Below are positions 1 through 64,000 of a DNA stretch of 64,000 nucleotides, one piece after another. The notes under the pieces are model-generated. The model had not been told where the DNA came from. It ran no database searches and worked only from the letters and a program-made list of their open reading frames with translations. Origin of the DNA: Polyangiaceae bacterium (GTDB lineage: Bacteria > Myxococcota_A > Polyangia > Polyangiales > Polyangiaceae). Every line of letters begins with the position of its first letter. Positions within the stretch are counted from its first letter, which is position 1. Location of the stretch: the NCBI GenBank assembly GCA_947475525.1, contig CANJMI010000004.1, positions 62,001-126,000 of the forward strand, read 5' to 3'. A program made the translations under genes and the position numbers.

Positions 1-345
1 CGGGGCGCGCGTGAAGACAACGCCGCCCTGCTCGTGAAAGCCGGCGTCAGCGTCGCGCTCTCCTCGGGCGAGAGTCACAACGCGCGCAAATTACGGCAAG
101 TCGCGGGCAACGCCGTCCGCGCGGGACTACCCCACACAGCCGCACTCGATGCGCTCACCGACGCGCCCGCCCGCATATTCGGCCTCGAAGGCTACGGCTC
201 GCCGAAGGAGAAGCGCGTCGCAAACCTGGCCGTTTGGTCGGGCGATCCCCTCGAACTCTCGAGCCGCTGCGAGCACCTCATCATCCGCGGACGGCAAGTC
301 TCACTGGCGAGCCGGCAGACGGCGCTGCTCGAGAAATACCGCTGA
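1..345 (+). CDS. Amidohydrolase family protein, C-terminal fragment (5' end outside window)
   Basis: The reading frame is open from base 1 to a TGA at 343-345, so the gene begins upstream of the window. The visible 114 residues carry the end of an amidohydrolase barrel: a strand ending in VALSSGE, a helix around residues 30-40 (QVAGNAVRAGLP), the TDAPARIFGLE segment typical of imidazolonepropionase/dihydroorotase-like enzymes, and a composite beta-domain with NLAVWSGDPLE and a VxxxGRQV strand. The metal ligands lie in the missing part, so substrate cannot be named. It converges on pssA, with 11 bases between the stop codons. Confidence 0.8.
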   Translation, partial: RGAREDNAALLVKAGVSVALSSGESHNARKLRQVAGNAVRAGLPHTAALDALTDAPARIFGLEGYGSPKEKRVANLAVWSGDPLELSSRCEHLIIRGRQVSLASRQTALLEKYR

Positions 346-356
346 AGCGAAGCTGA

Positions 357-1106
357 CTAGGCGGCGAGAGGCGGCGCTTGCGCGGGGGGCTCGGAGTCTG
401 CTGCCGCGGGCAGCCCCGCTTCCGGATGCACGAGGCAGTAGCCGACGCCACCAACGAGGTACACGAGCGCGAGACAGAGCATGTACTCAGGGAAGAGGCG
501 CATCGGGGCCGCAACGTAGGCCGCCGCGACGTTGGCGAATTGGAACGCGTTCAGCGCCTTGTTCTTGCGGGCTTTGAGCTTCGGGAGCCGCACGGTGCTC
601 ACCATGCCGATCGCGCCGACGACGAGCACGAATGGGAGGTAGCCGAGCACCGACACTGGCAACGCGTACTTCTGCGCCGTGAGAAATGCCGACGCGACGA
701 GCGCCCCCATGAAGGTTCCCGGAATGCCGAAGAACACACCCTCATCGCCCGTCGTGATGTTGAACCGCGCGAGACGGACCGACAACGCGAGCGCATAGAA
801 CGCCGCCGCGGCCGCAAGGAAAAGGGGCGAGGAGCTCTCGTTCGCGAACCGGAAATACACCAGCGCGGCCGGGGCGATGCCGAACGACACGAAGTCCGCG
901 AACGAATCGAACTGGACGCCGAACTCGCTCGTCGCGTTGCACAGTCGTGCGACCGTTCCGTCCGCCTTGTCGAACAACGTACCCCAGAGAATCATCCATG
1001 CCGCGAGCTCGAAGTGGCCACGTGTGCTGCACACGACCGACGCGAGACCGAGAACGAGCGACGCCGCGGTGAGACTATTGGGCGCGAAATACTTGAGTGG
1101 CGGCAT
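357..1106 (-). CDS. pssA: CDP-diacylglycerol--serine O-phosphatidyltransferase
   Basis: A 249-residue membrane enzyme that makes phosphatidylserine from CDP-diacylglycerol and serine, the first step to phosphatidylethanolamine. The CDP-alcohol phosphotransferase signature is intact: D49-G50-x2-A53-R54-x8-G63-x3-D67-x3-D71. About seven hydrophobic segments follow, and the last 25 residues are Ala/Pro-rich. The ATG at 1104-1106 starts the family's usual MPPLKYFAPNSLT N-terminus; the frame is open further upstream but that part has no family character. It diverges from the gamma-glutamyltransferase gene across about 108 bp. Length and motif fit PssA better than PgsA; the exact substrate is inferred. 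Confidence 0.9.
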   Translation of the reverse strand: MPPLKYFAPNSLTAASLVLGLASVVCSTRGHFELAAWMILWGTLFDKADGTVARLCNATSEFGVQFDSFADFVSFGIAPAALVYFRFANESSSPLFLAAAAAFYALALSVRLARFNITTGDEGVFFGIPGTFMGALVASAFLTAQKYALPVSVLGYLPFVLVVGAIGMVSTVRLPKLKARKNKALNAFQFANVAAAYVAAPMRLFPEYMLCLALVYLVGGVGYCLVHPEAGLPAAADSEPPAQAPPLAA

Positions 1107-1214
1107 GGGGCTCCGGGGTGCAAAGCGCAACGACGACGGTGCCAGCACGCTCCCCGAAGGCTGATAACACGATTCGGCGACGCGGCGCAGCAAGGACGGA
1201 CTAAAGTGCGCGCC

Positions 1215-2756
1215 ATGCACGGTGTGATTGCAGCGGGCTCGGCGCCAACGGCGGAAGCAGGTGCGGAGATTCTCGCTCGCGGGGGCAACGCGGTCGACGC
1301 CGCGGTCGCCGCATGTTTCGCCACTTCGGCCGGCGAGCCCACCTTGACGAGTCTCGCCGGTGGCGGCGTTATGATTCACCGCGACGCAAAAACCGGCGAG
1401 GTGACAATCTGCGATTTCTTCGCGGATGCGCCGCGTGTCCGTCCGCAAGAGGTAAAAAACCTCGATTTTCGCGGGGTGGACATCGACTTCGGCCCGGCGA
1501 AGCAGCAGTTTCACATTGGGGCCGGCGCGGCGGGTGTGCCAGGCGTGCTCCCTGGCCTTTGCACGGCGCTCGAGCGGTGGGGTTCGTTGCCGCTACGCGA
1601 GGTGCTCGCTCCGGCCTGCCGCTTTCTCCGCGAAGGCGTCGTCCTCGGCCCTTTCCAGGTGCGCGCCGCCAAGCTTCTCGAAGCGATCCTGACCGACACG
1701 GCGCAGGGCCGCGCGATCTACGCACCGCACGGCAAGCTCTTGGGGCCCGAGGATGTGTTCGTCCTTCCGCAACTCGCGGACGCGCTCGACGAGCTCGCGG
1801 AAACGGAGTGGCGCGTTTGGTACCGGAAGCTGTGCAGCCAAATGCTCGCGCAGTTCTCACCCGAACAAGGAGGCCTCCTCACCGAAGCCGACCTCAGCGG
1901 CTACCGCGTCGAGTTCCGCAAGCCGCTCGAGCGCCGCTACCGCAATGTCCGCGTGCTGACGAATCCGCCGCCGGGCGCGGGCGGCTCGATGATTTCGCTG
2001 ATGCTCGGACTCCTCGAAGGGAGTGAATTCGCGTCGACCGCGCCGGGGAGCCTCGAGCATACGCGTCACTTGGCGTGCGCGATGGCAACCGCCGACGAGG
2101 CACGTGCGAAGGGCCTCTCCGCGATCGATTTAAGCGCAGCGACCCAGCGTTTTCGCTCACTTCTCGCCGATGCGAAGCTGCCGACGGCACCGACCAAGAC
2201 CGGCCAACCCTCGACGACCCACGTCAGCGTAATCGACGCCGCAGGCAACGCCGCGGCCATCACCTTCAGCTTCGGCGAAGGCAACGGCGCGCTTATCGGC
2301 AACACCGGCATCATGATGAACAACCTGATGGGCGAGGCCGACCTGCACCCCGGCGGCTTTGGCACGAGTCCGGCCGGCGAGCGCCTGTCGACCGGCATGT
2401 CACCGTCGATCCTGCTCGACGACGACGGCGGCATCACGGTGCTTGGCACGGGTGGCGCGAACCGCATTCGCACGGCGATAACGCAAGTCGTGACGTTCCT
2501 CGTCGATCGTCGGTACGACGCCGAACGCGCGGTGGCTGCCCCGCGAATGCACTTCGAGGCCGGCGTGCTCAACGCCGAGGTGATGGAGATGCACGATCGC
2601 GGGGAGTCGCTCGAGAAACTCGGGGCCGACTCTTTCTTGCGATTCGAGGAAAAGAACCTGTTCTTCGGGGGCGTTCACCTCGTGCGACGCGACGCCGCCG
2701 GCACGTTGTCGGGGGCCGGCGACCCTCGCCGCGGTGGCGCCTTTCGCAAAGTGTAG
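1215..2756 (+). CDS. Gamma-glutamyltransferase family protein
   Basis: Predicted 513-residue N-terminal nucleophile hydrolase that cleaves or transfers gamma-glutamyl groups. The N-terminus matches the family (SAPTAEAGAEILARGGNAVDAAVA), and the small-subunit start is visible as T334-T335-H336 in PSTTHVSVIDAAGN, where the first Thr is the expected self-cleavage site and nucleophile. A late GTGGANRIRTAI segment corresponds to the family's conserved C-terminal Gly-Gly region. There is no signal peptide, unlike the periplasmic E. coli enzyme, so a cytoplasmic location is inferred. The ATG at 1215 was chosen because family similarity begins there although the frame is open upstream. It ends 12 bp before the convergent relA stop. 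Confidence 0.87.
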   Translation: MHGVIAAGSAPTAEAGAEILARGGNAVDAAVAACFATSAGEPTLTSLAGGGVMIHRDAKTGEVTICDFFADAPRVRPQEVKNLDFRGVDIDFGPAKQQFHIGAGAAGVPGVLPGLCTALERWGSLPLREVLAPACRFLREGVVLGPFQVRAAKLLEAILTDTAQGRAIYAPHGKLLGPEDVFVLPQLADALDELAETEWRVWYRKLCSQMLAQFSPEQGGLLTEADLSGYRVEFRKPLERRYRNVRVLTNPPPGAGGSMISLMLGLLEGSEFASTAPGSLEHTRHLACAMATADEARAKGLSAIDLSAATQRFRSLLADAKLPTAPTKTGQPSTTHVSVIDAAGNAAAITFSFGEGNGALIGNTGIMMNNLMGEADLHPGGFGTSPAGERLSTGMSPSILLDDDGGITVLGTGGANRIRTAITQVVTFLVDRRYDAERAVAAPRMHFEAGVLNAEVMEMHDRGESLEKLGADSFLRFEEKNLFFGGVHLVRRDAAGTLSGAGDPRRGGAFRKV

Positions 2757-2768
2757 CGCGGGAGTGCC

Positions 2769-5093
2769 TCAGCGGAGGACGCGGCGAACCTCGAGCACCT
2801 CGGGGAGCGCGGCCAACCGCTGCATGACACGGATGATTTGCTCCGCGCTCTTCAGCTCGAGCGTCAACCGCAACCACGCGGCCCCGTCCTTGTTGCCTTC
2901 GGCGCGCGCGGCCGTGAGGTTTACGTCTTCCGCAGCCACGAGATTCGAGACGTCACGCAGCAGGCCCGCACGGTCTTGTGCGCGGATCTCGACGTCGACG
3001 ACGTGGCGCTCCCCGGCCGAGCCGCCCCAGTCGATCTCGACGAGTCGCTCCGGCTCCTCGCTCGTCTTCACGTGCACGCAATCCTTGCGGTGGATCACGA
3101 TGCCGCGCCCACGCGAGACGAAGCCGATGACGCGATCGCCGGGCAACGGATTGCAGCACCGCGCGCGGTTTCCGAGAATGTCATCGACGCCATGCATCGA
3201 CAGGCCGCTCGTGCTCTTGCGCTTCGGTGGCGGGGCAGTTGGGAGCTCGAAAACGCGCTCCGGCTCGGGGACCTTGACGCGCTCGAGGGCAAGCGCGGCC
3301 GACCCGATGCCTTGCGGATGGCGGTCGCCGTAGCCAACAGCCGCGAACATGTCCTCGGCACTCGGGTACTCGAGCTTCGAGGCGAGTTCTTCGTGGCTGA
3401 CGTGGGTGATGGCAAGCCGGTCGAGCTCGCGCATCACGACATCTCGCCCCTCGTGGATGGCGGTGTCGCGCGCCTGCTCCCGAAACCAGCTCCTCACTTT
3501 CGCGCGCGCTTGCGTGGTCTTGATGAAGCCGAACGACGGGTTCATCCAATCTCGACTCGGCTGCGGCTGCTTCTGAGTGAGAATCTCGACGCGGTCGCCG
3601 GTCTTCAGGTGGTAGTCGAGGGGCTGGATGTGCCCGTTCACGCGGGCGCCGCGGCAGCGGTGACCCACCACCGTGTGAACGCGGTACGCGAAGTCGAGCG
3701 GAGTCGCGCCGACGGGAAGGTCGAGGATGTCGCCGTTCGGCGTGAACACGTAAACTTGATCCTCGAACAGATCCGTCTTCAGCGATTCGACGAACTGATG
3801 CGGATCGGTGACCTCTCGCTCCCAGTTCATCAACTGGCGCAGCACCATGAACTTTTCGTTCTGCTTGGTCTGGACGTCCGCCGACTCTTTGTAGGCCCAG
3901 TGCGCCGCCACGCCGTACTCGGAGAACTGGTGCATGTCGGCGGTGCGGATCTGCACCTCGAACGGCTTGCCGCCGGGTCCGATGACCGCGGTGTGGAGCG
4001 ACTGGTAGCCGTTCTCTTTCGGCCGCGCGATGTAGTCGTCGAACTCCTGCGGGAGCGGGATCCACTGGCTGTGCACGATGCCGAGCGACGCGTAGCAGTC
4101 GGTCAGTTTGTTGCAAATGACGCGCACCGCGCTCGCATCGAAGATTTGGTCGAGCCCGACGTCCTTGCGGGTCATCTTTTTGTAGATGCTGTAGATGTGC
4201 TTGGGCCGGCCGCTTACCTTCGCGGAGATCCCCTCGGCGGCGAGCTTCTCGCGGAGCACCGTCATCACTTCCTCGATGTAGGCCTCGCGCTGCTGCCGCT
4301 GCTCGGAGAGCCCGCGCGCGAGCGAGTGGTAAGTGTCCGGATCGAGCGCCCGCAGCGAGTGATCTTCGAGCTCCCATTTGAGCTGCCAGATGCCGAGGCG
4401 ATTGGCGAGCGGAGCGTAAACGTCGAGGGTTTCCTTGGCGAATCGCTCGATGCTCTCGTGTTGAACGTCGCCCCCCGTGTGAAGCTCTCGCATCGCCTGG
4501 ACACGCATCGCCAGCACGATGATGACGACCCGCACGTCGCGAGCCATCGCAATGAAGAGCTTGCGCAGGGGCTCGGCTTCTTCCTTCTCGATGCGATCCC
4601 AACGGATCGAGCCGAGACGTTGAACCCCTTCGATCAGACCTGCGACCTCAGCGCCGAAACGCTGCCGAATCCGCTCGAGTTCGCCTGTGTTTCGTAAGAC
4701 GATCCGCGCGAGGAGCGCCGCGGTAACGGCCGGCGGATCGAGGCGAAGTTCGGCTATCAGTTGGGCGGTTTCTGCCGCTTGTGCGAGGGCTTGGTCAGCG
4801 CGCACGGGGTTCATCTCCGGCGCGTTCAGAGCGAGGGTTACGGCACTGCCAGAGGACGGTCGCGCCACGCCCTTGCCCGAGGCGCGCGGCGGCGGCACAC
4901 TCGGCCGGCTCGCTTTGGCTGGAGGCGGGGCGCTCGGACGGCTCGGACGGGCCTCGGTCGGCGGAGGCTCGCCTGCGACCACATTTTGAGCCACGACCAG
5001 GGCGAACGCATCCGCAATGGCCGAGAGATTTTCGTCGGCGTAGTGGCGACGAACCGTCGCGAGGATCGGCTCCAGCATCGTGGCGGTCATCAT
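2769..5093 (-). CDS. relA: GTP pyrophosphokinase, RelA type (synthetase only)
   Basis: A 774-residue (p)ppGpp synthetase. Order of parts: a Pro/Ser-rich linker at about 43-83, a degenerate HD region, the synthetase (GRPKHIYSIYKKM, then EFDDYIARPKENGYQSLHT), a TGS domain (VYVFTPNGDILDLPVGAT), a Cys-rich segment (RARCCNPLPGDRV with a later HRKDC) and a C-terminal ACT domain. The hydrolase is dead by sequence: the catalytic HD pair is replaced by A129-R130, and the second Asp by Met in VLAMRVQAM. The EFDDY motif is the acidic form found in monofunctional RelA rather than the RxKD form of bifunctional Rel. Two Met codons in a row (5091, 5088) are equally good starts. Confidence 0.93.
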   Translation of the reverse strand: MMTATMLEPILATVRRHYADENLSAIADAFALVVAQNVVAGEPPPTEARPSRPSAPPPAKASRPSVPPPRASGKGVARPSSGSAVTLALNAPEMNPVRADQALAQAAETAQLIAELRLDPPAVTAALLARIVLRNTGELERIRQRFGAEVAGLIEGVQRLGSIRWDRIEKEEAEPLRKLFIAMARDVRVVIIVLAMRVQAMRELHTGGDVQHESIERFAKETLDVYAPLANRLGIWQLKWELEDHSLRALDPDTYHSLARGLSEQRQQREAYIEEVMTVLREKLAAEGISAKVSGRPKHIYSIYKKMTRKDVGLDQIFDASAVRVICNKLTDCYASLGIVHSQWIPLPQEFDDYIARPKENGYQSLHTAVIGPGGKPFEVQIRTADMHQFSEYGVAAHWAYKESADVQTKQNEKFMVLRQLMNWEREVTDPHQFVESLKTDLFEDQVYVFTPNGDILDLPVGATPLDFAYRVHTVVGHRCRGARVNGHIQPLDYHLKTGDRVEILTQKQPQPSRDWMNPSFGFIKTTQARAKVRSWFREQARDTAIHEGRDVVMRELDRLAITHVSHEELASKLEYPSAEDMFAAVGYGDRHPQGIGSAALALERVKVPEPERVFELPTAPPPKRKSTSGLSMHGVDDILGNRARCCNPLPGDRVIGFVSRGRGIVIHRKDCVHVKTSEEPERLVEIDWGGSAGERHVVDVEIRAQDRAGLLRDVSNLVAAEDVNLTAARAEGNKDGAAWLRLTLELKSAEQIIRVMQRLAALPEVLEVRRVLR

Positions 5094-5152
5094 GGCACGA
5101 CGAGGCCCCGTGCGGGAGCGACACGCGCGTCCCAAGCGGGCACCCTTCGCAC

Positions 5153-5190
5153 ACAAAAGCACGAAGCCCCCGCGCAAACGGAGGCTCGTG
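5153..5190 (-). terminator. Intrinsic terminator of rnpB
   Basis: Read on the minus strand, a stem of about 11 pairs with one mismatch (arms at 5180-5190 and 5160-5170, loop of nine bases) is followed by CTTTTGTG. It starts where the 3' end of the RNase P RNA P1 helix stops, so it most likely ends rnpB transcription before relA. Confidence 0.6.
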
Positions 5191-5597
5191 GTCCGATCGG
5201 TCGTAAGCCGAGTTCTGTGTCGCAGCGTGGTCGCCCCCGCTGCGCTAGCGATCATTCGTCTAGGGATCGCGTTACCGCGATCCTCGAGCAGCCTACCCAG
5301 AGGCATCGGACGGGCCGTCCTCGAGCGCCTCCCTACGTGGCCTTGCTTCGGATGGGGTTTGCCTTGCCGTTGGCGTCACCGTCAACGCGGTGGGCTTTTA
5401 CCCCACCGTTTCACCCTTACCCCGCAGCGCGCCTTTCGACGTGCGGTGGGGCGGTCTGTTCTCTGTGGCACTATCCTCGGGGTCACCCCCACTGGGCGTT
5501 ACCCAGCATTCTGCCCTGTGAAGCTCGGACTTTCCTCCCGCGTTGACCCTTGCGAGCCCCCGCCGGCGATCACCTTCCCCGGTCGAACGGCCGAACC
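5190..5597 (-). ncRNA. rnpB: RNase P RNA, bacterial type A
   Basis: The catalytic RNA of RNase P, which removes 5' leaders from tRNA precursors. On the minus strand the hallmark blocks occur in order: GAGGAAAGTCCGAGCTTC, CAGGGCAGAATGCTGGGTAACGC (in two parts), GATAGTGCCACAGAGAACA, GGGTAAGGGTGAAACGGTGG, and the closing AGAACTCGGCTTACGACC. The 5' segment at 5584-5597 pairs with 5190-5203 to form P1 with two mismatches and some G-U pairs, which sets both ends. Length of about 408 nt is normal for type A. An intrinsic terminator follows directly. Confidence 0.96.
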
Positions 5598-5637
5598 ATA
5601 GCAGATCACCCGAGTCAGCACAGCGGGCGCGACGATG

Positions 5638-5925
5638 CGTCAGCCGAAGAGCCAAAGGGCACAGCGCACGCGATGAGGCGTCAGCCGAAGAGCCAAAAAG
5701 CACCGCACACGCGATGAGGCGTCAGCCGAAGAGCCAAAAAGCACCGCGGGCGTCAGCCGAAGAGCCAAAAAGCACCGCACACGCGACGATGCGTCAGCCG
5801 AAGAGCCAAAAAGCACCGCACACGCGATGAGGCGTCAGCCGAAGAGCCAAAAAGCACCGCGGGCGTCAGCCGAAGAGCCAAAGGGCACCGCGGGCGTCAG
5901 CCGAAGAGCCCAAAAGCACAGCGGG
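5638..5925. repeat. Tandem repeat array, eight copies of a 31/41-bp unit
   Basis: The core CGTCAGCCGAAGAGCC begins at 5638, 5679, 5720, 5751, 5792, 5833, 5864 and 5895, so spacings are 41, 41, 31, 41, 41, 31 and 31 bp. Units share a 28-bp core ending in AAAAAGCACCGC and differ in the joint: GGG in short units, ACACGCGATGAGG-like in long ones. Neither length is a multiple of three, so the open frames across it are not protein coding. The array fills the space between the erpA stop codon and the 5' end of rnpB. Similar sequence occurs at 63.9 kb and once at 27.46 kb. Confidence 0.93.
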
Positions 5926-5928
5926 CAC

Positions 5929-6252
5929 TCAGACGGAGAACGAGCTGCCGCAGCCGCAGGTGCTGGTGACGTTCGGGTTCGTGAACTTGAACCCCGAGCC
6001 GTAGAGGCCTTCGACGTAGTCGAGTTCGGTGCCCTCCAAGTATTGGAAGCTGAGCGGATCGACGAACATCTTCACGCCTTTGTCCTCGAACTCTTCGTCC
6101 ATCGGGGTCGGCGCGTCTTCGAAGTACAGATCGTAGTTGAAGCCGGCGCAGCCGCCGCCCATCACGCGAAGCCGCAACCCTTGGCCGTGGAGGCTCTCCT
6201 CGCTCGCGATGTCTTTGACTTTGGCGGCGGCGCGTTCGGTGATGCTGATCAT
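5929..6252 (-). CDS. erpA: A-type iron-sulfur cluster carrier (ErpA/IscA family)
   Basis: A 107-residue HesB/IscA-fold protein that passes Fe-S clusters to apo-enzymes in the cytoplasm. The three cluster ligands are present: C35 in MGGGCAGF, and C99 and C101 in STCGCGSSF near the C-terminus. Length matches the family. No isc or suf genes are adjacent, which favours the stand-alone ErpA role; IscA cannot be excluded from sequence alone. The stop codon abuts the tandem repeat array. It diverges from gcvT across about 80 bp. Confidence 0.9.
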   Translation of the reverse strand: MISITERAAAKVKDIASEESLHGQGLRLRVMGGGCAGFNYDLYFEDAPTPMDEEFEDKGVKMFVDPLSFQYLEGTELDYVEGLYGSGFKFTNPNVTSTCGCGSSFSV

Positions 6253-6332
6253 GATGGCATCAAAATAACCTTACGTGAGCTTGCGCGCCAGAGGCATTTC
6301 CGACAAGAGCCATCCGGGGTAGAGATTTAGCC

Positions 6333-7442
6333 GTGTCCCAGAACACCTTGAAGCGAACTCCGCTCTACGAAGAACACGTCGCCCGCAAGGCGCGAATGGT
6401 GCCTTTCGCCGGCTACGAGATGCCGGTTCAATACGAGGGCGTGAAACAAGAGCACCTCGCGGTCCGCAATGCCGCCGGGCTCTTCGACGTCTCGCACATG
6501 GGCGAGCTCGAGCTCGAAGGAGACGAGGCGGGCGCGGTCATCGACTCTCTTATCACGAACGACGTGAGCAAGCTCACGGACGGCCGCGCGCTTTACACGT
6601 GCGCCTGCAACGAGCGTGGCACGATCATCGACGATTTGATCGTCTACCGCCTGCGCGCCGACAAATGGCTCGTCGTCTGCAACGCATCGAACCGCGAGAC
6701 GATCGTCCCGCATTTCATGGCGGCGGCCCAGGGGCGCTGCTCTCTCGAGGATGCCTCCGACCGCACCGCCCTCATCGCCCTGCAAGGCCCAAAGGCGCTC
6801 GCCGTAGCCGCCCTCGCGGGTGCCGATGGTGGCTCGCTGCATGAGCTCCCGAGCTTCGCGCTGCGCGACGCCGAGCTCGCGGGCGTCGAGTGCCTTGTCG
6901 CCCGGACAGGCTACACGGGTGAGGATGGCGTCGAGATCTTCTGCGACGCCGCCGATGCGGTCGCGTTGTGGCGCGGCTTGCTGGAAGCGGGTCGGGAACT
7001 GGGCATCGCCCCGGCGGGACTCGCCGCCCGCGACACGCTGCGGCTCGAGGCGCGCTTGTCGCTTTACGGCAACGACATCGACGACACGACGAACCCGCTC
7101 GAAGCCGGGCTCGCCTGGACGGTGAAGCTCGGCAAAGCTGCATTCCTTGGAAAAGACGCGCTCCTCGCGATCAAGGCCGCAGGCTTTAACCGCAAGCTCG
7201 TCGGCTTCGAGATGGTCGGACGCGGGATCGCCCGCCACGGCTACCCGCTCCTCGACGCGAGCGGCACCCCCATTGGCGTCTGCACGAGCGGGAGCCCCGC
7301 CCCGTCGCTCGACAAGAGCATCGGCCTTGGCTATGTCACAGTCGGACACGACGCCATCGGCACGACGATTCAGGTCGATTGCCGAGGCAAAGCGATCGAA
7401 GCTGTCGTGGTTGCGACGCCGTTCTACAAGCGCCCGATCTGA
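6333..7442 (+). CDS. gcvT: Aminomethyltransferase, glycine cleavage T protein
   Basis: A 369-residue T protein that transfers the methylene group from lipoyl-bound aminomethyl to tetrahydrofolate, releasing ammonia. Family blocks are clear: TPLYEEHVARKARMVPFAGYEMPVQY, the GLFDVSHMGE segment, ARTGYTGEDGVEIF and the C-terminal GxxxTSGSPAPSLDKSIGLGYV. The start is GTG at 6333, giving MSQNTLKRTPLYEEH. First gene of gcvT-gcvH-gcvPA. No glycine riboswitch was seen in the 80-bp leader. Confidence 0.95.
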   Translation: MSQNTLKRTPLYEEHVARKARMVPFAGYEMPVQYEGVKQEHLAVRNAAGLFDVSHMGELELEGDEAGAVIDSLITNDVSKLTDGRALYTCACNERGTIIDDLIVYRLRADKWLVVCNASNRETIVPHFMAAAQGRCSLEDASDRTALIALQGPKALAVAALAGADGGSLHELPSFALRDAELAGVECLVARTGYTGEDGVEIFCDAADAVALWRGLLEAGRELGIAPAGLAARDTLRLEARLSLYGNDIDDTTNPLEAGLAWTVKLGKAAFLGKDALLAIKAAGFNRKLVGFEMVGRGIARHGYPLLDASGTPIGVCTSGSPAPSLDKSIGLGYVTVGHDAIGTTIQVDCRGKAIEAVVVATPFYKRPI

Positions 7443-7495
7443 CCCTCCCCGCACTGAAACTTCACCGCCTCGTCGAGCATCGCAAAGGACCCCCA

Positions 7496-7894
7496 ATGAG
7501 CCACGACATCAAGAGCGACCGCGTCTACACGAGTGACCACGAGTGGGCGAAAACCGAAGGCGACGCCATCGTCATCGGCATCACGGCCTACGCCGTTCAG
7601 CAGCTCGGCGACATCACCCTCGTGAACCTCGACGTCGCCGAAGGCGACACCATCGAAGCCGGCAAGCCATTCGGAACCGTCGAGAGCGTCAAGACGCTCG
7701 CCGATCTGTTCGCTCCGATTGCAGGGACGGTCGTGCGGGTCAACAAGGCCAACCTCGAGGAGCGCCCCGAGCTCGTCAATGACGACTGCTACGGTGCCGC
7801 GTGGATGGTCGCCATCGCACCGACCGACCCGGCGTGCCTCGAAGGCCTGCTCGACCCCGAGGCCTACGCGGTGCTACTCGACGGCGCCCATTAG
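7496..7894 (+). CDS. gcvH: Glycine cleavage system H protein
   Basis: A 132-residue lipoyl carrier that shuttles the aminomethyl intermediate between P, T and L proteins. The lipoylation site is in GTVESVKTLADLF (the Lys of SVK), with the usual TSDHEWAKTEGD opening and YAVQQLGDITLVNLP-like strand. The ATG at 7496 has AAGGA a few bases upstream and gives the family-length protein; a longer frame starting inside gcvT is not needed. It lies 53 bp after gcvT. Confidence 0.95.
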   Translation: MSHDIKSDRVYTSDHEWAKTEGDAIVIGITAYAVQQLGDITLVNLDVAEGDTIEAGKPFGTVESVKTLADLFAPIAGTVVRVNKANLEERPELVNDDCYGAAWMVAIAPTDPACLEGLLDPEAYAVLLDGAH

Positions 7895-8046
7895 GGCTTC
7901 GAGTCCGTTGAACCAACGAAACTGCCGACGCCACCGCGTTGGCGAGGGCATCAAACGAGCCCTCGAGTTTCTCCGAGATCGACTTGGGCACTGCCGATAC
8001 TTTCCCTTCGATTCGATTGAATCGAACTACCAGCCGAGGACACGTC

Positions 8047-9417
8047 ATGCGGTACCTTCCCCACAGCACCGAAGAAATCGCGACGATGCTTGCCGCTTGC
8101 GGGGCCGCATCCTTAGACGAGTTGTTCAACTCGATCCCCGACGAGGTACGCCTCAAGCGACCGCTCGCCATGGAGCCTGCGCTCGACGAGTCGAGGCTGA
8201 TGCGCCACCTCCGTGAGCTCGGCGCAAAGAACGGCGCCTCACGCATGCTGAGCTTCCTCGGCGCGGGAGCCTACGACCACGTCTTCCCAGCGGCGGCCGA
8301 TCAACTCCTTCTCCGCAGCGAATTCTACACCGCGTACACGCCCTACCAGCCCGAGGTGGGGCAAGGCACGCTCCAAACGATCTTCGAGTTCCAAACGATC
8401 GTCAGCGAGATCCTCGGTCTGCCGGTCGCCAACGCGTCGATGTACGACGCCTCGACGAGCCTCGCCGAGGCCGTGCTGATGGCGCGCCGCCTGACGAACC
8501 GCGACCGCATGGTGCTTTGCGGTTCGGTCCACCCCGAGTACGCCGACACCGTCAAGACGTACACGCGTGAACTCGACCACGGCGCGGAGAACTGGGTCAG
8601 CGTCGCCGCAGCGAAAGATGGCGCGACCGATCTTGCGGCTATCACGGCCGCGCTCGACGAAAAAACCGCGTGCGTCGTCGTAGGCTACCCGAGCTTCTAC
8701 GGAACCGTCAGCGAGCTTAGGGAGCTTGGGGCGAAGGTTCACGCGGCGGGCGCGCTGTTCATCACCGTCACCGAGGATCCCTTCGCGCTCGCGCTTATCG
8801 AGCCGCCCGGAGCCCTCGGGGCGGACATCGCGGTCGCCGAAGGTCAGGCCCTTGGTCTCCCTCCGCAGTACGGCGGCCCTGGTGTCGGACTCTTCGCGTG
8901 CAAACAAGACCGCAAGATGCTGCAACAGCTCCCCGGCAGAATCGTAGGCGAAACGCTCGATAAAAACGGCAAGCGAGGCTACGTGTTGACCCTCGCCACG
9001 CGGGAACAGCACATTCGCCGCGAGCGGGCGACCAGCAACATCTGCACCAACAGCGGCCTGTGCGCGACGGCACTGACGATCAAGATGTGCATGCTCGGCA
9101 AACGCGGATTCATCGAATTGGCGGAGCTCTGCTTGTCGAAGACGCGGTACCTCGCCGACCGCATTGGGGCGCTCGAAGGACACCGCATCGTCAGCCGCAT
9201 GCCCGTCTTCAACGAGCTGACCATCGAGGTGCCGGACACGGCGAGCACCGTCCTCGAGCGGCTCGCCAACCAGGGGATCCTCGGAGGGATCGACCTTGGG
9301 CGTATCGACCCTGCGCGCTCGCACCAAGTGCTCCTCGCGGTGACGGAAAAACATAGCCGAGACGACCTCGACCGCTTGGTCGCGGGACTCGCAGCGGCGC
9401 TGCCACACTCCGACTGA
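8047..9417 (+). CDS. gcvPA: Glycine dehydrogenase (decarboxylating) subunit 1
   Basis: A 456-residue alpha subunit of the two-subunit P protein, which decarboxylates glycine and loads the H-protein lipoate. Seen: MRYLPHSTEEIATML start, FLGAGAYDHVFPAA, SEFYTAYTPYQPEVGQGTLQ, and the internal glycine-rich PPQYGGPGVGLFACK. The PLP-binding Lys is carried by subunit 2 (gcvPB), which is not adjacent and not found in the window. A 152-bp gap separates it from gcvH, the largest in this cluster, and holds no gene I can support. A small gene follows 7 bp later. Confidence 0.93.
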   Translation: MRYLPHSTEEIATMLAACGAASLDELFNSIPDEVRLKRPLAMEPALDESRLMRHLRELGAKNGASRMLSFLGAGAYDHVFPAAADQLLLRSEFYTAYTPYQPEVGQGTLQTIFEFQTIVSEILGLPVANASMYDASTSLAEAVLMARRLTNRDRMVLCGSVHPEYADTVKTYTRELDHGAENWVSVAAAKDGATDLAAITAALDEKTACVVVGYPSFYGTVSELRELGAKVHAAGALFITVTEDPFALALIEPPGALGADIAVAEGQALGLPPQYGGPGVGLFACKQDRKMLQQLPGRIVGETLDKNGKRGYVLTLATREQHIRRERATSNICTNSGLCATALTIKMCMLGKRGFIELAELCLSKTRYLADRIGALEGHRIVSRMPVFNELTIEVPDTASTVLERLANQGILGGIDLGRIDPARSHQVLLAVTEKHSRDDLDRLVAGLAAALPHSD

Positions 9418-9424
9418 GGTCTGC

Positions 9425-9853
9425 GTGACCGGCGCTCACCCGGGCCGCTTGCCGATGAGCACCGACCGTGGAATGGTTCACCCAGTGAGCGACTTCGAGG
9501 CACCGACGCTCAAGCCCGCACGGGTACCCGTGACCCTGGTCGTCGGAGGGAACGACCGCCTGATCGGTGCCGTCAGCGAAGCCGCGATCTCGGCGCAGCT
9601 CCTCGTGGCGGACTGCACCGTCGCCGAGGCCGCTTCGACCGCAGCCGAGCTGCGACCCCTCGTGATTGTCATCCCCACCGTCGTCTACGAAGCCGACCTC
9701 GAGGGCTACGAGAACCTCGCTCGTGACTTGCGCGCGCGCCTCCTCGTGGTGCAGGAGGACGTGCTGAATCCAGCCGACCTCGAAGAGCACTTGATCCTGC
9801 TGATGAACGACGCCGAGAGTCAGCGACCGAGCTGGACCGGCGATCTCGGCTAA
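9425..9853 (+). CDS. Conserved hypothetical protein with receiver-like fold, in gcv operon
   Basis: 142 residues, not recognised. The middle (about 35-135) alternates strands and helices like a CheY-type receiver (VTLVVGGND, LLVADC, LVIVIPT, LLVVQED), but the canonical acidic pair, phospho-Asp and Lys are not evident. The GTG at 9425 is preceded by GAGG with 5-bp spacing, overlapping the gcvPA stop, so translation is probably coupled to gcvPA; ATG at 9454 is an alternative. Being last in a glycine-cleavage operon suggests a link to that pathway, but nothing in the sequence names a function. Confidence 0.7.
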   Translation: MTGAHPGRLPMSTDRGMVHPVSDFEAPTLKPARVPVTLVVGGNDRLIGAVSEAAISAQLLVADCTVAEAASTAAELRPLVIVIPTVVYEADLEGYENLARDLRARLLVVQEDVLNPADLEEHLILLMNDAESQRPSWTGDLG

Positions 9854-9938
9854 GCGCGTGCACGCAAGACGCCCCGAATTCGGGCCAGTGTAAGGTCCTC
9901 GGCGCGCGCCGCGTTTCCCCCCCATCACGGAGGAACGC

Positions 9939-11069
9939 ATGACCACACAACGACCCCGCCTCGCCCTTTTCGCTTTCGCCACGCTCGCCCTCACCGCGTG
10001 CAGCGCGAAGCAACAGCCCTTTGTCACCGCCTCGAGCGCGGAGCCGGGAGGCCCGAACCAAAGGAGCGAGAAGGGCGCCGAAGGTCACCGCGCGCCGGCC
10101 CTCCCCGAGCACGCTCCGCCCGCCTCACCCGCCGCGCCTGACAACGCGACCTCGGAATCCACCCCGCCGAGCGACAGCGAGTGGCATGCCATCGAACAAC
10201 CCGGCACGTTCGGCCAACCGGCTAACCGCGATGGCGATGCCGATGGCGATGCTCGCGCTAATCGAGAGGATTCGGCCGGATCTCAGAGCGAACTCGGCAG
10301 GAGAGAGCGCGATACCGCAGACTACGAAGCGCGAGGCGGAGCCAAGAAGAGCGCGCCGAGCGGAGCCGCCGGTCAAGGCTCGAGCGCGTACCGACCCAAG
10401 GCCGAGTTTCGCCCGGGCCTCGCAACGCAGTGGGGCGAGAGTCGCGACTCCCATGTGACGAGCGCGACCTTCGCCCGCGCCGAGGAGACGCAGCCTTTCG
10501 CCGTAGGCAAGCTCTTCTACAATGACGAGCGCGGCATCAACGCGATGATTGGCGGACGCTATGCGGCCCAGCGGACGATGTTCGCTGTCGGCTCGGGTCA
10601 CCTCGAGATCGGGTTACGCGGCGAAGACGGCGGATTCATCACGGGGTTCAACGCCGGTGGAGACAACTTCGCGCCAGGCGTTGCTGGCCGGCGCTATTCG
10701 ATCGTCGTGAAGAACCAGAGTCCGGGGCGCATCGAAGTCGTCGCATCCGTCGATGGGCTCGATGTCGTCGACGGGCGCGCGGCCGCGATAACGAAGCGCG
10801 GCTATTTGATGGACCCTTGGGGTCAGGTCGAAATCGAAGGATTTCGCACGAGCACGAGCGACGTGGCGAGTTTCCGATTCGGCAGCGTCGGCCAATCGTA
10901 CGCCGCACAAAAACATGGAGATACGCGTAATGTTGGCGTCATCGGCATCGCCGCATTTCACGAGCGTGGAGACGCCCCGTGGCGCTGGTCGCAGCCGCGC
11001 TACCCGGACAGCGATCGCCGCCTGAACGCCGACCCCTTCCCGCTCCAGTTCGCGTCCCCGCCCCGCTGA
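9939..11069 (+). CDS. Hypothetical lipoprotein
   Basis: 376 residues with an n-region of basic residues, a hydrophobic core and lipobox LTAC, so the mature protein is probably lipid-anchored at Cys21. Residues about 25-150 are a low-complexity Pro/Glu/Arg/Ala linker; about 160-360 form a compact domain with many Gly turns (IGGRYAAQRTMFAVGSGHLE, GEDGGFITGFNAGG) that reads like a beta-rich domain. No family recognised. The ATG follows GGAGGAACGC, a very strong ribosome site. Upstream, a 12-bp palindrome CCCGAATTCGGG sits at 9873-9884 and could be an operator. Confidence 0.75.
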   Translation: MTTQRPRLALFAFATLALTACSAKQQPFVTASSAEPGGPNQRSEKGAEGHRAPALPEHAPPASPAAPDNATSESTPPSDSEWHAIEQPGTFGQPANRDGDADGDARANREDSAGSQSELGRRERDTADYEARGGAKKSAPSGAAGQGSSAYRPKAEFRPGLATQWGESRDSHVTSATFARAEETQPFAVGKLFYNDERGINAMIGGRYAAQRTMFAVGSGHLEIGLRGEDGGFITGFNAGGDNFAPGVAGRRYSIVVKNQSPGRIEVVASVDGLDVVDGRAAAITKRGYLMDPWGQVEIEGFRTSTSDVASFRFGSVGQSYAAQKHGDTRNVGVIGIAAFHERGDAPWRWSQPRYPDSDRRLNADPFPLQFASPPR

Positions 11070-11085
11070 CCGCGACAACCTGAAC

Positions 11086-13188
11086 CTACACGGGTCCCTT
11101 CGCGCCCATCAGCGCGGCGAGGATGTCGCCCATGCCTTGTTGCTCAACCACCGCGTCCCCACGAGGTGGCTCGAGCACCTCGATGCGCTCAATAAGTTCC
11201 TCGGCGAGCTCGACGAGAAAACGGCTCGGCACGCGCGCGGCGACCCTTCCGCGCACAGGTCGCACCACCGCATGACACAAGTACAGGTGCTCTTTTGCCC
11301 GCGTCACGGCGACGTAAAATAAGCGGCGCTCCTGCTCGATTTCATCCATCGCTTCGCCACCCATCGCGAGCGGCCCCGGATCGGTGACGCGATCATCCAG
11401 CGTGCGCGCATGGGGCATCAAGCCTTCTTCGAGTCCCACCGCGAAGACGATCCCAAACTCGAGCCCCTTCGCGCCATGCATCGTCGACAAGGTCACGAAG
11501 TCGCCTTGGTCCTCCTCGCGGGTGTCCTCACGCAACATGAAAATCCGGAGTGTCTGGGCCAGCGCACTGCGACGACTCGGGCGCGCGGATTCGGCCATCG
11601 CGCCGAAGGCCTTGTCGCGCTTATCGAGGATGCGCAGGACCATCTCGACGCCTGACCAGCGACGCGCGGCGGCCTTCAAGTTGTTGCCGGACTCCGCCCA
11701 AATTTGTGCCTTCAGCTCGATGCGATCGATGAGCTTTTTCGCGGCCTCGGCCATCGGAAGCGAGTCGATGTCGCGCTGCACTTCGTTCACGATGCGCACG
11801 TACTCGCGGCAACCCTGGCGGGCCGGGTCCGTGAGCTCGGAGACGGCGTGGGAACGTTCGGCCGCGGCCCAGAGGGACAAATCGTACGCGGTGGCGTGGT
11901 AGCCAAGGCGCTCGAGCGCAGCCTCACCGACCCCGCGCGCCGGGTAATTTATCGTGCGGCGCACCGCGAGTTCACTCGACTCGGGGGCGAGCGCCACGCC
12001 GAGGTACGCGAGCATATCTTTGACCTCCTTGCGCTCGAAGGTTTGAGTGCCGCCGAAGAGCTTGTGCGGGATGCTGCGCGTGCGAAGCTCGCCCTCGAAC
12101 TCGGGGGCTTGAAGGTTCGAACGGTAGAGGATCGCGATGTCCTTCGCCTTCGCTTCACCGGATGAAACAAGCTTGTGGATACGGTCGGCGACCCACGTAG
12201 CCTCGGTGCTCGCGTCCGCCATCGTCACGACCTTCACGGTCGCGCCGGCACCTTTGGTCGCACGAAGCGTCTTGCCATGCCTACGCGAACGGCTGCCGGC
12301 GAGCACGGCGTTCGCGACCGTCAGTACCGCCTCGGTGGAGCGGTAGTTCTGTTCGAGCCGCACGACCTTAGCACCGGGAAATTGCTTCTCGAAATCGAGG
12401 ATGTTGCGCACGTCGGCGCCGCGCCACGCGTAGATGGCTTGGTCGTCGTCGCCCACGACGCATAAATTCCGGTGCTCGGACGCGAGCGAGCGCAGCATCT
12501 CGACCTGCGAGAGGTTCGTGTCCTGGTACTCGTCGACGATGAGGAAGGTGAAACGCTTCCGCCAACGCTCCAACACTTCGGGGATGCGACGCCAGAGGCG
12601 CACGGGTTCAGTGACGAGATCGTCGAAGTCGAATGCCTGCAAGCTGCGCAGCATCCCCTCGTAGCGCGGGTAGATCTCGGCAGTGATGGCGTCGTACTCA
12701 TCGGCCGAATCCTGCACCGTCGTCGCATACGCTTCCGAATCGAGAAACGCGTTTTTCGCCAGTGAAATACGGTTCAAAATCGCGCCAACGTCCCAGGTGC
12801 GACCGCTCGATACGGTGCGCAACCCTTCTCGAACGAGAGAGGTGCAATCGCCGCGGTCGAAAATCGCGAACGAGCCACCACGGAGCGACAAGGCCTTGGT
12901 CTCTTTCGAAAGCACCTCGAGGCCGAAGCGATGAAAGGTGCACGCAAAGAGGCCGCGCGTCGCCTGCTTGCCGACGAGCTTGACGACACGCTCCTGCATC
13001 TCGCCCGCGGCCTTGTTGGTGAAGGTCATCGCGAGGATCGCGTGCCCGGGTGTCCCTTCGTTGATCAACCGCGCGATGCGCTGCGTGACCACGCCGGTCT
13101 TGCCGGAGCCCGCCCCCGCGAGGACGAGCAACGGCCCGCGGTCATGGAGGACCGCCTCCTTCTGGGCAGGGTTGAGCGACAGCGCCAC
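11086..13188 (-). CDS. ATP-dependent 3'-5' DNA helicase, UvrD/Rep/PcrA family
   Basis: A 700-residue superfamily 1A helicase for DNA repair or replication restart. All motifs are visible in order: Q motif LNPAQKEAV, Walker A LAGAGSGKT, motif Ia MTFTNKAAGEM, TFHRFG, Walker B DEYQDTN, motif III VGDDDQAIYAWRGA, motif IV EQNYRST, motif V LSTMHGAKGLEF and motif VI VAVTRAKEHLYL. Start is GTG at 13186-13188, two bases after the stop of the TPR gene upstream on the same strand. Length is close to E. coli Rep (about 670) and UvrD (720); I cannot decide between them. Confidence 0.92.
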   Translation of the reverse strand: MALSLNPAQKEAVLHDRGPLLVLAGAGSGKTGVVTQRIARLINEGTPGHAILAMTFTNKAAGEMQERVVKLVGKQATRGLFACTFHRFGLEVLSKETKALSLRGGSFAIFDRGDCTSLVREGLRTVSSGRTWDVGAILNRISLAKNAFLDSEAYATTVQDSADEYDAITAEIYPRYEGMLRSLQAFDFDDLVTEPVRLWRRIPEVLERWRKRFTFLIVDEYQDTNLSQVEMLRSLASEHRNLCVVGDDDQAIYAWRGADVRNILDFEKQFPGAKVVRLEQNYRSTEAVLTVANAVLAGSRSRRHGKTLRATKGAGATVKVVTMADASTEATWVADRIHKLVSSGEAKAKDIAILYRSNLQAPEFEGELRTRSIPHKLFGGTQTFERKEVKDMLAYLGVALAPESSELAVRRTINYPARGVGEAALERLGYHATAYDLSLWAAAERSHAVSELTDPARQGCREYVRIVNEVQRDIDSLPMAEAAKKLIDRIELKAQIWAESGNNLKAAARRWSGVEMVLRILDKRDKAFGAMAESARPSRRSALAQTLRIFMLREDTREEDQGDFVTLSTMHGAKGLEFGIVFAVGLEEGLMPHARTLDDRVTDPGPLAMGGEAMDEIEQERRLFYVAVTRAKEHLYLCHAVVRPVRGRVAARVPSRFLVELAEELIERIEVLEPPRGDAVVEQQGMGDILAALMGAKGPV

Positions 13189-13190
13189 GC

Positions 13191-14273
13191 TTAGAATTCG
13201 AAGGTCGCGCGCACACTCCCCGGACCCACGCCAAACGAGATCGGCACGAACGCGGAGGCCTTCTCGCCCACCGGCGTCGTCGGCGCCGTCACGAGCAACA
13301 CGATCCCGGCGGCCCCGAGCGCGCCGCCTGCAATAAAGCCGACGGTCGAGAGCATTCCCAGGGTCTCGTAGCTGCTGATCTTGTCATTGAAGCCCGCGCC
13401 GCATTGGCCCGTGGGGCAAGACTCCTCGAGCGACGCATGCTTGCTGAGCGCAAGGCCACCGGTGATGCCACCGAGGACGAGGCCCGCACCGCCGAGCCCA
13501 AGCGTGGCCCACCCGAGCGTCGCTTGCGTGCTGCCGCCTTTGGGGTCGTCGCCTGCCGGAGGGACCACGAGTACGCCCGTCGCCTCGTTCGTCGTCGTTG
13601 CGGTAGGTTCACCGCTCGAGCCGCCACCGCCGCGGACCGCACCTTCGCCCGTCGGCCCAGCCGCCTCGACCTTCGTCAATGCGACGTTGATCGCAACGTC
13701 CTTGCGGGCAGTCACGTCGAAGCGCTGCGTGGCGTCCGCGAAGTCAGGCGCGGTCACGCGGAGCTCGTGCGAGCCGGGGTTCATCGGCCGCTTCATGCCG
13801 AACGCCGCCTGCTTCAGCTCTTGGCCGTCGAGAGTCGCGACGAGGCCGGCCGGAAGCGCGCCGCTCTTTGCCGACACCGCGATCGTGGCCGAACCGATTT
13901 TTTCATCGAGGCTGCGGATCTCCTTCGCCGCATCTTTCTGCGCCTGCAAAAACGCGTCACTTGCGTTGGCCGGCAGCTTCTCATTCAGCACGCGGTTGTA
14001 GGTCTCTTTCGCCTCGACGAACTTGCCGAGCCCGATGTAGGCGCGCGCGAGCCCGATCAACATCGTTGGCGCGTGAAAGAGCTCGACCGCGTTCTGAAAT
14101 TTGGCAGCGGCAACGGCGAAGTGCTCGGCCTCGAGCGCTTTGACGCCATCGTTGTAGAGCTCACGCGCGATGGCCTTGTCCGCATCGGAGGCCTGGGCCG
14201 CCGCGGCCGGTTCGAGGGCGAGCGATGCGGCTGCAGAGAACGCGACGACAAGCCAAGCGAGGGACGTCTTCAT
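13191..14273 (-). CDS. Secreted/anchored TPR protein with PEGA-like and C-terminal membrane segments
   Basis: 360 residues: signal peptide (1-25, ending AAAAQA), TPR-like helices (about 30-110, with ARELYNDGVKALEAEHFAVAAAKFQNAVELF and LIGLARAYIGLGKFVEAKETY), a PEGA-type beta domain (about 125-215, with NPGSHELRVTAPDF), a Gly/Thr linker, then two hydrophobic segments (about 255-280 and 300-330). This architecture is frequent in myxobacterial envelopes but its role is unknown. It diverges from the FapA-like gene over 135 bp, and the helicase gene follows after two bases. Confidence 0.8.
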   Translation of the reverse strand: MKTSLAWLVVAFSAAASLALEPAAAAQASDADKAIARELYNDGVKALEAEHFAVAAAKFQNAVELFHAPTMLIGLARAYIGLGKFVEAKETYNRVLNEKLPANASDAFLQAQKDAAKEIRSLDEKIGSATIAVSAKSGALPAGLVATLDGQELKQAAFGMKRPMNPGSHELRVTAPDFADATQRFDVTARKDVAINVALTKVEAAGPTGEGAVRGGGGSSGEPTATTTNEATGVLVVPPAGDDPKGGSTQATLGWATLGLGGAGLVLGGITGGLALSKHASLEESCPTGQCGAGFNDKISSYETLGMLSTVGFIAGGALGAAGIVLLVTAPTTPVGEKASAFVPISFGVGPGSVRATFEF

Positions 14274-14408
14274 CGCGCGGAGAGTACCGCAAGTCCGCGC
14301 AACGCACCACGCGCCGAAGCTGCCACGGCCGAGAATCGACGCATATTTGTGGCGTATCCCAGTGCTCGGTGCAAACTTGACGATAGAAGCTTCAGGGTGG
14401 GGAAAACC

Positions 14409-15782
14409 GTGGCCTTCCGAGTAGACGTTCGTGACGATCGCCTGGCGTGTACGTTGAGCTGGCAACGGCCTTCGCCGGTGGCCGCGTTGCCGACCGCCGA
14501 ACAACTCGTCCTGGAGCTGCGCCGCGCGAAAGTCGTCGACGTCCCTGCCGAACGCATCGCTGCCGCGCACGAGATGCTCACCAGGAACAATGGCCTCGTG
14601 GCGTTTCCGATCGCCGAGGGCGTACCCGCAATTGCGGGCAGGGATGGCCATATCGAGTGGCTGTTCGATCCGGAGAGTGAGCGCGAAAAACCGGGCACCA
14701 TCGGCGACCGCGACCGAATCGATTTTCGTGAACGGCAAGCCTTCGTCGAGGTTCAGGCGGGGCAGACGATCGCCGTGTGGACGCCGCCGATTCCGGGCAC
14801 TCCGGGCCGCGATGTATTCGGCCGCCCCATCCCGGCAGCCAAGCTGGTCGATAATCAACTTCAGGCTGGCAAGAACGTCGTGCTGGCGGCAGGCGGACGC
14901 GAGGCGGTGGCCCAAATCGCGGGACACGCCTTCATGGGCGGTAGGCGAGCATCGGTCGACCGATTGCATCAGGTACGCGGCAACCTCGATTACCGCGAAG
15001 GCAACATTCATTACCCCGGTAACGTCGAGATCCAGGGGGACGTGCTGCCCGGATTTCGAGTCGAAGCCGACGGAAACATCTCGGTCGGAGGGGTGGTGGA
15101 CGGCGCGGAATTGCGTGCCACTGGGAGCGTGGTCGTGCGCGGTGGCATCGTCAACGGTGCCCGCGTGCTGGTGCACGAAGACCTCGACGCGCGGTATGTG
15201 CTCGGTGCGTACCTCGAATGCGGCGGCGACATCACCATTCGCGAATCGCTGCTCCACTCGATCGTAGGCGATTGCGCGCGCCTCGAGGTGACGAGCCGTT
15301 CCGGTTGGCGCGGCGTTGGCGGCGGGAGGACGAACTCGCGCGGCAACATCGTCGCATTTTGTTTGGGAACGCGCGCCGGACTAAAGACGACGCTTAGCGT
15401 CGGGACGAGCGCGAAGGACCTGCTTGCGCGGCGGCGTCTTGAAGGAAGGCTGACCGAAAAACAACGCGACGTGGAGCGGCTGCAGCGGCTTCTTACGGCG
15501 CACGCATCCCCTCCCGGCCAGCGCGTTTCTCCCGGGTATGAAAAGCTCCTCACGGTGCTCGGGGCGGCACGGCTTGCTCTCGAGAACTCGACCGTGGAGC
15601 TCGCGGAACTGGAGGCGCGGAGTCGCACGTGGCTTGGAGCGCAAGTCAAAGCGTTTGGGACCGTGCACGAAGGCGTCGAAATCGGATTCGGCGAGAAGAA
15701 ATATCGAGTGAAAGCGACGGCCGGGCACGTATCCTTCAGCTGGGACGAAGCTCAAGAGGCGATCGTCGAGAAGCGACTCTGA
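14409..15782 (+). CDS. FapA (flagellar assembly protein A, DUF342) family protein
   Basis: 457 residues with the FapA core: TPPIPGTPGRDVFGRPIPA, then a right-handed beta-helix-like polymer region with GNLDYREGNIHYPGNVEIQGDV and repeated GG turns (about 195-300), followed by a coiled-coil stretch (about 340-400). FapA-like proteins occur widely outside flagellar clusters and no flagellar genes are near, so the job here is unknown. GTG at 14409 is proposed; GTG at 14397 in the same frame is an alternative. The stop codon is immediately followed by an in-frame-shifted ATG of the CBS gene, suggesting cotranscription. Confidence 0.82.
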   Translation: MAFRVDVRDDRLACTLSWQRPSPVAALPTAEQLVLELRRAKVVDVPAERIAAAHEMLTRNNGLVAFPIAEGVPAIAGRDGHIEWLFDPESEREKPGTIGDRDRIDFRERQAFVEVQAGQTIAVWTPPIPGTPGRDVFGRPIPAAKLVDNQLQAGKNVVLAAGGREAVAQIAGHAFMGGRRASVDRLHQVRGNLDYREGNIHYPGNVEIQGDVLPGFRVEADGNISVGGVVDGAELRATGSVVVRGGIVNGARVLVHEDLDARYVLGAYLECGGDITIRESLLHSIVGDCARLEVTSRSGWRGVGGGRTNSRGNIVAFCLGTRAGLKTTLSVGTSAKDLLARRRLEGRLTEKQRDVERLQRLLTAHASPPGQRVSPGYEKLLTVLGAARLALENSTVELAELEARSRTWLGAQVKAFGTVHEGVEIGFGEKKYRVKATAGHVSFSWDEAQEAIVEKRL

Positions 15783-15812
15783 ATGATCCGGGGGGATGAA
15801 TCCGAGAGCTCA

Positions 15813-16193
15813 ATGACCGTAGCGCGAGACATCATGACCCGCAGCGTGATCAGCATTCACGAGCAAGACTCCGTGCGCACAGCGATAGACCGCCTGCTCG
15901 CGCACGGCATCAGCGGCTTGCCGGTCGTGGACCTAAAGTCAGGCAGGATGGTGGGCATCGTCACAGAGTACGATCTGATCATCGCGATGCAGCTCGTCGG
16001 CTCAGGCCTCGACGTCCGCGCCGCGATGAAAACCGGCGTGCTTACCGTGACCGAGACCACCCCGATAGAACAGGTCGCCGACCTCATGCTGACGCACATG
16101 ATCCGCCGCGTCCCGGTCGTCAACGATGACGGTCAACCGGTCGGGATCGTGTCACGCCGCGACATCCTGCGCAGCTACTACGCCGAAGGCTGA
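15813..16193 (+). CDS. Two-CBS-domain protein
   Basis: About 126 residues made of a tandem CBS pair (DIMTRSVISIHEQDSVRTA and MKTGVLTVTETTPIEQV, each followed by GLPVVD or RVPVVN), the Bateman module that binds adenine nucleotides. No catalytic domain is attached. The ATG at 15813 has GAGAG just upstream and begins right at the domain; an ATG at 15783 that touches the fapA stop would add ten residues. Likely in one transcript with the FapA-like gene. Confidence 0.85.
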   Translation: MTVARDIMTRSVISIHEQDSVRTAIDRLLAHGISGLPVVDLKSGRMVGIVTEYDLIIAMQLVGSGLDVRAAMKTGVLTVTETTPIEQVADLMLTHMIRRVPVVNDDGQPVGIVSRRDILRSYYAEG

Positions 16194-16215
16194 ATCACGC
16201 CGCAGGCTGATTCAG
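16190..16215. other. 8-bp inverted repeat across two convergent stop codons
   Basis: CTGAATCA at 16190-16197 and TGATTCAG at 16208-16215 pair perfectly around a 10-base loop, covering the stop codons of the CBS gene and the kinase gene. The stem is short and not followed by a T tract, so terminator activity is only possible. Confidence 0.35.
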
Positions 16216-17750
16216 AAACCCGCGCCACCCATCCTGGGAGCCTTCGACTGCCCGCCGGTCCCTGTGGAGGTGCGGTCGCCACGCGGAGGCGGTGGCTGGC
16301 TCGGGGCGATTGCAATGGGCCTAACCGATGCGACAGGCGAAGCGGTTGCGGTTGCGGTTGCCGTTGCGGTTGCGGTTGCGGTTGCGGTTGCCGTTGCCGT
16401 TGCGGCCGGCGGCAGCGTCGCGGTGGCCGTCACTTGGGGTGCGAGCACGGTCTCCGCAGGGGACGCGGCCGCGCGCGGGCTCGCCGATGCGGCGGTCGTC
16501 GTGGCCGAGCCGGATTTAAACATAAAAAACGCCGCCAAGCCTCCGACGACGAGCGCCAAGCCGAGCACCAAAACGAGCGCGCCGGTTTTCTTTCCGCCCG
16601 CCGCTTGAATCGGATGGCCGGTGGCCATGCCCACGACGGACGCCGAACCTTGGCTGTCCCCGAGCACCTGGGGTGTGTACGCGCCTTGGTACGGATACCC
16701 GTCAGAATTTCCCGCCGCAGCGGCACCGTAGCCTGGCCCCGAGGGGACATGAGGCGCGCCGTACGCTGGCGGAAGTCCATGCGATACGCCTCCAAAGTTG
16801 GCGCCCGGCAGCGGCGTGTTCATCTCGGGGATCGCGACCGTCTGCTGCAGGGGGCTGAGCGGTTGGTACCCACCGAACGAGGAATGCGTCGAGTTGGTCG
16901 AGAGGCTGATCCCGAGGGCGAGCGCGAGCGCATCGGTGAGCTCTTTCGCGGTCTGGTAGCGATGGTCCGGCTCACGCTGCGCCGCGCGAGCCCACCAGCG
17001 GTCGAACGCATCCGGCAACCCCGGACACACGTGGGAGGGGACGGGAGGAGCCTGCGTCACGATGCGAATCAGCAGGTCGCCGAGGGCGTCACTCTTGAAA
17101 GGAAGCTGACCCGTGACGCAGCGAAAGGCGACGACGGCGAGGGACCAAAGATCCGCGCGTGTATCGACCGCTTTAACGCCCTGAGCCTGCTCCGGACTCA
17201 TGTAGTAAGGCGTGCCGAGGAGAGCCCCCGTGCGGGTGTTCGAGTCGAGCTGGTTTGTGACCTTCGCGACGCCGAAGTCGAGCACCTTGGCGACTTCACC
17301 GTCTTCGTCTGGCACGAGGAACACGTTCTCGGGCTTCAAGTCGCGGTGCACGATGCCTGCCGCGTGCGCGCGCGTGAGGGCACGACCGATCCCCGCGATG
17401 ATGCGGCACGTCTCGACGGCATCAAGGCGGCCCCTTCGACGAAGCCGCACGTTGAGGGGCTCGCCTTCGAGGTACTCCATCGCGAGATACGGGACGTTGC
17501 CGTCCGCGATGCCGTAGTCGAGAATTTGAACGACGTTCGGGGAACGCAGCGCAGCGGCGGCTTTCGCCTCGCGCTCGAAACGCTCGCGGACCTCGGGCTT
17601 GTCGGCCGATTCGGAGTGAATGAACTTCACCGCGCAGGGGATGTCGAGCGCCGTATGTTGTGCCGCCCAGACGTCGCCCATGCCGCCTTTGCCGAGCAAG
17701 CGCTCGAGGCGAAAACGGTTGGCGATGATGGCGCCCTCTTTCAGTTCCAC
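16212..17750 (-). CDS. Serine/threonine protein kinase, membrane anchored (Pkn type)
   Basis: 512 residues from the chosen start. Kinase domain at about 12-275 with Gly loop LLGKGGMGDVW, K42, HRDLKPEN (D137, N142), DFG 158-160 and TPYYMSPEQ. A Pro/Gly/Tyr-rich linker (290-385) leads to one transmembrane segment (about 390-412) and an outside tail containing 15 Thr-Ala dipeptides (about 441-470) and SQPPPPR. Catalytic residues are complete, so it should be active. Start GTG at 17750 is preferred over an upstream TTG because GGGAGGGA precedes it at good spacing. The partner substrate is unknown; the closest same-strand gene upstream is a cytochrome-like lipoprotein. Confidence 0.93.
   Translation of the reverse strand: MELKEGAIIANRFRLERLLGKGGMGDVWAAQHTALDIPCAVKFIHSESADKPEVRERFEREAKAAAALRSPNVVQILDYGIADGNVPYLAMEYLEGEPLNVRLRRRGRLDAVETCRIIAGIGRALTRAHAAGIVHRDLKPENVFLVPDEDGEVAKVLDFGVAKVTNQLDSNTRTGALLGTPYYMSPEQAQGVKAVDTRADLWSLAVVAFRCVTGQLPFKSDALGDLLIRIVTQAPPVPSHVCPGLPDAFDRWWARAAQREPDHRYQTAKELTDALALALGISLSTNSTHSSFGGYQPLSPLQQTVAIPEMNTPLPGANFGGVSHGLPPAYGAPHVPSGPGYGAAAAGNSDGYPYQGAYTPQVLGDSQGSASVVGMATGHPIQAAGGKKTGALVLVLGLALVVGGLAAFFMFKSGSATTTAASASPRAAASPAETVLAPQVTATATLPPAATATATATATATATATATATASPVASVRPIAIAPSQPPPPRGDRTSTGTGGQSKAPRMGGAGF
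16342..16408. repeat. Hexanucleotide microsatellite (GTTGCG)n inside kinase gene
   Basis: About eleven units of GTTGCG or GTTGCC in tandem, encoding the Thr-Ala run of the kinase tail. The six-base unit keeps the frame, so slippage would lengthen or shorten the tail without disabling the kinase. Confidence 0.9.
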
Positions 17751-17886
17751 GGTGTTCCCTCCCCCACTGGCTTGTGCCAAAAACGGCTACCCGAAGGAAT
17801 ATCACGCACGGGTGTGGCCGTAAAGACGAGCACCGGGCGCAAACGTGCCGAGAGAGTGCGCGGAGCAAACCGCGGGGCCTCGGGGC

Positions 17887-18420
17887 TCATGGGCAGGTCT
17901 CGTTCGCGGCGCGAGAAGGCGCGCAGGCGCACGCCCACTCGGACAGGGTTGTGATTTCGTCATCGGTCAGCGCGGGCGGCGAGAGCGGCATGAACTTGGA
18001 TTCGACGGCGCCTTTCACTCTCGAGAAGATCACTTTGCCTGCGTAGAGTTGCTGCGCTGACTCGTAAGTGTCGAGCGCAAACGGCGCGCCGGACTTGGTC
18101 GGGTTCGAGTGGCAACGCTGACAATTATCGACGATGATCGTCTCGACCGCGCACGGAAACTGCCCTGGATTGGTCGTCGCGACGGCCGTGTCGCACGTCG
18201 AGAAACACGGATCAACGCTGCCGCCTCCACCCGCGCCGCCGCTACCGCCCGAGCCATCGCCACCGCCCGCGGAGGACGACGTGATGGTCGACGAAGCCGC
18301 GCTCGGAGGGAGAGGCTCGCAGGTGCCGCCGACGCACGTCGTATCGAGCTCCGCACGGCACGCCACAACGAACGCAAAAGGCGCGGGCGCCATCCACAGC
18401 AAAGACCAACCGAAACGCAT
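17887..18420 (-). CDS. Cytochrome c-like lipoprotein
   Basis: 177 residues with a hydrophobic start and lipobox-like FVVAC (Cys21), a Ser/Gly-rich linker (about 40-68), and a small domain with one haem motif CQRCH (around 101-105) plus a following Met in FMPLS that could be the sixth ligand. Several other Cys residues (CFSTC, CACAP) may form disulfides. Likely an extracytoplasmic single-haem protein; partner unknown. It lies between proC and the kinase gene on the same strand. Confidence 0.78.
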   Translation of the reverse strand: MRFGWSLLWMAPAPFAFVVACRAELDTTCVGGTCEPLPPSAASSTITSSSAGGGDGSGGSGGAGGGGSVDPCFSTCDTAVATTNPGQFPCAVETIIVDNCQRCHSNPTKSGAPFALDTYESAQQLYAGKVIFSRVKGAVESKFMPLSPPALTDDEITTLSEWACACAPSRAANETCP

Positions 18421-18462
18421 GGCGCGAAGAATAGCCCGGGAATCACCCCCGAACGCGAATTT

Positions 18463-19278
18463 TCAGAGTGGCCGATCGACGCCAAGCTCCGTCGCGCGAC
18501 GCGTTGCCGCATCGACGGCGTCGATCAGTGCCGCGCGCAATCCGCCCGCTTCGAGGCGCGCCAAGCCAGCGACCGTCGTGCCGCCGGGGCTTGTCACGCG
18601 GTCCTTCAATGCCGCGGGGTGCTCGCCCGTCTCGAGCAGCAGCTTCGCCGAGCCGTAGACGGTCTGCGCCGCCAACGTCAGCGCGACCTCGCGCGGGAGT
18701 CCCATCTTGACGCCTCCATCGGCGAGCGCCTCGATCGCGACCATGACGTAAGCGGGCCCGCTCCCCGAAAGCCCGGTGACCGCGTCGAGCAAAGACTCCG
18801 GCACGTGCACGACCCGACCCACTGCGGCAAAGAGCGCGGTTGCGACGGCCAGGTCTTCCACGCTCGCACGCGCGCCCGACGCGATCGCCGTCGCGCCAGC
18901 GAGCACCAACGCCGGCGTGTTGGGCATAGCGCGGATGACTCGCGCGGGAGAAGCCGCTTCGAAGGTGCGGATCGGCACGCCAGCCGCGATCGTTACGACG
19001 AGCTCGTGCACGCGCGCAAGCGAGCCGAGGGCGGTCGTCATCATCTGGGGTTTGACGGCCATGACGATGAGGTCTCCCCACTCGGCATTCGGTTCGTTGT
19101 CGGGACGAACGGCGAGACCGTAGAGCGTCTCGAGGTGGGCCCGACGCTCGGCGTTCGGATCGCTTACCCTAATGTTTTCCTTGAAAACCTCACCGGACGC
19201 GAGCAGCCCGCGGATGAGGGCCTCGGCCATGTTGCCGCCTCCGAGAAATGCGATGCGGCGATCCGCCAAGAGAGCCAT
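18463..19278 (-). CDS. proC: Pyrroline-5-carboxylate reductase
   Basis: 271 residues; last step of proline synthesis (NAD(P)H reduction of pyrroline-5-carboxylate). Rossmann motif IAFLGGGNMAEALIRGL near the N-terminus, MAVKPQMM, AMPNTPALV, the signature TGLSGSGPAYV and the C-terminal VTSPGGTT segment are all present. Start ATG at 19276-19278 gives the normal N-terminus. It diverges from the acyl-CoA ligase gene over about 119 bp. Confidence 0.94.
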   Translation of the reverse strand: MALLADRRIAFLGGGNMAEALIRGLLASGEVFKENIRVSDPNAERRAHLETLYGLAVRPDNEPNAEWGDLIVMAVKPQMMTTALGSLARVHELVVTIAAGVPIRTFEAASPARVIRAMPNTPALVLAGATAIASGARASVEDLAVATALFAAVGRVVHVPESLLDAVTGLSGSGPAYVMVAIEALADGGVKMGLPREVALTLAAQTVYGSAKLLLETGEHPAALKDRVTSPGGTTVAGLARLEAGGLRAALIDAVDAATRRATELGVDRPL

Positions 19279-19397
19279 CGCGGAGAACCTTACGCCCAAA
19301 GCGCCGGCGGAGCGTAACGGATCCCGCCCCACGGACCCTCGGAGCAGCCCCGCCTTGGCGGGGTGACGCGCGCTCGAAGGCGCGGTATTCCACAGCG

Positions 19398-21035
19398 ATG
19401 AGCGACGTGCGAAACCTCGCGGACTACTTCCTCTTCGACCGACTCGCCGAGGGCTTGAGTGAGACCCCGGCGCTGCTCTTCGGCGAGCGGCGCCAAACGT
19501 ACGGCGAGGTCGCAAACGCCACGACGGAGCTCGCCGCGCACCTCTATGGCGCCGGCATCACCGCTGAAGCGCGCGTGCTCATCGCATTGCCCGACACGCC
19601 CGCCTACGCGGCCGCTTTTTTTGCCACGCTGCGCATTGGCGCGGTGGTCGCGATGGGCAACCCGCATGCGCCCGCTGAGGACCTCGCCCACCTCGTGCGC
19701 TACACGCGCGCGCAGGCGGTAATAACGACACCCGCAGTCGCTCTTGCGATCGCAGCCGAGACCAAGGACGCCGGCAGTCATGTCGTCCTGGTGCAGGACG
19801 TCGCAACGGGCGAGGATTGGCTGAGCACCGAGCCATCGCAAGCGAGGGGCACCTGGCTCGGGGCGGCCCTCGACGACGGTCGCGCGCGCATCGCAAAGGG
19901 GCAAGCCTCACGGCGCGAGACGCAGCGGGATGACCCCGCGATTTGGTTGTTCACGTCGGGCTCGACGGGCCGGAGCCGCGCCGCGATGCATACTCACCGC
20001 GATTTCGCGTTCAACACCGAACACTACGCCCTCGGCACCGTCGGCTACCGCAGAGGAGACATCACGGTGAGCGTGCCGCGACTGTTCTTCGGGTACGCCA
20101 CGGGAACCAACTTGATGTTCCCCTTCCGCGTCGGCGCGACGGCCGCGTTCTTCAGTGAGCGCCCAACCCCCGACGCACTCATCAAAGCGATCGACGCCTA
20201 CCGACCGACGATCGTGACCAACGTCCCGACGATGATGGGCAAGCTCCTCGAGGACGATGACGCGCGCGCGCTCCGTGGTGCACCGCGACTCGATCTGTCG
20301 AGTGTGCGCTTTCACTTGTCGGCCGGCGAGGCGCTTCCGCCCGCGCTGCTCGAGCGCTTCCTCGCGCGCTTCGGCGGTGAAGTGTACGACGGGATCGGCT
20401 CAGCGGAGATGTTCCACATTTACTGCTCGAATCGCCCAGGTGACGTGTTGCCAGGCTCACTCGGGCGCGTAGTCGAGGGCTACGAACTTCGAATCCTTCC
20501 CCTCGACGCGGACGGCGCGGGTGCACCCCCATGTGCCGTCGGCGAGAGCGGCGTGATGTGGGTGAGAGGCGACTCGGTCGCGCTCGGATATTTCCAGGAC
20601 CGCGACAAAAGCTGGGAAACGTTCCACGGCCACTGGTGCCGGACGGGCGACCTCTTCCACGTCGACGCGAACGGCTACTACTGGTTCGAAGGACGAGCCG
20701 ACGAGCTTTTGAAAGTCGGCGGAGTCTGGGTCGCGCCTCTCGAAGTTGAGAATTGCCTGAGCGAACACACCGCCGTCGCGGCCGTCGCGGTGATTGGGGT
20801 CGAGCACGATGGCCTCACCAAACCCAAAGCGTTCATCGTGACGAAGGCCGATACGGCCGTAGGCGAGGCGCTCGTCGACGAGCTAAAAACATGGGTGAAA
20901 GCTCGCCTGAGCAAACACAAATACCCGCGCACGATCGCGTTCGTAGACGAACTGCCCAAAAACGACCGAGGCAAGATCGATCGCAAAGAGCTGAAGCGCC
21001 GCGAGCTCGCAGGCGAAAACCCGGAGGGTCGATGA
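19398..21035 (+). CDS. AMP-forming acyl-CoA ligase, benzoate-CoA ligase type
   Basis: 545 residues of the ANL superfamily. Seen: an N-terminal NLADYFLFDRLAEG opening as in benzoate/aromatic acid-CoA ligases, P-loop IWLFTSGSTGRSRAAMHTH (the usual PKG is altered to SRAA), YDGIGSAEMFHIY, GEGV-like GESGVMWVRGDSVALGYF, WCRTGDLFHVDANGYYWFEGRADEL and the catalytic Lys in NDRGKIDRKEL. An aromatic acid substrate is inferred from overall style. The downstream gene starts within its stop codon (ATGA), so the two are translationally coupled. Confidence 0.88.
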   Translation: MSDVRNLADYFLFDRLAEGLSETPALLFGERRQTYGEVANATTELAAHLYGAGITAEARVLIALPDTPAYAAAFFATLRIGAVVAMGNPHAPAEDLAHLVRYTRAQAVITTPAVALAIAAETKDAGSHVVLVQDVATGEDWLSTEPSQARGTWLGAALDDGRARIAKGQASRRETQRDDPAIWLFTSGSTGRSRAAMHTHRDFAFNTEHYALGTVGYRRGDITVSVPRLFFGYATGTNLMFPFRVGATAAFFSERPTPDALIKAIDAYRPTIVTNVPTMMGKLLEDDDARALRGAPRLDLSSVRFHLSAGEALPPALLERFLARFGGEVYDGIGSAEMFHIYCSNRPGDVLPGSLGRVVEGYELRILPLDADGAGAPPCAVGESGVMWVRGDSVALGYFQDRDKSWETFHGHWCRTGDLFHVDANGYYWFEGRADELLKVGGVWVAPLEVENCLSEHTAVAAVAVIGVEHDGLTKPKAFIVTKADTAVGEALVDELKTWVKARLSKHKYPRTIAFVDELPKNDRGKIDRKELKRRELAGENPEGR

Positions 21036-21772
21036 GGCTCGCCGAGCTGACCTACGAGGCCCTCGCGGAGCGGCTTCGATTGGGGCCCGTCGTGGTGCTC
21101 TTGCCGGTCGGTTCCGTGGAACCCCATGGACCGCACCTGCCGCTCGGGACCGATACCTTGATAAGCGAGGCTGTCGTCTTGCGGGCCGTCACGCGTCTCG
21201 CGGAGCGTGGGATCGACGCGCTCGTTGCGCCGGCCGTACCTTACGGCGTGACCGACTACGCGCAGGGGTTTGCGGGTGCCGTATCGATTGAGGCCAGCGT
21301 GCTAACGGCATTCGTTCGCGGCGTCGTGACGGCGCTTCTCGGTGAGGGATTCGCACACGTGTGTGTCGTCAACAATCACCTGGAACCGGAGCACGATGCG
21401 GCGATCCGTGCCGCGACCGAGGGCCTTGGTGCGCGCGCGTCGGTCGCCTGCCCGCTCACGCGCCGATGGGGGCGCACACTCTCGGACGAATACAAGAGCG
21501 GCGCATGCCACGCAGGCCGCTACGAGACCTCGCTCGTGCTCGCATCCAACCCCGAGCTCGTGTGCGAACCGAAGGCTCGTTTGCTCCCCGCGCGCACGAC
21601 CAGTCTCTCTCGGGGAATCACCTCCGGAGAGCGCACGTTCGCGGAAATGGGCCTCGATCAAGCGTACACCGGAGCCCCGGCGGAAGCGTCGCGCGAAGAA
21701 GGCGAAGACCTCCTCGTTCGTCTGGCAGAAATGGTGACTGTCGAAGTCAGCGAAGCGCTCGCGGGAACGTGA
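21032..21772 (+). CDS. Creatininase-family amidohydrolase
   Basis: 246 residues. The metal-binding opening is clear: E30-x-H32-x2-H35 in VEPHGPHLPLGTD41, and the later HAGRYETS block holds the conserved final Glu. The usual NGHGGN block is changed to NNHLEPEH, so substrate or metal geometry may differ. Members hydrolyse cyclic or linear amides (creatinine, formamides) and MftE trims a peptide; no such pathway genes are near. It overlaps the acyl-CoA ligase by four bases (ATGA), which suggests the pair act together. Confidence 0.85.
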   Translation: MRLAELTYEALAERLRLGPVVVLLPVGSVEPHGPHLPLGTDTLISEAVVLRAVTRLAERGIDALVAPAVPYGVTDYAQGFAGAVSIEASVLTAFVRGVVTALLGEGFAHVCVVNNHLEPEHDAAIRAATEGLGARASVACPLTRRWGRTLSDEYKSGACHAGRYETSLVLASNPELVCEPKARLLPARTTSLSRGITSGERTFAEMGLDQAYTGAPAEASREEGEDLLVRLAEMVTVEVSEALAGT

Positions 21773-21827
21773 GAGCCGAGCGTGGCGTCCCGGTGCGCAA
21801 TGGGCAGCGATATCGGCCTGGTGCCAC

Positions 21828-22178
21828 CCGTATGTAATTCTGAACTTGTATAGCCTTTCCATCGTCGGCTGGATGGTCACGCACCGTGACTCGGGGACGC
21901 TCGCCAAGAAGCTCATCGCCGACCCGTGCACGCGCCAAGGCCTCGAGCCGGGGCAGCTCAAGTTCCATGAAAATCGCGGGATATCGATGAAATCGAACCC
22001 AGTGGCGTTCTTGCTAGCCGACCTCGGCGTTACCAAGATGCGCTCGGCATGCTCACCCCGCCGAGGGGCACCGCGGCCACAATTGTCGAACTGCGCGAAG
22101 CTGCCTGCTGGACACTCGGTCCCGCCGAGTAGGGTTTGCGGGAGCTTCAAGCTGCAGGGTGTGGTGCCGAAGGCTTAG
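21828..22178 (+). pseudogene. IS3-family transposase (rve integrase) remnant
   Basis: Out-of-context protein fragment: YVILNLYS, VGWMVTHRDSGTLAKKLIAD, QGLEPGQLKF and SNPVAFLLADLGVTK follow the order of the IS3-type integrase core, with the usual HADRGS changed to HENRGI. After LGVTK the frame shifts, and a separate frame gives LGMLTPPRG, as at the C-terminus of such transposases, implying a lost middle part including the last catalytic Glu. No OrfA, start codon or terminal repeats were found. Clearly non-functional. Confidence 0.75.
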
Positions 22179-22322
22179 CCAGAGTGAGGTTTCGTGAATT
22201 ATTTTGCAATTGATGAGGTAAACTTACGCACAGCTTTCGGAAGTTTGCTAAAGAGCGCACTCCGGGTCGGCAACTCCTTGCCACCGGAGCCATCCTATCC
22301 GTCTGTCAATTACGAGGTTCAC

Positions 22323-22769
22323 GTGCCCAAGAAACTCAGCTCCGCGACCAATCCTCAGTTCGGTGCCAAGGCTGCATTCATTCGCTCGATGCCCGCAAAC
22401 ATGCCCGCGAAGGAAGTGGTCATCGAGGCCAACAAGGTTGGAATTAAGATCACCGAGGGGCACATCTACAACCTGCGCTCTTCGTCAACGAAACGGCCTA
22501 AGAGCCCCGCCACGACGATCACCGTGTCCAACGGCGGCGTCAGTGTGAAGCGCGGTCCCGGTCGTCCCCGCAAGGTTCTGGCGACCGTCACCGCATCGCC
22601 CGTTGCGGCATTCCCCGTTGCGGCATTCCCCGTTGCGGCATTGCGCGCCACCACGGCGTTCCCCGCCACGGCAGACGAAGCCAGCCTTCGTCGCGCGATT
22701 GCCGAGGTCGGCCTGACCCGCGCACGCGCCGTGTTCGCCGACGTCGAAGCTGCTTTCGGCACGCGCTGA
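22323..22769 (+). CDS. Small AT-hook protein, conserved hypothetical
   Basis: 148 residues. N-terminal block (about 10-55: FGAKAAFIRSMPANMPAKEV, then a TEGHIYNLRSS) looks like a helical DNA-binding or structural module found in myxobacterial proteins; I do not know its function. An AT-hook KRGPGRPRK (about 78-86) follows, then three copies of PVAAF encoded by a 15-bp tandem repeat, and a helical C-terminus. GTG at 22323 is chosen because GAGG lies exactly 5 bp upstream; the frame extends 43 residues further up without a plausible site. Neighbours: transposase wreck upstream, terminator downstream. Confidence 0.72.
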   Translation: MPKKLSSATNPQFGAKAAFIRSMPANMPAKEVVIEANKVGIKITEGHIYNLRSSSTKRPKSPATTITVSNGGVSVKRGPGRPRKVLATVTASPVAAFPVAAFPVAALRATTAFPATADEASLRRAIAEVGLTRARAVFADVEAAFGTR

Positions 22770-22841
22770 ACCCGCGCATCTGACTTGGTCGTCTTTTGAC
22801 GGCTCACCGCGCGGTTCGTCTACGGACCACGCGACAAAGAA

Positions 22842-22880
22842 AACGCCTCGCCGGGGAAGGGCCCCCGCCGAGGCGTTCGT
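22842..22880 (-). terminator. Intrinsic terminator, possibly bidirectional
   Basis: A perfect 9-bp stem (AACGCCTCG / CGAGGCGTT) extended by G/C pairs around a small loop. Read on the minus strand it is followed by TTCTTTG, so it best fits the end of yggX; it may also serve the AT-hook gene coming from the other side. Confidence 0.7.
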
Positions 22881-22914
22881 CATTTGAGCAGCGCTCGTTC
22901 TTTGGCCCCTCGGC

Positions 22915-23295
22915 TCAACCGTGCGAGTGGCCGTCGCCGTGCGAATGGCCGTCGCCGTGCGAGTGACCGTGCGCGTGGCCTTCACCGGGCTTCACGGGCT
23001 GGAAGTCGGGAGGCAACTGCGAGCCTTCGCCCCAGAAAAACTTCTCGAGTTCGCTCATCCAAACGCGCTGTCCTGACTCGCTCAGGAGATCGAGCCGATA
23101 CTCATTGATGAGCATTTTCGAATGCTCGAGCCACATGCGCCACCCTTCCTTCGAGATGTTCTCGTAGACGCGCTTACCAAGCTCGCCCTTGAGAGGAGGC
23201 TTCGCGAGCCCCTCCATCGTTTTGCCGAATTTGGCACAAGTCACCATGTGGACCGCGGGGGGCGCGGGATCGGGGCTTCCAGTCGGTTGGGTCAT
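22915..23295 (-). CDS. yggX: Fe(2+)-trafficking/oxidative damage protection protein YggX, with His-rich tail
   Basis: 126 residues. The YggX domain (about 17-100) is complete: VTCAKFGKTMEGLAKPPL, KRVYENISKEGWRMWLEH, KMLINEYRLDL and FFWGEGSQLPPDF. The family is about 90 residues; here a 24-residue tail of GHSHGD repeats with nine or so His is added, encoded by an 18-bp tandem repeat. YggX is linked to iron handling and Fe-S protection; a metal-binding tail is inferred to bind Ni, Zn, Cu or Fe. Start ATG at 23293-23295. Its own terminator follows. Confidence 0.92.
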   Translation of the reverse strand: MTQPTGSPDPAPPAVHMVTCAKFGKTMEGLAKPPLKGELGKRVYENISKEGWRMWLEHSKMLINEYRLDLLSESGQRVWMSELEKFFWGEGSQLPPDFQPVKPGEGHAHGHSHGDGHSHGDGHSHG

Positions 23296-23393
23296 CAAGG
23301 GTGAAGTTACCGAGCCGTCGCGGCGGGCGCAACCCGCGCGAAGGCCGGCGGCTCCCCAAACGTGATAACGTAGCCTCAAGGCGATACGAGCGA

Positions 23394-23897
23394 GTGAGCA
23401 TCGAGGCGAGGCAGCATCCACGCGCCCGCGCGAAGATTCGCGTCGAGTACCAGTTCGGCGCAACCAGCGGCGCCGGCTACACCAATGACGTAAGCGAAGG
23501 CGGCTTGTTCCTCGAGACCGACACTCCGGCTCCGGAAGGCTCAAGGATTTACTTGCGCCTCTTCGTACCGGGAGAGCGGTCGAATCAACCCCTCAAGATG
23601 ATCGGAATCGTGCGTCGGCAGCGCGAAAGCCCTGAGCCAGGCACCCCGAACGGCATGGGGATCCGCTTCGAGGTCGCCTACACACGGGCTCGAGAATGCC
23701 TCGGAGGCTTCATCGGCGAGGCCCTCACCGATCCGATGACCGTACGCGAGAGTGCCCTCGACGAAGCCGGAGAACCCGACGATGCGGAGACTCCGCCACC
23801 TCCCTCGGTCGCCGCCGCCGCCGGCTCGAGCAGCGTGTGGCTCTGGGGCTTTGGGGGAGCCCTGATCGTCGCCGCGCTCCTGCGGCTACTCCTGTGA
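23394..23897 (+). CDS. PilZ-domain protein with C-terminal membrane segment
   Basis: 167 residues. PilZ domain at about 5-115 with basic RxxxR motifs (R6/R10, R12/R16) and D32-x-S34-x2-G37 in NDVSEGGLFLE, the cyclic-di-GMP binding signature. A Pro/Glu linker (about 125-145) leads to one transmembrane helix (about 147-167) at the very C-terminus. GTG at 23394 begins the domain; the frame is open further upstream. Likely a membrane-tethered c-di-GMP receptor. Two bases separate it from the AmpG-like gene, so they may share a transcript. Confidence 0.85.
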   Translation: MSIEARQHPRARAKIRVEYQFGATSGAGYTNDVSEGGLFLETDTPAPEGSRIYLRLFVPGERSNQPLKMIGIVRRQRESPEPGTPNGMGIRFEVAYTRARECLGGFIGEALTDPMTVRESALDEAGEPDDAETPPPPSVAAAAGSSSVWLWGFGGALIVAALLRLLL

Positions 23898-23898
23898 C

Positions 23899-25425
23899 GT
23901 GACCGCGAAGAAAACGTGGCCTCGCCGAAACGAGCGTCGCTATGGTGGCGTCGTGTCCTCCCCCAAGAGCCTGCACCTCGCGGGGAAAGCCGAAAAAACG
24001 CCCTCCGCCGCGCGCATCTGGATCGCGAGTACCTATTTCGCGGAAGGCTACCCGTACTCGATCGTCAACAACCTCGCAGAGCTCGTCTTCGCCAGCCTCG
24101 GGGCGAGCCTCGGAGCGGTCGGTCTGACGTCGCTCTTCCACCTCCCGTGGAACATTAAATTCTTGTGGGCTCCGCTCGTTGACCAGTACGAAACGAAGCG
24201 CCGATGGCTCATCGGCATCGAGATCGCGTTGTGCATTGTTATGTTGGCGGCAGCGTTGTCCGTATCGAACGCGGTGCCGATGGGTGCGCTCGCGGCCGCA
24301 TTCCTGGCCCTCGCGTTTCTTTCGGCAACACACGACGTAACGATCGACGGGTTTTACCTCGAGGCGCTGGATGAACGAGAGCAGTCGCGCTTCGTAGGGC
24401 TCCGTCAGCTCTCCTACAAACTCGCAAACCTCCTCGTTCGTGGCCCGGCCGTGATCCTCGCCGGCCTCGTCGGGTGGCGTTTCGGCCTCCTCGCCTTGGC
24501 GGTCGTGATGGCGGGCATCACGCTCCTCCACGCGAAGGCACTTCCGCGCCGTGAAACCCCGAAGCGCCCCATCAGCGACCTCGCGCGAAGCCTGGCGCAA
24601 CCACAGTGGGTAGCGGGCGTCGTCGCGCTCGGTGGAGTCATCTGGCTCGAGGGCTCGTTTCACCTACTCGGCAAGTTGGGTCGGAGGCTCGTTCCCTCCC
24701 TCGCTCGCGTCCCATTCGAGGGATGGATCGCAGTCGCGCTCGCGCTTGGCGTCGTTGCGCTCACCTTACGCAGCCGCTCCCGAGCGACCACTCAATCACC
24801 GTATCGCGCTGCGTTCAGTGGCTTTCTCGCACAACCTCGCGCGGGGCTGATCCTCGCTTTCGTGCTGCTTTTTCGCACGGGGGAGTCCTTCCTGCAAAAG
24901 ATGAAGTGGCCCTTCTTACGGGACCAAGTTCATCTGACCCTCGAGCAGTACGGCATCGCCAACGGCACCTTTGGCGTGATGGCCTCGTTCGCCGGCACGC
25001 TTCTCGGGGGGTACCTCATCTCGCGCCACGGCCTGCGACGCTGGATCTGGCCGTTCGTGATCGCCCAAAATGGCCTGCATTTGCTTTACGTGGTCCTCGC
25101 GAAGTGGGCCTTGAGCGGCAGCGTTGGGCTCGGTGCGGTCACAGCCATCATCAGCATCGAGCACGTCGGCGAGGGACTCGGCACCGCGGTCTTCACCGTC
25201 TTCCTCATGCGGTGCTGTGATCCTGCTCACCGTGCGGCCCACATGGCGATCGTGACCGCGTTGATGAGCATCGGCTTCACTGTCGCGGGGATAGCGAGCG
25301 GCTACCTTGCGCAAGCGCTCGGCTTCGTCCGCTACTTTGGATTCACGTTCGTCGTGACCATTCCGTCGATGGCGCTGATCGCCCTGGTGCCGCACATTGA
25401 CGGTCGCGAGACCTCGAAGCCTTAA
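23899..25425 (+). CDS. MFS transporter, AmpG-like
   Basis: 508 residues with about 12-14 hydrophobic segments. AmpG-type features: TYFAEGYPYSIVNN, HLPWNIKFLWAPLVDQYETKRRW, SATHDVTIDGFYLEAL and MKWPFLRDQ. AmpG imports muropeptides for cell wall recycling; whether this protein does so is inferred. GTG at 23899 is used, with GTG at 23953 as an alternative nearer the first hydrophobic segment; neither has a good ribosome site. Converges on the TetR gene. Confidence 0.85.
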   Translation: MTAKKTWPRRNERRYGGVVSSPKSLHLAGKAEKTPSAARIWIASTYFAEGYPYSIVNNLAELVFASLGASLGAVGLTSLFHLPWNIKFLWAPLVDQYETKRRWLIGIEIALCIVMLAAALSVSNAVPMGALAAAFLALAFLSATHDVTIDGFYLEALDEREQSRFVGLRQLSYKLANLLVRGPAVILAGLVGWRFGLLALAVVMAGITLLHAKALPRRETPKRPISDLARSLAQPQWVAGVVALGGVIWLEGSFHLLGKLGRRLVPSLARVPFEGWIAVALALGVVALTLRSRSRATTQSPYRAAFSGFLAQPRAGLILAFVLLFRTGESFLQKMKWPFLRDQVHLTLEQYGIANGTFGVMASFAGTLLGGYLISRHGLRRWIWPFVIAQNGLHLLYVVLAKWALSGSVGLGAVTAIISIEHVGEGLGTAVFTVFLMRCCDPAHRAAHMAIVTALMSIGFTVAGIASGYLAQALGFVRYFGFTFVVTIPSMALIALVPHIDGRETSKP

Positions 25426-25467
25426 GCCACGCGGGTGCTCGACGCGGGTCGGAGTAGGCTCGGCTGG

Positions 25468-26202
25468 CTAAGCGTCTCCCGCCGGCGGAGGCAACGTCTC
25501 GAGCTCTTCAGAATCCGGGTGCGTCTCGACGTGTCCTCGAGCCTGCACCATCGCGCCGGTCAGCATGGCGACGAAGAGGCCAAAGGCCTTGCGTGCCAGC
25601 TCATCATCGTCCGCGAGGAACTCTTGAATGCGCAGGCCCTGAATCGTCGACGAGATGAGAAAGGCGAGCGAACGGGGCAAGCGAATCGGCGTGCCCGCAG
25701 AAGCGTTAACGACTTGTTCGGCACCGAGCTCGATGAATTCACGGGCGCGCTCTTGTGCGAGCTGCATCCGACTCTTCATGTACGGGTCCCGCCCCGCCTC
25801 GGCCATGAGCTCGAGTTGCAGTCTCAAGAACTGCTTCTCGTTCACGATGTCGAAGGTCTCCCAGAGCGTCTCCTGGAGGCGTTGCTCCGGGGAGGCCGCG
25901 GCGAGCACCTCGAGCTTGTGCTGGACGCGACGGAAGTAGCGTTCGTGGACGAAAGCTTGCAGCTCCAAGATGAGGACCTGCTTGCTCTCGAAGTAGTAAT
26001 GAATCATCGATTTCGTGAGGCCCGCCTCCTGAGCGATCTCCTGCACGGTCGTGTTCGCGAGCCCGTCACGCGAGAAGCAGCGCGAGGCCGCATCGAGGAT
26101 CTGCACCACACGCGGGTTCTGCCAGTCGGAATGCCTCGGCAATTCGTCGTGGCTTTTGGCCGGCTTGCGTGGCGGGGGGACTTTATTTTTCGGTTTTGCC
26201 AT
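25468..26202 (-). CDS. TetR/AcrR family transcriptional regulator
   Basis: 244 residues. After a basic Pro/Lys-rich N-terminus, the helix-turn-helix at about 30-75 is typical: ILDAASRCFSRDGLANTTVQEIAQEAGLTKSMIHYYFESK (read in two halves). The rest is a helical ligand domain. It diverges from the metallo-beta-lactamase lipoprotein over 141 bp and converges on the AmpG-like gene, so either could be its target. No copy of the 32.68-kb operator was seen by its start. Confidence 0.9.
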   Translation of the reverse strand: MAKPKNKVPPPRKPAKSHDELPRHSDWQNPRVVQILDAASRCFSRDGLANTTVQEIAQEAGLTKSMIHYYFESKQVLILELQAFVHERYFRRVQHKLEVLAAASPEQRLQETLWETFDIVNEKQFLRLQLELMAEAGRDPYMKSRMQLAQERAREFIELGAEQVVNASAGTPIRLPRSLAFLISSTIQGLRIQEFLADDDELARKAFGLFVAMLTGAMVQARGHVETHPDSEELETLPPPAGDA

Positions 26203-26343
26203 TCACTTCCGGACGACCACAAGCACGGCGGTCGGTCGGCCGGTAGATGCTAGGGCGCGCCACCGAGCGAGTCAAACCACGACCGACGTCGCGACTGGAA
26301 TCCGCCATCCGCAAACCGCCCGTCGGGTGTAGCCTCAGGCACC

Positions 26344-27444
26344 GTGAAGCCATTCACTTTAGCGCTCGTCGGGCTGCTTGCGGCATGTTCGCGGGTCGCA
26401 AGCCCAGTCGCTCCGCCGTCGCTCCCCATCCAACCAGCCGACCTGACGGCAACGGTGCACCTGATCGATGTTGGGCAAGGCGCGGCGACGCTGCTGGAAT
26501 TTCCGTGCGGGGCCATGTTGGTCGACACGGGTGGCGAGACGAACCACGGGTTCGATAGCGAAAAGGCGCTCGAACAGTACCTCGAAGCCTTTTTCGCACG
26601 ACGCGTCGATCTCGCGCGGACCCTCGACCTGCTGGTGCTCAGTCATCCGCACCTCGACCACACCCGCAACGTCGAATGGGTCGTCGAAAACTTCACGGTG
26701 AAGAACGTCGTGACGGACGGCGGAGGACGCGGCTCCGGCGGCAAACAACAGGCGTGGCTCGAGACGTGGGCGCGAGCTCATGCGCGCCTCGAAATCGTGA
26801 TGGCGAGCGACATCCCCGCGGGCGGCAAGACGAGCCCAACGATCGACCCTATCGCGTGCCTCCCTGTCGATCCGAAGGTGAGCGTGCTTTGGGGAGGGCT
26901 CGCCGAGCGCCCCGAAGGCTGGCCCGCGCGCGCGTTCGCCAATCACAACAACCACAGCGTCGTGGTGCGGGTCGACTTCGGCCAGGCCTCCTTCATTCTG
27001 AACGGGGACCTCGAAGAAACTGGCATCGACGCCCTACTCGAGAAACACCGAGGCACACGAGCCCTCGACGCCGACGTGTGGCAGGTCGGACATCACGGCT
27101 CCTACAACGCGACGACCGCTCCACTGCTCGAAGCCCTGTCCCCGCGCATTGCGCTGATTCCGATGGGTCCACCCGATCGTTGGGCGAAGTGGACCGCATG
27201 GCAGTTCGGGCATCCGCGAAAAAAGGCGGTCGACCGGTTGCTCGGGGCGGTAACCGACACCCGTGCTCCCGTAAACGCGCTCGTCGGAACGGCGGTCGAG
27301 ACGTTCGAGCTTGCGCGGATTGACCGAGCCATCTACGCGACCGGCTGGGACGGGCACGTCGTCGTCAAGGCTACGCCGTCCGCAACGTACACGGTCACCA
27401 CCGCGCATCCGGTGCGCGCGACCACCGGGATCCCCATGCCCTGA
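26344..27444 (+). CDS. Metallo-beta-lactamase-fold lipoprotein, ComEC-C-terminus-like
   Basis: 366 residues from GTG at 26344. Lipobox LLAAC (Cys15), then an MBL domain: VHLIDVGQGAATLLEF, MLVDTGGE, the zinc motif SHPHLDHT, FANHNNHSVVVRVDFG, FILNGDLEE and WQVGHHGSYNATTAPLLEAL. This pattern matches the extracellular hydrolase part of ComEC/Rec2 rather than class B lactamases. A surface nuclease or phosphodiesterase is inferred. Active-site residues look complete. Divergent from the TetR gene. Confidence 0.87.
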   Translation: MKPFTLALVGLLAACSRVASPVAPPSLPIQPADLTATVHLIDVGQGAATLLEFPCGAMLVDTGGETNHGFDSEKALEQYLEAFFARRVDLARTLDLLVLSHPHLDHTRNVEWVVENFTVKNVVTDGGGRGSGGKQQAWLETWARAHARLEIVMASDIPAGGKTSPTIDPIACLPVDPKVSVLWGGLAERPEGWPARAFANHNNHSVVVRVDFGQASFILNGDLEETGIDALLEKHRGTRALDADVWQVGHHGSYNATTAPLLEALSPRIALIPMGPPDRWAKWTAWQFGHPRKKAVDRLLGAVTDTRAPVNALVGTAVETFELARIDRAIYATGWDGHVVVKATPSATYTVTTAHPVRATTGIPMP

Positions 27445-27454
27445 GCCCGTGGGC

Positions 27455-27482
27455 TCGCGTCAGCCGACGAACCGAAAGCCGC
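27455..27482 (-). repeat. Solitary degenerate copy of the 5.6-kb repeat family
   Basis: Read on the minus strand directly after the TGA of the winged-helix gene, GCGGCTTTCGGTTCGTCGGC TGACGC (27457-27482) resembles the 5.6-kb unit read in the same direction, sharing GCGG, CTTT, GG.TC and an exact TCGGCTGACGC. Confidence 0.5.
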
Positions 27483-27896
27483 TCAGCTGGCGGCGAAATA
27501 CTTGGTCGTGCGCTTCGTGCCGCTACGACGAACCTTACCGTCAGCCAAGAGTTTCGCGACCGGCACGTTCCAGCCATTGCGGGCGATCCCGAGGGCTTTC
27601 TTGATGGTCTCGGCCGTGGAGCCGGGGTGCGCCGCGACGTACTTCGTGATCGCGATTGCGGTCGAGTCGATCTCACTCATCGTTCGACGGTGCCTACCGC
27701 GCGGTACGCGGGCAGCCCGGACGCGTATTCGTGGCGTTTCGACTGCCACAGACGCCACCGGCCCCCGCACACGGGACTCCACGCGCGCAACCACCTCCGC
27801 CATCGCGCTGCGCACCGCGTCTCGATAAAGCTCGACAAGCTCAGCTGTGAAGCTCGCGAGTTTTCGGGAGATCGCATCCTCAAGTGATTGACTCAT
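27483..27896 (-). CDS. Winged-helix DNA-binding protein, conserved hypothetical
   Basis: 137 residues. N-terminal half (about 1-60) is helical with many Ala/Glu/Arg and may be a coiled coil; the C-terminal half (about 72-137) reads as a winged helix: ITKYVAAHPGSTAETIKKALG, WNVPVAKLLADGKV and TKRTTKYFAA. Similar wing domains occur in DNA-bridging or histone-like myxobacterial proteins, but no specific function is recognised. ATG at 27894-27896. The MBL gene is convergent. Confidence 0.78.
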   Translation of the reverse strand: MSQSLEDAISRKLASFTAELVELYRDAVRSAMAEVVARVESRVRGPVASVAVETPRIRVRAARVPRGRHRRTMSEIDSTAIAITKYVAAHPGSTAETIKKALGIARNGWNVPVAKLLADGKVRRSGTKRTTKYFAAS

Positions 27897-27971
27897 TACG
27901 GATCACCTTAACCACAAACAGGCGAGCAACTCAAAGATACTTCTCAATTCGTGCAGTCGCCACGTCCAGCA

Positions 27972-28991
27972 TCATGGTGTTAGACAGCACCGAAACCCGG
28001 TCGAGTAGTCCCAGTGGGACACGTCATGAGCCGTCGTCGCGTAGAGACAGCCGCTGCCATTGATCACCGTGTCGACGTAAAAACCTCCGCGGAATGTACC
28101 CGCCGGGTCCGCCGTCCATTCGTGGAGATTTCCCATCAAATCGAAGACGCCGTCCGGAGTGACGCAATCGGCGTTGGCGCCTGCAAGATCGAGGGAATTC
28201 GGCAGCTGATTGAGACACGCATTATCAATCTCGGAATATATCCACGAGTCCGTGGTGCCGAAGTACTCGACCGCAGGGTGAACGTCCCGATGATCGTTGC
28301 AGCGACCAAGGACGAGTGCGTCGCCGTAAGGATAGACCTGCTTCTCCGGCCCGCGGCATGCGCGCAACCACTCCTCATCGGTGCAGAGACGCTTGCCGGC
28401 GGCGAGGCATGCCGCGTCCGCTTGCACCTGATCGACATACCCTTGCGGCACAGCTCCCTTGACGCTCACCGCGCGGACGGACGCACTCTTGGGATTGAAG
28501 TAAGGCGACCATGTAGAGCCATCGGACACGTTGACGAGCGCAGCCTCGTACGCGTCGATACAAAACGCGGCGACGGGCACCATGCCTGCAGGGCAGGCAC
28601 CGACACCTTCGGCCTCGGTCAGCGTACCGTCAGGAACCACCATCGCATTCGGATTGCACGTGCCCGCTTCAATCGGGACGCAGCACTGAATCTGGCTTGG
28701 GCCGGCGCAATAGCCGGGCACAGGAGCAAACGCACCGACACACACGGCGACATCGACACAGACGCCGAGAGTGCCGTCGACTTCACACGGCGGTCCCTCG
28801 GGGAGGTTGTACATCCCGCCCGCCCCTCCAACGCTCGCACCCTGCCCGCTTGCACCCGAGCCCATCGCGTTCATCCCGTCGGCGCCGCCAACCGACGACG
28901 CGACGAGACCGCCCCCTCCCGGAACGCCCGACGCCTCGGCACCGCACGCGGCCGCAATCGGAATGACCAGCAGAACCCACCCCCGCCCCAT
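27972..28991 (-). CDS. Formylglycine-generating-enzyme-like (SUMF1) lipoprotein
   Basis: 339 residues. Lipobox AAAC (Cys16), Gly/Ser linker, then a Cys-knot-like segment (about 68-108) with PCEVDGTLGVCV, CVGAFAPVPGYC and IQCCVP, and an FGE/SUMF1 domain (about 130-339): AGMVPVAAFCIDAYE, GKRLCTDEEWLRACRG, FDLMGNLHEWTAD, FRGGFY and GFRCC. True FGE activity needs particular Cys residues that I cannot assign here, and many such domains are non-enzymatic, so function is open. Diverges from the MFS gene over about 70 bp. Confidence 0.83.
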   Translation of the reverse strand: MGRGWVLLVIPIAAACGAEASGVPGGGGLVASSVGGADGMNAMGSGASGQGASVGGAGGMYNLPEGPPCEVDGTLGVCVDVAVCVGAFAPVPGYCAGPSQIQCCVPIEAGTCNPNAMVVPDGTLTEAEGVGACPAGMVPVAAFCIDAYEAALVNVSDGSTWSPYFNPKSASVRAVSVKGAVPQGYVDQVQADAACLAAGKRLCTDEEWLRACRGPEKQVYPYGDALVLGRCNDHRDVHPAVEYFGTTDSWIYSEIDNACLNQLPNSLDLAGANADCVTPDGVFDLMGNLHEWTADPAGTFRGGFYVDTVINGSGCLYATTAHDVSHWDYSTGFRCCLTP

Positions 28992-29062
28992 CGTGTGAAG
29001 GTCCTTCGTTCTTTGGCTCCTGGCAAGCCCGCCAACGAAAGACTGTGGTAACGGGGGTGCCG

Positions 29063-30226
29063 ATGAAGCGCTCGCCGCTCCTGCCGATTTTCCTCACCGT
29101 CTTCGTCGACGTGTTGGGGTTGACGCTCGTGCTGCCGCTTTTACCGTTCTATGCGCTGCACTTCGGCGCATCTCCGCTGGTCGTCGGATGCCTCGCCGCG
29201 ACCTACGCGGTGTGCCAGCTCATCTCGGGGCCGATCCTCGGTCGCATCTCGGACGACGTCGGCCGCAAGCCCACGCTGCTCGTAAGTCAGCTCGGCACGT
29301 TCATCGGTTTTATCGTCCTCGGCTCCGCAAACTCACTGTGGATGCTCTTCGCCTCGCGCATCATCGATGGCTCGACGGCGGGCAACTTGAGCATCGCGCA
29401 AGCGTACATCAGCGACTCGACGAAACCCGAGGACCGCACGCGCGCGTTCGGGTTCATTGGCATCGCTTTCGGCACGGGGTTCTTGATCGGCCCGGCGGTC
29501 TCGGGGCTGCTCGCTAGCAAGTTCGGGTTCGCTGCTCCGGCGTACGCGGCAGCGGGGCTGTCAGCCCTGTCGATCGTGCTCACCGCGACGATGCTGCCGA
29601 AGCAAGATCCCAAGGCAAAAAGCGATGCGCCGCGCCGATCACTCAACTTCGGTCGGTTTTTGAAACGCGCGCTTCCGCGACGGCGCTTGCTTGAGTTCTT
29701 TGCGTTTACGACAGCGTTCTCGACCCTGGTCGGGGGCCTCGCGCTCTACCTCCACGAGCGCTTCAACTTCGGTGTCGAGCAAACCGGCTACGTCTACGCG
29801 CTGTCCGGCCTCATCGGAGCGCTCGTCCAAGGCGGCATCATCGGCCGCTTGGCGCGCAGCCTCGGCGAGGCGCGCCTGTCCTTGCTTGGCTTCGCGACGA
29901 TGGCCCTCGGCTACGCTTTCCTCGGCGCAGCACACACGATCCCGGTGCTGGTCGTCCTCATCGCCGTGGCGGCGTTCGGCTCGGCCGTGGCGCGCCCTTC
30001 GCTGACGACGCTCCTCACCAAGAGTGTCGGGCCGAGCGAGCAAGGGGCCGTGCTCGGCGTCAGCCAATCCCTCTCGGGCATCTCGCAAATCATGGGGCCG
30101 ATCGTCGCCGGGTGGCTTATCGGAACAAGCAGGCTGACGGCCTACGGCTTGGTCGCTGGTGGCTGCGCGATGGTCGGGGCACTGCTCGTTCGGCGGCCGC
30201 ACTTGGAACTCGAGACGGCAGCCTGA
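29063..30226 (+). CDS. MFS efflux transporter, TetA-like
   Basis: 387 residues with 12 hydrophobic segments. Drug:H+ antiporter signatures: FVDVLGLTLVLPLLPFY, the motif A-type GRISDDVGRKPTLL, RIIDGSTAGNLSIAQAYISD and FIGIAFGTGFLIGPAVSGLL, and the second-half GRLARSLGEARL. Substrate unknown. ATG at 29063 follows a G-rich ribosome site; GTG codons at 29045 and 29057 would add a few residues. Confidence 0.87.
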   Translation: MKRSPLLPIFLTVFVDVLGLTLVLPLLPFYALHFGASPLVVGCLAATYAVCQLISGPILGRISDDVGRKPTLLVSQLGTFIGFIVLGSANSLWMLFASRIIDGSTAGNLSIAQAYISDSTKPEDRTRAFGFIGIAFGTGFLIGPAVSGLLASKFGFAAPAYAAAGLSALSIVLTATMLPKQDPKAKSDAPRRSLNFGRFLKRALPRRRLLEFFAFTTAFSTLVGGLALYLHERFNFGVEQTGYVYALSGLIGALVQGGIIGRLARSLGEARLSLLGFATMALGYAFLGAAHTIPVLVVLIAVAAFGSAVARPSLTTLLTKSVGPSEQGAVLGVSQSLSGISQIMGPIVAGWLIGTSRLTAYGLVAGGCAMVGALLVRRPHLELETAA

Positions 30227-30272
30227 TGTTCACCCGCGCTCGGCGCGTAAAGCTCGACTAAGCTGCGCGACC

Positions 30273-32582
30273 ATGATGTCGCGTTCGTTTCTTGGAATAG
30301 GTTGTGCCGCGGCCCTCGCCACGGCCGTTGGCTGCGGTGGCGATGAGAAAGACGCCGCCACGCCGGTCGTTCTCCCGGCAGGTGTCCAGGTCTTCGCGTA
30401 CGGCCTCGAGCCACTGCAAACGGTGTCGCTCGCGCCATTCCCGAACGATCTTTACCGCGGTCCAGAAGGGCTCGAAGTTGCTCCTCTCGGCAGTGACCCC
30501 GTCCTCGTTACGCTCGCGAAGGAACTGGCACTCACGGAGCTCGACGCGGCGATCGACGGTCGCCCGGGCTTCGGCTTCGCGCAGCCAATTCAACTGTTCT
30601 CGAAGGAGCCCATCGCGCTCGCGTCGCTCGAAGAACGCGTTCATCTGATCGCGATGGACGGCCCCGAAGAAGGGCGTGAAGTTGCGGTGGAGTCCTGGTG
30701 GTCGAACGAAGCGAAGGCGCTCTCGTTTTTTCCTGCCGCGGGCGACTGGATGATGCCCGATACGACCTACGTGTTCGCGATCGACGCGGGCATCATGACC
30801 GACGGCGGCGAGAAGGTTGGAGGCACGGCGGCGATGGCGGAGGTGCTCTCCGGCGAGCGCCCCGACGTGCACGGCGTCGCATGGGACCGAGCCGCGCCGC
30901 TGCGGGTGTGGGCAGCCGAGCATGGCATCCCCGTCGTCGGTACGGCCTTCCGGACCGAGCCGAGCCTCGCGCCGCTCGAGGCGCTTTTGGCCGCGGTAAA
31001 ATCGGCGAAGCTCCCCGCGCCAACACGTGAAGTCCGCTACGACGTTGCAGCCAGTACGATGGTCGACGGCGCGAGCTACGAAGGCGCCGAACTCGACAAG
31101 CTCTACGGAGTTCCCGTGGCCCCTTTCAGCACCAACCCAGGCAGCTGGGACTCGGGCAGCCGCGTGAACGCGAAATCCATTTCTGGCAGCAAATACACTG
31201 GCGGTTCGCTTCGTGGAAAAATCGCGAAGGTCATCTTCGGGAGCATCACCGTACCCGCGTTCAACTTCGTCAAAGAGGGCACCGCAGCCAAGCTCGCGCC
31301 GCTCGTGATCGAAAACGGCGTCGCCACCGCGACCCTGACGACGCTCATCCCAATCACGGTTTATCTCTGCGAAGGGAACCTCGCGAATCCGCAGAAACTC
31401 CCCGTCGCAATTTTCACACATGGGGGAACGGCAACCCGCAACAACGCGGCCCCGCTCGCGGCGATGAACTGCCAAGCCGGCGTGGCAACGGTGGCCGCGG
31501 ACTTGCCGTTCCACGGCGGCCGCAGTGAGGTCACCCTGCTCGATGGTCGCATCGTCCCGAAGCGCGTCGACGCGCTAAACCAGCTGACGGGCCTCGGCGA
31601 AGGCGACGCGGGCTTCGTGCCCGACGGCGTCGGCGACCCGGCCGGAGCGGACGTCACGGTGGGCAACCTCTTCGGCCTCAACGTGAACCTCAACCCCACG
31701 ATCATCGAAGCGAACCTCCTCTCGATTTCAACCGAACTTGCGGCGTTGGTGCGCTTGCTGGGCGAAGGCGACTGGAACGCATTCCACCCCGGCCTGACCT
31801 TCGACACGAAGCGTTTGTTCCTCGAAAACTTGAGCTTTGGAACGACGTTCACGGCGGGCTATCTCGCGCTCTCAGACGAGTGGAGCGTGGCGGTCGGGAG
31901 CACGGGCTCGGGCCATGTCCTCGGGGCGAATCTCACCGTTGCGCCAAGCAACGCCGCGCTCGCCACCACCGTGGTCAAAGCGGTCCTCGGTCTGAAGTCG
32001 TCGAACGAGGTGCTGGCCCACGGCGCATACCGCGATCCCATCGGCGGCCTCTACACGTGGCTCGCCGAACGAGGAGACTCCATGGCGTTCGCGCCGTACG
32101 TCCTACGGCATCGCAAGAGCAAGACCGCGCGGAACATCCTTCAATCGGGCGACAGCTGGGACGAGACGTTGAGCTCGCCTTCACAACTCCGGTTCAACGC
32201 CGCTCTCGGCCTGCAGGTCCTGGAGTCGGAAGGTTGGACGATCGATCCGAGCATCCCCGGGAGCGCAACGCTTGTGCCGACCAAAGCGGCCGCGGAGACG
32301 CGCGAGAACATCACCTTCGACGGCGTGAAACACACCGCCGGCATCTTCTTCAACGCGGACAGCTGCCACGCGCAATTGGTCACGCCGCTGTGCAAAAAGA
32401 ATTATGAGAAGGTGTACCCGGCCGTAGTCGAGCTCGCGCCGGCCGACGTCACCGTCAAGGTCTCGCCGATATGCGCTCTCCACGCCCAGGCGCTCCACGC
32501 GCTCGAGTCGGTCCTTGGCGGCGCTTCGGCAGCCACGATTATCCCACCGTCCGGCGACTGCGACGCGGTCTACGGCAAGTAG
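30273..32582 (+). CDS. Extracellular lipase-like lipoprotein (VolA/Pla-1 type)
   Basis: 769 residues with lipobox AVGC (about Cys20). The N-terminal part contains PFPNDLYRGPEG, the mark of bacterial virulence-factor lipase N-terminal domains; the C-terminal half has an alpha/beta hydrolase character (LPVAIFTHGGTATRNN, VAADLPFHGGR). A nucleophile elbow is not obvious: GSTGSGH around 535 in AVGSTGSGHVLG is the best candidate. Likely surface-exposed and acting on lipids or esters, by inference. Two adjacent ATG codons start it. Confidence 0.72.
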   Translation: MMSRSFLGIGCAAALATAVGCGGDEKDAATPVVLPAGVQVFAYGLEPLQTVSLAPFPNDLYRGPEGLEVAPLGSDPVLVTLAKELALTELDAAIDGRPGFGFAQPIQLFSKEPIALASLEERVHLIAMDGPEEGREVAVESWWSNEAKALSFFPAAGDWMMPDTTYVFAIDAGIMTDGGEKVGGTAAMAEVLSGERPDVHGVAWDRAAPLRVWAAEHGIPVVGTAFRTEPSLAPLEALLAAVKSAKLPAPTREVRYDVAASTMVDGASYEGAELDKLYGVPVAPFSTNPGSWDSGSRVNAKSISGSKYTGGSLRGKIAKVIFGSITVPAFNFVKEGTAAKLAPLVIENGVATATLTTLIPITVYLCEGNLANPQKLPVAIFTHGGTATRNNAAPLAAMNCQAGVATVAADLPFHGGRSEVTLLDGRIVPKRVDALNQLTGLGEGDAGFVPDGVGDPAGADVTVGNLFGLNVNLNPTIIEANLLSISTELAALVRLLGEGDWNAFHPGLTFDTKRLFLENLSFGTTFTAGYLALSDEWSVAVGSTGSGHVLGANLTVAPSNAALATTVVKAVLGLKSSNEVLAHGAYRDPIGGLYTWLAERGDSMAFAPYVLRHRKSKTARNILQSGDSWDETLSSPSQLRFNAALGLQVLESEGWTIDPSIPGSATLVPTKAAAETRENITFDGVKHTAGIFFNADSCHAQLVTPLCKKNYEKVYPAVVELAPADVTVKVSPICALHAQALHALESVLGGASAATIIPPSGDCDAVYGK

Positions 32583-32661
32583 CCGACGACATCCTCCCGA
32601 GGACCGGGACAGCCGCGTGCGGTCGCGCACGGCATCGTCCGCGTTTGGGGGCTCATCGCGA

Positions 32662-32717
32662 TTGACCTTTACCTTGAATGGAACGTGTTCTAGTCCAAAG
32701 TAGAACACGTTCCATTC
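32662..32717 (+). promoter_or_regulatory. Promoter with double palindromic operator upstream of acyltransferase gene
   Basis: A perfect 17-bp inverted repeat (32676-32692 and 32701-32717, 8-bp spacer). Each arm contains a 14-bp near-palindrome, TGGAACGTGTTCTA at 32679 and TAGAACACGTTCCA at 32701, both fitting TnnAACnnGTTnnA, the known KstR-type (TetR family) box. A -35-like TTGACC at 32662 and GTTCTA at 32687 put a promoter under the first box. The repeat ends 8 bp before the start codon, so binding would block transcription. Confidence 0.7.
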
Positions 32718-32725
32718 GAGAGTTT

Positions 32726-33586
32726 ATGGTCACAACGTTTCTCTCCTCCCCTACGCTCGAGGCTGCCCGACGCGCGGCCCGCCTTTTTCGCCGCTACGAT
32801 CCGGACAGCTTGGACAACCGCGATGAGTCTGCGATCCAGCGGTTCGTCTCGACGGTGGCGCCGCTTATCCGTCGCTACTTTCGCGCGCAGGTCACGGGTC
32901 TCGAGCGCATTCCCGAGGGCGCAGGTCTCTATGTGGGCAACCACAACGGCGGGGGGCTCATGCCGGACGCGTATCTCTTCGGCGCTGCGGTCTACGAAGC
33001 GCGCGGGCTCGCCGACCTGCCCTACACTCTCGCCCACGACATCGTCGTCAGCTGGCCGCTCCTCCACCAGTTCTTCGTGCCGTTCGGTGCCGTACGGGCC
33101 TGCCCCGGGAACGCCGCGCGCCTGTGCCGCGCAGGCAAGAAGATGCTCGTGTATCCCGGGGGCGACGCCGAGGCGATGCGCCCCTTCCGTGACCGGAACC
33201 GCATCGTATTCGGCGCGCGCCGTGGCTACGTGAAGCTTGCACTCCGTCACGGTGTCCCGATCATTCCGGTCGTCGCGCACGGCGCCCACAACACCGCGAT
33301 GATCCTCGACGATGGTCAATGGCTCGTGAAATGGCTCGGGCTCGACCGCAGGCTGCGCCTCAACGCGTGGCCAACCACGCTGAGCTTTCCGTGGGGCCTC
33401 ACCTTCGGCCCGCCGCCTCCGTACGTGCCGTTTCCAACACGAATTCGCGTCGAGATCCTCGCGCCTATCCGCTTTGACCGCGAGGGCGACGAGGCCGCGA
33501 GCGACAGCGCGTACGTCGAAGCGTGCCATCTCGCCGTGCTCGGAGCGATGCAAGGCGCGATGGACCGAATGGCCGCTACGGCTTAA
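32726..33586 (+). CDS. Lysophospholipid acyltransferase-like (PlsC superfamily) protein
   Basis: 286 residues. The PlsC block I is varied: VGNHNGGGLMPD in place of NHxxxxD spacing (His and Asp kept), then FGAVRA, MLVYPGGDAEAMRPF (block III-like) and PIIPVVAHGAHNT. This form is close to acyltransferases of the diacylglycerol/wax-ester group. ATG at 32726 is chosen because the earlier ATG at 32678 lies inside the operator. Regulation by a TetR-type fatty acid or steroid sensor is inferred from the operator; the regulator is not adjacent. Confidence 0.85.
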   Translation: MVTTFLSSPTLEAARRAARLFRRYDPDSLDNRDESAIQRFVSTVAPLIRRYFRAQVTGLERIPEGAGLYVGNHNGGGLMPDAYLFGAAVYEARGLADLPYTLAHDIVVSWPLLHQFFVPFGAVRACPGNAARLCRAGKKMLVYPGGDAEAMRPFRDRNRIVFGARRGYVKLALRHGVPIIPVVAHGAHNTAMILDDGQWLVKWLGLDRRLRLNAWPTTLSFPWGLTFGPPPPYVPFPTRIRVEILAPIRFDREGDEAASDSAYVEACHLAVLGAMQGAMDRMAATA

Positions 33587-33623
33587 CTTCCACCGATGCT
33601 CGGCCGGGTTGTTAGGATGCGCC

Positions 33624-35153
33624 ATGCTTCGTAGCCGAGCCGCGTTAGCCTCGGTCCTCGCGACGACTTCGGTCCTCGCGCTGGGCCTCGCGCTGCGTCG
33701 TCCGATCGGTGGCCACGCAACGTCCGAACGCGGCGACGTCGGCCATCAAACCGGGCGCGATGGAGCACGCGCGGAGCACAAGGTTGCGCCCATCCACGCG
33801 CCGCCACGGCCTCATCCCGCGCGGTGGCTCGCTTTTGGCGGAGGGGCCGAGCCGTCGAGCAATCAGGTCTCGATGGAGAACGACTTTGCGCTCGCAGGCG
33901 AGGTATTCGGTCCCGGTGGCCTGTTGCTCTACGCAGGCGGCCCTGGCACCGAAGGGGTCTACGAGCTCGATGAGGCCGCGCCAAAAGATGAGCTCGCGCT
34001 CGAGCTTTCGGACATCCTCGCCCCTCATGGCGGGCGTGACGCGCGCTACCGACGCACCCGCCTCGAGCCGCACGGCGCGGCCACGCGTGAAAGCATTCGG
34101 TCGGCGCTTGCGGAGGAGCTCGCGAGTCCGGGTGCCCCGCTGCTCGTCTACATCGATTGCCACGGCGATGGGGGCGTCACCGTGCTGGACAACAGCCTCG
34201 CGACCTGGGGCGGCGACGCGCTGACCGTGAAAGAGCTCACCTCGATCTTGGACGGCGCAAAACGACCGGTGCGCCTCGTGGTCAGCGCGTGCTTCTCGGG
34301 CGGACTCGCGGAGCTCGCGTTCCGAGGCGGAACACCGGAGGGCGGTGGCACCGATAAGGATCGGTGCGGCTTGTTCGCGAGCACGTGGGACCTCGAGGCA
34401 ACGGGCTGTGATCCCGATCCCGATCGACGCAACCACGACGGTTATGCCGTTCATTTTCTCCATGCCCTCCGCGGCACCGACCGCGATGGCAAGCGGCTTC
34501 AGGTCGACCTCGACAAGGATGGCCACGTGTCGCTGCTCGAGGCCCACACCCAAGCGCGCATTGGCTCGCAAGGCCTCGACGTTCCGACATCGACTTCGGA
34601 GCGGTGGCTGCGTGCGGTCGCTCCCATTCGAGGCGGCGGCTTGCCCTTTTCGCTGCGTGAAGAGGACGCGACGATCGCCGCACTGACGGTGCAACTGGAG
34701 CTTCTCGGTGACGCCGCGACCGTCGAGGCCGACGCCCGCAAGCGCTTGGACGAGCTCGAAACCCGTTACGCCTCACTCGCCGAATCGGAGAGCCAGGCAA
34801 ACGAGGAGCTCGAGCGAGCCCGCGCGACCATGACCGGAGAGTTGCTCGCGCGGTGGCCCGTTCTCGAGGACGCTTGGCACGCCGAATTCGCCGCGACCCT
34901 CGCCCGCGAACGCACCGCGATCGAGCAATTTATCGAAGGAAGTGGAGCCTACGCGCGTTTTGTCCGGACGCGGGAGCGAGCTCAGCGAAGTTCCGACGAG
35001 GCGCTCGATGCGGCACTCGACCGAGCCCCCGTGGAACGCCTCGTGCGCGCGATCGACAACCGTGTGCTCGCCGGGCGACTGAAGCACAAGGGCGGCGCCG
35101 ACTGGGACCATTACGAGAAGCTCCTCCGCTGCGAACGAAGCCACTTGCCGTGA
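33624..35153 (+). CDS. Caspase-like (clan CD, C13/C14-type) protein
   Basis: 509 residues: N-terminal hydrophobic signal or anchor (about 5-25), a domain (about 65-345) with LAFGGGAEPSSNQVSME, the catalytic-type His in YIDCHGDGG (H180) and Cys in VVSACFSGG (C223), and a charged helical C-terminal part (about 370-490) with probable coiled coil. Spacing of the His-Gly and Cys-Phe-Ser-Gly-Gly motifs fits caspase-like proteases; similar proteins in myxobacteria are called caspase family. Location periplasmic or outside, by inference. No toxin or effector genes flank it. Confidence 0.75.
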   Translation: MLRSRAALASVLATTSVLALGLALRRPIGGHATSERGDVGHQTGRDGARAEHKVAPIHAPPRPHPARWLAFGGGAEPSSNQVSMENDFALAGEVFGPGGLLLYAGGPGTEGVYELDEAAPKDELALELSDILAPHGGRDARYRRTRLEPHGAATRESIRSALAEELASPGAPLLVYIDCHGDGGVTVLDNSLATWGGDALTVKELTSILDGAKRPVRLVVSACFSGGLAELAFRGGTPEGGGTDKDRCGLFASTWDLEATGCDPDPDRRNHDGYAVHFLHALRGTDRDGKRLQVDLDKDGHVSLLEAHTQARIGSQGLDVPTSTSERWLRAVAPIRGGGLPFSLREEDATIAALTVQLELLGDAATVEADARKRLDELETRYASLAESESQANEELERARATMTGELLARWPVLEDAWHAEFAATLARERTAIEQFIEGSGAYARFVRTRERAQRSSDEALDAALDRAPVERLVRAIDNRVLAGRLKHKGGADWDHYEKLLRCERSHLP

Positions 35154-35183
35154 AGGGCGTGTCGCATCATACGCCTTGCAACC

Positions 35184-35990
35184 ATGGAAGGACGCGTGCT
35201 CATCGTCGCGGGCTCGGACTCCGGAGGCGGAGCCGGGGTCCAAGGTGACATCAAGACCGTGACCGCGCTCGGCTCCTATGCCGCAACCGCGATAACGGCG
35301 CTCACGGCGCAGAACACGCGCGGCGTCTTCGGGGTCGTGCCGGTCGAGCCCGCGTTCGTGATGCGGCAGATTGAGGTGGTACTCGCCGACATCGGTGCGG
35401 ACTGCATCAAGACAGGCATGCTGTTCTCGGCGGCGATCATCGATGCGGTGGTCCGCGCGTTCGAGAAGTACGCCCGCGGGATCCCGCTCGTCGTCGATCC
35501 GGTGATGGTCGCGAAAGGCGGCGCCGTGTTACTCGAACCGGAAGCTCGCGCGCTCTTCGAGCTGCGGCTCTTGCCCATAGCCTCGCTCCTGACGCCCAAC
35601 GCGCCCGAGGCCGAAGCGCTGACGGGGCTCCCCGTGCGAGACGTGCAAGACATGCAGCGCGCAGCCGACGTGCTGCTCACCAAAGGCGCGAGCGCCGTTC
35701 TGATCAAAGGTGGGCACTTGCCAGGCGACCGCGTGTACGACCTTCTGCGCACCGCCGACGGCGCCGAGCGGTGGTTCGACGGACCCCGAATCGAGTCGCG
35801 GAGCACGCACGGCACGGGCTGCGCACTCGCTTCGGGCATCGCGGCTGGCCTCGCCCGCGGACTGCGCTTGGAGGACGCCGTCGCCCGAGCGCGCGACTAC
35901 GTCGTGGAGGCGATCCGACGTGCACCCGACCTCGGGACGGGAGCGGGCCCACTGAACCACGCGCATTCATTCGAGCCGACGGCGAACTGA
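35184..35990 (+). CDS. thiD: Hydroxymethylpyrimidine/phosphomethylpyrimidine kinase
   Basis: 268 residues. Two phosphorylations of the pyrimidine branch of thiamine biosynthesis. Family motifs: LIVAGSDSGGGAGVQGDIKT at the N-terminus, AITALTAQNTRGV, DCIKTGMLFS, PLVVDPVMVAKGGA, LLTPNAPEAEALTG, and the anion hole STHGTGCALASGIAAGLARG. Not in a thiamine operon here and no TPP riboswitch was recognised in the 30-bp leader. Confidence 0.96.
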   Translation: MEGRVLIVAGSDSGGGAGVQGDIKTVTALGSYAATAITALTAQNTRGVFGVVPVEPAFVMRQIEVVLADIGADCIKTGMLFSAAIIDAVVRAFEKYARGIPLVVDPVMVAKGGAVLLEPEARALFELRLLPIASLLTPNAPEAEALTGLPVRDVQDMQRAADVLLTKGASAVLIKGGHLPGDRVYDLLRTADGAERWFDGPRIESRSTHGTGCALASGIAAGLARGLRLEDAVARARDYVVEAIRRAPDLGTGAGPLNHAHSFEPTAN

Positions 35991-36026
35991 AGCGACACGC
36001 GAAAGAAGGCGTGTACACTCGCCCGC

Positions 36027-37502
36027 ATGCTTAAATCGCATGCAGAGAAGTTCGGCCTCGCCTGCCTCGTCTCCTGCCTCGTAGCGTGCGGGACGGAGCC
36101 CGCGGCAAGCGAGCGCGAACGGCTCGGCGTGACGGAGTCGTCGATCATCAACGGGGCACCCGATGCCGGGCACCCGATGGTCGTCGCATACCTTCACAAC
36201 GGCTCGATTTGTTCGTCGACGATCGTCGCGGTCAAGGGGTCGACGGGCTACGCGCTGACCGCGGCCCATTGCGTCGGCTCGGAGCTCGGCGAGCTCAGTG
36301 TCGGCTCGGACATCAACGCTCCGACAAAGAAGTACACCGTCACCCAGGCGCTCGCGCACCCTGGTTACAAGACCTCGGGCGTCTACGACGTCGCGATGCT
36401 GAAATTCAATGGCGCGGACGGCGCGACGCCGATCATGCCGGTCCTCACCCCACAGCTCGACGACCTGAAGTCGGCGACCACGCTCGACGTGATTGGTTTT
36501 GGAAAAACCGAAGACGGTGGCGGCCAGGTCGGGGTGAAACACCACAAGTTCTTATCCGTTAAAGACGTGACCCCACTCCGCCTCATCTACGATCAGCAAG
36601 CCGGCGGCCTCTGCTCGGGGGACAGTGGCGGTCCCAGCAGCTACTACCCGAACATCGAATACGTCGCAGGCGTGCACTCGTACGTCGCGAGCAACAACGG
36701 CAGCTGCCTCGTCGAAGGCGCGGACATCCGCGTCAGCCCGTTCGTCGATACGTTCATCATGCCGTTCATCAACGGGCAGCCGATCGGCACGCTTACGTGC
36801 GATCAGTGCACCGAAGCGCACACCGCGAACGGTCTCTGCTCGAATGCAGTCGGGGCCTGCTACGCGGACAAGCAATGTCCGAGCTACCAAGCCTGCACGC
36901 AAGGCTGCAAGACGAACGGATGCGTCGTCGAGTGCAAGGCGAAGTACCCGGCCGGCGCGATCCTCTACGACGCCATTTTTGCTTGCGTTTGCGACACGGG
37001 GTGCGCCGTCGAGTGCGAGAAGGCGTCCTTCTGCAACGCGCCACAGTGCGGGCTTTCCGCCGCCAAACCCGCGTGCCAGTCGTGCTTCGAAGCGAGCTGC
37101 TGCGCCGAGGCCCAGGCGTGTTCGGAAAACGCGACGTGCATCGACTGCCAGAGCTCACTCGTCCCCGGCGCGGGCTGCAAGGCTGATCCGGTGACGCAAG
37201 CCTACGAGGACTGCCTCGCGACCTCTTGCAGCGATGCCTGCGGCATCCCTTCGAGCTCGAGTGGTGGGCCGGGGGCGACGTCGGCCGCCTCGGGTGGAGG
37301 GTCGAGCGGCCTCGGCGGTGGCGACGCGGTGGCCTCATCGACGAACGTGGGCGCCGGCGGCGCCGGACCGACGGGTGAAACGATCACCGTGAGCGCGTGC
37401 AGCGCAAGTGCGGGCCGGGCGAACGGTCACGCGAACGGGTGGGTCTTGGCCGGGCTCATCGGCGCAGCCTGGATCCTCCGCCGCGAACGGCCGCGCGGCT
37501 GA
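36027..37502 (+). CDS. Secreted trypsin-like serine protease with Cys-rich domain and MYXO-CTERM-like tail
   Basis: 491 residues. Lipobox-like LVAC (Cys21), S1 protease domain (about 40-255) with mature-type IINGAPDAG, H81 in LTAAHC, D121 in YDVAML, S200 in CSGDSGGP: triad complete. A Cys-rich region (about 255-405, over 30 Cys) of short repeats such as CSNAVGACYADKQCPSYQAC follows, then Ser/Gly linker, and a final Cys-hydrophobic-Arg run (ANGWVLAGLIGAAWILRRERP) like the MYXO-CTERM sorting signal. Probably surface displayed; target unknown. Confidence 0.9.
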   Translation: MLKSHAEKFGLACLVSCLVACGTEPAASERERLGVTESSIINGAPDAGHPMVVAYLHNGSICSSTIVAVKGSTGYALTAAHCVGSELGELSVGSDINAPTKKYTVTQALAHPGYKTSGVYDVAMLKFNGADGATPIMPVLTPQLDDLKSATTLDVIGFGKTEDGGGQVGVKHHKFLSVKDVTPLRLIYDQQAGGLCSGDSGGPSSYYPNIEYVAGVHSYVASNNGSCLVEGADIRVSPFVDTFIMPFINGQPIGTLTCDQCTEAHTANGLCSNAVGACYADKQCPSYQACTQGCKTNGCVVECKAKYPAGAILYDAIFACVCDTGCAVECEKASFCNAPQCGLSAAKPACQSCFEASCCAEAQACSENATCIDCQSSLVPGAGCKADPVTQAYEDCLATSCSDACGIPSSSSGGPGATSAASGGGSSGLGGGDAVASSTNVGAGGAGPTGETITVSACSASAGRANGHANGWVLAGLIGAAWILRRERPRG

Positions 37503-37573
37503 GCGATCGCCCTCCCGGTCGAGTAGCCGATGCACCCGGAGATGAGCCGGGCTAGCGTCCGCAGTCTCTCGCC

Positions 37574-40500
37574 ATGTCTGCATTGACCGTCCGTAAGCAC
37601 GTTGCCATCGCGCTGGTTTCGGCAGCCGTAGTGCTGCTCCAAATTGCCGTGACCCGCATCCTGAGCGTGGTGCTCTGGTACCACTGGGCATTCTTCGCGA
37701 TCTCGTTGTCGATGCTCGGGATGGGGGCCCCGGGCGCTTGGCTCGCCTTGACGAAGCGCCGCCCCTCGCTCGATCGCGTGCTGCTTGCGGCGGGCATTCT
37801 CGTGCCGGTCGGCGTTGCCGCCATGGTCCGCGGCCAGCACCTGTTTGGCAACTTGGCGATCGTGTTTTGCATGCTCTGCCTCCTCCCGGCGCTCTTGTGC
37901 CTCGGCACGGCGGTGTGCCTCCTTCTCCTCGAGGCCGAAGGGCTCGCCGTCTCGAAAATGTATGGCTGCGATCTGCTCGGCGCGTGCCTCGGCGCGCTTT
38001 GCGTCGTGCCGCTGATGAACACGATAGGGACGCCCGAGCTTGCCGCGTGCGCGGGCTTTTTGCCGCTGCTCGCCCACGAACTCACCGCCCCCGAAGAGCG
38101 CCAGTGGATGGCCCGCGTCGCCGTGATCGCGCTCGGTGCGTCCATCGCGTGGGGTACGCCTTACCGCATCGAGTACACGAAGCTATACCGCGAAGAAGGC
38201 GCGCTTAAGCCGATGTTCGTGCGCTGGACGCCAACTGCCAGGCTTGCGGTATTTCGCTCGTTCCCGTGGTCCTCGGATGACTTCGGTTGGGGGCTTGGAA
38301 CGAAGGCTTCACCCGCCGCGGCCCCACAACAATATTGGCTCGAGCAAGACGCCTCGGCGGGAACACCCATCACCCGCTACGATGGCGACGACGCGAAGCT
38401 CGAGCACCTGAACTACGACGTCACGAGCGCGGTCTATCAACTGAAAAAACCGCGTTCCGTTGCGATCGTCGGAGCGGGTGGCGGGCGCGACATCCTCACC
38501 GCTCACCTCGCAGGAGCCGAGCACATCGATGCCATCGAGCTGAACGCGGGCATCGTCTCTGCGATGCGCGAGCAGTTCTCGGCGTTCAACGGCGGCGTGT
38601 ACGATCTACCGGGGGTAACTCCGATCGTCGGCGAGGGGCGCAGCGTGCTCACGCGCTCGACGGGCGGCTACGACGTCATCCAGATCTCGATGATCGACAG
38701 CTGGGCGGCGACGGCCGCGGGTGCGTACTCGCTCTCCGAAAACAATCTCTACACGGTGGAGGCATACCGTCTCTACTTCCAACGCCTTGCCCCGCGCGGC
38801 ATCGTCTCGACGAGCCGGTGGCTCGCCGTCGACTTCGGTTTCGAAGTACCGCGCCTGCTGCTGCTCGTGCGAACGGCGCTCCTCGCGGAAGGCGTAACCG
38901 AACCTATGCGGCACATCGCCGTGCTCGAAGCCGGCAAGGTCGCGAGCATCCTGATGTCACGCGCGCCGTTCACGACGGAAGACCTCACCGCGCTACGACA
39001 GGTAGCCGAGACTCGCGGCTTCACCGTCGCGCTTCCGGCAGCGCCCAACGCGCCGACGCGGCGCTCCCTCACCCAGCTCATCGACCGAGGAGTCGCGTCC
39101 TTCGAGCAACAGGGATTTTCGCTCGCGCCTCCGACCGACGACAAGCCTTTCTACTTTCAGATGCTCTCGCCCTTTCGACAGCCGAGCGCCGCCGTCGTCG
39201 ACAAACTCGGGGTGAACGCGCAGTCCGTTCGCACGCTGCGAACGCTCATGGTCGTGATGCTGCTCGTCACGCTCGCCTTGTTTTTTGCGCCATTTGCAGC
39301 AAAACGCAGGCTCGAACGATCCGCGGACTTTTGGTCCGGCAGCGGCTACTTCCTCACCATCGGGCTCGCGTTCATGTTGCTCGAGATAGGCTGGCTCCAG
39401 CGTTGCGTGCTCTACCTCGGCCATCCGAGTCTCGCGGCGACCGCGGCACTCGGCTTCATCCTGCTCGGGGCGGGCACAGGCTCGATGCTCTCGCGCACGG
39501 TATCCCTCGCGAAAGCCGAACGTCTCGGCTGGATCCTCGCCGTAGCGTGCGCGCTCGTGAACTTCGCGATGGGTCCCATCATGGATGCCACGCTCGGACT
39601 CACGTCGCTGATTCGTTTGCTCGTGACCGGCGTGATGCTCGTGCCGGCAGGCATGCTGATGGGCTTCGCATTCCCCCTCGGCATGCAGGCCTTCAGCGAG
39701 ACGAACAAGGCGTGGTTTTGGGCGATCAACGGCGCGGCGAGCGTGCTTGCCAGCGTCGCGTCGCTGGCCCTCGCGATGGAGTTCGGCTTCCGGTGCGTCG
39801 GCTACCTCGGCGCGGGACTCTACGTGCCAGCGTGGCTGCTTCTTCGCGAGCGGCACCGTGGCCGGGCACTACGCACCGCACTCGTGACTGCGTGCGCACT
39901 GCCCCTCGCGGTCGTCAGCGTATCGCAAGCGTGGGATCTTGTAACCGCGGTCGCATCGCGCATCCGCTACCCCATCGACCTCGAGTGGATGGAAGGCGGC
40001 CAACTCATCACGGCGCAGCGGCTGATGGAAGGAAAGCCCATCTACGAAGCCTGCGCCGACGGCTTCATTCCGTTCGCCTACCCGCCGGTTCATGCGGCTT
40101 TGGTCGCGCTCGCCGGCAAGCTCTTCGGACTATCGTACCCAATCGCCCGCGGGGTGAGCGTGCTTGGCATCACGTGCGCATTCGCGCTTCTTTGCCGCGA
40201 ATCCTTCTGGAGTGCACGGCGCGGCGCACGAGGCTTTTATGCCGCCCTCGTGACGCTTGGCTGGCTCGCCGCAAGCTATACCGTCTCGGGCGCCTGGTAC
40301 GACATCGTCCGCGTGGACGCGACCTGCATGGGTCTGCTCGTCGCAGGCATGGTGATGTCCCTGCCCGCGATGACCCAGTCGATTCGCGCTCGACTCAGCG
40401 TAGGCCGGTCGCTCGCGGCTGCGCTCTTGCTCACAGGCGCGATGTACTCGAAGCAGTCGGCCGTGTTGTTCATGCCGTGGATTCTCGCCTTCGCGGTGTG

Positions 40501-41848
40501 GCGTGAACATCGCAGCGGCCTCCGGCTAGCGGCATTCGTCGCGCTGCTCGCGGGTGGCGCACTTCTCGCGATGAACGCAGCGTCACACGGGCAATTTTGG
40601 ATCTTGGTCTTCGAGGTGATGGGGCGCCACCCGCTCTTGCCGGAGCTCTTCGGCATGGCGTTCGTGGCGCTGCTCTTCTACGCGCCGTACACCGCGCTTA
40701 TGCCCGTGGTGGTGGGATGGCTCGGACTAAAGCGGAAGCTTGCGGTACGCGTCGCATTTTGGAGCGGGGTCGCCCTGAATGCCCTTGTCGTGTCGCTTTT
40801 TACGTCCTCGAAAGTCGGCGCCTACATCAACAACATCATGACGGCGGCGATCTTTCTGCCGGTCGCAACGATCATGCTCGGGGGGGCGTGGCTCGACTCG
40901 ATGCCACGACGCGACCCGCGGAGGCCACTTCTCGCATCGGGCGCGGCACTCGTCCTAGGCTTTCTGCTCTCCACCCAGCACTTCGACTTTAACGCGATCA
41001 TTCCGGCCCCGCGTGAATGGACGCGAGCGCAAGCGCTCGTCGAGTTCGTGAGAGAGCTCCCCGGAACGGTGCTCTTTCCGGCGCACAGCTTCATCCCGTA
41101 CCTCGCCGGAAAATCGAGCCCGCAACTCCACGAGCAAGGCTACGTCGACGTGATCGGTGCAGGCGTCGAGTCGATCGACGTTGCCACCTGCGCGGCCAAC
41201 GTCAACGCGCGGTGGCTTATCACCAACGATAGGACCGAGCCTCACTTTCAACGGTTGCTCGAGGTGGCCTACGAGCCGCGGCGTGAGCTGCCGCCGTTCA
41301 TCAAGATGGTCATCGGAAAGTACACAAGTCCGACGCGCGTCTACGAACGACGCCCCGGCGATCCGTGGCAAGCCAACCGGCGCAACACGCGACGTCTCTT
41401 TGACTTCGAGTCGGGCACGCTTGGCGGCTGGGAGCGCACCGGCAAGGCCTTCGAACCTGGCGTCACCGAAGCGGTCCTTGAACACCAGCAACCGATCGTC
41501 GGACACCTAGGCCACTGGCTCGTCAACTCCTACCACCCGACGATACTCGACGCCGCCACAGGCTCGCTCACTTCGCCGCCATTCACGATCGACCGCTCCC
41601 GCCTTGGATTTCGCGCGGGCGGCGGTCCTTCAAAAAATCTCCGCATCGAATTGCTCATCGAGGGCAAGGCCGTGACTTCGCTTGCTGGACCCGGGCCTGG
41701 CGCCATCGAGATGTTGACGCCGACTACGTGGGACGTGACGGCATGGCGCGGCGCGACTGCCCAGCTCGTCATTCGTGATGACGAACCTGGCGAGTGGGGG
41801 CACGTGACTGTCGATGCCTTCGAGCTCTTCGACCTGCCTGGGACCTGA
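37574..41848 (+). CDS. Three-part membrane fusion: spermidine-synthase-like MTase, GT-C glycosyltransferase-like, C-terminal beta-sandwich
   Basis: 1424 residues in one uninterrupted frame. Part 1 (1-760): about 6 N-terminal hydrophobic helices, a SAM/spermidine-synthase fold with AIVGAGGGRDIL (298-308) and IELN (321-324), YSLSENNLYTVEAYRLYFQRL, then about 6 helices (557-757). Part 2 (765-1130): a polytopic GT-C-like region with a loop at 800-840 reading PIDLEWMEGGQLITAQRLM and FIPFAYPP. Part 3 (1276-1424): FDFESGTLGGWERTG and further beta strands, like a carbohydrate-binding or CIA30-type sandwich. ATG at 37574. It ends 7 bp before the Nudix gene. Substrates unknown; the parts are normally separate proteins. 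Confidence 0.82.
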   Translation: MSALTVRKHVAIALVSAAVVLLQIAVTRILSVVLWYHWAFFAISLSMLGMGAPGAWLALTKRRPSLDRVLLAAGILVPVGVAAMVRGQHLFGNLAIVFCMLCLLPALLCLGTAVCLLLLEAEGLAVSKMYGCDLLGACLGALCVVPLMNTIGTPELAACAGFLPLLAHELTAPEERQWMARVAVIALGASIAWGTPYRIEYTKLYREEGALKPMFVRWTPTARLAVFRSFPWSSDDFGWGLGTKASPAAAPQQYWLEQDASAGTPITRYDGDDAKLEHLNYDVTSAVYQLKKPRSVAIVGAGGGRDILTAHLAGAEHIDAIELNAGIVSAMREQFSAFNGGVYDLPGVTPIVGEGRSVLTRSTGGYDVIQISMIDSWAATAAGAYSLSENNLYTVEAYRLYFQRLAPRGIVSTSRWLAVDFGFEVPRLLLLVRTALLAEGVTEPMRHIAVLEAGKVASILMSRAPFTTEDLTALRQVAETRGFTVALPAAPNAPTRRSLTQLIDRGVASFEQQGFSLAPPTDDKPFYFQMLSPFRQPSAAVVDKLGVNAQSVRTLRTLMVVMLLVTLALFFAPFAAKRRLERSADFWSGSGYFLTIGLAFMLLEIGWLQRCVLYLGHPSLAATAALGFILLGAGTGSMLSRTVSLAKAERLGWILAVACALVNFAMGPIMDATLGLTSLIRLLVTGVMLVPAGMLMGFAFPLGMQAFSETNKAWFWAINGAASVLASVASLALAMEFGFRCVGYLGAGLYVPAWLLLRERHRGRALRTALVTACALPLAVVSVSQAWDLVTAVASRIRYPIDLEWMEGGQLITAQRLMEGKPIYEACADGFIPFAYPPVHAALVALAGKLFGLSYPIARGVSVLGITCAFALLCRESFWSARRGARGFYAALVTLGWLAASYTVSGAWYDIVRVDATCMGLLVAGMVMSLPAMTQSIRARLSVGRSLAAALLLTGAMYSKQSAVLFMPWILAFAVWREHRSGLRLAAFVALLAGGALLAMNAASHGQFWILVFEVMGRHPLLPELFGMAFVALLFYAPYTALMPVVVGWLGLKRKLAVRVAFWSGVALNALVVSLFTSSKVGAYINNIMTAAIFLPVATIMLGGAWLDSMPRRDPRRPLLASGAALVLGFLLSTQHFDFNAIIPAPREWTRAQALVEFVRELPGTVLFPAHSFIPYLAGKSSPQLHEQGYVDVIGAGVESIDVATCAANVNARWLITNDRTEPHFQRLLEVAYEPRRELPPFIKMVIGKYTSPTRVYERRPGDPWQANRRNTRRLFDFESGTLGGWERTGKAFEPGVTEAVLEHQQPIVGHLGHWLVNSYHPTILDAATGSLTSPPFTIDRSRLGFRAGGGPSKNLRIELLIEGKAVTSLAGPGPGAIEMLTPTTWDVTAWRGATAQLVIRDDEPGEWGHVTVDAFELFDLPGT

Positions 41849-41855
41849 CGCGCCG

Positions 41856-42260
41856 ATGGCCAACGTCATTCGGGTCGTCGGCGGTGCGGTCACGCGCGAT
41901 GGAACGTGGCTCGCGGCCCAACGCAGCGCCACCATGGCGGAACCGCTCGCGTGGGAATTCCCTGGCGGAAAGGTCGAGCCCGGCGAGAGCGACGAACGCG
42001 CCCTTGTCCGTGAACTCTACGAAGAGCTCGGCGTCGATGTCGTGACCGGCCCACGAATTGGGAGTTCGTCGGTCGCACGCGGTGATCGGGTGATCGAGCT
42101 CATCGTCTACGAAGCGTACCTCGCCCGCGGTGAACCCCTCGCTACGGAGCACGCAGCGCTTGGGTGGTTCGAGCCCGCGGAGCTCCGCGCCCTCGACTGG
42201 GCAGAAGCGGACATCCCGATCGTGAGTGCGCTTCTGACAAAGCTCGCGTCGCAGGGGTGA
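41856..42260 (+). CDS. Nudix hydrolase, MutT-like
   Basis: 134 residues with the full Nudix box GGKVEPGESDERALVRELYEELGV (read GX5EX7REUXEEXGU) at about 40-63, and RVVGGAVTRDG at the N-terminus. Size and style fit (deoxy)nucleotide triphosphate pyrophosphatases that clean oxidised nucleotides; substrate not determined. ATG at 41856 chosen; it follows the fusion gene by 7 bp and could share its transcript. Confidence 0.9.
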   Translation: MANVIRVVGGAVTRDGTWLAAQRSATMAEPLAWEFPGGKVEPGESDERALVRELYEELGVDVVTGPRIGSSSVARGDRVIELIVYEAYLARGEPLATEHAALGWFEPAELRALDWAEADIPIVSALLTKLASQG

Positions 42261-42300
42261 CCCGACGCGGCAAGCGACAGCCCGCACCTCCAAACACAAC

Positions 42301-43728
42301 TCAGTTCGGCTCGGCGTCGGCCTCGCACTCCTCGTCCTCGAGTTTTTCGCGCGAGCCAATGCCCCATTCGCGCATCCGGTACTGAATCGTGCGGCGGCTG
42401 ATCCCGAGGATCACCGCAGCCTTGGATGGCGAGCCACCAACCGCGTCGAGGGTGCGTTGGATCGCGAAGCGCTCGAGCTCAGCGAGGGTCACGCCGGGGA
42501 TCATCAGCCGAACAGGTTCACTCTCGCGTAGTTCGCCGGCGATGGCGAGATCGTCCACGCCGACCGAAGCCGAGCCTGCCAGTACGACGGCCTGTTCGAT
42601 GATGTTCTGAAGCTCGCGCACGTTGCCCGGCCAAGGGTATGCCGCGAGCGCCTGCCTGGCCTCGTTCGTGAGGCCATCGATCTTCTTTTCATTTTCCGCT
42701 GCGTAGCGATGGAGAAAATGATTGGCGAGCAGCGGGACGTCGCTCGGGCGCGCGCGCAGTGGAGGGACCTCAAGACGAACGACGTTGAGGCGGTAGTAGA
42801 GGTCCTCTCGAAACGTTTGTTTCTCGAGCATGCTCTTGAGGTCGCGGTTGGTGGCCGCAACGACGCGCACGTCAACCTGCAAGGGCTCGTCTCCACCAAC
42901 TCGCTCGAACTCGCGCTCCTGAAGAAACCGCAAGAGCTTCACTTGAACGGACAGGGGGATCTCGCTGACTTCATCGAGAAACAACGTGCCGTGGTGCGCC
43001 TGCTCGAACCGCCCTTTGCGGCGACTAACAGCACCGGTGAAAGCGCCCCGCTCATGACCGAAGAGCTCGGATTCGAGGAGCGACTCCGAGAGCGCCGCAC
43101 AGTTGAGGCGCACGAACGGCCCGGAGCTTCGCTTCGAGTTCTGGTGGATCGCGGCGGCGATGAGCTCCTTGCCAGTGCCCGTTTCACCCTGGATGAGCAC
43201 CGTCGCGCGGCTTTGCGCAGCCTGATGCGCTTTGGCGAGGAGCTGCTGCATCAACGGATGAGACGCGACGATGCGGCCGAACTCACCTTGAGCGCCGCTT
43301 CGCTCGCAACGCGCAAGAGCGGAGGCATGCCGAGTCGCCTGGGCCTTCTCGCACGCCTGCCGCAACACGAGGGCAAGAGCGCTCGCGTTTACGGGGCGCG
43401 GAAGGCAATGACCCGCACCGCGCTTGACCGCTTCGACAACAGAGTCGACCGAGCCTTCGGCGGTGATGGCAACGATCGAAGTCACAGTACTCGCGCGGCG
43501 GGCCCGCAAAACGAGCTCGAGGCCGTTCGGATCCTCCGCATCGACTTGCACAAACACGACGTCCGTTGCGGGGTTCTCAAGCAACGCAAGAAACCCAGCC
43601 GTGTCCGACGCCGCCTCGACGACGTGCCCCGAATCCGCGAGCAGCCCCACGACGTGCTGCGAGAGCGATGCGTCGCTCGCTGCGATGAGAACCTGACTCA
43701 CTCGCTTACCCGCATCCGACGACAGCAT
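42301..43728 (-). CDS. Sigma-54-dependent activator with degenerate receiver domain
   Basis: 475 residues. A receiver-like domain (about 12-125) has lost key parts: no acidic pair in VLIAASDASL, only D63 in QVDAEDPNG, and the invariant Lys is Arg (R111-P112). The AAA+ domain has Walker A GETGTGKE (181-188), GAFTGA (228-233) for sigma-54 contact, LFLDEVSEIPLSVQVKLL, and a Fis-type helix-turn-helix SPSKAAVILGISRRTIQYRM. Function: activator of sigma-54 promoters, probably not phosphorylated. ATG at 43726-43728; GTG at 43699-43701 is possible. Divergent from the operon at 43855. Confidence 0.88.
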   Translation of the reverse strand: MLSSDAGKRVSQVLIAASDASLSQHVVGLLADSGHVVEAASDTAGFLALLENPATDVVFVQVDAEDPNGLELVLRARRASTVTSIVAITAEGSVDSVVEAVKRGAGHCLPRPVNASALALVLRQACEKAQATRHASALARCERSGAQGEFGRIVASHPLMQQLLAKAHQAAQSRATVLIQGETGTGKELIAAAIHQNSKRSSGPFVRLNCAALSESLLESELFGHERGAFTGAVSRRKGRFEQAHHGTLFLDEVSEIPLSVQVKLLRFLQEREFERVGGDEPLQVDVRVVAATNRDLKSMLEKQTFREDLYYRLNVVRLEVPPLRARPSDVPLLANHFLHRYAAENEKKIDGLTNEARQALAAYPWPGNVRELQNIIEQAVVLAGSASVGVDDLAIAGELRESEPVRLMIPGVTLAELERFAIQRTLDAVGGSPSKAAVILGISRRTIQYRMREWGIGSREKLEDEECEADAEPN

Positions 43729-43854
43729 GCCCGACGTCGCCGCGCGATACCAGCGACGCGTGAGTGGTCGCGCGCGCCCGCGTCTCCGCAATGTGCCCCA
43801 AACGTGTCCACTAGGAGAGCGAGGCCCAAGCCGCTAGTCTCCGGCGCGTCCATC

Positions 43855-45615
43855 ATGAACGTCGAGCACCCCGAGCCATCCGCCGAAGAAGCCGCGCGCA
43901 TCGCCGCCGCCCGTGACGTTCTCATGAAGCTCGACAAGGCCATACGCATGCGTCGCTTCTACGACGCGAACCACGACCTCGTGCGCCGATTCGAAGGTGA
44001 CTTGGTGACGACAGTCCGCGCCTTCTTCGAGAGCCACGGCGAGTTCTCGATCCGCGTTCGACCGACCTCGTTCGAGGTGGGCTCCTTCCCGATCAAAGCC
44101 GCGGAGTGCGATGAGTTCGCGCTTTCAGTTTTTCGGCAGGGGATCATCGCCCTCCGATTTCAAACGGCGCTAGGCGACGAGGAACTCGTGCGTTTTATCG
44201 AGCTTTGTGCGGCCGGACTGCATGCGAACATCGGAGAGACCGATGATCTTCCGACGCTTCTGTGGCGCGGGAACCTCACGCACATCCAGTACGCGGCGCC
44301 GGTCGGGTACACGGAAGATGACGGTTCGTTTCGCAGTGAAGACGACCTCTTCGTCGATCAAGAGTCCGTCAGTCAGGTGATCGGCGAGTCGCTCATGATC
44401 GACTTCGATCGACTCCCACCCGAGACACGCAAAGCCTACGAGGCGCGCGTCATCAAGCTGAAAGGCAACGACGACGAGCTCCCCGCGGACCTGCTGCAAG
44501 AGCGGTCTGCCGTCGCGAGCGAAACCACCCGCGAGCTTGCTCGTCGGACCTTCGAGGTCGTGCGCTCCGTGGTGTCGATGCGCTCGCGGGGACCGGACCT
44601 TTCGGCTGACGACATCCGGCGGCTCTTCCTCCACTTTCGAAAGCTGTTCATCGATTTCGCGGACATCGAAGGCCTCGTGTCTGTAGCGGAAGCGACCCAC
44701 CAGTTGCTCGAGTCACCGACGTCGTCGGCGGAGGACAAGGCCTCCCTTCAAACGATGCTCGAGCAACGCCTCGACGAAAAAGAGCTGACTGAAATGCTCT
44801 CCCGAGTGCCCGGCGGCACGGTCGGTAACCTCGACAAAGTTACGACGCTTCTCCGCGTCTTCGGAGGAAACGACCGAGCGATGATAGCGCGCCTCGCCGA
44901 TCTCGACGAGAGCGACGCGGGTCGCAGCGCCCTCGAACACGTCCTCGTTGAAGTCGCAGGTAGCGACCCCGAGTTCCTCAGCAACCGGTTCCGCGGGCAA
45001 GAAGGCAAGCGAGCGGTCGAGACCCTCGTTATGCTCGCTCAGGTCGACATCGCCCAAGCGCGGATGGCGGTCGCGGTTCGACTCCCCGGCGCGAGTGATG
45101 AGACGCAACTTGCATTGCTCGACGCCGTCCACCAGGTCCCGAACCTCCTCGACGTACGCATGCAAACGGCGCTGATCCGCCTCGCGTCGAAGGGCGAACC
45201 ACTCCGCGGGAGAATCCTCGAGAGCTTCGCTGTGCATCCGAGCGCGGCGACGGCGATCCGCGAAGCTACTCTCGAGTGGGTGAAAGATCCGGACTTCGAC
45301 GAATGGGGGCCGAAGACCGTCGAAGCCGCATTCCGCGTGATCGTCCTCGCAGGTGCAATAGAGCCGGCCATGCCGCTTTTCACGCAAATTCTGGAGCGAA
45401 AATCGCTCTTCGGCCGCAAACAGCTCGGTGAATTGAAGCTCGCCGTCGTGACCGCGCTTACGGCGAGCGACGAACCCGAGGCTCACGCACTCCTGCAACG
45501 TCACGGCGAAGGGAAAGACAAAGACTTGGCGGAAACATGCCGAGAGGCGCTCGAACGCATCGCCGCTGAACGCGCGCGCGGCACCCGACCGAGCAAGCAA
45601 GGGGACGGCTCGTGA
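43855..45615 (+). CDS. Conserved hypothetical protein upstream of HD-GYP gene
   Basis: 586 residues, unrecognised. It is largely helical with Glu/Asp/Ala/Leu-rich segments (about 250-560: VSVAEATHQLLES, TLVMLAQVDIAQARMAVAVR, VPNLLDVRMQTALIRLASKG) reminiscent of HEAT-like or ARM-like repeats; the first 220 residues contain MRRFYDANHDLVRRFEGDL and a beta-rich SIRVRPTSFEVG. Stop overlaps the GTG of the next gene (GTGA). The HD-GYP protein shares a similar N-terminal pattern, so the two may be partners. Confidence 0.78.
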   Translation: MNVEHPEPSAEEAARIAAARDVLMKLDKAIRMRRFYDANHDLVRRFEGDLVTTVRAFFESHGEFSIRVRPTSFEVGSFPIKAAECDEFALSVFRQGIIALRFQTALGDEELVRFIELCAAGLHANIGETDDLPTLLWRGNLTHIQYAAPVGYTEDDGSFRSEDDLFVDQESVSQVIGESLMIDFDRLPPETRKAYEARVIKLKGNDDELPADLLQERSAVASETTRELARRTFEVVRSVVSMRSRGPDLSADDIRRLFLHFRKLFIDFADIEGLVSVAEATHQLLESPTSSAEDKASLQTMLEQRLDEKELTEMLSRVPGGTVGNLDKVTTLLRVFGGNDRAMIARLADLDESDAGRSALEHVLVEVAGSDPEFLSNRFRGQEGKRAVETLVMLAQVDIAQARMAVAVRLPGASDETQLALLDAVHQVPNLLDVRMQTALIRLASKGEPLRGRILESFAVHPSAATAIREATLEWVKDPDFDEWGPKTVEAAFRVIVLAGAIEPAMPLFTQILERKSLFGRKQLGELKLAVVTALTASDEPEAHALLQRHGEGKDKDLAETCREALERIAAERARGTRPSKQGDGS

Positions 45616-47132
45616 GTGGACCATCGGGAGGCGGTGCGAAAGGCACCCCGGAAACGACGGACGTGCGTGATCAGGAGCTCGCCGGCCAGCTTCTCGTCGC
45701 GAGCAACGCCGCGATTCGCGTCCTGCGGGTCCACGACAACCTGAACGACGCCGTCTCGAAGCCGATGGTGGCGGTGCAAAAGCTCGTGGACAACCTCTCC
45801 GAGCGGCACCCACGCGTCATCCTCGCGCTCGTGGAAGGTGTGTTCTACCTCGACACGACGCGGATCCGCCTCACCTCGGCCCGACTTCCCGTCGCGACCC
45901 AGCTCGCGGAGGAATTTTCCGCTCGCGCGATCGGCGGGATTTCTTTCGAGAGCGGCATCACCCTGGAGGAGCTCGTCACGTTCTTCCGCACGCTCGACTC
46001 GCTGCGGCACTCGTCCGATTATCACCTGCTGCAAGCGGCACTCGCGGAAGCGGGCGTGAAGAAGGCAGGCGTATCGAAGGTGCTCCGGCCGATCACCGAA
46101 GCCGACGCGAAAAAATCCGCGCAGGACCAAGCCGCCGACGTCTACGTAGCGGCCATCAAACACGTCTCTCAAGTCATCGGGACGAAGGGCGGCGGCTCGA
46201 CACCGCGCTCGAAGCGCATCATCCATGAGCTCGTCGATCTCGCCGACAACGACCCCGTCACCCTGCTTGCACTCGCAGGCTTGCGCGACACGGGCTCGGA
46301 GGAGAGTGAGCATTCGGTGGCTGTCACCGCGCTATCGATCGCGCTCGGACGGCGCATCGGCCTCGAGCGCAACCTGCTCGCGGATCTTGGCATCGCCGCG
46401 CTCAACCACGACGTCGGGCTCGTCGAGATCGGTGACGACGCGAAGCGAGACGTGGACCGTCACCCCGTCATCGCGCTGCGATCGATTCTCCGATATTCGC
46501 CGACCGAAGCCCTCTTTCGCCAGGTGCTCTCCGCGTTCGAACATCACCGCGATTACGACGGCGGCGGGCACCCCGCAGTCCCCGGCCTCGGTAAGCCGCA
46601 CCTCTTTGCGCAAATTCTCAGGGTCACCAACGATTTCGACAGCTTGACGCGCGGGCGTCGAGGACGCGAGCCGCTCGACGTTCCAGAGGTCGCCTCCACC
46701 ATGCAACGGGGCTCGGGCACGGCGTACAACCCGACGCTCCTCACCCTGTTCTTCGACTTGATTGGCGGCCTCGATGAAGAAGGTTCCGCAAACGTCTCGT
46801 CTTCGCCGCCGAGCGACGTCGACGTGATGCTCGCGGCTTTCCTTGGCAAGGCCATCGAAGAGCCTTCGCCGCCGAAACCGATAAGCGACGTTGACCTCAT
46901 GCTTGCGGCTTTCCTTGGCAAGCCGGTTGATGAGCCGCCGCCCTCGCGACCGAAACCGATAAGCGACGTCGACCTCATGCTTGCTGAGTTCCTCGGAAAG
47001 AAGGAGGAGGTTGTGCAACAAGCCGCGAGCGCACACGCTCCGGTCGCAAGCGCGAAGGCCCCGAAGAAGAATGCACTCGGCGCGATGAAACTGAAGAAGG
47101 TGCCTCGCAAGAAGGCGGCGGCGACGGCCTGA
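45612..47132 (+). CDS. HD-GYP-like phosphohydrolase protein
   Basis: 506 residues from GTG overlapping the previous stop. HD-GYP domain at about 225-400: H234, H266-D267 in LNHDVG, HP in RHPVIALR, HH in EHHRDYDGGGHP, where the GYP signature is GHP (319-321). Metal ligands mostly kept; cyclic-di-GMP activity uncertain. Three copies of SDVDxMLAxFLGK (401-413, 425-437, 451-463) and a Lys/Ala-rich end follow. Cotranscribed with the gene upstream; sigma-54 activator facing it is a likely regulator. Confidence 0.87.
   Translation: MSGPSGGGAKGTPETTDVRDQELAGQLLVASNAAIRVLRVHDNLNDAVSKPMVAVQKLVDNLSERHPRVILALVEGVFYLDTTRIRLTSARLPVATQLAEEFSARAIGGISFESGITLEELVTFFRTLDSLRHSSDYHLLQAALAEAGVKKAGVSKVLRPITEADAKKSAQDQAADVYVAAIKHVSQVIGTKGGGSTPRSKRIIHELVDLADNDPVTLLALAGLRDTGSEESEHSVAVTALSIALGRRIGLERNLLADLGIAALNHDVGLVEIGDDAKRDVDRHPVIALRSILRYSPTEALFRQVLSAFEHHRDYDGGGHPAVPGLGKPHLFAQILRVTNDFDSLTRGRRGREPLDVPEVASTMQRGSGTAYNPTLLTLFFDLIGGLDEEGSANVSSSPPSDVDVMLAAFLGKAIEEPSPPKPISDVDLMLAAFLGKPVDEPPPSRPKPISDVDLMLAEFLGKKEEVVQQAASAHAPVASAKAPKKNALGAMKLKKVPRKKAAATA
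46812..47000 (+). repeat. In-frame tandem repeat coding SDVDxMLAxFLGK, three copies
   Basis: Copies begin at 46812, 46884 and 46962, so spacing is 72 then 78 bp, with Pro/Glu-rich joints. They encode the C-terminal linker region of the HD-GYP-like protein and look like a short helix used three times, perhaps to bind a partner. Confidence 0.85.
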
Positions 47133-47144
47133 AGCTTGGCCCCG

Positions 47145-47423
47145 CTAAACGCGGTAGTCGAGGTAATCGAGGCAGTCCCAAAGACCCTCGCGGAGTTTCT
47201 CATCGGAAGCGATCTCGTTGGCGACCACCTCCGAGGCGAGCTCGAGCTTCGGTCGGAGCGACTTCAACTTGACCGGATCCTTCGAGAATTGTCCGAGCAA
47301 CGCGATGGTGCGCCGCGCATCTTCAATCGCCGGTCCGCCGCCACGCTCGTAGATCACTTTGTCCAGCTTGATGCAAACGTGGGCGAGAACGGCTTCGAAC
47401 TCGGTACGACTGACGATAGGCAC
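47145..47423 (-). CDS. Small conserved hypothetical protein
   Basis: 92 residues, start GTG at 47421-47423. Helical and acidic at its C-terminus (SDEKLREGLWDCLDYLDYRV); central DARRTIALLGQFSK. Not recognised. Convergent with the HD-GYP gene, ending 12 bp past its stop, and just downstream of the lipoprotein gene on the same strand. Confidence 0.65.
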   Translation of the reverse strand: MPIVSRTEFEAVLAHVCIKLDKVIYERGGGPAIEDARRTIALLGQFSKDPVKLKSLRPKLELASEVVANEIASDEKLREGLWDCLDYLDYRV

Positions 47424-47453
47424 GGTACAACCTCAACTGCTCGAAGAACGGAT

Positions 47454-48518
47454 TCACTCCGTCGCGGACAACGTCGCAACGGGTGCCGGGTTGATGCGCT
47501 TGACGATGCGGAGCCATGCGATGTCGGCGTAACCGTCATCGCTCGAAATGTTCGAGAACGGAACGCCGATGAAGACGGAAGGCGCAAGCGCCGTCATGGC
47601 GACGGAAGCGCCGAGCCCAATCCAGGTGCGGCCATCCTCCGAGTAAGCCGCGCTGACGTCATTGCCGACACGCGAGAGCTCGAGCAGCTGCGGAAACGTG
47701 CCCGGCGCCATCAACTCGGTCCCATCAACGGCCGGCTTCGCCTTCGCCTTTCGCACGAGGCTCACCCGCTGCCGCGGTAGCTGCTGGAGCGAAGCCATCG
47801 CAAACGCGGCATCGACATCGGTGTTCTCTCGAAGCATCAGGCCACCCATTTTCGACGGGCCCCCGAGGCTTCCCCCCACACCGGCGATTGCAACATCGGC
47901 CGTAAAGTCACCGGACACGCTTTGATAAAAGTACACGCCTTGATCGCTCGTTCCGCCAAAGTCCTGGCTCTGTCCAGTGATGCGAAGCGCGCCGTTCACA
48001 ATCTCGCTCTTGCCGTCTGCCTTTCCGAAGTTTGCGAACTTCCAGCTCGTACCGTCGAAGGAGTCATCGAAGTCGGCCCAGTAGGCGTAGACCTTCGACG
48101 GATCGGCGAGCACGGGCGGCGGCTTCAGCTTGCCGAAGTAGAGCGAAAAGGAACCCGTGCCGACGTCGGCCTCCGGCGTGCGAAACCAAATCGTCGTCTT
48201 CGCATCGTTCCAAGTCGACATGGGATCAACCACGCGGTCGAGCTCGACGAGTTCGCTCTCACCTTGGAATCCCACGCGTAAATCGGTCCCATCCTCGCGT
48301 GCGATCTTCTCTTTCACGAGGGCTGCGTGGTCGAACGTGAGCGCAATCGAATACGACGGGGGAACCTTGCCGCTCAACGTGAGTTCGCGCTTGAACGGGT
48401 ATGCGGCGAGCCCGACGAGCGGCAGGCCGCCGGACGTCACGTCGTCGGACGATTCATTCGAGCAGCCCGTCAGCGCCGCGACGAGCACGAAGACAAAAGC
48501 ACGGTGTCGCAACCCCAT
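47454..48518 (-). CDS. DUF2341-like lipoprotein with LamG-type domain
   Basis: 354 residues with lipobox LTGC (Cys19). First half resembles DUF2341 (YPFKRELTLSG, DLRVGFQGE, TTIWFRTPEADVGTGSFSLYFG), which often sits in secreted carbohydrate- or collagen-binding proteins; second half is a concanavalin-like sandwich with GGLMLRENTDVDAAFAMASLQ, RVGNDVSAAYSEDGRTWIGLG. A surface adhesion or binding role is inferred. ATG at 48516-48518. Confidence 0.8.
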   Translation of the reverse strand: MGLRHRAFVFVLVAALTGCSNESSDDVTSGGLPLVGLAAYPFKRELTLSGKVPPSYSIALTFDHAALVKEKIAREDGTDLRVGFQGESELVELDRVVDPMSTWNDAKTTIWFRTPEADVGTGSFSLYFGKLKPPPVLADPSKVYAYWADFDDSFDGTSWKFANFGKADGKSEIVNGALRITGQSQDFGGTSDQGVYFYQSVSGDFTADVAIAGVGGSLGGPSKMGGLMLRENTDVDAAFAMASLQQLPRQRVSLVRKAKAKPAVDGTELMAPGTFPQLLELSRVGNDVSAAYSEDGRTWIGLGASVAMTALAPSVFIGVPFSNISSDDGYADIAWLRIVKRINPAPVATLSATE

Positions 48519-48545
48519 GGATGGGCAATTACCACATTCACGGCG

Positions 48546-49352
48546 TCATTCGTTGAGAACGACGACCGGCGCCCCTCGCTCGAGGCCCAGCCCATCCGCC
48601 GCGCTCTGCTCGGCTCGGGCGACCTCGACGACCCCGAAGGAATTGATAAGCGCGAGGTAATCACCCGGCAGCACGTCCCCGTACGTGCGGCGCAGAGGGA
48701 ACACGCGACCGCCCGCGCGCACCTTGGGTGTTTTAATGTCCGAGAGCAGCGCCGCATCGATGTTGGTGATGAGATTGCCGAAGTTGTCGACTGCGATAAC
48801 GACGCCGCGCACTTGGCCTTCAACGATCTGTGGCTCGTCCACCCACGAAGGGACGATGTTCGTGACCTCGGGTCCGAAGTCCTCGGGCTGTACGCGCCCG
48901 GCGGCGAGCTCGGCGCCGATCGGGGCGAGGATGTCACGACCGTGGAAGGTCGCGCTCACGCGGTCGAGCTCGATGCCGAAGCGACCGAGTCGCGTCATGT
49001 CGAGTTGATAGATGCGCGACCCCGGCGAGACGACGAGCGGCGCCAAGAGGCCGTTGTCCGGGGCGACGAACGCGTGGCCATCGACGACTGCGATGATGAT
49101 GTCGCGCTCGGTTCCGACACCCGGATCGACAACCGCGATGTGGGTCGTTCCCACTGGGAAATAGCGGTATGCGCGCTTCAGCCAGAAGCCGGCTTCCGCG
49201 GGAAAATGCACGCTCGTCTCGTGGGTCAAGTCGATCACTTGAGCCTGCGGCGCGCGAGCGATCATGACGCCCTTCATCGTCGCGACGAACGGTCCCTTGT
49301 GGCCGAAATCGGTGGTGAGCGTGATGACGCCAGACCCAATAAACTGGTTCAC
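48546..49352 (-). CDS. SAM hydrolase / SAM hydroxide adenosyltransferase (DUF62)
   Basis: 268 residues. Members cut S-adenosylmethionine to adenosine and methionine using water; relatives do fluorination or chlorination. Motifs: ITLTTDFGHKGPFVATMKG, VIDLTHE, AVVDPGVGTER, FVAPDNGLL, TFHGRDILAP and the second domain's VDNFGNLITNI. No signature for halogenation was noted, so hydrolase is favoured. GTG at 49350-49352 starts it; an upstream TTG adds unsupported sequence. A TTGACA at 49419-49424 on this strand may be its -35. Confidence 0.88.
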   Translation of the reverse strand: MNQFIGSGVITLTTDFGHKGPFVATMKGVMIARAPQAQVIDLTHETSVHFPAEAGFWLKRAYRYFPVGTTHIAVVDPGVGTERDIIIAVVDGHAFVAPDNGLLAPLVVSPGSRIYQLDMTRLGRFGIELDRVSATFHGRDILAPIGAELAAGRVQPEDFGPEVTNIVPSWVDEPQIVEGQVRGVVIAVDNFGNLITNIDAALLSDIKTPKVRAGGRVFPLRRTYGDVLPGDYLALINSFGVVEVARAEQSAADGLGLERGAPVVVLNE

Positions 49353-49417
49353 GACGTCGAGTGTAGTGCGATAAGCGGAGCGCGAGCCAGGTCGACGTAC
49401 AGGCGCGCTCGTGGCAT

Positions 49418-50479
49418 GTGTCAAACGTGAACGTTGCGGAGCTCCATCGTCGATGCCTCGCAGCTGCGCTCTCGCTCGCGCTGCCGATCGGATGCCGCGA
49501 ACGCGAACGCTGGCCGATGCCTACGCAGGCCGCCAAAGAAACACGCTCACGCGAGCCTGAGTGCCGCACATTCGAAGACTGCCCCGAGCTTGCCGCGCCA
49601 TGCCCAAGCTCGCTCACGATTGCGAGCGCCGCCGTCCCAACCGAGGCGCGCTTCGACGAGCGACGCACGTCGGAAGTGCGAGGGCGATTCGACAACGAGG
49701 CTCGGTCCCGCCAGGTGTGTTGTTACAGCTGGAGCGAAGGCTGCCACGGTCGGCCGCTCTTGCTGCAAGACGGGACGGCGCTCCAAGCGGCGGACGTCGA
49801 ACGCAGCGACTGGCACTGGGAACTCGAGCTTACGCTCGACGCGGGCGAACATGCAGGTGAGGTGGCTTCGCGGTGGCTCGATATCGGTCGCGCGGAGCAC
49901 GCCTCGATCGCGAGCTTTCTGCGGACTTCGCTCGGTTTATTGGCGCAAGGTGCACCGAGCGAGCTCGTCCAGGCGCAACTGCGGGGCGCCGAAGACGAGG
50001 TGCGGCATGCCTGCATCGCGTTCGGGATCGCGCGGCATTTCGGGGCGGCCCGAGGCCCTGGACCGCTTGACCTCGCGTCGCTGCCGCCGCTCGCGACTAC
50101 AGACGAGCTGGCGCTGGACACGCTTGTCGGAGGTTGCGTGGGGGAGACCGTCGCGGCCGCTCTTGCGCTCGAGTCGGCCGCGCGTGGAGCCGCTGAGCTT
50201 GCGCCATGGCTCGAGCGAATTGCGGATGACGAAGGACACCACGCGGCGCTCGCGTGGCGGACCCTCGGCTGGCTATTCGACCGTTCGCATGACCGGGACA
50301 AACTCGCGGAGGCGATCCGCCGTGCGACGGCACGAGTGGGCGAAAATCGGCCTGCGCGAGGAGCGAGTTCGTACGAAGCTTTTGGACTGCTCGATGCATC
50401 GACCAGCGCCGAGATCCGCCGCGCTGCCCTAGCCGCGATCGTGAGCCCGTGCGCCGAGGCGCTGCTCAGCCGATCATGA
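49418..50479 (+). CDS. Ferritin-like-domain lipoprotein
   Basis: 353 residues, start GTG 49418 (or GTG 49427). Lipobox-like LPIGC then a Cys-containing linker (ECRTFEDCPE, CCYSWSEGC), and a four-helix domain (about 150-345) with the di-metal ligand pattern RAEHASIASF, EDEVRHACIAFGIARHF and DDEGHHAALAWRTL, two Glu-x2-His type pairs. A di-iron or di-manganese surface protein is inferred; the substrate is unknown. Its first bases overlap the promoter region of the SAM hydrolase gene. Confidence 0.8.
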   Translation: MSNVNVAELHRRCLAAALSLALPIGCRERERWPMPTQAAKETRSREPECRTFEDCPELAAPCPSSLTIASAAVPTEARFDERRTSEVRGRFDNEARSRQVCCYSWSEGCHGRPLLLQDGTALQAADVERSDWHWELELTLDAGEHAGEVASRWLDIGRAEHASIASFLRTSLGLLAQGAPSELVQAQLRGAEDEVRHACIAFGIARHFGAARGPGPLDLASLPPLATTDELALDTLVGGCVGETVAAALALESAARGAAELAPWLERIADDEGHHAALAWRTLGWLFDRSHDRDKLAEAIRRATARVGENRPARGASSYEAFGLLDASTSAEIRRAALAAIVSPCAEALLSRS

Positions 50480-52309
50480 GCGCTCGGATGACGAAGACCG
50501 GCCCGCGCGCCACCCAAGTATTGCCGTCGCGACCAGCGCAACGCCGAGGGTAAGGACCGAGCACGCGGAGGGATGCACGCCGAGCGCGGGGCTCCCAGGC
50601 CACGCATAAACCGGCCCGCCGACAACACCGAGCGTGACAAGCGCCCACCCGAGATCGCCCCCTAGTCGTGCGGCGACCGGCATGGCGCATGCGAGCCAGA
50701 ACATGCGTCGGAACGCGGGCGAACGCACCTCGGGAAGTTCACTTCCGAGGACCACGGCAGTCGTCGCTGCGACCCCCGCGAGCACCATGCCCGCGCCCTC
50801 AGCCACGGTCGCAGATTGCGCGCCCGCGGAGGCGTGACGGGCGAGCTCATGCCCAGCTCCGAGGGCAAGGCCCCACGCCCCCGCGAACGTCACGTCCGCG
50901 CGTGACGTCAACCTCGGTAGGCGCGGCGCAAACCTGAGAAAGAGCGCCGCTAGCCCAAACGCTAGCGGACCGACGGCCAGCCAAGGCAAGAGTGACACGA
51001 GGCCCGCGGGATTCACGGCCCAGCCAAAACCAAGGAGTATCGCTGTTGCAGCCGCGAGCGCGACGCCGCGTGCAGACGCGGTTCGCTCTTTAGGTGGTCG
51101 GCCGAGCACGAGCGCGAGGCTCCCAAGACATGCGGGCAACACGCTGCGCGCGCCGAAGCGAACGCCGTCGAGGAACGTCGCGGGCGGCAACGCGAGGGCA
51201 CGCAACTCGGCCGTCATGGTGCGAGCGAGGATCGTATCGACGTCGCGTATGCCGTGCTCGGGAAGGTCGGCGCGCACCCGACCGCGCAGCCATGCGAGGC
51301 GTTCGTCGAGCTCGATAGCGTCGCCCGTCCGCGGTCCGCCGAGCCGTTCGAAGCCGGGCCACACGCCCTCGAGGTGAGCGGCCGAAAGCCACCGAGCGGC
51401 GGCGTCTCGGTCGCCCCATGAGAGCGCCTGCCGCGCACGCACGAGGCGGTCGCGCGTGCAGCCGATGGGCTCGCCTTCGCAGGCACGCGCGAATGCTTGC
51501 CGCGTGCGCACGTTGGCGAGCATGCCGGGCAAACTCGAGTCGGAGACCCCCGCACCGAGAAGGCGTGTCGCGAGGTCGGCATCATCGAGAAGGGCGAGCT
51601 CCGCGGGGGCAAACGTCGGTGCAGGTGTCGAGGCGCGCTCCCGATGGCGCAGTGCCGCGACGACATACGCGACATCCCAACGCACCGGCGCGGCTAGAAA
51701 TCCGTGAGCCACCATCGCGGTGCCGGGGACACCAAACGTCACGCTCTCCCAGGCGCGCCGAGGGCTGATCGGCGTGGCCTCGCCGACGAACGGTGGCGGC
51801 CGCGGCTCGAGGGACCGAGCGCGCGCGGTGTCCGCTTCGCCAAAGCGCCCGTGGCACGTTGCACAATGCTCGAGGTAGACCGCGCGCCCGCGTTCCCGGT
51901 CAGGTGCGGCCGCAGGCAGCCGGTCGAGCTGATAGACCGCGGCCACCTCGTCAGCGAGCCGGGCCGCGTGCGCTGCGACGACCTCGACGGGATCCAAACT
52001 GCGGACCTCGCGCCGTAACCTGTCGAGATCATTCAGGCCATTGGGCAGGTGCGCCTTCATCCCTTCGAGCGCCGGCGAGAGGGCCTCCAGGATCCCGAGC
52101 TGTTCGTCCCAGTTGCGCTCGTAGCGGTCGCGGGGAGCGAGGCCCACACCGTAATCCGCGCGGACGTGCTCGAGGGCGGCGACGACCCGCGCGGCGTCCC
52201 GGTCATCTTCCCCGAATGCCCTCGGCGAGGCGGTCAGAGCACAGGCTGCCGCTGCCAGCGAACCGAGTTGCCGCGCCGTCATCGATGCTAGTATGGAGCG
52301 CTTGCGCAT
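50474..52309 (-). CDS. Cytochrome c domain fused to multi-pass membrane protein
   Basis: 611 residues. Signal peptide (about 11-32), helical segment (about 40-150), one haem motif CATCH around 158-162, then a long linker and about six to seven hydrophobic helices (about 400-600). The arrangement recalls the FTR1-type iron permeases with an attached cytochrome, but the REGLE iron motif was not seen. Start ATG at 52307-52309 is used; ATG at 52280 is an alternative. Only 27 bp separate it from the divergent Asp-repeat lipoprotein gene. Confidence 0.8.
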   Translation of the reverse strand: MRKRSILASMTARQLGSLAAAACALTASPRAFGEDDRDAARVVAALEHVRADYGVGLAPRDRYERNWDEQLGILEALSPALEGMKAHLPNGLNDLDRLRREVRSLDPVEVVAAHAARLADEVAAVYQLDRLPAAAPDRERGRAVYLEHCATCHGRFGEADTARARSLEPRPPPFVGEATPISPRRAWESVTFGVPGTAMVAHGFLAAPVRWDVAYVVAALRHRERASTPAPTFAPAELALLDDADLATRLLGAGVSDSSLPGMLANVRTRQAFARACEGEPIGCTRDRLVRARQALSWGDRDAAARWLSAAHLEGVWPGFERLGGPRTGDAIELDERLAWLRGRVRADLPEHGIRDVDTILARTMTAELRALALPPATFLDGVRFGARSVLPACLGSLALVLGRPPKERTASARGVALAAATAILLGFGWAVNPAGLVSLLPWLAVGPLAFGLAALFLRFAPRLPRLTSRADVTFAGAWGLALGAGHELARHASAGAQSATVAEGAGMVLAGVAATTAVVLGSELPEVRSPAFRRMFWLACAMPVAARLGGDLGWALVTLGVVGGPVYAWPGSPALGVHPSACSVLTLGVALVATAILGWRAGRSSSSERS

Positions 52310-52336
52310 CACGCGCGTCTTACCCAAGAGGTTCCC

Positions 52337-53296
52337 ATGAAAAGCTTGATCCGTGTTGGTTTTGCCTTCGTTTCATTCGCTGCCCTCGCCGCGGCTTGTT
52401 CCGCAAAAGGGGGCTCGGACACGTCCACGACGTCGACGACCACGACGACCAACGAGTCCACGACCAGCAACATGGTGGCGACGAGCGGCGGCGGCGACGT
52501 GTCGACCTCCAGCATGAACACCTCGGGAGCCGGCGGCTCGATGAAGCCGAAGGAAATGGACTGTACCAACGGGATGGACGACGACGGTGACAACTTCACC
52601 GATTGCGATGACTTCGACTGCAAGGGCAAACCCGAGTGCCCCGCGTCAACGGAGAATTCCGACGCGCTCTGCAGCGACGGCATCGACAACGACGAGGACA
52701 AGCTGACCGACTGCGCGGATCCGTCTTGCCACAACCACCCGGCCGTCACGCTCTGCAAAGAGACGAATTGCACGGATGTGAAGGACGATGATTCGGACGG
52801 CAAGATCGATTGCGCCGACAAGGACTGCTGGAAGGACGCCGCCTGCGCCACCAAGGTCGAGTCGGGTGATGTGGCTTGCGCCGACGGCAAAGACAACGAC
52901 AGCGACGGCAAGACCGACTGCGCGGACTTTAGCTGCCACGACACGAGCCCGAAGTGCGTCGAGACCGAGTGCACCAACGGGATGGACGATGACAAGGACA
53001 CCTTCGCGGACTGCAAGGATTTCGATTGTCAGTACGCCGGGAAGTGCGCCGATGCGGAAGTGACGGACTCGACCTGCAGCGACGGCAAAGACAACGACAT
53101 GAACGGCTTCATGGACTGCAAGGATTTCGGCTGCCAGAAATCGCCGGTGACGACGAAGTGCGAAGGCAACCCCACGACCTGCGCCGACGGCATCGACAAC
53201 GACGGCAACGGCTTCACGGACTGCGGAGATTTCGCATGCCGCAACTGCATGGGGATGAAGCCCTTCGCGGCGGCGACCTGCGCGCCTTGCGGTTGA
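52337..53296 (+). CDS. Acidic Asp-repeat lipoprotein (MopE-like calcium-binding pattern)
   Basis: 319 residues. Lipobox AAAC (Cys21), Thr/Ser-rich linker, then seven repeats of the form C-x-D/N-G-x-D-[DN]-D-x-[DGN]-x-[FTKM]-x-D-C-x-D (for example CSDGIDNDEDKLTDCAD, CADGKDNDSDGKTDCAD, CADGIDNDGNGFTDCGD). These D-x-D-x-D loops look like calcium-binding motifs held by disulfides; similar repeats occur in myxobacterial and methanotroph surface proteins. AGAGG stands before the ATG. A strong terminator follows. Confidence 0.85.
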   Translation: MKSLIRVGFAFVSFAALAAACSAKGGSDTSTTSTTTTTNESTTSNMVATSGGGDVSTSSMNTSGAGGSMKPKEMDCTNGMDDDGDNFTDCDDFDCKGKPECPASTENSDALCSDGIDNDEDKLTDCADPSCHNHPAVTLCKETNCTDVKDDDSDGKIDCADKDCWKDAACATKVESGDVACADGKDNDSDGKTDCADFSCHDTSPKCVETECTNGMDDDKDTFADCKDFDCQYAGKCADAEVTDSTCSDGKDNDMNGFMDCKDFGCQKSPVTTKCEGNPTTCADGIDNDGNGFTDCGDFACRNCMGMKPFAAATCAPCG

Positions 53297-53362
53297 GCCT
53301 CTCCAGGTAGGCAGGTGTGCGGAAAGGTCCGCACGCCCCTACGCGGACGCGCTTCAATAAGA

Positions 53363-53400
53363 AACGCCCGGCCCCTTTCGAGGGTCGGGCGTTTTTTTTT
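53363..53400 (+). terminator. Strong intrinsic terminator
   Basis: Stem AACGCCCG paired with CGGGCGTT, further pairs inside around TTTCG, followed by nine T on the plus strand. It ends the transcript of the Asp-repeat lipoprotein gene. Confidence 0.92.
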
Positions 53401-53451
53401 ACGAAGCAGCCAGAACAAACCGCCGGCAATACCGGACCGGGCGCAGACCCG

Positions 53452-53727
53452 TCAGCCCGCTGCGCGCGACGAGGGTTCCGCCGAAGAGCCCGCTGAAAAC
53501 GCGGTGTTGCCAGCCTCACCATCGGGCACGAGCGCATCGAGTACCCCGTCGACGAGGCCCATGTGGCTCCGAAGGCTCTCGACGAGCGGACCGACGACCT
53601 GGTCCAGACGCTCATCATGCCGGGCTTTGGCCACCCGCTGCAGCTCGCTCAGAAGCACCAAAATACGCAGCTGCTCGGTCTGCAGGCGCGCAATCACGTC
53701 GGGGGAGACGATGCTTGGCTGGCTCAT
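53452..53727 (-). CDS. Small conserved hypothetical protein
   Basis: 91 residues with very good ribosome site GAGGGGGAAGG before ATG at 53725-53727. Helical: DVIARLQTEQLRILVLLSELQRVAKARHDERLDQVVGPLVESLRSHMGL, then an Ala/Ser-rich end. No family recognised. Divergent from the poly-glutamate operon. Confidence 0.7.
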   Translation of the reverse strand: MSQPSIVSPDVIARLQTEQLRILVLLSELQRVAKARHDERLDQVVGPLVESLRSHMGLVDGVLDALVPDGEAGNTAFSAGSSAEPSSRAAG

Positions 53728-53764
53728 GCCTTCCCCCTCGCATCTCGTGTGCCAGGCCTCGGAC

Positions 53765-53788
53765 CTGCGATTTGACTTGGAATCGCAG
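53765..53788. repeat. Perfect 8-bp inverted repeat in divergent promoter region
   Basis: CTGCGATT-TGACTTGG-AATCGCAG (53765-53788) within the 194-bp gap 53728-53921 between the small hypothetical gene and the polyglutamate operon. It contains TTGACTT, a possible -35, and could be an operator for one of the two genes. Nothing else was recognised in the gap. Confidence 0.5.
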
Positions 53789-53921
53789 CGGCCCCCAGCC
53801 GTTCCGCGCATCGTTTGCACGAGGGGTTGGCAACCGGTGCACGCTTGCCGGGGCTCGCTGGCGGAAACCGCTTCCACGCCGGGCGCTACCACTGCTATTT
53901 CGGGGGCGAGGTATAGAAGTG

Positions 53922-54146
53922 ATGACGTTCCGCAAACTTGGACTGGTCTCGCTCGCGGCCCTTGGGCTGTGCGCATTCGGCTGCGATAAGAAGCCAATGG
54001 AGTTATCGGCCCCCCCGGCGGCTGCCCCGGCGGCAGTCTCGGCCACGCCCACCGCTTCGGCGACGGCCTCCGCGGCCACGAGCGCCGCACCGGCGTCATC
54101 GGGTGCAGCCGACGACGACGATGACGACGACGACGACGACGAGTGA
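53922..54146 (+). CDS. Small lipoprotein with poly-Asp tail, head of polyglutamate operon
   Basis: 74 residues: signal with lipobox FGC (Cys21), Pro/Ala/Thr/Ser linker with repeated SAT, and a tail of ten Asp and one Glu. The stop overlaps the start of pgsB (GTGA). No known family. The acidic tail on a lipid anchor next to a polyglutamate synthase suggests binding of cations or mimicry of the polymer end; this is inference. GTG at 53919 is an alternative start. Confidence 0.72.
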   Translation: MTFRKLGLVSLAALGLCAFGCDKKPMELSAPPAAAPAAVSATPTASATASAATSAAPASSGAADDDDDDDDDDE

Positions 54147-55360
54147 CCGTCGAACTGCTCGCTGCCGCCGCTTGCACGTTGCTCGGATTCGGCATCGTTG
54201 AAGCGGCGCGGCATCGGAGGCGCATCCACTCCGTGCCCGTTCGAATTCACGTCGGCGGAACGCGGGGCAAATCCAGCGTCACTCGGCTTGTCGCAGGGGG
54301 GCTCCGGCGCGCTGGAAAGCGGACCGTCGCAAAGACCACGGGATCGCTCCCGTCCTTTATTTTTCCGGATGGGCGAGAGACCCCAATCCTCCGCGCAGGT
54401 GCACCCAACGTCATCGAGCAGGCGCGCATCTTCGCCTCCGCGCGCGAGCTCGGGGCGGATGCCATCGTCCTCGAATGCATGGCGCTTCAACCTGAGCTGC
54501 ATTGGCTCTGCGAGTCCAAACTCATTCGAGCAACGCACGCCGTCATCACGAATGTCCGCGCCGACCACCTCGACGTCATGGGCCCCACCGAAGCCGACGT
54601 GGCTCGGTGCCTCGCGGCGATGATCCCGATAGGCGGCGTCCTCGTCACCGCTGAGGAGACGCATCTCGCGGTCCTCGAGGAGGCATGCCTCGATCGCAAC
54701 ACGAAGCTCGTCCGCGTCACCCAAGATGAGGTTCTCGCGATAAGCGACCACGAGCTCGCCCGCTTCGAACATATCGAGCACCGAGAAAACGTCGCGGTCG
54801 CGCTGCGCGTCCTCGCGGAATTGGGCGTTGACCGAGACCTCGCTTTTGAAGGCATGTGGGCCGCACCGCCCGACCCGGGTGCACTCACCGAGCACGACCT
54901 CGCGTTTTTCGGTCGGCGCATCGTGTTCGTCAACGCCTTCGCAGCAAACGACCCCGACTCGACGTCGCGCGTGTACCACCTCGCCCGCGCTCGCTACCCC
55001 GAGCTCGAGCACGTGATCGCGCTCTTCAACCTCCGTGAGGACCGTCCCGACCGCACACGCCAGCTCGCTCGCGACACCGCTTGCTGGCACAGCGCCGACC
55101 ACGTCGTTTTGGTAGGCGACGGCGCCCGCCTTTTCGCGCGCGAAGCCGGCCGCGTGAACATCGCAAAGGAACGCTTCACGATAGTCGACCACGAAGCCGT
55201 CGACGCGATGTTCGAGAGCATCGTCGAGCTCTGCGGCCGCGAAACGCTCGTGATCGGCATGGGAAATATCGGCGGTCCCGGCTTCGAGCTCGTGCGCATG
55301 TTCAAGAACCGCCGAACGCTCATGCCCGATCCCACACGCGTGAAAGGCGAGCTATTGTGA
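54143..55360 (+). CDS. pgsB: Poly-gamma-glutamate synthase PgsB/CapB
   Basis: 405 residues, a Mur-ligase-related ATP-dependent amide ligase that polymerises glutamate. One N-terminal hydrophobic helix, P-loop GGTRGKSSV (38-46), TTGSLPSFI, LECMALQPEL, TNVRADHLDVMGPT, NAFAANDPDSTSRVY and the C-terminal GNIGGPGFELV. GTG start overlapping the lipoprotein stop by four bases; the next gene overlaps likewise, so the operon is tightly coupled. Confidence 0.93.
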   Translation: MTVELLAAAACTLLGFGIVEAARHRRRIHSVPVRIHVGGTRGKSSVTRLVAGGLRRAGKRTVAKTTGSLPSFIFPDGRETPILRAGAPNVIEQARIFASARELGADAIVLECMALQPELHWLCESKLIRATHAVITNVRADHLDVMGPTEADVARCLAAMIPIGGVLVTAEETHLAVLEEACLDRNTKLVRVTQDEVLAISDHELARFEHIEHRENVAVALRVLAELGVDRDLAFEGMWAAPPDPGALTEHDLAFFGRRIVFVNAFAANDPDSTSRVYHLARARYPELEHVIALFNLREDRPDRTRQLARDTACWHSADHVVLVGDGARLFAREAGRVNIAKERFTIVDHEAVDAMFESIVELCGRETLVIGMGNIGGPGFELVRMFKNRRTLMPDPTRVKGELL

Positions 55361-55806
55361 AGGACTTGGTGGCGGTCGCCGTCGGCTTGGGCCTCGTGCT
55401 TGGCGTGCTCGGAACCGAGCTCTTGGGTCTCGCCGCGTCGGGGCTCGTCGTGCCGGGGTACCTCGCACTGCACCTGCACGAACCGAAATCCCTCGCCGCA
55501 ACGCTCGCCGTCGCTTTCGCTACGCTCGGTTCGGTGCGTTTCGTATCGACCTTCGCGATCGTGCACGGTAGGCGGCGTACCGCAGCGATGCTCCTCGTGG
55601 GCTACCTCCTCGGCCTCCTCACCGGCGAATGGTCCGGCCTCTGGACCGCGACGGATGAGCACGCGACAATAGGTCTGGTCATCCCGGGTCTCATCGCGCT
55701 CGGCATGGACAAGCAAGGGGTAGTCGAGACGTTGAGCGCGCTCACCGTCATCGCTGTCCTCGTGCGGCTCGTGCTGCTGGCCGGTGGCGCGGAGTTGCCT
55801 TCGTGA
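55357..55806 (+). CDS. pgsC: Poly-gamma-glutamate synthesis membrane protein PgsC/CapC
   Basis: 149 residues, about five hydrophobic segments, with SGLVVPGYLALHLHEP near the N-terminus as in CapC and a later GLVIPGLIALGM repeat of the same theme. It forms the membrane complex with PgsB. GTG start within the pgsB stop; its stop overlaps the pgsW GTG. Confidence 0.93.
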   Translation: MKDLVAVAVGLGLVLGVLGTELLGLAASGLVVPGYLALHLHEPKSLAATLAVAFATLGSVRFVSTFAIVHGRRRTAAMLLVGYLLGLLTGEWSGLWTATDEHATIGLVIPGLIALGMDKQGVVETLSALTVIAVLVRLVLLAGGAELPS

Positions 55807-56882
55807 AGTCGCTCTACTGGCAGGCGGGTCGTCACTCGCGGAGCGTGCTCGTGCTGCTCGCCTTCGTGTCGGCGGCTTCACTGCTGACGGTGGAGCGATT
55901 CCAAGTGAAGCAGCGCACGGCGTACCACTCCGAAAAAGTGAAGGCCGCCGAGCTCACCCAACACGCGTTCCAGGTCCTCAAAGATGAGCGGCTGAAGCGA
56001 AACGAACCTATCGACGCTCCGATCGATCCGACGGGCTCGGGACTGATGGGGCGTTTGGTATCGCCGACCACCACGGGCACGGGCATCGCCGCCGCAAAGC
56101 AGACGAGCATCAACCCGAACTTCGCGGCCGTGGTCGTCCAGCTCTTGAAACAGGCCGGCGTGAAACCAGGGCACGCGGTCGCCGTTGGTCTATCGGGTTC
56201 GTTTCCCGCGCTCAACGTCGCGACGCTTGCTGCAATTCAAACCATCGGCGCACGCGCGGTCACAATCTCGAGCGTTGGATCGTCGCAGTGGGGCGCGAAT
56301 CTGCCGAATTTCTCATGGCTCGATATGGAAAAAGCCCTCGTGCTTCGGGGCGTACTCGAACACCCCAGCGTCGCGGTGTCGCCCGGCGGCGTCGACGACC
56401 GTGCGCTCGGCCTCGAAGCGAACGGCAAGACGGCGATCGACGAAGCTATCGCACGAAGCGGATTGCCGACCCTCGACGCAAAAAACCTCGCCGATAGCAT
56501 CGAGAAACGCATGGCGACCTACCGCCGTGCGGCCGGTGATTCCCCCTTGCGAGCGTTCGTCAACGTAGGCGGAGGCACGAGCAGCGTCGGCACCCGAATT
56601 GGCAAAGAGCTCTTCAAGCCAGGGCTCAATCGAACCCTACCGCGAGGCGCTGCGCCAGATTCCGTGATGGCGCGGTTCATCGCCGACGGCGTACCCGTCG
56701 TGCACCTGAGTCGCATCGAAGTGCTCGCCCGACAGCACGGATTGCCGGTGCGACCGAACGCCACGCCGCCCGTCGGAGAAGGCGTCCTCTACGTGCAAGC
56801 CTTGCCAAGCCGCATGCTCGCCGCGGGTGCGTTCTTGTTGATCGTGGGACTCGGCTTCGTCCTGCTGCGACCCCGCGCGTGA
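55803..56882 (+). CDS. pgsW: Poly-gamma-glutamate system protein PgsW
   Basis: 359 residues with a membrane segment at each end (about 15-30 and 335-353) and a middle domain with VGLSGSFPALNVATLAAIQT, SSVGSSQWGANLPNFSWLDME and GGVDDRALG, FVNVGGGTSSVGT. It matches the protein found with PgsB/PgsC in operons lacking PgsA. PgsA/CapA and a depolymerase are not in the window, so polymer handling may differ. Confidence 0.9.
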   Translation: MKSLYWQAGRHSRSVLVLLAFVSAASLLTVERFQVKQRTAYHSEKVKAAELTQHAFQVLKDERLKRNEPIDAPIDPTGSGLMGRLVSPTTTGTGIAAAKQTSINPNFAAVVVQLLKQAGVKPGHAVAVGLSGSFPALNVATLAAIQTIGARAVTISSVGSSQWGANLPNFSWLDMEKALVLRGVLEHPSVAVSPGGVDDRALGLEANGKTAIDEAIARSGLPTLDAKNLADSIEKRMATYRRAAGDSPLRAFVNVGGGTSSVGTRIGKELFKPGLNRTLPRGAAPDSVMARFIADGVPVVHLSRIEVLARQHGLPVRPNATPPVGEGVLYVQALPSRMLAAGAFLLIVGLGFVLLRPRA

Positions 56883-56883
56883 C

Positions 56884-57555
56884 TCACGGTGCGCGTCGCT
56901 CGATGCCCGCGTGCTTCTCGATCGCACGCGTCAACTCGAGCCTGTCAAAGAGCCGCTCGACATAATCGAGACGGTCCGTTTCGACAACGAGGCTCGGCGA
57001 GGCATCGTAGCGGGTAAACCATTCTTCGTAGAGCCGATCGAGCGACGCGAGGTAGCTCCTCGGCACGGCCTTCTCGAAGGCGCGCCCGCGCTTCTTGATG
57101 CGTTTGACGAGCGCGGGGAGCGGACAGCGGAGGTAGATCATCAAGTCAGGTGGCCGAAGCTCCGCCCGCAACGTTTGGTACATGTCGCAGTAGCTGACCC
57201 AATCGCGGTCGTCGATGAAGCCCGCATCGTGGAGGTGGGCCGCGAAAATCTCGGCGTCCTCGTAAATCGTGCGGTCTTGGACGATCGGCGGGGTCTTCGC
57301 ACCCGTCGCCGAGACGCTTGCGTCGATGGTGCGGTGGATCTGAAACCGCTTGATCATGAACCAGAGCTGCGAGCTGTACGCCCACCTGGGCATGTCGCCG
57401 TAGAAGTCGACGAGGTACGGATTTTCGTCGTGCGGCTCGAAGAACGGCACCATGTCGAACTGCTGGCGCAACCACTCGACGAGGCTCGATTTGCCCGCCC
57501 CCATATTCCCGGCGACGGCAATCACCCGGGGAGCTCGCTCTCGTCGCGTCGGCAT
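56884..57555 (-). CDS. Deoxynucleoside kinase (dNK/dCK family)
   Basis: 223 residues. P-loop VIAVAGNMGAGKSSL (about 11-25), FFEPHDENPYLVDFYGDM, SSQLWFMIKRFQIHRTI, the DR motif QDRTIYEDAEIFA and LMIYLRCPLPALVKRIKKRGR. The family phosphorylates deoxyadenosine or deoxyguanosine in salvage; which base is not determined. ATG at 57553-57555 is used; a TTG further up would add 13 residues. Converges on pgsW with one base between stops. Confidence 0.92.
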   Translation of the reverse strand: MPTRRERAPRVIAVAGNMGAGKSSLVEWLRQQFDMVPFFEPHDENPYLVDFYGDMPRWAYSSQLWFMIKRFQIHRTIDASVSATGAKTPPIVQDRTIYEDAEIFAAHLHDAGFIDDRDWVSYCDMYQTLRAELRPPDLMIYLRCPLPALVKRIKKRGRAFEKAVPRSYLASLDRLYEEWFTRYDASPSLVVETDRLDYVERLFDRLELTRAIEKHAGIERRAP

Positions 57556-57662
57556 GCGGCTCGCATTGTCACGCGAGACCTCGATGCGTCGCAACCACGG
57601 AAACGAGCGCGCGCGTACGGGCTGTCAGCCGCGGCCCTCGGTGGTATAGCCGCGAGCACCCG

Positions 57663-58415
57663 ATGACGCAGGACTTCGACGCGAGCAAAGGCCAGGAAGG
57701 CCTGGAAGATCACTACGAACAGTGGTTCGCCCACATCGCCACGGATTTTCGCGCCACGAGCCTGAACCGCCTCGTGCTCGGCCTCGTTCCACCCGGTCGC
57801 GTGCTCGATATCGGCTGCGGCAGCGGCGCCCTTTCCGCGGAGCTCTTGCGCGCGGGCCGCATGGTCACGTCGCAAGACGTCTCCGAACGCATGGTCGCGA
57901 TGACGAGAATGCACCTCGACCGCCAGGGCCTCGACGCCGGCCACGTGCGCCTCGGCACAATCGAATCGATAACCGAGCGGGGCACATTCGACGGCATCGT
58001 CGCGCTCGACGTCATCGAACACATCGAAGACGATTACGCGGCGCTCGTACGGCTCCGCGAAGCGCTCGCCCCAAACGGCACGCTCGTCTTATCGGTGCCG
58101 GCGCTCACCTGGCTCTATGGGCCAAAGGACGTCGCCGTCGGGCACTTCCGTCGGTACGACCGCGACGGACTCTCGGCGTTGCTCGCGCGCGCCGGTTTTC
58201 GACTCGAGCGTTGCCGCTACTGGAACGCCCTCGGGATCGCGCCCGTCTGGCTGGCAAACCTCCGTGGCAAGCGGCTCGACGAAAGCCTGCGTTACTCGAA
58301 TTCGCCCGTAAAACGCTCGCTCAACGCGGCCCTCAGCGCGTGGTTCCGTTTCGTCGAGAACCCGCTACCGATGCCGCTCGGAATGACGCTACTCGTCCGC
58401 GCGAGGCTCGAGTGA
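57663..58415 (+). CDS. SAM-dependent methyltransferase, class I
   Basis: 250 residues. Motif I RVLDIGCGSGALSAELL, VALDVIEHIEDDYAALV and LSVPALTWLYGPKDVAVGHFRRY are typical of small-molecule or glycan methyltransferases that work in sugar and polysaccharide loci. Substrate unknown. The stop overlaps the GTG of the epimerase gene, indicating a coupled pair. Confidence 0.9.
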   Translation: MTQDFDASKGQEGLEDHYEQWFAHIATDFRATSLNRLVLGLVPPGRVLDIGCGSGALSAELLRAGRMVTSQDVSERMVAMTRMHLDRQGLDAGHVRLGTIESITERGTFDGIVALDVIEHIEDDYAALVRLREALAPNGTLVLSVPALTWLYGPKDVAVGHFRRYDRDGLSALLARAGFRLERCRYWNALGIAPVWLANLRGKRLDESLRYSNSPVKRSLNAALSAWFRFVENPLPMPLGMTLLVRARLE

Positions 58416-59362
58416 AGCTCCTCATCACCGGCATCGCGGGCTTCATCGGCTCCTCGCTCGCACGCCGCCTCGTGGAGCGTGGCGACACGGTGCTCGGCAT
58501 CGACAACTTCGACGCGTTTTACAGCCGCGCGACGAAGGAGAAGAACCTCGAGAGCCTGCGCCCGCATATCGAGTTTACCGAAGGTGACATCACGGACCGC
58601 GCGGCGCTCGACACCCTCCTCGCGCGCGGCAACGTCGATTGCGTCGTGCACCTCGCTGCCCTCGCCGGCGTACGACCGAGCATTCGCACACCTTGGCGCT
58701 ACAGCCACGTCAACGTCGTCGGAACCGCCCACGTCGCCGAAGCGATGGTCGCCCACGGGGTCGGCCGACTCGTGTTCGCCTCGAGCTCCTCGGTGTACGG
58801 CAACAACACGGACGTTCCCTATTGCGAGACCCAGCGCGTCGATGACCCAGCGAGCCCCTACGCCGCCACCAAGCGCGCGGGAGAACTGCTACTCGACACC
58901 TTCTCCCAACTCCACGGGCTCTCCACCGCGGCGCTGCGCTATTTCACCGTCTATGGACCACGGCAACGCCCCGAGATGGCCATCCACAAGTTCTGCCGCA
59001 GCATCGACCGCGGCGAGCCCATCACCGTCTACGGCGACGGCCAATCGAGCCGCGACTACACGTTCATCGACGACATCGTCGATGGCACGCTCGGCGCCAT
59101 CGACAGCACGCTTCACGGTTGCCGCCTCTACAACCTCGGGGGCACAAGCCCCATCCGCCTCGATGGACTCGTGCAAGCGCTTGGCCGCGCGCTGGGCAAA
59201 GAGCCCATCGTTCTGCGTGAACCGCATCAGCCCGGCGACGTGCTTCAGACCTGGGCCGACGTCTCGCGAGCCCGCGACGAGCTCGGCTATGTACCGAAGA
59301 TCCCGCTGCACGAAGGCCTAACCCGCTTCGCCGCCTGGATGCGCGGCGAAACCGAGTGGTGA
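58412..59362 (+). CDS. NAD-dependent nucleotide-sugar epimerase/dehydratase (SDR)
   Basis: 316 residues from GTG. Rossmann TGIAGFIGSSL (6-16), SSSSVYGNNTDVPY, catalytic Y150-x3-K154 in YAATK, YFTVYGPRQRPEMAI, and YGDGQSSRDYTFIDDIV. Pattern matches UDP-glucuronate 4-epimerase or UDP-glucose 4-epimerase; the SYG-type SSSSVYG does not decide between them. With the methyltransferase it suggests sugar modification of a surface glycan. Confidence 0.9.
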   Translation: MKLLITGIAGFIGSSLARRLVERGDTVLGIDNFDAFYSRATKEKNLESLRPHIEFTEGDITDRAALDTLLARGNVDCVVHLAALAGVRPSIRTPWRYSHVNVVGTAHVAEAMVAHGVGRLVFASSSSVYGNNTDVPYCETQRVDDPASPYAATKRAGELLLDTFSQLHGLSTAALRYFTVYGPRQRPEMAIHKFCRSIDRGEPITVYGDGQSSRDYTFIDDIVDGTLGAIDSTLHGCRLYNLGGTSPIRLDGLVQALGRALGKEPIVLREPHQPGDVLQTWADVSRARDELGYVPKIPLHEGLTRFAAWMRGETEW

Positions 59363-59467
59363 CGCGCCCCCAAAAAACAACTGCCCCCGACGAGCTCGGC
59401 GACATGAAGCCACCGAGCGTACCCCACGACGACGCGCATTTTTGTGGGGGCTGGGCGCTTCTTCCGT

Positions 59468-60643
59468 TCAGCGGCCGTAGACGATTCGCTCGCTGCGAAA
59501 GAGGGCGGCTGTCGCAAGCACGGCGACGCACGCGAGCACCATCGCCGAACCGCCGGCGGCAAAAAACGCGAGCGGCGTCGGAGCCTCGCCCCGCACGATA
59601 GCCGCCAAGATTGCCTGCTGTCCGACGACGGGTAGCGCCGCCATCGCGGGCCCCGGCTTCATCGGCTGCAGCGATAGATAAAGTGCCGGGAGCATCGGCG
59701 CGAACGTCAAGAGCGAGAGGTATATCTGCGCCTCTTTGACGGTGCGCGCGAAGCTCGCCACCAAGAGTTCGACGGCGGCGGCGAGCGGCGTGAGCGGCAA
59801 GACCGTCGCGAGCACCAGCAGGAGGTCGCGAGGGGATAGACTCGCGGCCATGCCGAAACGGTGAAGCGGCACGCGGCTGAGCGCGAGAGCGGTGCATGCG
59901 AGCGTGACGACGACGGTGGTGGCCGCGAAGGCCGTCGCGGCAAACCACTTTCCAACCACGAGGTCCCGTCGTGAAACCGGCGTCAGCAGCAAGGGTTCGA
60001 ACGAGCCGCGCTCGCGCTCTCCAGCGGTCACGTCACTCGCGAGATGCATCCCCCCGATGAAGGCGGCCATGAGCACGAACAAGGGGACGAAATTCAAGAA
60101 AACAGCGCCGCGCGACTGAGGCGTCGAGAGATCAACCTCGTGCACCGCAACGGCCTGTGCGAGGTTCGGACTCACGCCGCGGGCCATGAGCCGCAGCGCA
60201 CCGACAGTCTGGCCGTACACCTGAAGCGCGCGTTGGACCCGTCGCACCGCGGGGCGAGCGTCCTCCCGCGCGTCATCGAGCACGAGCTCGACGTCGGCAC
60301 TTCGCCCCAGACGTAGTGCCTCGGCGTAATTGCTCTCGACGATCAGGACCGCATCGGCACGTCCCGAGCGTACTTCCGCGATCGGATCGGCCGGCGCATC
60401 GACGACCGTGATGCCCTCGTTCACGAGGTGCCGAATCAGCGCGGGGGCGCGCTCCGCATGAGCCACCGGCAAGCGAATCGGAGGCTCGGCCGTCGCGCGT
60501 TCCACGAGCGTCGCGAGCATCAACGAAACGAGCGTCGGGCCGACGAGCGGAAATACGAGCAAGGAGAAAAGCGCCCGGCGGTCACGCATTCCATCGCGGA
60601 GCTCTTTCTTCAGCACGACAAGCACGAGGCGCGCGCGACTCAT
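59468..60643 (-). CDS. natB: ABC-2 type permease, NatB-like
   Basis: 391 residues. N-terminal cytoplasmic KKELRDGMRDRR followed by a membrane helix, a periplasmic loop of about 170 residues, then five to six helices with TAGERERGSFEPLLLTPVSRRDLVVGKW, typical of NatB/ABC-2 exporters. The first ATG overlaps the natA stop by three bases. Exported substrate unknown (sodium or peptides in relatives). Confidence 0.87.
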   Translation of the reverse strand: MSRARLVLVVLKKELRDGMRDRRALFSLLVFPLVGPTLVSLMLATLVERATAEPPIRLPVAHAERAPALIRHLVNEGITVVDAPADPIAEVRSGRADAVLIVESNYAEALRLGRSADVELVLDDAREDARPAVRRVQRALQVYGQTVGALRLMARGVSPNLAQAVAVHEVDLSTPQSRGAVFLNFVPLFVLMAAFIGGMHLASDVTAGERERGSFEPLLLTPVSRRDLVVGKWFAATAFAATTVVVTLACTALALSRVPLHRFGMAASLSPRDLLLVLATVLPLTPLAAAVELLVASFARTVKEAQIYLSLLTFAPMLPALYLSLQPMKPGPAMAALPVVGQQAILAAIVRGEAPTPLAFFAAGGSAMVLACVAVLATAALFRSERIVYGR

Positions 60644-61389
60644 TCGCTTACCCCGTCGAGTTCGGACTCTCGCACCGTCGAGGTGAGCTCGATGAACGCT
60701 TCCTCGAGCGACGCTTTGCCGGTGCGCTCGCGCAGCTCGTCGGTCGTGCCGCAAGCGACGACCCGTCCCGCTGACATCACGACGATACCGTCGCACAACG
60801 CGGCCACCTCTTGCATCGCGTGACTCGAGAACAACACGGCTCGGCCGCGCGCCTTCAACTCGCGGATGAAACTTCGCAGCGAGCGGATACTGAGCACGTC
60901 GAGCCCATTGGTCGGCTCGTCGAGGATCACATTCTCGGGATCGTGGACGACCGCTCGGGCGATCGCGACCTTCATTCGCTCGCCTTGCGAGAAGCCTGCA
61001 ACGCTCCGGTCGGCGAGAGGCCCAAGCTCGAGCAGCTCGAACAACTCATCGATTCGGCGCTCGAGAGCGCGACCGCCAAGACCACACAGCTCGCCAAAAT
61101 AGCGCACGTTCTCGCGCGCGGTCAGGCGCGCATAGAGGCCACGCGCATCCGGCAAAATCCCGAGTTTCGCGCGGGCCCGAGCCGGGTCCTTCCGCGGGTC
61201 AACGCCGTCGATGGCAACCGAGCCGCGGCTCGGAGCGACGAGCCCACTCACCATGCGCAGCACGGTGGTCTTGCCTGCGCCATTCGGTCCGAGAAGCCCC
61301 GTTATCGCCGCGTCGGGGGCGCTGAAACTCACGCACTCGACCGCGGTCACTTCAACAAATCGCTTGTGCAGCTCGCTCGCTTCGATCAT
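60640..61389 (-). CDS. natA: ABC transporter ATP-binding protein, NatA-like
   Basis: 249 residues. Walker A GLLGPNGAGKTTVLRMVSGL, Q-loop LGILPD, signature GFSQGERMKVAIARA (SQG in place of SGG), Walker B NVILDEPTNGLDVL, and H-loop SSHAMQEV. Start ATG overlaps the stop of the hydrolase gene upstream (ATGA). Partner of natB. Confidence 0.92.
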   Translation of the reverse strand: MIEASELHKRFVEVTAVECVSFSAPDAAITGLLGPNGAGKTTVLRMVSGLVAPSRGSVAIDGVDPRKDPARARAKLGILPDARGLYARLTARENVRYFGELCGLGGRALERRIDELFELLELGPLADRSVAGFSQGERMKVAIARAVVHDPENVILDEPTNGLDVLSIRSLRSFIRELKARGRAVLFSSHAMQEVAALCDGIVVMSAGRVVACGTTDELRERTGKASLEEAFIELTSTVRESELDGVSE

Positions 61390-62822
61390 GGCCCAGGTCC
61401 CCCGCGATCGAGGAAAAATGCTGGTCGTTTGTGATCGGCGGCACACGAAACGTCGAGCCCCTCCGCGCCGTCGCGGTCGAGGAATCGCTCCACGAGACGG
61501 GGAACGCAACCGCGCGCCATCACGCCATGGCCGGCCTGCGGAACGACGACGTGGGTGGACCGCGGCAATCGCGCGCGCAGCCGCTCCGCCCAGTGCGGTG
61601 GCGTCACGGGATCGAGCGCACCCGACAACAAGAGCGTCGGTACCCCGAGCTCCAACGGCAGCGGCGTGAGCGGCCGCGGGCGGACGGGCCACAACGCGCA
61701 CGCCTCACGAAACTCGTCGAGCAAGGTCGCGCCTAGCAGCGTCTTTCTTTCGGCCGCACGGTCGGCCTCCGTAAGGCGTGGAACATCTTCGGCGCAGGCG
61801 ATCGAGAACAAGAGCCCGAGACTCATCCCTTCGTCGGCCGAGTGAGACAATACGGCAGTTTGCGCGAGCAAACCCTGGAAAACCCCGCGTTCCACCTCCG
61901 AGAGCGTCATCGGTAAGAGCGCCGCGAGCTCCGGCGCGTAGAGAAGACTCCGCACGACGGAGGCCAGCCCGTTCCGCTCCATCACGACACGCAGCGGAGC
62001 GTCGCTGTCCGGGTGGCGCAACTCCAACGTAGTGGGGGCGCTCGCCAGTCGTTCGAGGAGCAACGCGTACTTGGCGCGCGCATCCGGAAACGCGGTGCGG
62101 CACGACGTGTCCGCGGCGCATTCCGTAAACAGCCCATCGAGCGCGGCCTCGCCATCGCGACCGAAACTTCCACCGAGGATGAGCTCCGGTGGCGCCACGG
62201 CATCGAGCACGAGCGACCGCACGCTCTCCGGAAACCGTCCCGCATAGGCAAGGGCCAAACGAGTCCCGTACGAGACGCCGAGCACATCGACAGCACCGTA
62301 GCCAAGCGACTTCCGAACAGCCTCGAGGTCGAGGACGAGCGCGTCGGTCCCAAACGCCTCGAGATTTTTCCCCGCGTGCAAAGGTGCGCATGCTCGCGCG
62401 GCAGCCACGAGCGATCCGCCGCGAAAGGCTTGCGCTAAGTCATCCACGACCGGGCAATCGAGGGGCGCACTCTCGCCGGTCCCTCGAACATCGACCATCA
62501 CGAGGTCATGCGTCTCCGCGACGGACGCGAGCACCGGCCAAAGCTTAGGAAACGCTACGGTCGCCGCTTGCCCGGGTCCTCCTGCAAGCAAGAAAAGCGC
62601 CCGCCGCTCGCCCCCCGTCGACCGCGCCGGAACGCGAACGACATGCAGGCCGAGTTGCTTCGACGCGCCCGGAACTTCAGCCACCGTCACCGTCCCGCAC
62701 TCCGCCTCGCGTGGAACCCCGCGGACGACGCACGACCCGAGAGGGGAGTTCTCGACGGCGCTGCGACGATCGGTGCAGCCCCAAAAAGCGAGGGCAAACG
62801 AGATCCACGCGCGCGCCACCAT
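61386..62822 (-). CDS. Secreted alpha/beta hydrolase lipoprotein (TAP-like)
   Basis: 478 residues from ATG at 62820-62822. Lipobox LAFWGC, then ALFLLAGGPGQAATVAF, VMVDVRGTGES, nucleophile elbow GVSYGTRLALAYAGRFP, DPVTPPHWAERLRA (Asp) and QAGHGVMARGC (His): triad complete. Same architecture as prolyl aminopeptidase/TAP-like exported peptidases. It is followed by natA-natB, so the peptides it releases could feed or be cleared by that exporter, by inference. Confidence 0.87.
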   Translation of the reverse strand: MVARAWISFALAFWGCTDRRSAVENSPLGSCVVRGVPREAECGTVTVAEVPGASKQLGLHVVRVPARSTGGERRALFLLAGGPGQAATVAFPKLWPVLASVAETHDLVMVDVRGTGESAPLDCPVVDDLAQAFRGGSLVAAARACAPLHAGKNLEAFGTDALVLDLEAVRKSLGYGAVDVLGVSYGTRLALAYAGRFPESVRSLVLDAVAPPELILGGSFGRDGEAALDGLFTECAADTSCRTAFPDARAKYALLLERLASAPTTLELRHPDSDAPLRVVMERNGLASVVRSLLYAPELAALLPMTLSEVERGVFQGLLAQTAVLSHSADEGMSLGLLFSIACAEDVPRLTEADRAAERKTLLGATLLDEFREACALWPVRPRPLTPLPLELGVPTLLLSGALDPVTPPHWAERLRARLPRSTHVVVPQAGHGVMARGCVPRLVERFLDRDGAEGLDVSCAADHKRPAFFLDRGGPGP

Positions 62823-62963
62823 GAACTTGGACGCTACACCAAAATTCGGTACCGCTGATTTCAAGCGGGCTCGGGCTGTCCTGACAGCTTTGTGACTGGG
62901 GCCACTGCTCGATCGCTGCTAAGGCACTCCCGTTCCGCGCAACAAACGCTCCGAGACCCCCTC

Positions 62964-63932
62964 ATGGATACCACCCTCGCCATCCAGAGCCAGCCCGTAG
63001 CGATCGAGCTGCATCGTCTCCTGCGCGATCTCGATCCGTCGCGATTCCGCTCGGATATCGAAGCCGCGCTGCGAGCACGCATCTCGGACATCGCCGATAA
63101 ATTCCGGCGGATCAGTGAGCGCAATCAGGCCAGTGACGCCGATGACTTGCCCTCGACGCTCGCGCACCTCGCCGAGGTCCTCTCGGCAGAGCTTCCCGCG
63201 ACGGAGTTGCCGGCCGAAAAGCTGACGGAAGCGTGGGCCGCTTACCGCAAACGCGTTGGCGCCGCTTATGAAGCGTTGAGCCTCCGTCTCCGCGCGCGCG
63301 AGGTCGAGCTGCCGAGCCTTCGGCCGACCAACTACGCTCGCAGCCTCGTGCATGTTTTCTGCGGTGTCACCAGCTTGCTCATCGTCGAGTACCTGCTCGA
63401 TGCCCGTCTCCGCGCGCGCGTGCCGGTGGCGTTTGCGCTCTTTTTCTGGTTCCTCGAGGGCCTGCGGCGCGTCTCGCCACGTGCGAACCGCGTGCTCATG
63501 GCCGCCTTTTCGCGAATCGCACACCCACGTGAGGCCTACCAGCCGAACTCGTCGAGTTGGTACGGCACGTCGCTCGCGTTGCTCGGGCTCTTCTTTCCGT
63601 TGCCGCTGTGCGCGGTCGCAATTGCGATCGTCGGGTTTGCGGATCCGGCGGCGTCGCTCGTCGGGCGCCGCTACGGTCGCACGAAGCTCGTCGGGCAGCG
63701 GTCGCTCGAAGGCACCGTGACGTTCGCCCTCGTCGCCACCCTCGTCGGGTTCGTCGCGCTGCGACTCTGGCACGCCAGTGATTTCTCGGTCACTCGCGCA
63801 CTCGCCGTCGCCACCACGGCAGGCGTAGCTGGCGCGTTGGCGGAACTTTTCAGCAGCAAAATCGACGACAACTTGTCGGTGCCGATGGCCGCCGCAACGT
63901 TCGGCGCGGTTGCTTCTTGGCTCTTCGCCTAA
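62964..63932 (+). CDS. Diacylglycerol/polyprenol kinase family (phosphatidate cytidylyltransferase-like) membrane protein
   Basis: 322 residues. N-terminal 115 residues soluble and helical; then about six membrane helices. The C-terminal half has SSWYGTSLALLGLFF, VGFADPAASLVGRRYGRTKL, QRSLEGTVTFA and SKIDDNLSVPM, matching dolichol kinase/phytol kinase/DGK1-type CTP-using kinases. Substrate not determined. The final codons are the first unit of the repeat array that follows. Confidence 0.85.
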   Translation: MDTTLAIQSQPVAIELHRLLRDLDPSRFRSDIEAALRARISDIADKFRRISERNQASDADDLPSTLAHLAEVLSAELPATELPAEKLTEAWAAYRKRVGAAYEALSLRLRAREVELPSLRPTNYARSLVHVFCGVTSLLIVEYLLDARLRARVPVAFALFFWFLEGLRRVSPRANRVLMAAFSRIAHPREAYQPNSSSWYGTSLALLGLFFPLPLCAVAIAIVGFADPAASLVGRRYGRTKLVGQRSLEGTVTFALVATLVGFVALRLWHASDFSVTRALAVATTAGVAGALAELFSSKIDDNLSVPMAAATFGAVASWLFA

Positions 63933-64000
63933 CGTCTCATCGCGGTTGCTTCTTGGCTCTTCGCCTAACGTCTCATCGCGGTTGCTTCTTGGCTCTTCGC
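63906..64000 (+). repeat. Tandem 36-bp repeat starting in the 3' end of the kinase-like gene
   Basis: Copies of GCGGTTGCTTCTTGGCTCTTCGC start at 63906, 63942 and 63978, exact period 36 bp, the last cut by the window end. The stop TAA lies in the first unit. The reverse complement resembles the 5.6-kb array unit (GAAGAGCCAA, GCACCGC, GATGAGNCGT). Confidence 0.95.

Follow-up and report, generated by a model that had tools for sequence, protein, structure and literature searches.

A spermidine-synthase-fold membrane part and a probable GT-C glycosyltransferase joined in one gene across a Polyangiaceae genus

One forward-strand gene (37574..41848) in the window, by which we mean the whole 64,000-nucleotide stretch of Polyangiaceae DNA that was analysed, encodes a protein of 1424 residues in which a spermidine-synthase-like fold, a polytopic membrane region and a beta-rich end follow one another. 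It raises the question of whether this is one real protein, how many partners it joins and what they might do together. An earlier note, made from the sequence alone, had pointed out this order and read it as an unusual three-part fusion that might modify a lipid-linked glycan. We confirmed the observation itself, and the reading placed on it was partly supported.

The fused gene and its inheritance

The frame is uninterrupted over 1424 codons, from an ATG at 37574, a start that agrees with those of its orthologues, to a stop ending at 41848, as the earlier note had stated. GC content by codon position is coding-like over the whole gene, including the joint. Purifying selection acts on all parts of the fused gene and across the joint too, with dN/dS values of 0.11-0.17 against the closest orthologue (G001) in each part and in the linker at residues 745-790. 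Each of the five species of the window's genus carries the full fusion (100, 76, 62, 53 and 52% identity); the four orthologues of the window protein, from G001 (76%), G003 (62%), G004 (53%) and G002 (52%), align from residue 1, 2 or 7 to residue 1420 or 1424 without a stop.

The joint is a basic stretch beginning RERHRGR (residues 758-766, 39845..39871, +) that is predicted to be cytoplasmic, and it is here that homologues from outside the genus stop or start. Such a split at about residue 760 could also be expected if a sequencing or assembly error had merged two genes, an artefact that the earlier note had named as a possible refutation. However, five independent assemblies at 24-48% divergence read through the joint with an indel of at most one residue, so that these fused orthologues rule out a frameshift or assembly error with near certainty. 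The 1424-codon frame is genuine.

Outside the genus, the two parts are separate genes with a boundary near residue 760, and the fusion was absent among the matches listed in about 590 other Myxococcota genomes sampled, in keeping with the earlier view that a spermidine-synthase-like protein joined to a polytopic transferase is unusual. The check on homologues that the note had proposed thus gave a double answer: the fused order is kept in five of five species of the genus, whereas homologues beyond it split at about 760. Because all five species retain this order, the fusion is derived rather than artefactual. In trees of both halves the five fused proteins form one clade (100/99) with identical branching order, which argues for a single fusion event. 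Taken together, the fusion arose once and has been passed down to all known species of the genus; no re-split was seen among those sampled.

Several other candidates for joined genes were set aside. In G295, a possible head-to-tail precursor, the match covers residues 2-954 with one internal TAA, and the next gene, 6 bases downstream, is polytopic with no detectable kinship to the second part. The long frames of G069 and L035, whose upstream stretches are non-coding in codon composition, and those of G006 and G279, in which upstream homology is absent, look like chance open frames.

A transporter-like part around a spermidine-synthase fold

Residues 1-757 are predicted to form a complete MFS-type membrane fold with a spermidine-synthase-fold domain inserted midway (pLDDT 75.8, pTM 0.81). 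From hydropathy, the model and the MFS matches, residues 9-197 (37598..38164, +) comprise seven hydrophobic segments, of which one is an extra helix and the others make up the first half of the MFS-like domain, and residues 551-757 (39224..39844, +) comprise another seven, again an extra helix together with the second half. The overall fold of the model matches those of SV2A (Z 28.9, 3.6 A, 331 residues), FLVCR2 (Z 26.2, 3.5 A, 341 residues) and NorC (Z 23.4), although identity is about 10%, the window protein differs by its inserted enzyme-fold domain, and the MFS assignment is one of fold only. This complete membrane part around the spermidine-synthase-like domain had been overlooked in the earlier note.

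The inserted domain (residues 200-549, 38171..39220, +) shares its fold with the spermidine synthase 1uir (Z 21.6 over 264 aligned residues at 3.1 A; Foldseek 1.1e-07), together with the same nucleoside-binding positions, but scores 19.3 bits against PF01564, below the cut-off of 22.9. Its nucleotide loop, GAGGGRD at residues 300-306 (38471..38491, +), has glycine in place of the acid of GxG(D/E)G when aligned to 1uir, as it does throughout an alignment of 20 homologues. In spermidine synthases, this Asp/Glu serves decarboxylated SAM. At residues S372-D375 (38687..38698, +), Ser aligns with the first catalytic Asp of the 1uir DxxD stretch, and the second Asp, D375, is invariant; the more divergent G003 has Ala at position 372. 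With neither the GxG(D/E)G acid nor the first catalytic Asp in place, the domain is unlikely to act as an aminopropyltransferase, and a canonical one is ruled out. The earlier note was thus right to see SAM-type motifs at residues 298-324 but too generous in calling them aminopropyl-transferase motifs, and its suggestion of polyamine decoration is unlikely for the same reason.

To judge by the aligned residues, the domain retains a SAM-type nucleoside pocket, with GxGGGRD, E322, R356 and D375 unchanged or almost unchanged across 20 diverse sequences. This conservation bears on a different proposal, namely that the transporter-like part acts in the envelope as a flippase or transporter, with the spermidine-synthase-fold domain as a non-catalytic ligand-binding or regulatory module, so that the fusion would link the GT-C part to delivery of its lipid-linked sugar or acceptor, without SAM chemistry. 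The strong MFS fold match and the change of both aminopropyltransferase signature acids agree with it, and substrate hand-over would account well for a join to a membrane glycosyltransferase; however, residues kept so tightly would be needless in a dead domain, and we consider this proposal rather unlikely.

In each of the 20 sequences, positive residues concentrate in the loops assigned to the inner side: 6-14 lie inside and 1-3 outside in the first half, and 7-14 inside and 2-5 outside in the second. The domain would then lie on the outer face of the inner membrane. Charge alone does not decide this topology, because the inner loops beside segments 179-197 and 558-576 are basic under either arrangement. 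If these two segments did not span the membrane, the domain would be cytoplasmic, SAM there would be used to modify a lipid-linked precursor, and the MFS part would flip that precursor for the GT-C part. SAM is normally cytoplasmic and segment 179-197 is only moderately hydrophobic, which speaks for this arrangement, but few segments of the first half are as hydrophobic as 558-576 and the model has separate membrane-length helices flanking the domain on both sides, which leaves a cytoplasmic domain a minority possibility.

An outer-face SAM enzyme, on the other hand, needs a supply of a cofactor that is normally cytoplasmic, and the route by which SAM gets to an outer-face domain would then be a matter for experiment. 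A quite improbable answer is that the MFS-like part itself moves SAM across the inner membrane for an outer-face methyltransferase domain of spermidine-synthase fold in the same chain, and that this domain would cap or modify the product of the fused GT-C part; if true, this would be extracytoplasmic SAM-dependent glycan modification with a built-in cofactor supply.

Related architectures are known. The NCBIfam family NF037959 (MFS_SpdSyn) likewise has a spermidine-synthase-like domain joined to a membrane part of MFS type. Its model did not match the window protein, although two further loci in this genome pass its cut-off; the synthase part of the C7 protein comes after the membrane parts, whereas in the window protein it is inserted between them. 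A search of the literature for myxobacterial membrane spermidine-synthase-like proteins, and for SAM methyltransferases that work outside the cytoplasm together with a SAM transporter, returned nothing on point except NHMT, a fungal 7-TM N-terminal histidine methyltransferase that acts in the ER and methylates secreted proteins, with a 7-TM region reported from filamentous fungi alone (PMC10349129). As described, NHMT has seven membrane segments followed by a spermidine-synthase-like domain in which the GxG(D/E)G acid is missing, an arrangement also seen in the window protein, but it has neither a second membrane half nor a glycosyltransferase (PMC10349129).

A probable GT-C glycosyltransferase with its own tail

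The second part (residues ~760-1424) opens with a polytopic GT-C-like region (residues 769-1137, 39878..40984, +). Its acidic, GT-C-type first outer loop starts at 802 (DLEWMEGG), which upholds the GT-C loop placed earlier at residues 800-840; within the motif DLEWMEG (residues 802-808, 39977..39997, +), position 804 is always acidic and E807 is invariant. An RxD-type motif, YDIVRVD (residues 909-915, 40298..40318, +), has invariant D910, R913 and D915, and KQS at residues 960-962 (KQT in the family; 40451..40459, +) resembles the KE(T/Q) lysine motif; both motif types belong to the GT-C/PMT clan (PMC7801869). K960 is retained and the GT-C-type motifs are conserved in the fused copies. The likeness to this clan (PF13231 PMT_2; ArnT; TMTC) is at the level of motifs, namely the polytopic region, the acid of the first outer loop and the RxD and lysine motifs, but the window protein and its relatives fall below Pfam cut-offs: PMT_2 did not match the window protein, and it scored 22.3-22.7 bits against a cut-off of 26.1 in two of 18 family members. 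A model of residues 761-1424, built from a three-sequence alignment (pLDDT 42.8), was too poor to show the fold. From motifs, hydropathy and these sub-threshold matches, the second part is likely a GT-C glycosyltransferase.

The protein ends in a beta-rich tail domain (residues 1276-1424, 41399..41845, +), delimited in the alignment, for which neither Pfam nor the PDB gave a sequence match; a glycan-binding role, as suggested in the earlier note, would be putative. This sandwich accompanies the GT-C part in separate homologues, and by that comparison it is the normal tail of the glycosyltransferase and not a third partner. Three independent modules are thereby ruled out: the beta-rich stretch that the earlier note had described is there, but the fusion has two parts rather than three. 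The same sandwich recurs on myxobacterial AftB-like GT-C enzymes (AftB 9dlf, E 6.9e-27), although their membrane sequence differs and the profile link between that set and the window GT-C part is weak (probability 25%, E 7.8e-4).

What the joined parts may do together

Gene fusions point to functional links, and the shared inheritance of the join by a whole genus suggests that the two parts cooperate on the cell envelope. Our preferred reading, to which we give a probability of roughly 0.4, is of one inner-membrane protein, formed when two older and formerly independent membrane proteins fused in a single event, which brings a GT-C enzyme and a SAM-type modifying enzyme to bear on one envelope glycan. 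The GT-C part would take a sugar from a polyprenyl-phosphate carrier and, on the outer face, transfer it to a glycan or lipid of the envelope, with the tail domain positioning the acceptor. The 14-helix transporter-like part would hold the SAM-fold domain on the same face, where it would modify the same product with a group from SAM, most likely a methyl group, and the fusion would couple sugar transfer and capping. The outer-face location of the SAM-fold domain, the substrates, and the activity of both parts on one product are what we infer here. The poor model of the second half, the need for SAM on the outer face and the Ala at position 372 in G003 count against this reading. NHMT may be counted as a precedent for a 7-TM protein with a spermidine-synthase-like methyltransferase of secreted proteins (PMC10349129).

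Gene neighbourhoods weigh on both sides. In G027 and G108, a separate first-part gene has a GT-C gene beside it, which we count for a joint role; against it, only two of ten close separate first-part genes have such a neighbour, and in the sister genomes G027 and G084 the closest separate halves lie apart, on different contigs. This separation, and the presence of close first-part homologues in genomes without a close second part, would also be expected if unrelated genes had been fused by chance and kept because each part was still needed, the joint being functionally meaningless. It seems improbable that this is the whole explanation, since the fusion has survived divergence down to 52% identity as well as a change of gene surroundings, and none of the sampled species of the genus has re-split it. 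The fused gene itself sits in two different neighbourhoods across the five species; the neighbours thiD, a trypsin-like protease and a Nudix gene are common to three species and absent from the other two, and we therefore do not take this context as functional.

The family of the first part, an MFS-like fold with an inserted spermidine-synthase fold, is large and unnamed, and it occurs in many of the sampled Myxococcota genomes, often in several copies. Members that annotation would label spermidine synthases probably make no polyamines, as the signature acids are missing. The fusion would tie this large myxobacterial family to envelope glycosylation.

A fused reading frame in one genus

The fusion occupies 1424 open codons at 37574-41848 on the plus strand of the window, and an alignment places its start codon at the same position as in the orthologues. 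GC content by codon position is coding-like over the entire gene and shows no break at the joint near residue 760. A whole-protein search, in a sample including about 590 other Myxococcota genomes (handles up to G591), recovered the uninterrupted fusion in all four other genomes of the genus (76, 62, 53 and 52% identity). Outside the genus, among the matches listed above a score limit and the few candidates scored per genome, alignments stop at residues ~751-790 or start at ~759-793, and each frame has the usual length of its half; a very diverged fusion may exist elsewhere.

The five fused proteins form one clade in the tree of either half (support 100/99), with identical branching, ((G004,G002),(G003,(G000,G001))), where G000 is the window's own genome and the others are its congeners. 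The closest relatives outside this clade, in both half-trees, come from two further genomes (G027 and G084) that carry both parts as separate genes. Three of the species have a common neighbourhood of acyltransferase, unknown, ThiD, trypsin-like, fusion and Nudix genes, the acyltransferase not being called in G003, and the remaining two have another neighbourhood in common. Relative to G001, the first part has a dN/dS of 0.11-0.13, the linker 0.17, and the GT-C part and the C-terminal sandwich 0.16 each, ratios that are approximate because dS is near or above 1. The fusion is a derived, single-origin, genus-specific joining of two membrane proteins.

Downstream in the window, the Nudix gene at 41814-42260 likely starts at ATG 41856, just past the fusion stop, rather than at 41814. 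Beyond it, two opposite frames overlap (42301-43791, minus; 42709-45615, plus). The minus frame is a complete sigma-54 response regulator match (Sigma54_activat 9.2e-75), and therefore the true start of the 968-aa plus frame probably lies further downstream.

A spermidine-synthase fold within an MFS-like bundle

No family passed the cut-off in a Pfam and NCBIfam scan of the whole fusion protein, the sole matches being weak, sub-cut-off spermidine-synthase matches at residues ~283-413. A model of residues 1-761 built from five sequences (pLDDT 75.8, pTM 0.81) matched MFS transporters over its whole length (SV2A, Z 28.9, 3.6 Å, 331 residues; FLVCR2, Z 26.2, 3.5 Å, 341 residues; NorC, Z 23.4), and its residues 200-549 matched spermidine synthases (structure 1uir, Z 21.6), which together indicate an MFS-like bundle with a spermidine-synthase-fold domain inserted into it. 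Hydrophobic segments flank this domain, seven on either side, and the arrangement fits a 14-helix MFS protein with the domain between its two extra helices. Basic residues are enriched in the predicted inside loops in 20 of 20 sequences; this charge pattern alone is compatible with the flanking segments either crossing the membrane or not. The strong hydrophobicity of segment 558-576 and the separate helices beside the domain in the model favour crossing, which would put the spermidine-synthase-fold domain on the outer face. The window's genome has two further loci that pass the NCBI model MFS_SpdSyn, C2:93933-95915 and C7:183905-185929; in the C7 protein the membrane parts come first and the synthase part after.

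In a profile alignment, the Glu of GGGEG in 1uir aligns with the Gly of GAGGG in the fusion, S372 takes the position of the first Asp of IIDLTD and D375 that of the second. Elsewhere in the nucleoside pocket, GxGGGRD, E322 and R356 hardly vary across 20 sequences. The same missing acid sets NHMT, a fungal N-terminal histidine methyltransferase that combines 7-TM and SpdS-like parts and acts on secreted proteins in the ER, apart from spermidine synthases (PMC10349129). Because NHMT lacks the same acid and has a similar layout, methyl transfer is by analogy our preferred guess for this domain.

A GT-C-like part with a recurrent tail

Homologues of residues 761-1424 are separate proteins of ~660-700 aa with the same tail, or shorter ones of ~500 aa without it. 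Three motifs are conserved in the second part: (D)x(E/D)WxE in its first outer loop, a stretch of the YDLVRVD type in which D, R and D are invariant, and KQ(T/S). The GT-C/PMT clan has similar motifs, namely DD/DE, RxD and KE(T/Q) (PMC7801869). In two relatives a PMT_2 match under the cut-off begins at the YPP stretch. The model of this half (pLDDT 42.8) was too poor to use, and a GT-C glycosyltransferase is therefore only the likely assignment.

The sandwich (residues 1276-1424) found no relative by sequence in Pfam or PDB. It is C-terminal in the window's GT-C type, in the AftB-like proteins L086 and L088, whose set matches AftB (9dlf) at 6.9e-27, and in the ~1060-aa proteins L087 and L105, one of which has a weak TPR match. 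Polytopic GT-C-like myxobacterial proteins of three or more kinds, two of them AftB-related, share the ~145-residue domain. Given this recurrence, it seems to serve membrane glycosyltransferases of these bacteria generally, as an accessory domain on the outer face.

Gene context and possible coupling

AftB-like GT-C genes and separate second-part genes repeatedly lie no more than a few kb apart (L048, L090, L091, L092, L093, L107, L109 and L110), which suggests paired glycosyltransferase clusters. Tandem pairs also occur, of first-part paralogues on one strand (L101:9114-14549) and of tail-less second-part genes adjoining an AftB-like gene (L049:2847-5925). At L096:8781-12876 a first-part gene directly follows an AftB-like gene on the same strand. 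At L106:5164-9327 a gap of 6 bases separates a first-part gene from the next gene downstream, which is in the same frame, polytopic and unrelated, has an LDDY motif and is GT-C-like by eye.

Among ten close cases, a GT-C gene lies near the separate first-part gene in two: in G027 a second-part paralogue ~1 kb away in divergent orientation, and in G108 an AftB-like gene directly upstream on the same strand. This adjacency gives modest support to a shared process. Both fused membrane proteins probably act at the envelope, and the best-supported guess is that the fusion couples GT-C transfer with a SAM-type modification.

Follow-up and report, generated by a model that had tools for sequence, protein, structure and literature searches.

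An acidic-tailed predicted lipoprotein at the head of a polyglutamate-synthase operon in a genus of freshwater myxobacteria

The 64,000-nucleotide stretch of Polyangiaceae DNA analysed here, called the window, contains polyglutamate-synthase genes preceded by a small gene whose product is a predicted lipoprotein ending in ten aspartates and a glutamate. The locus raises the question of whether this small protein is a working part of the synthase system or a co-transcribed neighbour of it.

Operon organisation and gene families

The original prediction described four genes in a chain of GTGA overlaps, and direct reading of the sequence, together with the family matches, confirms this. The four-nucleotide overlaps lie at 54143–54146, 55357–55360 and 55803–55806 and link four co-directional genes on the plus strand. 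The small lipoprotein gene (53919–54146) is followed by pgsB (54143–55360), which encodes the ligase subunit of polyglutamate synthase, a Mur-ligase-type protein with a GTRGKS P-loop. PgsB matches TIGR04012 (E-value 1.5e-129; 432.1 bits against an NCBIfam cut-off of 222.7) and contains a Mur-ligase middle domain (PF08245). The membrane subunit is encoded by pgsC (55357–55806), which overlaps pgsB; its product matches TIGR04011 (4.1e-32; 111.3 bits against an NCBIfam cut-off of 96.45), in agreement with Pfam (PF14102, 1e-29). Directly after pgsC lies a TIGR04332 gene (55803–56882; 1.2e-94; 317 bits against an NCBIfam cut-off of 100). ‘PgsW’ is a label from the original prediction; the NCBIfam name of the family is ‘poly-gamma-glutamate system protein’. 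The PgsB and PgsC families predict that the product of the locus is anionic gamma-linked polyglutamate. The description of a polyglutamate-synthase operon with a small, acidic-tailed predicted lipoprotein at its head is thus borne out, and the tail is acidic in all four orthologues.

The genes flanking the operon on both sides are common to the members of the genus. Upstream, at 52337–53296 on the plus strand, lies a gene for another predicted lipoprotein, which carries acidic double-disulfide repeats in seven copies (NF033662, 193.5 bits); the same gene precedes the operon in all four congeners. A divergent 92-aa ORF at 53452–53730 on the minus strand has no family match and is kept in the genus at 63–87% identity. 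The intergenic region shared by this ORF and the operon (53731–53918) holds, according to a three-genome alignment, a conserved TTTGCAC...TGCAACC.GTGCAC block and a ribosome-binding site; no sigma-70-like promoter was found in it. Far from the operon, at 1266–2738 on the plus strand (G000:C4:63266-64738), lies a gene for a gamma-glutamyltransferase homologue (PF01019), one of three in the genome.

The small lipoprotein and its acidic tail

The frame running from ATG 53922 to TGA 54146 encodes ...CAFGC-DKKP...SGAADDDDDDDDDDE, ending in ten D and one E. The codons of the acidic tail, ten GAC/GAT and one GAG (54111–54143, plus strand), lead into the GTGA overlap with pgsB. In the upstream DNA alignment, a GAGGTnTnGAA-GTG block (GAGGTnTnGAAGTG) ahead of the small gene is kept in three congeners; because of this conservation, GTG 53919 is a likelier start than ATG 53922. 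Once the matching start is used, all four orthologues are 75 aa long. The existence, stop and tail of the gene stand as originally described; the start at ATG 53922 probably gives way to the GTG one codon upstream.

The protein has the build of a lipoprotein, with a basic start and a hydrophobic stretch forming a predicted signal peptide, a cysteine, an Ala/Pro/Ser/Thr linker and the C-terminal DDDDDDDDDDE. The linker is about 30–40 residues long and probably disordered. A lipobox A-x-G-C (x = F, I, P, A), identified as a pattern match only, is present in all four orthologues; the stricter standard pattern fits two of the four, while two orthologues have a weak lipobox (AFGC, APGC). The cysteine would probably be lipidated; the residue at position +2 after it is D, D, K and D across the four orthologues. 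NCBIfam gave no match for the protein and Pfam none above its cut-off, in libraries that may lack a PgsE/CapE model.

The tails comprise 10–16 acidic residues: D10E in the window, DADDDDDDDGDE in G001, DEDDDEDDEDDEDDEDL in G002 and DADDDDDDDDDE in G003. Glutamate is the C-terminal residue in three of the four, and the G002 orthologue ends in leucine. The G002 tail mixes Asp and Glu, encoded by GAC, GAT, GAG and GAA, indicating that acidity has been kept rather than a GAC repeat in the DNA.

Eleven proteins with DDDDDE-stop C-termini were found in 98 genomes of the family, and two of them are products of the pgs-linked small gene. The remaining nine look cytoplasmic by eye, and none has a lipoprotein-like start; several are similar, to the eye, to IF-3, HU, S1 or ScpB. 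Since only the pgs-linked tails of this kind are on lipoproteins, the combination of a lipoprotein with a poly-Asp-Glu tail is, in the genomes sampled, confined to the pgs operon. Poly-Asp ends as such are a recurring habit of the window genome. A loose definition of poly-Asp before a stop gave 40 matches there, and 33 loci were read on both strands. Five proteins have at least eight acidic residues among the last 15, and the small lipoprotein is one of them; the others are proteins of 75, 407, 430 and 468 aa, of which the 430-aa one has a signal-like start and the 468-aa one is TRAP permease-like (TIGR00786). Because poly-Asp ends occur on these four unrelated proteins, a tail of this kind may have nothing to do with polyglutamate. 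Loci L279, L284, L282, L278 and L269 encode poly-Asp-tailed proteins resembling IF-3, HU and S1 by eye, and the TRAP permease (TIGR00786).

Conservation of the small gene and of the core operon

The genus consists of freshwater myxobacteria, and pgsB is present in four of its five genomes; the fifth, G004, is about 85% complete. Each of the four pgsB-bearing genomes encodes the 75-aa acidic-tailed predicted lipoprotein directly upstream of pgsB (in G001 the locus is L174, from Polyangiaceae bacterium MAG ZH-3nov15-113, and in G003 it is L177, from Deltaproteobacteria MAG K_DeepCast_35m_m2_009). G004 has no good match to the small protein, its best hit (E-value 3.4e-4) being a different protein. 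The six pairwise dN/dS values (NG86) are 0.20, 0.30, 0.25, 0.30, 0.27 and 0.45, with dS near saturation and the gene short; by this sequence comparison, the small gene is under purifying selection and its conservation is above chance. The four orthologues form one lineage and so represent, in effect, a single origin. Among the four congeners, the four-nucleotide overlap with pgsB is found in the window genome only; in the other three, gaps of about 25, 85 and 104 nt separate the lipoprotein stop from the pgsB start. The variable gap implies that strict translational coupling is not conserved.

For the search outside the genus, 131 loci with pgsB were collected, 123 of which have at least 400 nt of upstream sequence; six of these are genus rows (two being duplicates) and 117 are others (some duplicated). 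The idea that homologous loci share the small gene holds inside the genus (four of four pgsB-bearing genomes) and fails outside it, where an acidic-tailed predicted lipoprotein was found within 1.5 kb upstream of pgsB in none of the 117 loci. The looser lipobox scan used found all four members of the genus and may miss odd lipoboxes; a stricter scan missed two of the four. At E-values up to 1e-3, matches to the lipoprotein were obtained in 12 of 60 family genomes, all those outside the genus being weak (best 1.3e-5). The seven weak loci inspected (L261–L267) were rejected as orthologues: they hold either unrelated lipoproteins that begin alike but have a different C-terminal part, or uninformative frames. 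At loci L037, L038, L078, L079, L092, L093, L097, L107, L111, L192 and L217, the gene for a different, larger predicted lipoprotein ends no more than about 130 nt from the start of pgsB.

The pgsB–pgsC–TIGR04332 core is far more widespread. TIGR04332 is present in 49 of 377 genomes of the phylum. A PgsB scan of contigs from one genome per species confirmed 168 loci, of which 80 were kept, from Myxococcota, Planctomycetota, Idiomarina and others. In a tblastn search of 133 loci with the window proteins (some records being duplicated), the three genes occur together and in order nearly everywhere; with duplicate records included, four-nucleotide overlaps join pgsB to pgsC in 67 of 128 loci and pgsC to the TIGR04332 gene in 89 of 128. 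Open frames that span about 1000–1240 codons and carry a tandem pair of CapC (PF14102) domains, a separate and larger CapC-containing type, were observed in the same bacterial order (genomes G022, G035, G017, G033, G045, G012 and others; loci L013, L016 and L019).

The original prediction also drew attention to the missing PgsA. PF09587 (PgsA/CapA) has no match among the operon proteins or in the whole window genome (estimated to be 98.9% complete), which argues against a PgsA encoded elsewhere in that genome. An unlinked PF09587 gene is present in two congeners. Of 18 other genomes, all but one of them carrying pgs genes, 12 gave an unlinked match, so the genomic absence of PgsA is not general. 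The absence from operon and genome is upheld, but not as a special trait: pgsBC–TIGR04332 is common without an adjacent pgsA, which looks like the normal state of a standing operon type. The lack of PgsA beside pgsBC appears to be the rule for this type, not a defect. A portion of the CapsuleFinder paper (PMC5542703) counts CapA and CapE among the accessory components and allows no PGA-digesting enzyme in a capsule system.

An AlphaFold2 model of the TIGR04332 protein (pLDDT 94.6) has a long helix near each end and an α/β domain between them. Judged by eye from the charges, the end helices would be membrane helices and the middle domain would lie outside. Residues K99, N106, S133, W172, D199 and N254 are invariant. 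In the four congeners residues 30–325 carry charges of +10, +4, +8 and +6, whereas 61 other sequences average +0.8 (sd 7.5), a difference within 1.3 sd; this weakly suggests a basic domain as a partner for the acidic tail. A sequence-profile comparison with solved structures gave no match at an E-value below 0.04. Foldseek with the model gave a best E-value of 4e-3 (TM about 0.13), and VIA-align a best Z of 8.0 over 131 residues (rmsd 3.1) among mixed Rossmann-like enzymes. A functional assignment from the fold was dropped, as the resemblance is only generally Rossmann-like and no solved fold is close.

Possible role and comparison with known systems

The reading we prefer, tentatively and with a probability of about 0.4, is that the small protein is a genus-specific accessory lipoprotein which sits beside PgsBCW at the periplasmic face of the inner membrane and tunes chain exit or synthase activity. 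PgsB, as a cytoplasmic ligase, would make polyglutamate together with PgsC and the TIGR04332 protein in the membrane. The lipid-anchored small protein would stay mainly at the periplasmic face, next to this complex, with its disordered linker extending the strongly anionic tail outward. The tail might gather divalent cations or dock on a basic surface of the periplasmic part of PgsC/TIGR04332, and either could tune chain exit or synthase activity. The role would most likely be that of a small synthase-associated factor like PgsE/CapE, an analogy that implies no sequence kinship. A bolder version, which we consider improbable, makes the tail a mimic of the product: a polyanion tethered to the inner membrane in the PgsC/TIGR04332 exit path, gating synthesis via divalent metal. 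If true, it would be a Gram-negative counterpart, reached by convergence, of the metal-responsive Bacillus PgsE.

The gene could instead be a lineage-specific lipoprotein gene merely co-transcribed with pgsBCW, its acidic tail having arisen by GAC slippage and drift or serving a general charge role. This is a serious possibility, though we doubt it. It is consistent with the poly-Asp tails on four unrelated proteins of the same genome, with the similar signal-plus-linker N-terminal halves on unrelated lipoproteins of the family (L261, L267), with the different, unrelated predicted lipoproteins just before pgsB at several other loci and with the unconserved overlap. However, the gene lies beside pgsB in all four pgsB-bearing congeners, its length and acidity constant while the flanking spacing has shifted; D/E substitution preserves the acidity of the tail, and no convincing match turned up in G004, the congener (about 85% complete) that lacks pgsB.

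The remaining alternatives give the tail a direct part in handling the polymer. An outer-membrane lipoprotein holding exported polyglutamate on its Asp tail through bridging divalent cations would suit a polyanionic tail, a predicted lipid anchor, a shared operon and the absence of PgsA from the genome; but ten charges per anchor are few for a long polyanion, and we regard this as unlikely. Inner-membrane retention accompanies D at +2 in E. coli and K at +2 in M. xanthus, as stated in a portion of PMC3222651, and the D/D/K/D residues of the orthologues are in line with such retention and speak weakly against an outer-surface anchor; the myxobacterial rules come from M. xanthus, not from the family of the window organism, to which rules from these two species may not apply. 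That the lipoprotein is a primer or acceptor, with PgsB extending its C-terminal Glu/Asp carboxyls or a transpeptidation adding the chain so that the polymer becomes covalently bound, is very improbable. The Glu that ends three of the four orthologues and the gamma-glutamyltransferase homologues, three in the window genome including the one inside the window, would fit, but the tail would be exported, PgsB is taken to be cytoplasmic and the G002 orthologue ends in Leu. PF01019 is also widespread: it is present in 8 of 14 control genomes, and in the congener without pgsB too.

A literature search by title and abstract opening gave no paper on myxobacterial pgsBCW or on a pgs operon that encodes an Asp-tailed lipoprotein. 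The window operon has the same three core genes, in the same order, as the already known pgsB–pgsC–TIGR04332 type; in comparison with loci of this type outside the genus, the extra leading Asp-tailed predicted lipoprotein is found in the window operon only, and this genus-specific part is what is new. Small, confined to one genus and under selection, the gene offers a defined handle on a possible polyanionic helper of the synthase, and it bears on how polyglutamate leaves cells with two membranes and on what may stand in there for PgsA/PgsE.

The capBCA genes of Francisella, likened here by description and not by sequence, also comprise capB and capC with a third gene in a Gram-negative bacterium. 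One table labels the capA product ‘poly-gamma-glutamate system protein’ (excerpt of PMC5362203), which is the wording of TIGR04332, and the capsule role of capBCA has been doubted (excerpt of PMC4688374). The excerpts of these two papers do not mention a small lipoprotein, whereas the window operon encodes a predicted one. With PgsBCAE/CapBCADE of Bacillus, the window operon shares PgsB and PgsC, both above NCBIfam equivalog cut-offs, and a small, putatively accessory gene; unlike the Bacillus systems, which have PgsA, the operon and its genome are devoid of PF09587. According to portions of PMC9045300, the 55-aa PgsE of B. subtilis raises gamma-PGA output in a Zn/Cu-dependent way, and its homologue CapE is required for synthesis in B. 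anthracis. The same source places pgsE last in the Bacillus operon, whereas the small gene of the window comes first, and its product is an acidic-tailed predicted lipoprotein.
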